Source of the DNA: a virus
DNA length: 25,541 nucleotides
IMG/VR virus record: IMGVR_UViG_3300041809_000118
Span: 1 to 25,541 of that record
Direction: 5' to 3' (one strand)
Part shown: one piece after another, positions 1-25,541 of the stretch
Layout: every line of letters begins with the position of its first letter
Numbering within the stretch: position 1 is the first letter of the stretch
Made by a program: the position numbers and the translations under genes
Notes under the pieces: model-generated
Database searches by the model: none
Seen by the model: only the letters and a program-made list of their open reading frames with translations
What the model was told of the DNA's origin: nothing

Positions 1-95
1 CTCACTTAAAAATAACTTAGCGTCATTTGGTGCCGAAGAAGGGACTCTATATCTATCTACTGAAAACAAAAGACTTGACTGCCATAAATCACCCA

Positions 96-116
96 TTGTA
101 CAGTCTTTGTACAGTC
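96..116. repeat. Tandem 10-bp direct repeats upstream of the integrase
   Basis: TTGTACAGTC occurs at 96-105 and again at 107-116, a period of 11 bp, so both copies lie on the same helix face. They end 16 bp before the chosen integrase start. The core TTGTACA recurs once more at 6666-6672, at the proposed early leftward promoter. Tandem repeats here could be recombinase arm sites, excisionase sites or an operator for int. The repeat is seen directly; its role is inferred. Confidence 0.6.
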
Positions 117-132
117 AAAAGGGGTGAGAACG

Positions 133-1326
133 ATGTCAGGACCGAAGGTCAGCTTGTACTGGTGCTGCAAGGTAACTGGAGTGGGATGGAAGCGGTATCC
201 GGCAGCGATCGGACGCAATGGCAAGATCCGTCCTCGATATGCTCAAGTGGGCAGCGCTCAGATCGGGTACGCGGATGGACACTACGAGTGCCGATACTTG
301 GACAACGGTAAGACGGTCTGGAAGAACGTTACAGACGATGCGGCACATGCTCAAGCCGAGCAGCTTCACCTGTCACACTTGCTCACCGCTCAAGTCGCAG
401 CCGAGGCAGCCGGAACGACGATTGTTGAGACTCCAGGACGTATCAACCTCAAGCGCAAGGCAAAGGAATACACGGAGCGGCAGATTGCACGCGGCAAGAT
501 GTCGTCGAATGAGACATTCACGACTGCGATAGAAGAGTTCCTGCCCATCGTGAAGGTGCAGTTCGCAGATGAACTCACCGAAGCTCACATCATGCGCTGG
601 TACGCGGCTCTCCGGACGAAGAAGAACTCCAACCGCACGCTAGCCAACAAACATCAAGCGATCTTCGCGTTCCTCAAATGGTGCGGGGTGGATACAAAGA
701 AGCTGGCTGCGCGGAGGCCGTCATTCACTGAGAAGGCCGTCGAGGTCTACAAGGCGGACGAACTCAAGACATTCTTCGCCAGTCTGAATGCTCCTTACCA
801 CAAGATCGTCTTTGAGGTGCTGCTCAAGACTGGAATGAGAATGCAGGAAGCGATGTTCATGACCTGGGATCAAATCGACTTCAAGAATGGGACGATCACT
901 GTTAAGGAACACAGTGAGGATGGATTCGACATCAAGGACCGAGCGGAACGGACGCTACCTATTCCGTCGAGTCTAGTCAAGCATCTTGAAGCGTGGAAGC
1001 TGGAGCATGGCGGAAAGCTGGTGCTCGGCACATCCAACGACACTCCTAACTGGAAGTGGCTCCCGCTGCTCAAGCGGCTCGTCCGGGCTGCTGGTCTCAA
1101 CTGCGGTCATTGCACCGGATGTGTTCAGCAACGTGAGTGTGAGCGCTGGTACTTGCACAAGTTCAGGGCATCGTTCACGACTGGACTGCTCCGGGCTGGA
1201 ATCGATGTACGTACGGTCATGAAGTATACGGGCCACAGCGATCTGGCGACGGTCATGAGGTACTTGGCGCCTGCCGAGCTTCCTGACACGCAGCGGAAGA
1301 TCAATGCAATCGCATGGGGTGACTGA
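133..1326 (+). CDS. int: Tyrosine-type site-specific recombinase (phage integrase)
   Basis: Catalyses integration and excision by strand exchange through a 3'-phosphotyrosine intermediate. The C-terminal catalytic domain shows the R-H-R-H-Y set: R236 (TGMRMQEA), H342 and R345 (LHKFR), H368 (TGHSD) and nucleophile Y377 (MRYLAP). Residues 1-100 form a divergent N-terminal region, probably arm-site binding, and about 115-205 a SAM-like core-binding domain. Four cysteines (C324, C327, C330, C336) sit just before HxxR and look like a metal knuckle. I chose ATG 133 over GTG 124 because AAGGGG (119-124) is then a well-spaced ribosome site; this gives 397 residues. It is the only rightward gene left of the early block and ends at a strong terminator. 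Family assignment is secure. Confidence 0.96.
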   Translation: MSGPKVSLYWCCKVTGVGWKRYPAAIGRNGKIRPRYAQVGSAQIGYADGHYECRYLDNGKTVWKNVTDDAAHAQAEQLHLSHLLTAQVAAEAAGTTIVETPGRINLKRKAKEYTERQIARGKMSSNETFTTAIEEFLPIVKVQFADELTEAHIMRWYAALRTKKNSNRTLANKHQAIFAFLKWCGVDTKKLAARRPSFTEKAVEVYKADELKTFFASLNAPYHKIVFEVLLKTGMRMQEAMFMTWDQIDFKNGTITVKEHSEDGFDIKDRAERTLPIPSSLVKHLEAWKLEHGGKLVLGTSNDTPNWKWLPLLKRLVRAAGLNCGHCTGCVQQRECERWYLHKFRASFTTGLLRAGIDVRTVMKYTGHSDLATVMRYLAPAELPDTQRKINAIAWGD

Positions 1327-1350
1327 CAGTCATTCCAGCAGACACAGAAA

Positions 1351-1381
1351 GGCCCCGGTCATAGTGCCGGGGCCATTCTTT
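1351..1381. terminator. Bidirectional intrinsic terminator between int and the excisionase-like gene
   Basis: GGCCCCGG (1351-1358) pairs perfectly with CCGGGGCC (1367-1374) across an 8-nt loop. It is preceded by AAA and followed by ATTCTTTT, giving a T-rich tail on the plus strand and a shorter one on the minus strand. It lies between the stop of the rightward integrase (1326) and the stop of the leftward gene ending at 1386, so it can end both transcripts. Confidence 0.9.
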
Positions 1382-1385
1382 TGCT

Positions 1386-1664
1386 CTATGCAGCTTGACT
1401 GCGCAGCCACTCAGCGATCAGATGCGGATCAAATCGAATCGATCCCTTGATCCGATATGAAGGTGCGATCCTCTTCGCAGCGAGTACATAGATTAGTTTG
1501 GGACTGAGGTGTACGGCGTCCGCCAGCTCCCTGACTGTGAGAGCCTTCCTTCGCCGTTCAATGCGTGCCGCCAGGTCCAGCGAGTCAAGCGGGTCGCTGC
1601 TCGAATCACTGGACACTGCCGACACAGGTGGTTTGCGTTGTGGGTGCTTCGTCGGGATGCTCAT
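1386..1664 (-). CDS. Excisionase-like / MerR-type HTH DNA-binding protein
   Basis: Small (92 residues). The N-terminal 30 residues are Ser/Pro-rich and probably disordered. A winged-helix HTH follows at about 40-92: LTVRELADAVHLSPKLIYVL as the HTH, then RIAPSYRIKGSIRFDPHLIAEWL as wing and closing helix, the layout of the excisionase/HTH_17 families. Its ATG overlaps the stop of the upstream gene (TAATG, 1666-1662), so translation is probably coupled. Position next to int, convergent with it across a shared terminator, suggests a recombination directionality factor, though a plain transcriptional regulator remains possible. Confidence 0.8.
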   Translation of the reverse strand: MSIPTKHPQRKPPVSAVSSDSSSDPLDSLDLAARIERRRKALTVRELADAVHLSPKLIYVLAAKRIAPSYRIKGSIRFDPHLIAEWLRSQAA

Positions 1665-2470
1665 TACAGATCAGCCATCCTGCCTTTGGCAATAACCTCG
1701 CGTGGAGTGGCACCTCCCAGGTCAGCTTGAGCCTCTGCCGTGAGTGGAACGTCCGCGCTTGCCCGGAGTCTGGCCGCAACTTGTTTGGCATGCATGGTCA
1801 TTGCGTCTGACACTTCCCTGATCGCCCGTACACAGAATGCGGGCTGAGCGTTGAAGGAAATGTCCTTCACCGCCTGTTCGACAAACGTTGTAATGACTTT
1901 GAGGACCCGATCAGCTTTGTCCTCGTCAGTTTCCTCTGCGGACGGTTTCGGCGAACCCTTGGTGAGTACTCTCTTGAAGGACTCATAAGCCTTTACGGTC
2001 TTAGAGACCTTCTTGGGAGCGGCTTTTGGCGCGGGCTTCTCTAACATTCCAGATGCCTCTGCCATGTACCGGTATGCCGTTGCCCTGGACATTCCGAGGA
2101 TGGCGAGGAACGCTTTGAACTTATTGATAGGTGGTCCATAGAGCGCATGGTATTTCAGCAACACATCACCACGTTGACGTGTGGTACTGAATATCGCGCG
2201 CTCCACATTCTCGAACTCGGCGCGTATGCTAAGTTCGAACTCCTGTTGTTCGGGGTTAAGTTTGCACTTAGTAGCAAAGGTGGCCAGCGCTTGCTTGACT
2301 TCTTCAAGCTCAGCACCAGCTTTTGCCATCTTCTCTTCAATGTGCTTGTCCATTCCAGGTTTGTACTTCGCTATGCTCTCGGAGATAGCAGACAAGGTTG
2401 TCGCTGCGGTCTCGGTTGACGGAGTGCTCTGCTTTGCAGGAGCTTTCTTAGTAGCTTGTTTGGAACTCAT
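1664..2470 (-). CDS. HTH-containing phage protein of unknown function (268 aa)
   Basis: I do not recognise a named family. Residues 1-25 are a Lys/Ala/Thr-rich tail. About 35-100 are charged, helical and likely coiled coil. The segment near 120-140 (INKFKAFLAILGMSRATAYR) reads as an HTH with the SRATAYRYM recognition helix seen in many regulators. An Ala/Pro/Lys linker and a helical C-terminal domain follow. It is the first recognisable gene after the strong leftward promoter at 2726-2698 and is coupled to the excisionase-like gene. ATG 2470 has AAAGG seven bases upstream, with a 7-bp dyad just ahead of it. A repressor or replication/partition role is possible; I cannot choose between them. 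Confidence 0.75.
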   Translation of the reverse strand: MSSKQATKKAPAKQSTPSTETAATTLSAISESIAKYKPGMDKHIEEKMAKAGAELEEVKQALATFATKCKLNPEQQEFELSIRAEFENVERAIFSTTRQRGDVLLKYHALYGPPINKFKAFLAILGMSRATAYRYMAEASGMLEKPAPKAAPKKVSKTVKAYESFKRVLTKGSPKPSAEETDEDKADRVLKVITTFVEQAVKDISFNAQPAFCVRAIREVSDAMTMHAKQVAARLRASADVPLTAEAQADLGGATPREVIAKGRMADL

Positions 2471-2690
2471 ATGGCAACCTTTTCCTCACACTGGCGTGTG
2501 AGTCGCGTTGAAACTGCGAGGTTGCATCTCTCAATTCAGTCCGGTGACTGCGGTAAGATTCCCAAACTCTGCTGAAACTGCGGATGCGACAGAGACATGA
2601 CAGAGCCGAACAACTAGGGGTCGGGGTCCCTGCTTTGCTGCGGGGTCGCGTTATAGGCCCCCGCACTCCTTTCATGCTTATTAGTTACTA
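2471..2690 (-). promoter_or_regulatory. Structured 5' leader of the HTH/excisionase operon
   Basis: About 220 bases separate the predicted start site (near 2691) from the 268-aa gene. CTCACAC (2485-2491) and GTGTGAG (2496-2502) form a perfect 7-bp hairpin with a 4-nt loop. In the transcript this is followed at once by GAAAAGG, the ribosome site, so folding could mask it. TGAAACTGCG occurs at 2509-2518 and 2573-2582. A 75-codon ORF (2675-2448) begins in the leader and overlaps the downstream gene, but it has no good ribosome site and no recognisable domain. I see no convincing gene in this stretch. Confidence 0.5.
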
Positions 2691-2726
2691 ACATCCAATC
2701 ATATCACAGTGTAATTCCATTGTCAA
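2681..2726 (-). promoter_or_regulatory. Strong sigma-70 promoter with overlapping dyad, reading leftward
   Basis: On the minus strand a perfect -35 TTGACA (2726-2721) is followed, after exactly 17 bases, by -10 TATGAT (2703-2698; 5 of 6 to consensus). The start site is predicted near 2691. TTAGT-T-ACTAA (2681-2691), a perfect 5-bp dyad, overlaps that start site and is a natural operator position. This is the best housekeeping promoter in the window and would drive the HTH and excisionase-like genes. Motif match is direct; activity and operator role are inferred. Confidence 0.8.
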
Positions 2727-2754
2727 GCGCAAGCTGGTGATTCTATGAACGGTT

Positions 2755-2801
2755 ATAACTACGAGTCTCATTTTGAGACACGCTTAACTCTGCGTAGTTA
2801 T
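2755..2801. repeat. Nested inverted repeats after the third sigma gene
   Basis: Outer arms ATAACTACG (2755-2763) and CGTAGTTAT (2793-2801) are perfect 9-bp complements. Inside them GTCTCA (2765-2770) and TGAGAC (2774-2779) form a perfect 6-bp hairpin with a TTT loop. The outer arm starts in the stop codon of the leftward gene 2801-3469, and the strong promoter lies about 30 bp beyond the far arm. It could end the early leftward transcript, although there is no clear T-run, or act as an operator insulating the two operons. Confidence 0.6.
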
Positions 2802-3469
2802 TATGCTGCGCGTGGCAGGATCATCTCTCGTACATCGAACTTACCCGCTGGTGGGACGACGTAGCCCAGTGCGATCAACTCCGCGCGAAGTATCTCGATT
2901 GCCGCATTCAGGTACTTATAAGCAGTTACCCGGCTGACACTGAGGCACTTCGCAACGTCGGTCATGGTGATCGCAGTGAAACCTCCCAGCCCGTATGCGA
3001 GATTGATCGTCTTCCGTTGTGTGGCGGACAACTTCCTCAGTAGCTCCGCTATGACGCAGGCAAGCTCCTCGGAGGCCTTCTCCTCTTCTATGGAGATCAT
3101 CTCCGCTTCTGCGTTCACAGCATTAGGGTCGGCTATCAACTCATGCAGGGACACGGAACCGTCTTCGGTCTCAAGCGTCTCGTCCAGCGAAATGAGCTTG
3201 TCATCCGGAATGGTGGAGTCGTCTTGTTTGGCTGACCGTTGACTGCGCAGATTGTTCCTAAGTGATTCCGCGACATACGGCTCGGTGAGCTTCACATCAG
3301 GTGAGGAGTCGATAATCTCGACGAGTCTGAGGAAACAATCGCCTTCCGCTTCCTCTCGCGAATAGGTTGTGTTGCCCCAGGCTCTTGCGATGCGCTGTGC
3401 AACAGGCATGTAAGTGAGGATCAATGCTTCTCGCTCACTGTCTGAGCGGTGGGGAAGGTTGTTATTCAT
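2801..3469 (-). CDS. Sigma-70-like factor C
   Basis: Predicted RNA polymerase sigma-like protein (222 aa). Residues about 10-75 resemble region 2 (AREALILTYMPVAQRIAR-type helices; TYSREEAEGDCFLRLVEII). A long acidic linker with SLDET follows. About 140-200 are a region-4 HTH: LRKLSATQRKTINLAYGLGG, then MTDVAKCLSVSRVTAYKYLN. The linker is longer than in typical ECF factors and it lacks the FWTL motif shared by the two sigma-like proteins upstream, so it is a separate lineage. It is last in the leftward early operon, 52 bases after the small ORF. The N-terminal half is less conserved, so a region-4-only regulator is an alternative. Confidence 0.75.
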   Translation of the reverse strand: MNNNLPHRSDSEREALILTYMPVAQRIARAWGNTTYSREEAEGDCFLRLVEIIDSSPDVKLTEPYVAESLRNNLRSQRSAKQDDSTIPDDKLISLDETLETEDGSVSLHELIADPNAVNAEAEMISIEEEKASEELACVIAELLRKLSATQRKTINLAYGLGGFTAITMTDVAKCLSVSRVTAYKYLNAAIEILRAELIALGYVVPPAGKFDVREMILPRAA

Positions 3470-3521
3470 GCGATCTCTGGCCTTTCATCAGCCGTGAGCC
3501 GGTCGCGCCGGTCTAGGGTTA

Positions 3522-3722
3522 CTAAAAAGGGAGCTTCACGTCTCCGGCTCCGGGTAACATCGCGACGAACGCACGCAGCATGTCAATGCGATGACCTTGT
3601 CGGTCGAGTTCCTGCATTATCTCTGTACGAGCACTTGCTATCGCCTCCAGAATCGCCGCATTCTGACCTTTCAGTGCTTCAAGCTGCGACGGAGTAATCA
3701 GCCTCGGCTTCTCTGTCTTCAA
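3522..3722 (-). CDS. Small hypothetical protein overlapping sigma factor B (66 aa)
   Basis: The reading frame extends back to ATG 3794, but TTG 3722 is the better start: GGAGG (3733-3729) sits six bases ahead of it, inside the end of the upstream sigma gene. The 66-aa product begins KTEKPRLITPSQLEALKGQN and continues as one amphipathic helix (AAILEAIASARTEIMQELDR), ending with LPGAGDVKLPF. The 44-base overlap with the sigma gene suggests coupling. The helical, heptad-like pattern would suit a small partner protein such as an anti-sigma or adaptor, but nothing proves that. Confidence 0.5.
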   Translation of the reverse strand: MKTEKPRLITPSQLEALKGQNAAILEAIASARTEIMQELDRQGHRIDMLRAFVAMLPGAGDVKLPF

Positions 3723-4416
3723 GTTGGACCTCCAGTCCGGCACGCTTTGCCATTTGATTCCACTGCCACAGCTTGCGGCGGACGTTTGACTCATGCATAC
3801 CTATGCGCTTGCCTATCGCATAGCTGGTCGATCCCTCACGGAACATATCGAAGATCACCCGGTCTGTGTCGTCCAATAACTCACGAACCTGATCAAGCGC
3901 AGCGGTGATCCTGTCTGCTCGACTCCACCGCTTCTCACGCAACTCATCTTCGTCAGGGTTATGAGGCTGTACAACTGCTTCGCTCGATAGCTCCTCAATC
4001 GCATCCGGCCGCCACTCGTTAGCCTCGTCCCATGTTCCGAGTTGAGACAGGGGAATCTCCTTCGCCATTGCACGGTCACGCCTCATGTTCGCTACTCGAC
4101 GAGACACTAAGCCAGACAGCCAGCGCGTGAAGGATGAGTTACCCTTCCAGCACTTGTATCCGCTGTTCGCTCCGCTGTGCGCCGGATCGATCTTGACCTT
4201 GTCAAGGCTCTTGAATACTTGAATCAGACAGTCCTGCGTCAATTCTTCAATGTCATCCTGCGACACCATGCGATTCAATAGCTTGCCGATGTAATCCTGT
4301 GTGAGCGTCCAGAATGCATATTCGTCATGCTTCGGATCAGCGAACATCTTATTGAGGCGGAGAGAGACGTTGCTAAGTGCTACGGTAGATTCCTTATTGA
4401 ACTTCCCAACGTTCAT
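3679..4416 (-). CDS. ECF-like sigma factor B (tandem paralogue)
   Basis: Predicted sigma-70-family transcription factor (245 aa). Region 2 lies at about 20-120, with FWTLTQDYIGKLLNRMVSQD, DIEELTQDCLIQVFKSL and SFTRWLSGLVSRRVANMRRD, the classic region 2.1-2.4 pattern. Region 4 lies at about 170-230: AALDQVRELLDDTDRVIFDM, then SYAIGKRIGMHESNVRRKLW. I place the start at ATG 4416, which overlaps the stop of the preceding sigma gene as ATGA, rather than at the longer in-frame ATG 4461. Motif order and sequence match the upstream gene (DE-FWTL, D-HD/AH, IPLSQLG versus LPISQIG), so the pair arose by duplication. Confidence 0.85.
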   Translation of the reverse strand: MNVGKFNKESTVALSNVSLRLNKMFADPKHDEYAFWTLTQDYIGKLLNRMVSQDDIEELTQDCLIQVFKSLDKVKIDPAHSGANSGYKCWKGNSSFTRWLSGLVSRRVANMRRDRAMAKEIPLSQLGTWDEANEWRPDAIEELSSEAVVQPHNPDEDELREKRWSRADRITAALDQVRELLDDTDRVIFDMFREGSTSYAIGKRIGMHESNVRRKLWQWNQMAKRAGLEVQLEDREAEADYSVAA

Positions 4417-5231
4417 GTCGTCACCATCTTCCTCCACGCTGCGAGTCGCATACTCGGCCACGTGGGATTCCTGTTGCAGATGCGCGCGGCTTCAATTCTC
4501 GTGATCCCTTTGCTTAACAGGCCCAGGAGTTGCTGGTCCTTCTCGCTGAGTTGATCCCGAAGTCGCTCTAGTCTGGCGACCGCTGCTTTGTTCTTCTCGA
4601 TTCGAGCAGCCAGACGGCGCCACGTGCGGAGCTTTGTATACGGATCGTCCTCACCGATGCCCAGATGCTGGGCTATTTCATAACCACCGACGCCCTCGCG
4701 GTACAGATCGAAGATCCGTTGATCGTCGGCAGACAGTAGCTCTCGAAACGCATCTAGCGCGGCAGTGGTCGCATCCTCCTGCGCGAATCGCTCCTCATCT
4801 TCGACGAGTGCGGAGCTTTCCATGAACTGCGTGACTGCGGTGCTGTTCCGAAGGTACTCAAGCTCGATGCCGTGGAACTGTCCGTCACGGAAGCTGCCGA
4901 TCTGCGAGATGGGCAGCTCGCGGGCTCTCTTCTGTTCCCTGAGTAGGTCGAGTGCCTGACGCTTCGCCAAAGTCCGGAGCCAGCGGAGGAGGCTGGTATT
5001 GCCGTCTGGTTCGTCATGCCGAGGGTCCATCTGGAATCGAGCAAGCCCTTCGTATGTGACTATCAGAGTCCTTTGCACCACTTCGTCAAGATCATCTTCA
5101 CGCACGTATCGTGATGCAGTTCTCTCGATAGTCATCTTCGCCAGCGTCCAGAAGAGAAACTCATCTCGATTGCGGTTGTGGTAAGCGGCTGTTAAGCGGC
5201 TCGATAGACTCGGAGGATTGATGTCACACAT
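4413..5231 (-). CDS. ECF-like sigma factor A with an apparent extra region-4-like HTH
   Basis: Predicted sigma-70-family factor (272 aa). Region 2 lies at about 20-115: DEFLFWTLAKMTIERTASRY, DDLDEVVQRTLIVTYEGLAR and LLRWLRTLAKRQALDLLREQ. Region 4 lies at about 160-210: AFRELLSADDQRIFDLYREG, then GGYEIAQHLGIGEDDPYTKL. A second stretch at about 222-270 repeats the same design: RLRDQLSEKDQQLLGLLSKG, then ITRIEAARICNRNP and WPSMRLAAWRKM. A third HTH-like module is unusual for an ECF factor, which normally ends near 180 residues. The stop forms an ATGA overlap with factor B. The start ATG 5231 follows the HNH stop by nine bases and has only a weak ribosome site. Confidence 0.85.
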   Translation of the reverse strand: MCDINPPSLSSRLTAAYHNRNRDEFLFWTLAKMTIERTASRYVREDDLDEVVQRTLIVTYEGLARFQMDPRHDEPDGNTSLLRWLRTLAKRQALDLLREQKRARELPISQIGSFRDGQFHGIELEYLRNSTAVTQFMESSALVEDEERFAQEDATTAALDAFRELLSADDQRIFDLYREGVGGYEIAQHLGIGEDDPYTKLRTWRRLAARIEKNKAAVARLERLRDQLSEKDQQLLGLLSKGITRIEAARICNRNPTWPSMRLAAWRKMVTT

Positions 5232-5240
5232 AGATGCTCA

Positions 5241-5747
5241 CTAATTTGTGTATGTCTGGGCTGCGTATTCACCGAAGAGGCTCTGAGCGAGGACGTCTCG
5301 CGCCTTGGCAGCTTGCTCTATCGTGTCCTGGACCTTAGTGCGGAATTGCTTACCTAGTCGGGTCACGACTCCGATGAACTTGCCCGATGGCTTCCGCTTG
5401 ATCCCCGTGAAGCCGAATGCGTTGTGGCTCGACAAGTCTCGATTGGCGAGATTCTGACTACGAGACGCAACTCGTAGATTCTGCCTCGTGTTGTCCAGCG
5501 TGTCAGTGCGGCGCTTGTGATCCCCGTCCTGACCAAGCTGAGCGCCGGTCACGTCTCGGTGCATATAAGTGATTCCGTGCGGTGTTCCAGGCGTGCATCT
5601 GACGGCATACCAACGATTGCCGTTGAATAGGGCCTGCCACTTGAAACGGCTGAGCCGGTCGAAGTCCTGAACCGACACGAGTGCAATCTTGCCCTGTGTA
5701 AGGTCGATACGCTTCACGTCACTTGTCGTTGCTGGTAATAAAAGCAT
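5241..5747 (-). CDS. HNH endonuclease with AP2-like DNA-binding domain
   Basis: Homing-type DNA endonuclease common in phages. Near the N terminus is the usual LTQGKIALVSVQDFDRLSRF segment. The HNH core follows: MHRDVTGAQLGQDGDHKRRT, DTLDNTRQNLRVASRSQNLA. The C-terminal 60 residues (GFTGIKRKPSGKFIGVVTRL...) match the AP2-like beta-sheet module that gives sequence specificity. The frame is open back to 5918, but homologues of this type begin a few residues before LTQGK, and ATG 5747 has GGAGA about ten bases upstream, so I use that start (168 aa). It sits between the zinc-ribbon gene and the sigma cluster and may be a selfish insertion. Confidence 0.85.
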   Translation of the reverse strand: MLLLPATTSDVKRIDLTQGKIALVSVQDFDRLSRFKWQALFNGNRWYAVRCTPGTPHGITYMHRDVTGAQLGQDGDHKRRTDTLDNTRQNLRVASRSQNLANRDLSSHNAFGFTGIKRKPSGKFIGVVTRLGKQFRTKVQDTIEQAAKARDVLAQSLFGEYAAQTYTN

Positions 5748-5944
5748 GGGGTGTGTTTCTCCGTCCTGGATGGCTCCAGGACTGCTGGCGCTAGATATGC
5801 GCTCGGGGATTGTGGGTTTGCGGGTCGGAGTCCGGCGGAATGCGTCAACTCGCGGGTGGCGATCTGTAATGACTACGTCTAAGCTGTCTGTAATGCTTGC
5901 ATCAAAGTACTTCCACAACTGCCCAGGGTCAGGAGCTAATCCCG

Positions 5945-6616
5945 TTACGCAGGTACATAGGCCAGAGGACGCCAGACGTCGATCTCGACGACGTATTTGT
6001 CCTCGTCTTTAAGAGCGGCTGCATATAGCTCGTTGAACTTCTCTACGGTCATCTTTGCGCACTCCTCGCGTTCCATCTCAAGGTACTTCTCACGATCTCT
6101 CCAGTGCATCGCGTCGAGATAAGCTCGACGCTGAGCCACCACAGCATCATGCTCCATCGCCCTGCGCTTCCAGCCCAGCCAGTGAAGTTCCACTCTGGTC
6201 AGAACGCTCTTGAGCGTCTTCCATGAGGCTTTCAAGCTCAGGAGATACCGCTTGTATTGATTGACAGCGAACTGTATGACGTATCGGCTTAGCCGATACA
6301 TCTGGGCTAGTCCGTAGATACCTATCCGCTTCCCGGTGTAGTCACTGAATAGGTCGTATTTAGTCTGCTTGGGCAGATTCTCTGCCCGACGCTCCATGTG
6401 GGCTGTAAACTGCCGCCTACCCTTACAGCCGCAGCTTACGCAGCATCCAGGTCTTACATCCTTGACCTTGAAACACTTGAACTCTCCGCACAGTTCACAC
6501 TCATACCATGCCCTGGCTGCCCGATCTGTAGCACTGCGCCTCGACGCACGGAGTTCGCCGTGGCGCGAGAGGAATGTTCCCTCGACATGCTCTCCCTGTC
6601 TTTCAACTTCCTGCAT
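5945..6616 (-). CDS. Zinc-ribbon protein of unknown function (223 aa)
   Basis: No named family recognised. A Cys cluster at C40, C43, C48, C58, C59, C62 and C64 (ECELCGEFKC..., CCVSCGCKG) has the CxxC-x18-CGC arrangement of the treble-clef or ribbon modules found beside phage HNH/AP2 and NUMOD-type endonucleases. The middle (YDLFSDYTGKRIGIYGLAQM, YRLSRYVIQFAVNQYKRYL) looks like an HTH preceded by basic residues, and the last 90 residues are helical. ATG 6616 is preferred over ATG 6628: GGGAG lies five bases upstream of it, and the proposed promoter would leave only about eight bases before 6628. It is first in the early leftward operon. Confidence 0.7.
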   Translation of the reverse strand: MQEVERQGEHVEGTFLSRHGELRASRRSATDRAARAWYECELCGEFKCFKVKDVRPGCCVSCGCKGRRQFTAHMERRAENLPKQTKYDLFSDYTGKRIGIYGLAQMYRLSRYVIQFAVNQYKRYLLSLKASWKTLKSVLTRVELHWLGWKRRAMEHDAVVAQRRAYLDAMHWRDREKYLEMEREECAKMTVEKFNELYAAALKDEDKYVVEIDVWRPLAYVPA

Positions 6617-6642
6617 AATGTCTCCCATACCAGCATTCCCCA

Positions 6643-6676
6643 GTTATATTTATCGGCCATTTAGGTTGTACACAAC
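6643..6676 (-). promoter_or_regulatory. Candidate early leftward promoter with overlapping dyad
   Basis: On the minus strand TGTACA (6672-6667; 4 of 6 to TTGACA) lies 18 bases before TATAAC (6648-6643; 5 of 6 to TATAAT). A start site near 6636 would give a short leader to ATG 6616. The dyad GTTGT-AC-ACAAC (6665-6676) covers the -35 element and contains TTGTACA, also repeated before int. This would drive the zinc-ribbon, HNH and sigma genes. The match is moderate. Confidence 0.45.
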
Positions 6677-7086
6677 AGAGGACCCGGGATTTACTGCCCA
6701 CGTCCGCTTGTCACGCCCGATTGTTGTTATCCCTGGAGCTTGATCCTTGCATCGCTGCGAGGGGATCGAAGGACTCAGCCCCAGTGACTTCCCCAGAACT
6801 TGCCCCTCTATGAACTGACTAGTATAGGCAGCGCAGTTTCCAGACCTCTCGAAACGATGATTCTAGAGCGTCTGCCAACAGACTCAATAACTTACAGCAT
6901 CGTTGTCTTTGCGTTCCGAATGGCAGTATGCCATCCTCCATCTTGGAGCAGTTCCGCCGTCCCTGGATACCGCTGCCAGCGACTCAGAAGCTCGCCAAGC
7001 GATCGCTATCACTTCCGTGCTGGATTCCCTTGGATGTCGAGCACTGGAAGCGGAGGAGCTTCCAAGATGACAACTGCCCCTACTAT

Positions 7087-7150
7087 GTATAACTGCCTTT
7101 TCTGGAAAGTGTAAACCCTCTTTACAGGTTTACACTCCGTACAGTTATAC
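7087..7150. repeat. Two nested perfect inverted repeats in the divergent region
   Basis: Outer arms GTATAACTG (7087-7095) and CAGTTATAC (7142-7150) are 9-bp perfect complements. Inner arms AGTGTAAACC (7108-7117) and GGTTTACACT (7127-7136) are 10-bp perfect complements with a 9-nt loop. Inside the inner one, GTAAA (7111-7115) and TTTAC (7121-7125) also pair, giving an alternative fold. Beyond the outer arms, CCCCTactat and atagAGGGG extend the symmetry imperfectly. Possible roles are operator, terminator, replication or packaging signal. Confidence 0.75.
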
Positions 7151-7316
7151 GAGATAGAGGGGAAGTAACCGGCGCTCTGTCCGACAGTGGACAAACAGCA
7201 ACCCATACTGCCCTGGCCGGTATCCTCTACCGGAAATAGCCTGCTTCCCCTTATTCTGCGGAGCAGGGACGGCAGCATAGATACAACCATACTTATACGT
7301 GCCGTTCCCTGAATCT

Positions 7317-7643
7317 ATGCCATTCGCACCTCTGCGACCCTGCAATGCCCATGGATGTCCAGCACTGACAGCCGATAGCTGGTGTCCGGCACATAAGCAG
7401 GATGATTGCCGCTTGAGCGCCGCTCGTCGCGGATACGGTCCACGCTGGAAGAAGTGGCGACTCTGGTTTCTACAGCGTCACCCAATATGCATCGACTGTG
7501 AAGCTCAAGGCCGGATCACAGTAGCGACAGAGCCGCATCACATTCGTAAGGTCAAAGATGCGCCCGATCTTCAATTCGTTGAATCGAACGTGCTGGCTCT
7601 CTGCAAGTCCTGCCACGCATCTAGGACGGCCAAGGGCGAGTAG
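7317..7643 (+). CDS. HNH endonuclease (terminase-associated type)
   Basis: Small nuclease of the kind found just upstream of terminase genes in HK97-like cos phages, where it helps the terminase cut genome ends. The C-terminal half has zinc knuckles C58-x2-C61 and C96-x2-C99 flanking H74-H75 and N91, with H100 following (HHIRK...ESNVLALCKSCH). The N-terminal part has three cysteines and a histidine (C14-ish NAHGC, WCPAHK), possibly a second metal site. GTG 7299 would add six residues; I use ATG 7317 (108 aa). Neither start has a clear ribosome site. It is the first rightward gene after the control region. Confidence 0.9.
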   Translation: MPFAPLRPCNAHGCPALTADSWCPAHKQDDCRLSAARRGYGPRWKKWRLWFLQRHPICIDCEAQGRITVATEPHHIRKVKDAPDLQFVESNVLALCKSCHASRTAKGE

Positions 7644-7651
7644 GAGTCGTG

Positions 7652-7849
7652 TTGAAGATCATCGTGACATCGGGAGCAGCCATCGTGCGTAACGGCGGCT
7701 TACGCTGTAACGCTCCGAGGATAGGCGACCCCGACCGGACGTGCAACAAACTCCTCGTCAAGCTCAACTCTGTTGGTCAGGTAGCAGGTGCGTTTATGTG
7801 TGACCGATGCCGCCGTATTGCCGTCGTCGAGCTGGTCCAGGAAAGCTAA
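7652..7849 (+). CDS. Com-like zinc-ribbon protein
   Basis: A 65-residue protein resembling Mu Com, the zinc-finger translational activator of the mom DNA-modification gene. The body reads C19-x11-C31-NKLLVK, then GAFMC50-DRC53-RRIAVVE, matching Com's CNKLL...CPRC core. The unusual point is the first knuckle: Com has CxxC, whereas here eleven residues (NAPRIGDPDRT) separate the cysteines. TTG 7652 is preferred over GTG 7649 because AGGAG (7642-7646) is then five bases away. It lies nine bases after the HNH stop and ahead of the ParB-like and glycosyltransferase genes. Similarity is by motif only, so regulation of the modification genes is an inference. Confidence 0.65.
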   Translation: MKIIVTSGAAIVRNGGLRCNAPRIGDPDRTCNKLLVKLNSVGQVAGAFMCDRCRRIAVVELVQES

Positions 7850-7941
7850 TGGCAAGTAGACAGGGAATAAGTCCAGCTAACCACCGTCAATCGATCCTGA
7901 GCGATCCTACTCGCAGGAATGACACTCTTACCGCTCTCTGA
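7849..7941 (+). CDS. Possible 30-aa micro-ORF coupled to the Com-like gene
   Basis: ATG 7849 overlaps the Com-like stop codon as TAATG, and AGGA lies about six bases upstream, so it has the signals of a coupled start. The product (MASRQGISPANHRQSILSDP and ten more residues) is basic and polar with no recognisable motif. It may be a real small protein, or its translation may only keep ribosomes moving toward the ParB-like gene. No homology can be claimed. Confidence 0.35.
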   Translation: MASRQGISPANHRQSILSDPTRRNDTLTAL

Positions 7942-7967
7942 TTGCAGTAGTGAGCAGAGATAGGGGT

Positions 7968-8108
7968 ATGGGAGTCAAATCCTTCGTTATACGACCGACG
8001 GGAGACCATCGCTCAGTCCTTTGCGCACACCCGCGGTTTGAACCCAGGGGATATTTAGACACTTATCGTGAAGCTCTCAGACCTCAAACCCGACACGAAG
8101 AACGCTAA
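7968..8108 (+). CDS. Possible 46-aa ORF overlapping the ParB-like gene
   Basis: An ATG-started frame beginning MGVKSFVIRPTGDHRSVLCA and running 41 bases past the GTG start of the ParB-like gene. Ribosome-site support is poor because AGGGG abuts the ATG. It fills the otherwise empty 7942-8067 gap. Its composition (GDHRSVLCAHPRFEPRGYLD) looks protein-like, but the evidence is only an open frame. If translated it would supply ribosomes to GTG 8068, which has a weak site of its own. Confidence 0.3.
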   Translation: MGVKSFVIRPTGDHRSVLCAHPRFEPRGYLDTYREALRPQTRHEER

Positions 8109-8751
8109 CCGAGGGACTATCCGGGGTAGGAAAGCGGTCTCCAAGAGCCTCCAGGAGTTCGGCGCTGGCCGGTCAGTCTTGATCGACCGTGACGGAGTTC
8201 TCATCGCTGGAAATAAGACGTTCACGGAAGCTCAGGCGGCGGGGATTGAGAACGTCATCGTCGTGCAGTCGGATGGCTCTCAGCTTGTAGCAGTCCAGCG
8301 GACTGATCTCTCCATCGATGACCCAAAAGCACGCGGACTCGCAATCGCTGACAACAGGGCAAGCGAAGTGGGTCTGGAGTGGGACCCCGGGATTCTCGAC
8401 GAGCTATCAACCGACCTCGAACTGAAACCATTCTTCACTGACGCAGAGCTTGACATAGCAACGGGGAAGTGCGAGCAGCCCACCAGCGCCGAAGCCGAAG
8501 CCGAATGGGCACGGATGGGGATGCCGGAAGCGCACAACATTGATGTGCAAGCCAGACAGATCACGCTGCACTTCCAGAGCGAAGAAGATGTGCAAGCCTT
8601 CGCCAAGGTGATCGGGCAGACCATTACAGACAAGACGAAGTACCTTTGGTATCCGGAACAGAAACCAATAGTCGCACGGAAGACAAAGTATGTTGAGCAA
8701 GACTCAACCGAGATTTCCGCTATTCATTCCGAGCCTGTCCCGATGGGATAG
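8068..8751 (+). CDS. ParB/sulfiredoxin-fold-like phage protein
   Basis: The N terminus (MKLSDLKPDTKNANRGTIRG, then SKSLQEFGAGRSVLIDRDGV, LIAGNKTFTEAQAAGI) has the order of a ParB nuclease-like domain: KL-DLKP, a charged loop, then the GN-T segment in place of DGHHR. The C-terminal part, ITLHFQSEEDVQAFAKVIGQ with ITDKTKYLWYP, is typical of phage members of this group. Many act as nucleases, adenylating enzymes or accessories of DNA-modification loci. The GTG start at 8068 follows an in-frame TAG at 8056, so it cannot start much earlier. Its last 62 bases overlap the glycosyltransferase gene, implying co-translation. Confidence 0.8.
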   Translation: MKLSDLKPDTKNANRGTIRGRKAVSKSLQEFGAGRSVLIDRDGVLIAGNKTFTEAQAAGIENVIVVQSDGSQLVAVQRTDLSIDDPKARGLAIADNRASEVGLEWDPGILDELSTDLELKPFFTDAELDIATGKCEQPTSAEAEAEWARMGMPEAHNIDVQARQITLHFQSEEDVQAFAKVIGQTITDKTKYLWYPEQKPIVARKTKYVEQDSTEISAIHSEPVPMG

Positions 8752-9568
8752 CCGCCTCACGATCAAAGCATTGCAGCGGATGGGCATTGAAGACTTCTAT
8801 GCAATCGTTGAGGAGCAGGAGTATCAGCAGTATGCAAGCGTAGTGCCAGCTAAGAACATTATCGTGCTCGATTCAAGCTATAAGAGGGACTACCAGACAC
8901 TTGATAACCTCGGACTGACGAAGAGCACCGGCCCAGGACCTGCACGCAACATGGCATGGGACATTGCTCAACAGATGGGTGCCGATTGGCACTGGGTGAT
9001 CGACGATAACATCGTCCAGTTCACGCGCTGGAATCACAACCTCCGATTCGAGGTCTTAAGTGGGGCTTACTTCCGAGTAATGGAAGACTTCTGCCTACGT
9101 TATACAAACATCGGCATGGCTGGACCTAACTACCGCGCGTTCCTGCCCAGGAAGTACAAGCGCCCTCCGTTCCTGCTCAATACACGTATCTATAGCTGCA
9201 ACTTGATCCGCAATGATCTCCCGTATCGCTGGCGTGGGCGCTACAACGAAGACACGATCCTCAGTCTCGACATGCTGAAAGATGGCTGGTGTACCTGCCA
9301 GTTTAATGCGTTCCAGCAAGACAAGATGGTTACTCAGTCAGTCAAGGGTGGCAACGACAAGGTCTTTTACAGCTTAGAGGGAACTTACCCCAAGTCGCTC
9401 ATGTTGGTGAATGAGTATCCGGAATACGCAAAGCTAGTGACGAAGTACGGTCGTGATCACCATTACGTCAATTGGACGCAGTTCCGCACACCACTAAAGC
9501 GCAACGAAGGCATCTCGATTGAGCCCAACGACTACGGAATGAAGATAACCCAGATTGAGAAGTCATAG
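8690..9568 (+). CDS. TET-associated-type glycosyltransferase (TAGT-like), probable DNA base glycosyltransferase
   Basis: A GT-A-fold enzyme of 292 aa that resembles the phage TAGT family, which attaches sugars to hydroxymethylated pyrimidines in DNA. Key features in order: beta-1 RFPLFIPSLSRWDSRLT; GPARN (A85-R86-N87); WHWVIDDNI with D105-D106-N107 as the probable metal/nucleotide-sugar site; RYNEDTILSLDML with E187-D188 as the likely catalytic acid pair. ATG 8690 has GGAAG seven bases upstream and must be near the true start because beta-1 begins at residue 8, so the 62-base overlap with the ParB-like gene is real. Its stop abuts the small terminase start. No TET/JBP oxygenase or hydroxymethylase is visible in the window. 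Glycosylation of a host target is an alternative. Confidence 0.8.
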   Translation: MLSKTQPRFPLFIPSLSRWDSRLTIKALQRMGIEDFYAIVEEQEYQQYASVVPAKNIIVLDSSYKRDYQTLDNLGLTKSTGPGPARNMAWDIAQQMGADWHWVIDDNIVQFTRWNHNLRFEVLSGAYFRVMEDFCLRYTNIGMAGPNYRAFLPRKYKRPPFLLNTRIYSCNLIRNDLPYRWRGRYNEDTILSLDMLKDGWCTCQFNAFQQDKMVTQSVKGGNDKVFYSLEGTYPKSLMLVNEYPEYAKLVTKYGRDHHYVNWTQFRTPLKRNEGISIEPNDYGMKITQIEKS

Positions 9569-10153
9569 ATGGCAGGACGCAGACCCAAGCCGACCGCACT
9601 AAAGGAACTCACCGGCAATCCAGGGAAGCGTGCTCTTAACAAGAACGAGCCAAAGCCCGGTGGAGTTCCGACCTGTCCGGCTGCACTCGACGCAACTGGA
9701 AAGCGCGAATGGTCGCGCGTCAGCCGCGAGCTGATTGCCGTAGGACTTCTCACCAGTGTTGACCGTGCCATGTTGGCTGCGTATTGCGACTCTTGGTCAC
9801 GCTGGTCTCAAGCGACTAAAGAGCTTCAAGCTCTGCGAGTCGCCAAAGGCAAGTCAGTCCTGGTCGTCGGCACCAAGACTGGCTACCCGATGCAGAACCC
9901 ATTGATCGGCATTATCAACACCGCAGCAGACCAGATGAGGAAGTTCGGCGTCGAGCTTGGACTCTCGCCATCCAGTCGCACACGTCTTGCAGTCGAGCCA
10001 GCAGGGGATCAAAAGGATCCGTTCGCTGAGTTCATGCGGGAGATAGGCGGCGATGAGGTCAGTGGGTCAATAGATGACGAAGCCCGAGAGATATATACAG
10101 CAAGTGCTGACCGGGGAACAGTTGACCTCGAGGTGGGTACGGTTAGCGATTGA
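9569..10153 (+). CDS. terS: Terminase small subunit, P27 family
   Basis: DNA-recognition subunit of the packaging motor. The N terminus GRRPKPTALKELTGNPGKRA is the signature of the P27 family, followed by a helical domain (ATGKREWSRVSRELIAVGLL; DRAMLAAYCDSWSRWSQATK). The protein ends in an acidic, likely disordered tail. The ATG directly follows the TAG of the glycosyltransferase gene. The last 80 bases overlap the large subunit gene in another frame. Confidence 0.95.
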   Translation: MAGRRPKPTALKELTGNPGKRALNKNEPKPGGVPTCPAALDATGKREWSRVSRELIAVGLLTSVDRAMLAAYCDSWSRWSQATKELQALRVAKGKSVLVVGTKTGYPMQNPLIGIINTAADQMRKFGVELGLSPSSRTRLAVEPAGDQKDPFAEFMREIGGDEVSGSIDDEAREIYTASADRGTVDLEVGTVSD

Positions 10154-11732
10154 GCGCCACGCTAACGACTTAGAAGAGGGACCGGCACGAGGATTAAGAT
10201 TCAACCCCGCTCGTGGTCTCAGAGTCATTCAGTTTATTGAGCGGTTCATCTGCGGCGTTGAAGGCGAGTATGACGGCAAGCCGTTCCTCCTGGAGCCCTG
10301 GGACGCTGCTCTGCTTTATATCTTGTACGGATGGCATTTTGATGACGGCCGGCGCCGATTCAAGTATGCGTACTGTGAGATCGGCAGAGGAAACCTCAAG
10401 AGCACTTTAGCGAGTGCGCTTTGCATCTATGAGCTAATCTCCGAGCGCGGCGCGAACGTCTTCTCAGCAGCGACGGATCGTGCAACAGCCAAGGTCGTAT
10501 TCGATACAGCCGCACTGATGGTGAGCAAGTCGCCGTCTCTGCGGAAGCGAATCAAGTCGTATCGGAACAATCTGCACATCGTTGGAACGGCAGCGAAGTT
10601 CGAGCCGTGCTCAGCGGAAGGCAAGACGCTCTTTGCTCACAGTCGTCCGTCCTTCGTCGTCCTGGATGAGCTACATGCTCACGCGACTGACGAAGTATGG
10701 AACGCATTCGTATCCACCCTGGGCAAGCGTAAGAACTCAATGCTGTTCGCAATCACGAACAGCGGATATGACAGGAACTCGGTCTGCTGGAAGCAACGCG
10801 AATACTCGATCAAGGTTCTGCAAGGTGCTGTCCCAGACGATACGTGGTTCTCCTGGATATGCGGACTCGACGACGAGGACATTAAGCATTGGGAAGACGA
10901 GCGCAATTGGGTCAAAGCTAATCCATCGCTCGGCGTCGCTGTCAGCTTGGATGACATGAGAGCGCAAGCTCTCAAGGCGAAGGAAGACCCTTCGGCACTT
11001 AATCAGTTCCTGCGCTTCCGGCTATCAGTCTGGACTGAATCACACAGCGTATGGATGCCGATGCCGCAGTGGGACCTATGCAATGAGGTGGTCGATCCTG
11101 AGGCACTCAAAGGTCGTCCGTGCTTTGCTGGCATGGACTTGAGCACGACGGTAGACATCTCCGCTGTCGTGCTCCTTTTTCCTCCATTCGGCGACGACAA
11201 GATGTGGCGCACGATCCCGTTCTTCTTTCTGCCAAAAGATAACATCACGAAGCGCTGCAAGAAGGATCGCGTTCCGTATGACATCTGGGAACGTCAGGGA
11301 CTCTTTCATCTGACCGAGGGTAACGTCATCGACTATGACGTGATCCGCGCAACGATCAACGAGCTGGCGGCAACGTACAAGATCATCGAAGTCGCATTCG
11401 ACCCGTACATGGCTCCGCAGATTGTCACGCAGTTACAGAGTGACGGCCTGACAGTCGTTCCATTCCGCCAGGGCGACATATCGATGACCGCGCCCTTGAA
11501 GAGACTAATGGAGCTTGTACTCCGCCAAGAGTTAGCACATGGCGGCAACCCAGTCCTCAAGTGGATGGCCGGTAACACGGTGGTCAAGATTGGCGCTACT
11601 GGGTTGATGAAACCGGACAAAGAGAGAAGTAGGGAGAAGATAGACGGCGTTAGCGCGCTGCTTGATGCACTCGGACGAGCGATGGTCGTTTCCATCGAAC
11701 AAGCTCCCACGTTCGAGCCGTTCTTTATATAG
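10074..11732 (+). CDS. terL: Terminase large subunit
   Basis: Packaging ATPase and nuclease (552 aa). The ATPase domain has Walker A GRGNLKST (G104-T111), where the glycine normally preceding the lysine is Leu108. Walker B is SFVVLDELH (D198, E199), and a coupling motif AITNSG follows. The RNase H-like nuclease has D355 (AGMDLST), D443 (VAFDPY) and D524 (KIDGVSALLD). The start ATG 10074 lies inside terS; residues just after it (RYIQQVLTGEQLTSRWVRLA) fit the usual TerL N terminus, so the overlap is genuine. The final codons carry AGGAAGAG, which may serve the portal gene. Confidence 0.95.
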   Translation: MTKPERYIQQVLTGEQLTSRWVRLAIERHANDLEEGPARGLRFNPARGLRVIQFIERFICGVEGEYDGKPFLLEPWDAALLYILYGWHFDDGRRRFKYAYCEIGRGNLKSTLASALCIYELISERGANVFSAATDRATAKVVFDTAALMVSKSPSLRKRIKSYRNNLHIVGTAAKFEPCSAEGKTLFAHSRPSFVVLDELHAHATDEVWNAFVSTLGKRKNSMLFAITNSGYDRNSVCWKQREYSIKVLQGAVPDDTWFSWICGLDDEDIKHWEDERNWVKANPSLGVAVSLDDMRAQALKAKEDPSALNQFLRFRLSVWTESHSVWMPMPQWDLCNEVVDPEALKGRPCFAGMDLSTTVDISAVVLLFPPFGDDKMWRTIPFFFLPKDNITKRCKKDRVPYDIWERQGLFHLTEGNVIDYDVIRATINELAATYKIIEVAFDPYMAPQIVTQLQSDGLTVVPFRQGDISMTAPLKRLMELVLRQELAHGGNPVLKWMAGNTVVKIGATGLMKPDKERSREKIDGVSALLDALGRAMVVSIEQAPTFEPFFI

Positions 11733-11751
11733 GAAGAGATTACAGGTACCC

Positions 11752-13503
11752 ATGTCCTTATTCGATAGCGGTGGTCTAATCCGGCTTGGTCTTAGTGAGA
11801 CACGTGACGGCGCATTGTCTCAATTTGAGAATCCCAGCGTACCACTGTCGAGTCTGTCCGGTCTCTTCTCCTGGACTGGAGCCGAACCCACTGCAAGCGG
11901 CGAACAGATCACAGATGAAACCGCAATGCAGCACCTGGATGTGTATGCAGCGGTTCGCGTGATTGCTGAGTCGTGCGCAAGTCTGCCCCTGCATCTTATG
12001 GAACGACTTGCTTCCGGTCGTCGCATCGCAGCGGACGCAGACATATACGACCTGCTCACTCTCTCCGCTAATCCGGAGATGTCTGCTCACACGTTCAAGG
12101 AAACGATGATTGGTTGCCTCGCTGCGGCAGGCAATTGCTATGCCCAGATTCAATGGGAAGGCAACACACCGATAGCTCTCTGGCCTCTGCATCCTCGCAG
12201 GACGGAACCAGTTCGTCTCGCTGATGGATCACTCGCATACAAGACAACAGATGGCATGAAGACCGGATCTCGTTACATTCTGCCCGAGGATATGATTCAC
12301 GTCCTGCTGTTCGGCTGGGATGGACTCAAGGGGCTCAGCCCGATCATGCAAGCTCGGCAAGCTCTCGGTGCAGCCATCGCAGCGGAGAAGTACTCCGCTC
12401 GCTGGTTCGGCAATGGAGCACGCCCCAGCGGAATCATGTCGCTCAAGTCTGGAACGCTCGACCCTAAGACACGCGCCGAGATTAAGGATTCATGGCAGCG
12501 TGAGCAGGGCGGTCAGAACCAGAGCAAGGTGGCTTTCCTTCCTGGTGATTGGACATTCACATCGATTGGCGTCAGTCCTGAGGAGTCACAGTTCTTAGCG
12601 ACTCAGCAGTTCCGGCGTACACAGATTGCCGCGCTGTTCCGTCTGCCGCCGCACTATCTCGGTGATACGTCCAGGATGAGCAACAACTCGACAGAGCAAC
12701 AATCGTTGAGCTTCGTTGTAGACACCCTCACTCCATATCTCGTCAAGATTGAGAACGAACTGAACCGGAAACTGTTGCCCAAGCTCGGTCGGAACTCCGG
12801 TCGATTCTATTACCGCTTCGACGTTACAGAGCGTCTGCGTGGTGACTTCAAGAGCACGCAAGATGGATATGCAGTCCAGAAGCAATGGGGTCTCAAGACC
12901 ACGAATGAGATTCGTGCAGACATGGGACTCAGCGACATGGGGCCACAAGGGGATGTTTTGTGGGCACCTGTGAACATGCAGAACTCAGAGCGGTTGCTAG
13001 ATACAGAGTCGTTGCAGGATCAACCCCTGGCTGCTGGAGACAAGACTCCTGCCGTTCCTGCTCCTGATGAGACGAACCCAGGAGGTGACGATAGCGGCTC
13101 TGAGGAGTCAGATCGCTCGCTGAGCTTCTACACGCGAACGTATTTCCCCTTGTATTCAGATGCCCTTTCTCGCTTCGGCAATCGCGCCAAGCGAGATTCA
13201 GACGCTATTACGACCTGTTTCCGACCGCTTCTCCAAGCTGTCGCAGGCTTTGCAGTGTCGAACCGGGACAGTGATCCTGCGGCATTGACAGCGATGCATG
13301 ACGATCTTGTCGACGATGCTATCAAGTCGATGGCGAAACGAGCAGCCAAATGGCCGGAACCACCTTATACGGATGCTGACTGGCTGCGTGAGGAGTTCAA
13401 ACGTATCGTGCGCGGCATTGTTATCTCCGCCGCCCGAGCGACAGCCGCAGTCAAGGCTGTAACAGAGCTAGAGACAGAAGAGGTTAATGAAGATGCCAAG
13501 TAA
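11752..13503 (+). CDS. Portal protein, HK97 family
   Basis: Dodecameric vertex protein through which DNA is packaged. Characteristic segments are AMQHLDVYAAVRVIAESCAS, LPEDMIHVLLFGWDGLKGLS-type strand and loop, and FRRTQIAALFRLPPHYLGDT. An Asp/Ser/Pro linker near residue 440 leads into an extra C-terminal helical domain of about 120 residues. I use ATG 11752 (583 aa), since the protein begins MSLFDSGGLIRLGLS; the frame is open to 11662, within terL. Its end overlaps the protease gene by 11 bases. Confidence 0.93.
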   Translation: MSLFDSGGLIRLGLSETRDGALSQFENPSVPLSSLSGLFSWTGAEPTASGEQITDETAMQHLDVYAAVRVIAESCASLPLHLMERLASGRRIAADADIYDLLTLSANPEMSAHTFKETMIGCLAAAGNCYAQIQWEGNTPIALWPLHPRRTEPVRLADGSLAYKTTDGMKTGSRYILPEDMIHVLLFGWDGLKGLSPIMQARQALGAAIAAEKYSARWFGNGARPSGIMSLKSGTLDPKTRAEIKDSWQREQGGQNQSKVAFLPGDWTFTSIGVSPEESQFLATQQFRRTQIAALFRLPPHYLGDTSRMSNNSTEQQSLSFVVDTLTPYLVKIENELNRKLLPKLGRNSGRFYYRFDVTERLRGDFKSTQDGYAVQKQWGLKTTNEIRADMGLSDMGPQGDVLWAPVNMQNSERLLDTESLQDQPLAAGDKTPAVPAPDETNPGGDDSGSEESDRSLSFYTRTYFPLYSDALSRFGNRAKRDSDAITTCFRPLLQAVAGFAVSNRDSDPAALTAMHDDLVDDAIKSMAKRAAKWPEPPYTDADWLREEFKRIVRGIVISAARATAAVKAVTELETEEVNEDAK

Positions 13504-14284
13504 AGTCGAACGTCGTTATCTATTGCAAGAGTTCCGAGTCACTGACGGAGACAAGCCAGCGATTCAGGGATACGCTGCGGTGTTTGATTCTCCAAGTGAA
13601 GACTTAGGTTGGTTCACTGAGTCCCTGGACCCTCATGCGTTCGATGCAGTAATGGGATCGAATCCAGACTGCCGCGCACTATGGAATCACAACCCCGATG
13701 TGGTGCTCGGTCGCACAACGTCTGGCACGCTCAAGCTATCAATCGACGCACGCGGACTGGCTTACGAGATCGATCCACCTGACACACAAGCGGCGCGTGA
13801 TCTTATGGTCAGCTTGAAACGGAAAGATGTTACTGGCTCTAGCTTCGGCTTTATCGTCAAGCGTGATCAGTGGACTGACGAGCCAGACGGCTCAGCAACT
13901 CGGAGGATTCTGGAGATTGAGGAATTGCTCGACATCAGCCCAGTGACCTATCCGGCGTATGTATCGACCAGCTCTAGCGCAAGTAGGATTCCGGCGTCCT
14001 GTCCAGCAGAGATTCGCTCAAGGCTTGAAGCTCGCAAGGCTGCTGTCGAGCCAGATGCAACTCTTTGCGAGTGCGAGTGTGCTCAGTGCGTCGGCGGCGA
14101 CTGTGGTATCTGCTCCGATCCCGACTGCGATCAAGAGCATTGCGCTTGCCAACCGAATCGCTCTGCTCGCAGCAAGACCGCAGCGAAGAGAGTTGACGGT
14201 CACGATGATGTCTCTGATGACGACCGCTCCTGGAAAGAACTAACGGAGCTTCGCGTCCAAGTAGCGCAACACCGCGCTGCTTAA
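13493..14284 (+). CDS. Prohead maturation protease, HK97 family, with Cys-rich C-terminal segment
   Basis: Serine protease that trims the capsid delta domain during prohead maturation. The core shows IQGYAAVFDSPSEDLGWFTE, catalytic H66 (LWNHNPDV) and S116/S117 (RKDVTGSSFGF), followed by ILEIEELLDISPVTYPAYVS. Past residue 180 is a 30-residue run with about ten cysteines (ECECAQCVGGDCGICSDPDC and CACQ), probably a metal- or disulphide-stabilised knot, then a charged tail. ATG 13493 has AGAGG nine bases upstream; ATG 13487 is too close to it. It overlaps the portal gene. Confidence 0.93.
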   Translation: MPSKVERRYLLQEFRVTDGDKPAIQGYAAVFDSPSEDLGWFTESLDPHAFDAVMGSNPDCRALWNHNPDVVLGRTTSGTLKLSIDARGLAYEIDPPDTQAARDLMVSLKRKDVTGSSFGFIVKRDQWTDEPDGSATRRILEIEELLDISPVTYPAYVSTSSSASRIPASCPAEIRSRLEARKAAVEPDATLCECECAQCVGGDCGICSDPDCDQEHCACQPNRSARSKTAAKRVDGHDDVSDDDRSWKELTELRVQVAQHRAA

Positions 14285-14427
14285 TCAAGTTTAGTTTCAC
14301 TCAGGCTGGATGCTGTCACCTGTTGACTGCGTTCAATCGCATGCGTCCGCTTGATGCTCTGGAATCACCACAGCCGTGATGAGTGCCGAGTAAAGCAACA
14401 CAAATCCCTACATACAGGAACTTATTT

Positions 14428-15717
14428 ATGACTATCCAAGAGATGCGCGACAAGCGCAACAAGCTGCTTCACGACGCGCAAGCAATCGTCACGGCAGATA
14501 GCGTTACGGCAGAACAGCGCACGCAGGTAACTGCGATGCTCGCTGATGTCGATGTGATCGAGGCAGATATTGCGGTCCTCGACCGTACTTCCAAGGCGGA
14601 AGGTGAAACACGCAGGCAGAGTGCTCCTCCTCGCGGCAATCCTGGCGCTGACCTCAGCGACCCAGAGGCTGCGAAGACAGAGCAGAAGCGTGCAATGACG
14701 AACTTCGTTCGTCGTGGTGTGATGTCTGAGCATCTGGAGAACCGCACTGTCGTTGGTATCACGACCGGCACTGCTGGTTCCGGCGACTTGGGTGTTGGCG
14801 GTGGAGCAATCGTACCGCAGGCATTCGATGACGTCCTTCACGAAGCGCAGTTGGCGTGGGGCGACTTACTCAACATCGTTCGCGTTGTGAGGTCCGACAA
14901 CGGCGCACCGATGAAGTACGCAACTGTCAACGATACTTCGGTCACGTGGTATGAAGAGACCGAGAACGTCGCTGATCTCAACACCGCAGAGAATCCAACG
15001 TTCACTGGCGCACTGCTCAGTACCTCAGTTGTCCAGCGTCCAGCGATTCTCGTATCACTCGCTGAACTCCAGGACTCCGCGTTTGACATTGACGCATTCA
15101 TGAAGAACACCATCGGCAAGTCGTACTTCCGTGGCCTTTCTTCCATGATCGTCAACGGTTCAACCTCGGGTAACATCGCGTCCATTCTCGGACTCGGTTC
15201 TGCCTCAGGTTGCTCTGTGACTGCAACTGGCGTCATCGCAACGATGAGCGCTGGAACAGTCTCCGAGGCTGCCACTACCGGCGCGATTGGATACAACGAC
15301 ATCGCGGCTATCTATGCCAAGCTCGACCCGGCGTATGAGGCCAATGCTTCGTGGGTATTCAACTCCAGCACACGCGGTGCGCTAATCGGCGTGACTGATG
15401 CTCTTGGTAGGCCGCTCTATGTCCCGGCTCCGACGGCGAACGCCTTTGACACTCTGCTTGGCCGTCCAGTCAAGCTCGTTCAAGCGATGCCGTCACTGCC
15501 GACCGCAACCACAACCGGCGTTTATCCGCTGCTCTACGGTGACTTCAACGAGGGTTACACGCTCAAGCTGGTCAACCCTGGCTTGGTGATCCTGCGTGCG
15601 ACTGAGCGGTACATCGATTCGCTGTCCGTTGGATTCATCCCGTTCTTCCGTGCGGGCGGCGTGACCATAGATGCCGGAACTCACCCGGTACTTGGGCTCA
15701 AGGTTGCTCACTCGTAA
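14428..15717 (+). CDS. Major capsid protein, HK97 fold
   Basis: Forms the icosahedral shell. Residues 1-90 are the helical scaffold-like delta domain (MTIQEMRDKRNKLLHDAQAI...), expected to be cleaved by the preceding protease. After the linker, RTVVGITTGTAGSGDLGVGG begins the mature protein, with an E-loop/P-domain segment (DSAFDIDAFMKNTIGKSYFR) and a C-terminal A-domain (ASWVFNSSTRGALIGVTDAL; PVLGLKVAHS). AGGAA lies seven bases before ATG 14428; the frame is open to 14383. Preceded by a 143-base gap with no gene, and followed by a stable hairpin. 429 aa. Confidence 0.95.
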   Translation: MTIQEMRDKRNKLLHDAQAIVTADSVTAEQRTQVTAMLADVDVIEADIAVLDRTSKAEGETRRQSAPPRGNPGADLSDPEAAKTEQKRAMTNFVRRGVMSEHLENRTVVGITTGTAGSGDLGVGGGAIVPQAFDDVLHEAQLAWGDLLNIVRVVRSDNGAPMKYATVNDTSVTWYEETENVADLNTAENPTFTGALLSTSVVQRPAILVSLAELQDSAFDIDAFMKNTIGKSYFRGLSSMIVNGSTSGNIASILGLGSASGCSVTATGVIATMSAGTVSEAATTGAIGYNDIAAIYAKLDPAYEANASWVFNSSTRGALIGVTDALGRPLYVPAPTANAFDTLLGRPVKLVQAMPSLPTATTTGVYPLLYGDFNEGYTLKLVNPGLVILRATERYIDSLSVGFIPFFRAGGVTIDAGTHPVLGLKVAHS

Positions 15718-15754
15718 TCAACTCAGCAGGGAGCCAGGCTTCGGCTTGGCTCCC
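15711..15754 (+). repeat. Intergenic hairpin element, copy 1 (after the capsid gene)
   Basis: The 25-bp stretch 15711-15735 recurs at 16134-16158 with two mismatches. It leads into an 11-bp stem, GGGAGCCAGGC (15729-15739) pairing with GCTTGGCTCCC (15744-15754) with one G-U pair, closed by a TTCG loop; C(UUCG)G is an exceptionally stable tetraloop in RNA. There is no T-run, so it is more likely an mRNA stabiliser or processing site than a terminator. It overlaps the end of the capsid gene. Confidence 0.75.
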
Positions 15755-15779
15755 GATACATAAGTCATAAGGAGATACG

Positions 15780-16133
15780 ATGTCCACATTCCCTACCCAA
15801 GTGGTCCCAGTAGAACCCAAGCAGGTTTCTCACCCGATCCCAGTAGAAACCAAGCTCCCAGTTGAAACCAAGCAGCCTTCTTACGCAGATGCTCTGCGGA
15901 AAGTGGAAGCTGCCGACCTTGCTGTCAAGGATGCCAACGTTGCTCTCAAGGCAGCATTGACCGTTCAAGCGGGAGCATACAACGACGCGGCTGAAGCTCG
16001 CGTTCGTGAGAGTGCGGTGAAGGCCGACGAACAACGGAAGCAGAGCCAGGAGAAGCAAAAGAAAGCTCTCGATAAGGCTGTCGCTGCCGCTCACGATCAC
16101 GAGAAGGACGTGCCAGCAAAGAAGGCAGCTTAA
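15780..16133 (+). CDS. Small Lys/Ala-rich head-region protein with PVExK repeats (117 aa)
   Basis: No family recognised. Residues 8-32 contain repeated P-V-E-P/T-K units from three near-identical 18-bp DNA copies (15805-15822, 15838-15855, 15856-15873). The rest is a charged, alanine-rich helix (ADLAVKDANVALKAALTVQA; DEQRKQSQEKQKKALDKAVA), likely coiled coil. The ribosome site AAGGAG, five bases before ATG 15780, is the strongest in the late operon, implying high expression. It is flanked on both sides by copies of the same hairpin element. Position suggests a capsid accessory or decoration-type protein; this is inference. Confidence 0.75.
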   Translation: MSTFPTQVVPVEPKQVSHPIPVETKLPVETKQPSYADALRKVEAADLAVKDANVALKAALTVQAGAYNDAAEARVRESAVKADEQRKQSQEKQKKALDKAVAAAHDHEKDVPAKKAA

Positions 16134-16181
16134 CTCGTAACCAACTCAACAGGGAGCCGAGTCTTACCCGACTCGACTCTC
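16134..16181 (+). repeat. Intergenic hairpin element, copy 2
   Basis: 16134-16158 matches 15711-15735 at 23 of 25 positions. The following sequence again folds: CGAGTC (16158-16163) with GACTCG (16170-16175) around a 6-nt loop, plus GGGAG (16152-16156) with CTCTC (16177-16181) including one G-U pair. The loop and 3' arm differ from copy 1 but pairing is kept, pointing to selection on structure. It starts one base after the stop of the 117-aa gene. Confidence 0.75.
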
Positions 16182-16200
16182 TGCAACTCCTGGAGTCGTC

Positions 16201-16404
16201 ATGTTCGTGCGCGTGCTAAAGCCGTTCTATACAGGTCAAGACTTGCACACTCTTGGTCGTGTTCTCAGTGTGAGAGACGACATAGCCGCCACGTGGGTTA
16301 CTCAAGGTCTCTGTGAATACATGAAGCGCACGAAGAAGATCGAAACGGCCACGAAGCAGCCGACCGAGAAGGCTGTCACACGGTCCCGTAAGAAGAGAGC
16401 TTAG
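16201..16404 (+). CDS. Small phage head protein of unknown function (67 aa)
   Basis: MFVRVLKPFYTGQDLHTLGR, then VRDDIAATWVTQGLCEYMKR, then a strongly basic tail ending in RSRKKRA. Short proteins of the form VxxxFxxxG...G..V.v...AA.LV..GL.E are common between capsid and connector genes of HK97-like phages, but I know of no established function. TGGAG lies six bases before the ATG. The stop is two bases before the connector start. Confidence 0.75.
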   Translation: MFVRVLKPFYTGQDLHTLGRVLSVRDDIAATWVTQGLCEYMKRTKKIETATKQPTEKAVTRSRKKRA

Positions 16405-16406
16405 AT

Positions 16407-17090
16407 ATGGTCCCAAACTACATAGAGACATCGGCTCCGATAGTCGAGCCAGTCACACTCGCACAGGCGAAACAGCAGTGCGTCGTGGATACTGGCTTCA
16501 CCGACGATGACAATCTCATCACCGCGCTGATTGTTGCCGCTCGTCAGTTCTGTGAAAAGAAGATGCAGCGTGCGATCTTCAATCGCACAGTCCTGCTCTC
16601 GCTCGATAACTTCCCTATACCGACATTCGGCTCGACTCTGAATCCATCCGATCGTGCAGCGTTCTTCACTGGCACGTACATCTGGAATATGTTGGCAATC
16701 CGGCTCCCGTTGCCGCGTTGCACTGCTATCACGTCGATCACCTATCTCGACCAGACAGGAACACAGCAAACGGTTGATCCAGCCACATACAACGCAGACT
16801 TCATTGGTGAGCCTTGCCGCATAGTGCCGAAGTGGTCATGCACTTGGCCGACAGCCGCATACTTCACACCCGGATCCGTGCAAGTGACGTACACAGCGGG
16901 AACGTGGGGCGACGGTGTTGAGGTTAACACGTGCCCACAAGCTATCTGCCAAGCGATGCTCCTGCTCATCAGCTATTGGTACAACCATCGTGACTCGGCA
17001 GAGATGAGTCCACCCAAGTCAATCGAGACGGGTGTTGATGCTCTGCTATCCGGCTACGTCTTCGATACGTTCTTTTGGGGATACAACTAA
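16407..17090 (+). CDS. Head-tail connector (HK97 gp6-like adaptor)
   Basis: Forms the ring beneath the portal. The N terminus PVTLAQAKQQCVVDTGFTDD, DNLITALIVAARQFCEKKMQ is the canonical gp6-like motif. The remainder, of beta character (ITYLDQTGTQQTVDPATYNA; GSVQVTYTAGTWG), and the final helix (CPQAICQAMLLLISYWYNHR) match longer members (227 aa). The stop TAA overlaps the next ATG as TAATG. Confidence 0.9.
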   Translation: MVPNYIETSAPIVEPVTLAQAKQQCVVDTGFTDDDNLITALIVAARQFCEKKMQRAIFNRTVLLSLDNFPIPTFGSTLNPSDRAAFFTGTYIWNMLAIRLPLPRCTAITSITYLDQTGTQQTVDPATYNADFIGEPCRIVPKWSCTWPTAAYFTPGSVQVTYTAGTWGDGVEVNTCPQAICQAMLLLISYWYNHRDSAEMSPPKSIETGVDALLSGYVFDTFFWGYN

Positions 17091-17449
17091 TGGCTGACTC
17101 ACTGTACATCCAGCCCGGAACCCTGCGGCATATCGTGACCATACAAGCCTCGGACACAGCGCGTGACGCCGCTGGTCAACTGAATGCTTCCTGGACGCCT
17201 CTGCTCATCACAAGGGCAGCGATTCTGAGCACTGCGAGTAACAGTTTCCGACTCAGCTTTAGTGGCAATGCTCTGGCAAGTAACAGCACCGCTCTGATTC
17301 AGATTCGGTATCCGGCTGTCGATGTAGTCCCCGGTCAGCAAGTGACGTTTGGTGACGAGACCTATGTTGTCGATGCGACGGACGATGTCCAGAGACGGCA
17401 TCGTGTTTTGAATCTCGCCTGTACTGGGTTGGACGTGGGATCAAGTTAA
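17090..17449 (+). CDS. Head-tail joining/closure protein (Phage_H_T_join-like)
   Basis: A 119-residue beta-barrel protein that seals the head after packaging. Signature: LRHIVTIQASDTARDAAGQL, then NASWTPLLITRAAILS, then IQIRYPAVDVVPGQQVTFGD, ETYVVDATDDVQRRHRVLNL. ATG 17090 overlaps the previous stop, with GGGGAT upstream. The stop overlaps the next start in the same TAATG manner, so three connector genes are translationally chained. Confidence 0.9.
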   Translation: MADSLYIQPGTLRHIVTIQASDTARDAAGQLNASWTPLLITRAAILSTASNSFRLSFSGNALASNSTALIQIRYPAVDVVPGQQVTFGDETYVVDATDDVQRRHRVLNLACTGLDVGSS

Positions 17450-17922
17450 TGCCTGAAGACGTTGACATTACCGTGGACACTCACGAGATAGACGCGATGT
17501 TAAAGGCAATGCCCGTCAAGGTCGCCAAGGGGAAAGTACGTGACGCTCTTCAATTGGCCGGTGCCGTGATGTTAGGACCCATGAAGGTCTTATGTCCGGA
17601 ACGCACAGACGAGGCGGCCGAAGACTCAGGCAGTAACTCGCTGGCGCCGGGTGTCCTGAGAGAAAGCCTCACGACACAGGTTCAGGTCGGACGGATCTTG
17701 CCGCCGAGAGTCAAGGTCGGAGCACCAATCGAGACCACCCAAGTGGCGTGGCTCATAGAGAACGGGTTCGACAACGTGAAGAGCAAGACCCACATCAGCG
17801 GTAGGCACTATATGAGTTCCGCGTTCGATGAAAGCGCAGAGGCTGCTGTAGATGTGTTGCTCGTCGAGCTAGGAAAGCTCATAGAGTCGGACGATACAGG
17901 GGGTGTAGAGAGTGCTGACTAA
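17449..17922 (+). CDS. HK97 gp10-like neck/tail protein
   Basis: 157 aa. IDAMLKAMPVKVAKGKVRDA, LQLAGAVMLGPMKVLCP, then a flexible acidic loop, GVLRESLT, VKVGAPIETTQVAWLIENGF and HYMSSAFDESAEAAVDVL follow the layout of the HK97 gp10 family, which acts at the head-tail interface. Start overlaps the previous stop; the end overlaps the next gene by 11 bases. Confidence 0.88.
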   Translation: MPEDVDITVDTHEIDAMLKAMPVKVAKGKVRDALQLAGAVMLGPMKVLCPERTDEAAEDSGSNSLAPGVLRESLTTQVQVGRILPPRVKVGAPIETTQVAWLIENGFDNVKSKTHISGRHYMSSAFDESAEAAVDVLLVELGKLIESDDTGGVESAD

Positions 17923-18319
17923 CGGATTAGTTTCGCTCTTGCTCGCCAGTACTCCCGTTACCGCCATTGTCGGCAACGCGGTGCAGCCGCTCCCTGCGCC
18001 TGTAGCTTTGACGGGCTACCCTTGCGTGATATACCAGCAGGTTTCCGATTCACCAGCGTACACGCTGACGAGCTCTGAAGGACTGTCCACAGCACGATTC
18101 GTCTTCGACTGCATGGCGGAGCTAAACCCAGGCGGCTATCTGGTAGCTCACACGCTGGCTCTCGCCGTCAAAGCGGCTTTGAGTGCCTTCAGTGGAACCC
18201 TAAGCAGCGGCGATGTGGTGTGGTTCATTGAGATAGTGAACGTCACTGAGAGCTTCGATAACGCCAGCTTTCTTTCTCGTAGTTCAATACATGCGCTTAT
18301 TACTTATAGCGACATCTAA
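17912..18319 (+). CDS. Tail terminator (DUF3168-like / lambda gpU-type)
   Basis: 135 aa. MLTNGLVSLLLASTPVTAIV, PLPAPVALTGYPCVIYQQVS, ARFVFDCMAELNPGGYLVAH and a final strand (RSSIHALITYSDI) match DUF3168 tail-completion proteins, which cap the tail tube. It begins with GTG 17912 inside the previous gene, preceded by a G-rich ribosome site. It lies directly before the tail tube gene as expected. Confidence 0.85.
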   Translation: MLTNGLVSLLLASTPVTAIVGNAVQPLPAPVALTGYPCVIYQQVSDSPAYTLTSSEGLSTARFVFDCMAELNPGGYLVAHTLALAVKAALSAFSGTLSSGDVVWFIEIVNVTESFDNASFLSRSSIHALITYSDI

Positions 18320-18359
18320 TCCACGCACTACCCAACACACACATACAGAGGTAAACATT

Positions 18360-18902
18360 ATGGCAGGTACTATTACTAAGGCAGGTACGGGCTACGGCGC
18401 AGTACTTGCTATCTCAAGCACCGCGGCTACTTTGGCGACACCGGCTCCGGCTCCTTCGGCAACACCAACGAAGTACACGCTGGCACCGGCTTCCACACCG
18501 ACCGGAATCGCAATCCTACAACTGAAGACTTTCTCAATGCCGCAGCAAAAGTGGGCATTTGACGACGTGACCAACGTCTCATCTCCGACGATTGGAGTTG
18601 GCACTGCGAAGGAATCATTGCTCACGTTGCTCGACCTTGGCGAGTTCTCGGCAGAAGGTATCTTCCTGCCCAGCGACCCCGGTCTTGTGGCGGTGCAGAC
18701 GGCCTTTGAATCGGGACTGCCTAACCAGTTCCAGATTCAGTTAGGACTGCTCCCCGGTCAGTCTACGAGCGGCAACGTCTACGAGTTCAACGCATGGGTG
18801 TCATCCAACCCGATTCCAACCAACGTTTCTGTTGACAAGGCAATCGCGTGGAAGATGGACCTTAAGCTCGCGACGATCATGACGATTACCCTCGGGAGCT
18901 AA
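18360..18902 (+). CDS. Major tail tube protein
   Basis: 180 aa, lambda gpV/HK97-type tail tube subunit by position and fold-like pattern. A Thr/Ala/Pro-rich loop (ATPAPAPSATPTKYTLAPAS) is followed by strands LQLKTFSMPQQKWAFDDVTN, LLDLGEFSAEGIFLP, FQIQLGLLPGQS and YEFNAWVSSNPIPTNVSVDK, ending MDLKLATIMTITLGS. GAGG lies eight bases before ATG 18360; the longer open frame to 18291 is not used. Confidence 0.87.
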   Translation: MAGTITKAGTGYGAVLAISSTAATLATPAPAPSATPTKYTLAPASTPTGIAILQLKTFSMPQQKWAFDDVTNVSSPTIGVGTAKESLLTLLDLGEFSAEGIFLPSDPGLVAVQTAFESGLPNQFQIQLGLLPGQSTSGNVYEFNAWVSSNPIPTNVSVDKAIAWKMDLKLATIMTITLGS

Positions 18903-18904
18903 CC

Positions 18905-19261
18905 GTGAACCCAGTTCAACCTACTACAACACTGGACATCAACGGTGAACGCTGTGAGCTTCTCTTTGATCTCGAAGCTGTATCGAGAGCAGAGGAAGCC
19001 CTAGATCGTCCGCTCTTAACCGGACTTCGGCAGAAAGACATCAACACTCCGACCATCAAGATGGTCCAGGGGATGCTGTTCGCATGTCTTGGCGCGAACT
19101 ACCCGGACATGACCTTTGCTCAGACTAAGGCACTCGTTACTCGGAAGAACTGGGCAGAAGTCTGGGCTAAGGTTCTCATGGCCTGGACAGCCGGTCTAGC
19201 CGAACCCGATCCGGAAGAGGATGCGATAGACGTGGGGGAAGTGATAGCGGCTGCCCAATAA
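18905..19261 (+). CDS. Tail assembly chaperone (gpG-like), zero-frame product
   Basis: 118 aa. TTTLDINGERCELLFDLEAV, SRAEEALDRPLLTGLRQKDI and the acidic end (EPDPEEDAIDVGEVIAAAQ) are typical of short tail chaperones that bind the tape measure. GTG start with GGGAG seven bases upstream. The -1 frame is open from 19171 and continues as a clear protein past this stop, so ribosomes probably shift near GGGGGAA (19234-19240). A 6-bp hairpin, CCAACG (19262-19267) with CGTTGG (19273-19278), lies just after the stop. Confidence 0.85.
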   Translation: MNPVQPTTTLDINGERCELLFDLEAVSRAEEALDRPLLTGLRQKDINTPTIKMVQGMLFACLGANYPDMTFAQTKALVTRKNWAEVWAKVLMAWTAGLAEPDPEEDAIDVGEVIAAAQ

Positions 19262-19599
19262 CCAACGAGAAGCGTTGGCTGAATCTATGGACTGCCGCAA
19301 GATACGATATCGGTCTTTCCGAAGTCGAGTTCTGGCACATTACTGGTCGTCAGTTGGCTGCTCTCATGCGGCGACACAAGCAAGCACAGGATAGACAGCA
19401 GATGCTTGTCGGGTTGCTCGCATCGGTGACAGCCAATTTCTCTATGTGCAGACCGAAGGAGCCGCTGTCTCCGATGGACTTCATGCCACGCAAGAAAGAG
19501 CATGAGCGGACGGAACAGGAAATAGCAATCGACTTTGCCCAGCGATTCCAGTTCATTGCTGTTTTGAACGGGAAAGCACCACCACAGAAGCCAGACTAA
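19240..19599 (+). CDS. Tail assembly chaperone, -1 frameshift extension (gpGT-like)
   Basis: The C-terminal part of the expected fusion. Read in the -1 frame from the slip site it gives KRWLNLWTAARYDIGLSEVE, FWHITGRQLAALMRRHKQAQ and IAIDFAQRFQFIAVLNGKAP. The LGLS-EFW-T-RQL pattern is the familiar second half of such chaperones. There is no ATG or ribosome site where its conserved part begins (19264), which argues for frameshifting rather than a separate gene; TTG 19354 would cut off the motif. The fused product would be about 231 aa. Confidence 0.82.
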   Translation, partial: SDSGCPITNEKRWLNLWTAARYDIGLSEVEFWHITGRQLAALMRRHKQAQDRQQMLVGLLASVTANFSMCRPKEPLSPMDFMPRKKEHERTEQEIAIDFAQRFQFIAVLNGKAPPQKPD

Positions 19600-19606
19600 G
19601 GGTCTC

Positions 19607-21946
19607 ATGCCATCAGGTAAAGTAGCTTCCGCGTATGTGGATTTAGTTCTCCGTACTGAGGCGTTTCGTAAGGCGACTCAGGACGCAGGCGGAGCCATGC
19701 GCGAGTTCGGCAACCAAGCGCGCGCCGAGGTAGGCAAGTCTCGTGAAGCGGTTCGCTTGCTGAATGAAGACATTGGTATCGGTCTCCCTCGAGGTCTCCA
19801 GAATGTAATCAGCAAACTTCCAGGTGTTGCCACGGCAATGAATGCTGCGTTTGACGCAGTGATCATCTTCGCAATGATTGACGCCGTGGTCAAGGTGACC
19901 GAGAAGGTCGAAGCATTCATCAAGAAGACCGAGGAAGCAGCTAAGAAGAATGCTGCGGCATGGGAATCTGCCATACGTCCCATCGAGGACACAAACGACA
20001 AGCTCGAACTGACTAAGACCAAACTCGACAATGCGATTGCCAAGTTAGAGCACAAGCCGCAAAACCTCATGAAGCAGGCTATTGAGGAAGCGACAGCGGC
20101 TGCTGACGATCTAGGTAAGGCGCTCGATGCTGACATTGCGAAGATTACAACTGCTCTAAAGGACCAACTGGCGGCATCGTCATGGACTGATGCTTTGCAG
20201 CCGAGGGGTGCTGGTAAGGGCGGCGTCGCGGCCTACAACATTGCTACTGGTTTGCAGGATAGGCTAAATCAGATTGACGCTGGCACGGCCGGGAAAGACA
20301 GAACAGAAAGAGCCCTTGTTGGTCTTGACCCAACAAAGTATAGAGACATCGCAATCCAAAATGCGATTGATGCAGCCACTAAGAAACTCACTACTGCTCA
20401 ACAACAACTTAACTTAGTAACCTCGAATCCTGGAATGGCTTTCGGCGGACAGGTTTCAGGAGTCACAGACTCTCTTCAAACAGATGTACGCACTCTGACT
20501 GAGTTGATTGCTGGTACTAAGGGTATGTTGTCCACCAGCCATCTGACCACAGCAATCGCAACTGATCAAGGAACCAAGGATAGGCTCGACGCGAATAAGA
20601 CAGCCGCTGACCAGGAGGCTCGCCGCGCACAGACAGCCATGATCGAGATGATGCGTCAATCATCCGAGGCTTACATTAAGCATCTTGAGGAGACTCGCCA
20701 GACATTAAATGCCAGTGTCATACCTTCACCCTCGGTTAGCGAGACAGGTGTCACCCAATTCCTGACCGGTAGCGAAGATGAGGAAAGAGCCAACAGGGAG
20801 ACTACCGAGAATCAGAAGAGGGCTGCCGAGGGTCAACAGAAAGCGGCTGAGCTAGCTTTCAAGAACGCTGTCGAGCAGATTGAGGCCGACGAGAAGCTCA
20901 AGGAAGAGCAAGTCAAACTCCTGGAGGATCAAGGCAAGTTGTCGAAGCTGGCTGCGGCTCTTGCGCTTCAGGCTATCCACAACCAAGCTCAGGGTGAGTG
21001 GCAAGACGTATATGCGAATGCTCAGAAAGCCGGGGCAGTAATTCCTCTCTCTGACTACACCAAGCACGCGGCTGCATCTGGTAGTCAGTCTCAGCAGGAC
21101 GAAGTTGCTGTGCGGTTAAATACGGTTGCAGGCGCTACGATAACTGCGCTCGACAAGATGGCGCAGTCTTTCACCGATGTTGCCAGCCTTGTCAGCACCA
21201 CGCTGATTCATTCAATCAATAGCTTCAATGACACCCTCATCAAGGTTCTGACCACTCAGAACTATCAGCACAGGAATGCCTTCACCGATCTGGGCAAAGG
21301 TATCTTCACGGATGTAGCGAAGACTGGCCTTCAGGCCACTGAAGGCTACGGTATCAAGGCAGCAGAGAAGATTCCGGTTGTCGGTGACTTCCTCAAGAAG
21401 TTCGATAAGCACAAGCCGCTTGGCACCTCTGGCGATCCTATTTATACGAAGAGTGCTGATGCTGTGAGCCAAGGCGCTTCTTCCCTGTTAAGCGGTGGAA
21501 GCTCCATTGGTAGCGGTGCTACCGGGATGCTCAGCGGAATAACCTCACTGTTCGGCGGATCGAGCGCAGTTACTTCAGCAGCGGGTGCTGATGTTGGCGC
21601 AGGTGCGTCATCGCTGCTCAGCGGCGTTAGCTCGCTGGCAGGACTTGTAGGAATGGCCGATGGCGGAGTTATGAGCCCCAGTGATTTCTACATGACAGGC
21701 GAACGAGGCCCGGAATTGATCTCGGTGGGAAGCACCTCGCGGATCAACAACGCTCGTGATACATCGTCTCTGATGTCGAGGGGCGGCGGGGTATCCCACA
21801 CCATCAGCATCGACGCGCGTGGAGCCAGTGATCCGGCTGCGGTCAATGCGGCTGTCCATAGAGCGATGGGTAGTTACTTGCCTCACTTCGGCAATTCCAC
21901 AATCGCTGCATCGAGAGATGACGCACGACGGACCCCAAGGAAGTAA
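19607..21946 (+). CDS. Tape measure protein
   Basis: 779 aa; sets tail length and is ejected with DNA. The N-terminal region is helical with a hydrophobic segment (AAFDAVIIFAMIDAVVKVTE), then long coiled coils (KLELTKTKLDNAIAKLEHKP; QKAAELAFKNAVEQIEADEK). A Gly/Ser-rich stretch follows at about 620-690 (SSLLSGGSSIGSGATGMLSG). The C-terminal motif MADGGVMSPSDFYMTGERGP with ELISVG is the G-G-x-x-GE-GPE signature of tape measures. At about 1.5 angstrom per residue it predicts a tail near 115 nm. AAGGG lies four bases before ATG; the stop abuts the next start. Confidence 0.93.
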   Translation: MPSGKVASAYVDLVLRTEAFRKATQDAGGAMREFGNQARAEVGKSREAVRLLNEDIGIGLPRGLQNVISKLPGVATAMNAAFDAVIIFAMIDAVVKVTEKVEAFIKKTEEAAKKNAAAWESAIRPIEDTNDKLELTKTKLDNAIAKLEHKPQNLMKQAIEEATAAADDLGKALDADIAKITTALKDQLAASSWTDALQPRGAGKGGVAAYNIATGLQDRLNQIDAGTAGKDRTERALVGLDPTKYRDIAIQNAIDAATKKLTTAQQQLNLVTSNPGMAFGGQVSGVTDSLQTDVRTLTELIAGTKGMLSTSHLTTAIATDQGTKDRLDANKTAADQEARRAQTAMIEMMRQSSEAYIKHLEETRQTLNASVIPSPSVSETGVTQFLTGSEDEERANRETTENQKRAAEGQQKAAELAFKNAVEQIEADEKLKEEQVKLLEDQGKLSKLAAALALQAIHNQAQGEWQDVYANAQKAGAVIPLSDYTKHAAASGSQSQQDEVAVRLNTVAGATITALDKMAQSFTDVASLVSTTLIHSINSFNDTLIKVLTTQNYQHRNAFTDLGKGIFTDVAKTGLQATEGYGIKAAEKIPVVGDFLKKFDKHKPLGTSGDPIYTKSADAVSQGASSLLSGGSSIGSGATGMLSGITSLFGGSSAVTSAAGADVGAGASSLLSGVSSLAGLVGMADGGVMSPSDFYMTGERGPELISVGSTSRINNARDTSSLMSRGGGVSHTISIDARGASDPAAVNAAVHRAMGSYLPHFGNSTIAASRDDARRTPRK

Positions 21947-22594
21947 ATGATCTCTGTCATCACCATCGGATCAAACACCTACAACCTCTGCACGATGCCC
22001 AGCTATCCAGGACCCTCGGAGATAGAGTTGGGAATGTCGGACACCGTTAGTGTGTTCACATCGCCCTATACGAATGTCCAGCAGACGCAACAGTGGCCGG
22101 GTGGGGACGCTTGGGATGCAACGATTACGCTGCCGTCGATGTACATCAGTACGGCATGGCCTTGGGAGGCGTTCTTAGCCGAGTTGCGCGGCAAAGCTAA
22201 CGTCTTCCAGCTTGGCGACCAACGTAGCTTGAATCCTCTTGGTGTAGCAACCGGAACTCCACTGGTAAGCACATCAGGCACCAACAATCTGCCGATGACT
22301 ACCGCGCTGAACACAGATGGATGGACCGGCAGCACCGGCAACTTATTGCTTCCGGGTGACAAGATTCAAGTCGGGTATCGTCTGTACCGTGTCTGCGAAG
22401 CAGTCACTTCAGACGTAGACGGCAACGCGACGATTACTGTATGGCCGTCGCTCCGTGAGACTCCGGCGAACGACACATCTATCATTCTCACCAGTCCTGT
22501 TGGGCTATTCCGACTTGCGAACAACCGTCGAGCGATCCATTGGTCACCGTCGCAATTGACGACCGTGTCCTTCCAGTGCACGGAGGCAAGATAG
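21947..22594 (+). CDS. Minor tail protein following the tape measure (215 aa)
   Basis: Beta-rich protein: MISVITIGSNTYNLCTMPSY, a Trp-containing core (QWPGGDAWDATITLPSMYIS; AWPWEAFLAELRGKANVFQL) and a later strand region LLLPGDKIQVGYRLYRVCEA. The slot immediately after the tape measure is that of lambda gpM or a distal tail protein. I recognise the position better than the sequence. ATG directly follows the tape-measure stop. Confidence 0.75.
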   Translation: MISVITIGSNTYNLCTMPSYPGPSEIELGMSDTVSVFTSPYTNVQQTQQWPGGDAWDATITLPSMYISTAWPWEAFLAELRGKANVFQLGDQRSLNPLGVATGTPLVSTSGTNNLPMTTALNTDGWTGSTGNLLLPGDKIQVGYRLYRVCEAVTSDVDGNATITVWPSLRETPANDTSIILTSPVGLFRLANNRRAIHWSPSQLTTVSFQCTEAR

Positions 22595-22595
22595 G

Positions 22596-23147
22596 ATGCC
22601 CCGTAACCTGCCATCACCAATGATCGTTGGCATCACCAGCAATGCCATTCAGCCATGCATATTGGTTGACCTGACTCTGGTCAGTGGAACTTACCACGTG
22701 TGGTCTGGAGTTGGCAGCTTGACCGTGGGCGCCACCGTATACCTCGGGCTAGGTTCACTGGGCAGTATAGGTGACGTGAGCGAGGGGATCGATGTTAGGG
22801 CGGACGGAACATCGATCACACTCTCCGGGATTGATCCTGCAATTATGGCGGACTGCCTAAGCGACATCCAGTTAGGAGCACCAGCGACCGTGTGGTTCGC
22901 GCTGTTCTCTGACGGAGCCATCGTTGGGACACCGTATCCGTTGTATGTAGGCACCGTGGATAAGCCCACGATTCCGATTAGTACGGAGTCAATCAGCATC
23001 ACGTTGAACTTAGAGAATAGAATGCTCAATCTTCAACGTCCCACAATGAGACGGTACGACGCCGGAGATCAGAACTATTACTATCCAGGGGATTCCGGAT
23101 TCAACTGGGTGCAGATTCTTAATGACACAGCTTTGCAGTGGGGCTAA
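22596..23147 (+). CDS. Minor tail protein (lambda gpL / DUF2163-like position) (183 aa)
   Basis: PCILVDLTLVSGTYHVWSGV, GSLTVGATVYLGLGSLGSIG, DGTSITLSGIDPAIMADCLS and YPLYVGTVDKPTIPISTESI are beta strands of the L-type tail-hub family, ending with RRYDAGDQNYYYPGDSGFNW. It starts one base after the previous stop with GGAGG about eleven bases upstream. The DUF2163-like label is tentative. Confidence 0.72.
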   Translation: MPRNLPSPMIVGITSNAIQPCILVDLTLVSGTYHVWSGVGSLTVGATVYLGLGSLGSIGDVSEGIDVRADGTSITLSGIDPAIMADCLSDIQLGAPATVWFALFSDGAIVGTPYPLYVGTVDKPTIPISTESISITLNLENRMLNLQRPTMRRYDAGDQNYYYPGDSGFNWVQILNDTALQWG

Positions 23148-23172
23148 CAAACTTAGCGCGAATAGATACATT

Positions 23173-23610
23173 ATGCGTAGACTTCAACACTGGGAAACCA
23201 ACTCCTTCCACCACTTTCTACTCGACTCGGCTCACGAACCGTTCGTGTGGGGAGCGAACGACTGCTCCACGTTCTGTGCTGACGGAATCAAGGCCATTAC
23301 AGGCGTAGACATCGCTGATGACTTCCGAGGGAAGTACAGCACCGAAAAGGAAGCCTTCGCATTGATCAAGTCCATAACTGGAGGCACGACCGCTGCTGAT
23401 GCAGCAGCCTACTGTGCGAAGAAGTACAAACTCAGGGAATGGTCTCGACCTCTGTGTGCTCAGCGTGGCGACCTCGTGGCATTCAAAGCTCCGACCGGCT
23501 TCCTTGTAAGCGGACTGGTTCACTTGAACGGCAGACACGTTGTCGCCATGGGTCACGACGGTCTGTATAGGTTTCCGATCTCTGGAATAGAGAGAGCGTG
23601 GCATGTGTAG
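23173..23610 (+). CDS. DUF6950-like (NlpC/P60-position) tail protein
   Basis: 145 aa. RRLQHWETNSFHHFLLDSAH, PFVWGANDCSTFCADGIKAI, TGVDIADDFRGKYSTEKEAF follow the DUF6950 layout; C31 in NDC and the later His residues (LVHLNGRHVVAMGHDGLYRF) are where a papain-like dyad would lie. It takes the place of lambda gpK, a tail-tip assembly peptidase. The frame extends to ATG 23122 inside the previous gene; I prefer ATG 23173, which matches the family N terminus, though its ribosome site is weak. Confidence 0.75.
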   Translation: MRRLQHWETNSFHHFLLDSAHEPFVWGANDCSTFCADGIKAITGVDIADDFRGKYSTEKEAFALIKSITGGTTAADAAAYCAKKYKLREWSRPLCAQRGDLVAFKAPTGFLVSGLVHLNGRHVVAMGHDGLYRFPISGIERAWHV

Positions 23611-24292
23611 GGGAGACATATATCTAGTCACTGACACAACCAATGACAAGAAGTACGTCGGCCAGACCCGGCAGGGATTACGCGTCAGATGGCGTGAGCA
23701 CGCGAGCAAGAGCCGAACGGATCGTACGAACAACCGCTTTCACAATGCCATACGCAAGCGTGGTGAGGCGGCATTTAGCAGACGAGTAATTGATGTCGCT
23801 AGGTCTCAGGATGAGCTAGACGCAAAGGAACAGCTTTACATCCTCCTCTTAGACACCACGAATCCCGATAGAGGGTACAACTGCGCCGACGGTGGAGACG
23901 TTAGGCACATGACTGCGGCAACACGAGCCAAGATTAGTGCCTCTCTTCGCGGTCGCAAAGCATCCGATTCGACCCGGCAGTTAATGAGTGATCGGCTTAG
24001 GCAACGATGGGCTAAAGGTGGAGAGCAGTTAAGACAGAAACAGTCTGAGGAAACGCGCGGGAGAAACACGGGACGTGTCGTAAGTGATGAAACGAGGCGG
24101 AGGAATAGTTGCGCTAACCGTGGTCATGTTACGTCGGAAGTGACACGACAAAAGCTAGTGGCTGCCAGAAAGGTTACTTGGCAAGACCCCAAGTACCGCG
24201 AGCGAATGATAACCGAGAGACTAAGTAGACCGAGAGCCAGTAACGGACGATTCATGGGACAGACTTCTATCGCAATGGGCGGTGCCTTATAA
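23603..24292 (+). CDS. GIY-YIG homing endonuclease with NUMOD-type DNA-binding repeats
   Basis: Free-standing homing endonuclease. DIYLVTDTTNDKKYVGQTRQ holds the two tyrosines (Y7, Y18) of GIY-YIG, with Asp replacing Gly of GIY. RVRWREH supplies the catalytic Arg, a later DELDAKEQLYI the Glu, and RGYNCADGG the Asn. The C-terminal half has repeated TRAKISASLRGRK- and TRQLMSDRL-like segments typical of NUMOD3 DNA-binding motifs. It overlaps the previous gene by 8 bases and its last four bases coincide with the apparent beginning of the J-like frame. The last twelve residues (MGQTSIAMGGAL) may really belong to the J-like protein. Confidence 0.88.
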   Translation: MCRGDIYLVTDTTNDKKYVGQTRQGLRVRWREHASKSRTDRTNNRFHNAIRKRGEAAFSRRVIDVARSQDELDAKEQLYILLLDTTNPDRGYNCADGGDVRHMTAATRAKISASLRGRKASDSTRQLMSDRLRQRWAKGGEQLRQKQSEETRGRNTGRVVSDETRRRNSCANRGHVTSEVTRQKLVAARKVTWQDPKYRERMITERLSRPRASNGRFMGQTSIAMGGAL

Positions 24293-25541
24293 GCAAGGCA
24301 ATCGGAGAGGCGGTCGTAGGTGTAGGTGCGATAGGTGCGGGCTTGGCCCTTGCCATCCTAGAGCCTGGTGGCGGAACCATCGCAGGTATGGCTCTGATCT
24401 CTGCCGGTCTGACCATGACAGCCAGCGGCATTGCTCAAGCGCTCGGCTCTAACGCAGGGATGGGAGTTACCACCCGCACTCCTGCTGGACTGCGACAGGT
24501 TATCCGGGGAGAGCAAAGAGTCGGCGGAACGATTGTCTACTGCTCGACCACTGGTTCGACCGATAGACAGTACAACATGGTGATATGCCTCGCGACACAT
24601 CCTTGCGAGGCAATCGTGAATCTCTATCTGGACGGAAGGCAAGTCTTCTGGGATACAACCTCGAGCTACAACCAAACCGTGTACTCCACGGATGGGAACA
24701 CTTACAACTTCGGTGGAAACACCGACGGCAACAACCACACAGGCCCGGACGGGAAGCAGTACAACTTCACGGGGTCTGTTTTCTGTGCAGCGTTCCTTGG
24801 GAAGCAGACTTCCGACCCGACCGTCGTAGATGGCACGTGGGTCGGACCCTCAATCATCTATCCCGATACAGCCAGCTATCCGGGGTTCTGCTCCGCCCTT
24901 CAGGCGAACGACAGCACATGGTCACCCTCTACTTCCCCTGGACAGGGAACAGCATCAGGCACAGCCACATTCAACGAAGATGGTAACGGTGAGATCGACT
25001 CAATCACTGCGAACAATCTTGGATACAGCTACGCTGACGGTCCTGTAGGTATCACCATCACGGATCTGAGTGGCCTTGGCAGCGGTGCGGAAGCTACATG
25101 CAATGCTTCTGGAGGCGTCATTGATCCGACTTCGATAGTCGTGACCAGTGCTGGCATGGACTATCAAAACCCTATAGTCGCCTTTGATCCACCAAGTATA
25201 TCTACGCAGACTCCTTATTTGGCCGGATGCACCTACGTCTATCTGAAACTGGAATACAACACCGGAGACTTCCCATCGTTCCCAGAGATCAGATTCACGG
25301 TGATGGGCAAGAACGACATCTATGATCCGCGCGGAGGCGGCACTTTCTCGGCCTCTACTTTGGTGTCTCCTGGATGGAATGCCTCTGGTGGCAATGCCGG
25401 CCCCACCAATAGCTACGCCGCAGTATCGACTAACACTACCTGTGAGATAGGAATCAGCGGCTACTATCCGCCATTCAATCTCTACGAGAGCGCGCTGGCA
25501 GAAGTCGAGTGGAATAACTTCGCGTGGCCGTTGCTTCCGGG
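24289..25541 (+). CDS. J-like tail tip / host-recognition protein (partial, 5' start unclear, 3' cut by window)
   Basis: An open frame of at least 417 codons running off the window. It begins SKAIGEAVVGVGAIGAGLAL, a hydrophobic N terminus like that of lambda J relatives, then TPAGLRQVIRGEQRVGGTIV with YCSTTG and MVICLATHPCEAIVNLYLDG, the conserved J opening. At about 226-302 is an inserted Gly-rich module (ITANNLGYSYADGPVGITIT, GSGAEATCNASGG, VTSAGMDYQNPIVAFDPPS). The frame is open from 24244 but has no ATG, GTG or TTG before TTG 24343. ATA 24289 occupies the expected start position. A one-base disruption or a frameshift from ATG 24254 would also explain it. Confidence 0.85.
   Translation, partial: MSKAIGEAVVGVGAIGAGLALAILEPGGGTIAGMALISAGLTMTASGIAQALGSNAGMGVTTRTPAGLRQVIRGEQRVGGTIVYCSTTGSTDRQYNMVICLATHPCEAIVNLYLDGRQVFWDTTSSYNQTVYSTDGNTYNFGGNTDGNNHTGPDGKQYNFTGSVFCAAFLGKQTSDPTVVDGTWVGPSIIYPDTASYPGFCSALQANDSTWSPSTSPGQGTASGTATFNEDGNGEIDSITANNLGYSYADGPVGITITDLSGLGSGAEATCNASGGVIDPTSIVVTSAGMDYQNPIVAFDPPSISTQTPYLAGCTYVYLKLEYNTGDFPSFPEIRFTVMGKNDIYDPRGGGTFSASTLVSPGWNASGGNAGPTNSYAAVSTNTTCEIGISGYYPPFNLYESALAEVEWNNFAWPLLP

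Follow-up and report, generated by a model that had tools for sequence, protein, structure and literature searches.

The locus raises the question of what a glycosyltransferase gene does directly in front of the terminase genes of a phage, and which acceptor its product would decorate. The window, i.e. the whole stretch of DNA analysed, is a 25,541-base IMG/VR virus record, a linear fragment (25.5 kb) of an incomplete genome; its left end carries an integrase gene, and tail genes lie towards its right end. An earlier note on this DNA had proposed a hypermodification cassette at the packaging genes, built of a Com-like zinc ribbon, a ParB-like protein and a TAGT-like glycosyltransferase. The proposal of a DNA-modification cassette was supported by our analysis and strengthened by comparison of the same slot in relatives, with hypermodification itself being a prediction. 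The locus is laid out as follows:

7299-7643, + strand: HNH endonuclease (PF01844 above cut-off)
7649-7849, + strand: Com-like zinc-ribbon ORF (41% identity to Mu Com over 27 residues)
8068-8751, + strand: ParB-like partner ORF with GTG start (PHROG 620, E 3e-21)
8068-8460, + strand: N-terminal domain with predicted ParB/sulfiredoxin fold (PHROG 620, E 3e-21; PHROG 498, E 9e-17; AlphaFold2 model)
8494-8718, + strand: TCD, our name (TAGT-companion domain) for the C-terminus of the ParB-like protein, about 75 aa (found with each of the 122 intact TAGT genes that have room for it)
8678-8682, + strand: GGAAG, Shine-Dalgarno-like, 7 nt before the TAGT ATG (read from the sequence)
8690-8751, + strand: 62-bp overlap of the ParB-TCD and TAGT genes (read from the coordinates)
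8690-9568, + strand: TAGT glycosyltransferase, 292 aa, predicted GT-A fold (PF20691; PHROG 842, E 9e-45)
9002-9010, + strand: DDN motif, residues 105-107, putative nucleotide-sugar/metal site (invariant across 123 sequences)
9248-9253, + strand: ED motif, residues 187-188, inside W-R-G-R-Y-N-E-D (likewise invariant across 123 sequences)
9569-10153, + strand: terminase small subunit TerS (PF05119, E 2e-26; ATG directly after the TAGT stop)
10074-11732, + strand: terminase large subunit TerL (PF20441, E 2e-48; PF03354, E 6e-22)

The glycosyltransferase and its gene neighbourhood

The ORF coordinates (8068-8751 and 8690-9568) bear out the 62-bp overlap of the ParB-like and glycosyltransferase genes that had been claimed, and the glycosyltransferase stop, which ends at 9568, indeed abuts the TerS ATG at 9569. 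An HNH gene is found upstream of the ParB gene also in six relatives (L002, L003, L004, L006, L132 and L138) and, among the nearest relatives of the window, delimits the slot on its upstream side.

The product of 8690-9568 is a full-length TAGT enzyme, as had been suggested from its sequence: the Pfam profile check was positive, with a match to PF20691 at 142.1 bits against a cut-off of 27.5 (E 2.9e-41, profile positions 1-205 of 205), a second search gave E 1.8e-43, and PHROG 842, which the protein also matches, is named after the beta-glucosyl-HMC-alpha-glucosyltransferase of phages T2 and T6. The TAGT family takes its name from an association with TET and was reportedly introduced by Iyer et al. 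in 2013. The DDN and ED motifs are located at the residues given previously and are invariant across 123 TAGT sequences, the former being a putative nucleotide-sugar/metal site by analogy with GT-A enzymes. In the AlphaFold2 model of a single-ORF fusion homologue (L112), of which only the high-confidence TAGT part was used as the ParB rows were misaligned onto the TAGT region, this part was predicted to adopt a GT-A fold, mostly at >90 pLDDT, and its best PDB fold matches were collagen galactosyltransferase and heparosan synthase, enzymes with protein and sugar substrates.

The T2/T6 enzyme belongs to the same PF20691 family, which is matched over its full length in the window. The T6 TAGT, however, carries no TCD, is missed by the profile of the TCD-type TAGTs even at E 10, adjoins the gp42 hydroxymethylase and uses an already glucosylated base, whereas the window enzyme has a ParB-TCD partner and no hydroxymethylase was found there. 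The T6 enzyme was rejected as a guide to the substrate, being too distant and devoid of the TCD. Among 753 phage genomes, 288 were recently reported to encode TAGT homologues but neither of the T4 glucosyltransferases, and thus potentially novel transferases (PMC13216743, 2026).

The TCD and the ParB-like domain

The ParB-like domain had been recognised correctly in the earlier note, which overlooked the additional C-terminal domain of the same protein, the TCD. This domain follows the pattern W..MPEF....i.vhF....v..Fa.liGq.it.kTksiWyP, yields no Pfam family above cut-off and is covered by PHROG 22103 (unknown function) in 4 of 55 members. We surveyed TAGT genes on 80 viral contigs, 46 bacterial-genome contigs, the window and three further contigs, and every intact TAGT gene of this subfamily with upstream room, 122 in all, was accompanied by a TCD; outside this set are two TAGTs without TCD (L126 and L127), which are truncated fragments, and seven loci without room. 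The TCD forms the C-terminus of a ParB protein upstream of the TAGT in 90 of the 122 cases and is encoded in an upstream ORF without recognised ParB domain, mostly of 70-150 aa, in 21, while in 8 it is fused to the TAGT N-terminus in the absence of ParB, in one (L112) a single ORF encodes a ParB-TCD-TAGT fusion, and the remaining two are mixed arrangements. The candidate invariant partner of the TAGT was accordingly refined from ParB to the TCD, since 21 loci have only the TCD upstream and 8 have the fusion lacking ParB. Where the TCD and TAGT are separately encoded, the genes overlap in 94 of 111 pairs and lie within 20 nt of each other in 8 more.

The linkage is established also in the reverse direction. 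Using a consensus TCD sequence, a query independent of TAGT, we searched viral contigs and found the TAGT next to the TCD in 78 of 80 loci; in one of the other two (L295) the TAGT was recovered by tblastn at 52% identity and in the second (L257) the contig ends too early, hence all 79 testable loci have a TAGT. Furthermore, the TCD was detected in 19 of 50,697 phage records, every one of them a TAGT record, and it is fused to the TAGT in the cultured phages Aeh1, 65, POP12, PTm1, Kuja and Vibrio phages 1.076 and 1.124. The glycosyltransferases of the T4-like Aeromonas phages Aeh1 and 65, 46-50% identical to the window TAGT, differ from it in carrying the TCD at the N-terminus of one polypeptide and in having no ParB domain. 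As these loci share ancestry, the counts are not independent events, but the spread of the pair over viruses and over contigs assigned to several bacterial groups (Acidobacteriota, Bacteroidota, Pseudomonadota and others) argues against chance linkage. That ParB and TAGT are mere neighbours with no functional coupling, as could be expected of mosaic phage genomes in which overlapping genes are common, is thus extremely unlikely in view of the linkage in 122 of 122 cases across viruses and prophages of many bacterial groups, its counterpart in 79 of 79 and the single-ORF fusion.

The ParB-like ORF at 8068-8751 is not recognised by Pfam. It matches PHROG 620 and PHROG 498, its AlphaFold2 model reached a mean pLDDT of 88, and nearly all of the top PDB neighbours of the model were chains of ParB, Noc, sulfiredoxin or serine kinase, although the E-values were modest (0.02-1). 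The protein is therefore predicted to have the fold of the ParB/sulfiredoxin superfamily, in agreement with the domain call made before. Mapping of Box II by alignment showed that the window protein has AGNKT where the P motif reads AGxxR, so that the arginine is absent, and many of the ParB proteins that partner TAGTs carry AGHxR at this position. As the P-motif arginine was needed for NTP binding in the proteins tested (PMC12704722), an NTP switch or CTP clamp is doubtful for the ParB of the window.

Phage ParB-type domains have been proposed to act as nucleases or NTPases in conflicts (PMC5512222), which would suit a pair acting as an exclusion device in the lysogenic state by marking the DNA of the host or superinfecting DNA, and the pair is indeed kept by prophages in isolates (L082, L084, L087 and L091). 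The head-to-tail arrangement with terS and terL in the window suggests late rather than lysogenic expression and, moreover, the TCD-TAGT is retained by the T4-like phages Aeh1 and 65; we regard such a device as very unlikely.

A slot shared with DNA-modifying enzymes

To the ParB domain of the window we compared its nearest homologues, collected by a separate ParB-first search, which comprised 80 loci with ParB domains up to 80% identical to that of the window. The partners were DNA methyltransferases (N6/N4 or SPPY-type) in 37 loci, of which 32 were fused to ParB, three were fused SPPY-type enzymes recognised by reading and two were adjacent; ABC-ATPase/GNAT proteins (PHROG 11143) in 23; TAGTs in 10; and Mom in six, with four partners unclassified. 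In these loci it is thus usually a DNA-modifying enzyme that fills the place of the window's TAGT. TerS and TerL come next in 4 of the 6 Mom loci and in 18 of the 23 ABC-GNAT loci, and the complete order of the window, HNH-ParB-X-TerS-TerL, recurs with an ABC-GNAT protein as X in L132 and with Mom as X in L138 (Mom PF25680, E 1e-43). In L134, whose ParB is about 64% identical to that of the window, X is an N6/N4 methyltransferase fused to ParB within the same HNH-ParB-TerS-TerL slot; unlike such phage ParB-N6_N4_Mtase fusions, the enzyme of the window is a glycosyltransferase, separately encoded and linked through the TCD. Distant TAGT clades likewise follow an overlapping ParB gene, here with a non-TCD C-terminal region (L180, L212, the human gut phage L330 and the P. 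gingivalis prophage L331, in which TerS and TerL come next). We infer that ParB is the common part and that the C-terminal region would be an adaptor specific to each enzyme.

Since the same ParB otherwise partners methyltransferases, Mom and ABC-GNAT proteins, these counts support DNA as the substrate of the TAGT, and they bear on the reading that the enzyme glycosylates a protein (the capsid, terminase, ParB or a host protein), the neighbouring structural genes then pointing to virion protein glycosylation. The best PDB fold neighbour, a collagen hydroxylysine galactosyltransferase, is compatible with that reading, as are the position of the TAGT of Vibrio phage 1.076 between portal and head-morphogenesis genes and the fact that no enzyme making a DNA acceptor was detected. 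What speaks against it is that the ParB domain otherwise goes with DNA methyltransferases and with Mom, in many cases at the same slot, and that the gene lies away from structural genes in PTm1 and phage 65; furthermore, the characterised member of the TAGT family is a DNA glycosyltransferase of T-even phages (PMC13216743). A protein substrate therefore seems quite unlikely to us, and DNA is the substrate that we favour.

Mom occupies position X behind the same ParB in six loci, and this brings in the Com-like ORF. The ORF reported at 7652-7849 exists, with its start corrected to a GTG at 7649, and ends 218 bp before ParB. Its claimed resemblance to Mu Com held in part: no Com match was obtained in Pfam or NCBIfam and the PHROG gpCom match has E 0.026, but the short alignment to Mu Com, 41% identical over 27 zinc-knuckle residues, has a Smith-Waterman score of 54 vs 21 +/- 4 for 2000 shuffles, so the resemblance is beyond chance. 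As a component of the cassette the ORF was rejected, because among about 130 TAGT genes examined it accompanies only those of the window and L004, and it probably lies outside the module. In Mu, Com directly precedes mom and controls its translation, whereas in the window a Com-like zinc ribbon lies upstream and no mom was found; the sampled relatives with Mom, in turn, yielded no Com-like ORF. Com beside a glycosyltransferase is therefore best seen as a local oddity.

The acceptor base and the proposed pathway

To our knowledge, every experimentally known phage DNA glycosylation by this enzyme class needs a hydroxymethylated base. The expectation that TAGT loci usually carry a TET/JBP oxygenase did not hold: none (PF12851) was found above cut-off in 70 TAGT-linked records (40 plus 30 further records that include eight cultured phages and seven whole bacterial genomes), nor in six records of other TAGT clades, and the sole sub-threshold Tet_JBP match was a partial one of 14.8 bits in G030. 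The positive control, the TET protein of mycobacteriophage Nigel, was detected at 28 bits and E 4e-8, below the curated cut-off, and has no relative in 32 TAGT records. That a TET had been overlooked through a weak profile was rejected, as Nigel was still seen at this E-value and the TAGT records gave nothing comparable. As had been noted for the window, no TET/JBP was recognised among its genes scanned, the genome being incomplete.

The hydroxymethylase route was searched in the same manner. No homologue of T6 gp42 was found in 20 TAGT records, including Aeh1 and 65, with T6 as positive control; thymidylate-synthase-like matches occurred in several large phages, none of them gp42-like at that threshold. 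Consistently, gene 42 is not listed for Aeh1 and 65 in Table 4 of Petrov et al. (PMC2993671). The same paper holds that dCMP probably carries no major modification in T4 relatives devoid of the gene 42 network, which counts against the DNA-glycosylation reading. The glycosyltransferase of Aeh1 and 65 "presumably, modifies DNA" at an "unknown base" (PMC8056088, citing Iyer et al. 2013). Most relatives of the window are incomplete records. The prophage of Acidobacteriaceae KBS 96, with a TAGT 67% identical to that of the window, appears complete from recombinase to tail genes, and no Pfam oxygenase or methyltransferase was found among its 36 predicted proteins. In a Pantoea/Erwinia-type prophage Dam and a C5 cytosine methyltransferase were found, and no TET.

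A conventional pathway would supply hydroxymethylpyrimidine from a TET-like oxygenase or a hydroxymethylase that lies in the unsequenced part of the genome, comes from the host or has diverged beyond the reach of the profiles. The origin of the family name, the T6 TAGT next to gp42, the fragmentary state of the window, the weak partial match in G030 and the C5 cytosine methyltransferases of G011, G035 and Vibrio phage 1.124 all fit this pathway. We nevertheless judge it unlikely, as the TAGT records showed no TET while the Nigel control was found, none of the 20 records examined had a gp42 homologue and the apparently complete KBS 96 prophage is without such an enzyme.

We consider it probable that the locus is a two-gene DNA-glycosylation cassette of a temperate phage, consisting of ParB-TCD and TAGT, that modifies the phage's own DNA before packaging. 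The TAGT would move a sugar from a host nucleotide-sugar, bound at the DDN/ED site, onto a base of the phage DNA; the ParB-fold domain would engage the DNA and the TCD would be a small adaptor that binds or positions the TAGT. The pair would be made together with the terminase, so that the DNA would be glycosylated just before packaging and protected from restriction in the next host. We infer DNA as the substrate, the tethering by the TCD, the timing and the protection. Besides the statement on T4 relatives, four points count against this reading: the known cases require a hydroxymethylated base that no recognised enzyme supplies here, the best fold matches act on protein and sugar, the window and most relatives are incomplete, and the ParB of the window is without its P-motif arginine. 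The acceptor would come neither from a TET nor from a hydroxymethylase of the T-even type; most likely, an ordinary base is glycosylated directly, or a base is prepared by an unrecognised enzyme. A bolder and decidedly more tentative version is that TAGT and ParB-TCD attach the sugar to a canonical base in a single step, e.g. at the exocyclic amine of an adenine or a cytosine, without passing through a hydroxymethyl intermediate. The ParB-X slot would then accept any of several enzymes that modify bases in one step (N6/N4 methyltransferase, Mom, ABC-GNAT and TAGT), each served by a small adaptor domain that fits it.

That TAGTs modify DNA is a known prediction and not new. The TCD, its near-invariant link to the TAGT and the shared slot appear to be undescribed in the literature examined: a survey of the ParB fold (PNAS 2025) reported ParB-methyltransferase fusions and did not mention glycosyltransferases, and no discussion of TAGT together with ParB was found, although Iyer et al. 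2013 may mention ParB neighbours. A large subfamily of solitary TAGTs thereby gains a nearly invariant partner domain that is unnamed in the profile libraries searched, and a second partner, ParB, common to other DNA-modifying enzymes. The subfamily also poses a puzzle, as these are sugar transferases with no acceptor-making enzyme detected, and the decoration of DNA may follow an undescribed route. A single plasmid can hold both genes, ParB-TCD and TAGT, and, if the acceptor is an unmodified base, the pair would represent a new DNA modification chemistry and possibly a tool for DNA labelling.

Window genes to the left of the cassette and a prophage boundary

Within positions 2801-5231 of the window, weak sigma-70-like regions were found in three neighbouring minus-strand genes, two of which overlap. 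An endonuclease-like frame lies beside them at 5241-5918.

Genes to the left of the cassette
2801-3469, minus, weak sigma-70-like gene 1
3679-4461, minus, weak sigma-70-like gene 2 (overlaps gene 3)
4413-5231, minus, weak sigma-70-like gene 3
5241-5918, minus, HNH endonuclease-like ORF, PHROG 99

Such a series of sigma-like genes is unusual for a small temperate phage. The HNH-like ORF is unrelated to the HNH gene of the window at 7299-7643. Elsewhere, in the stretch L082:973-3658, the Acidobacteriaceae KBS 96 prophage starts with a resolvase-like recombinase gene, adjoined by an apparent comM/yifB gene; as read by eye, the latter could be the prophage attachment site.

Variant arrangements of the TAGT loci

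The glycosyltransferase gene (TAGT, PF20691) occurs as a tandem pair in locus L085 (9953-11868) and in Vibrio phage Kuja (L163:1245-3933), which suggests glycosylation in two steps. By motif reading, L051:1901-4234 is a single ORF joining TAGT to a helicase-like ATPase domain. In the public record NC_021073 (L168, Vibrio phage henriette 12B8) the TAGT gene at 21370-22143 carries no annotated feature.

In five loci (L054, L060, L064, L065 and L257) a SAM methyltransferase of ~270-280 aa, whose L065 copy matches Methyltransf_12, separates TAGT from the ParB-like protein with its TAGT-companion domain; its substrate may be the sugar or the base. L003 has an N6/N4 DNA methyltransferase (6861-7817) inserted after TAGT and before TerS. 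Immediately behind the ParB-TAGT pair of a human gut phage comes a radical SAM protein (PF04055; L330:13941-14903), which possibly provides an unusual acceptor or a further modification.

An ABC-GNAT fusion next to ParB

A fusion of ABC-ATPase and GNAT domains (L132:5454-6614; PHROG 11143, unknown function) is encoded in L132 and 22 other ParB loci. It occupies the same slot as Mom, DNA methyltransferases and TAGT, and is a candidate for a new DNA-modifying enzyme.
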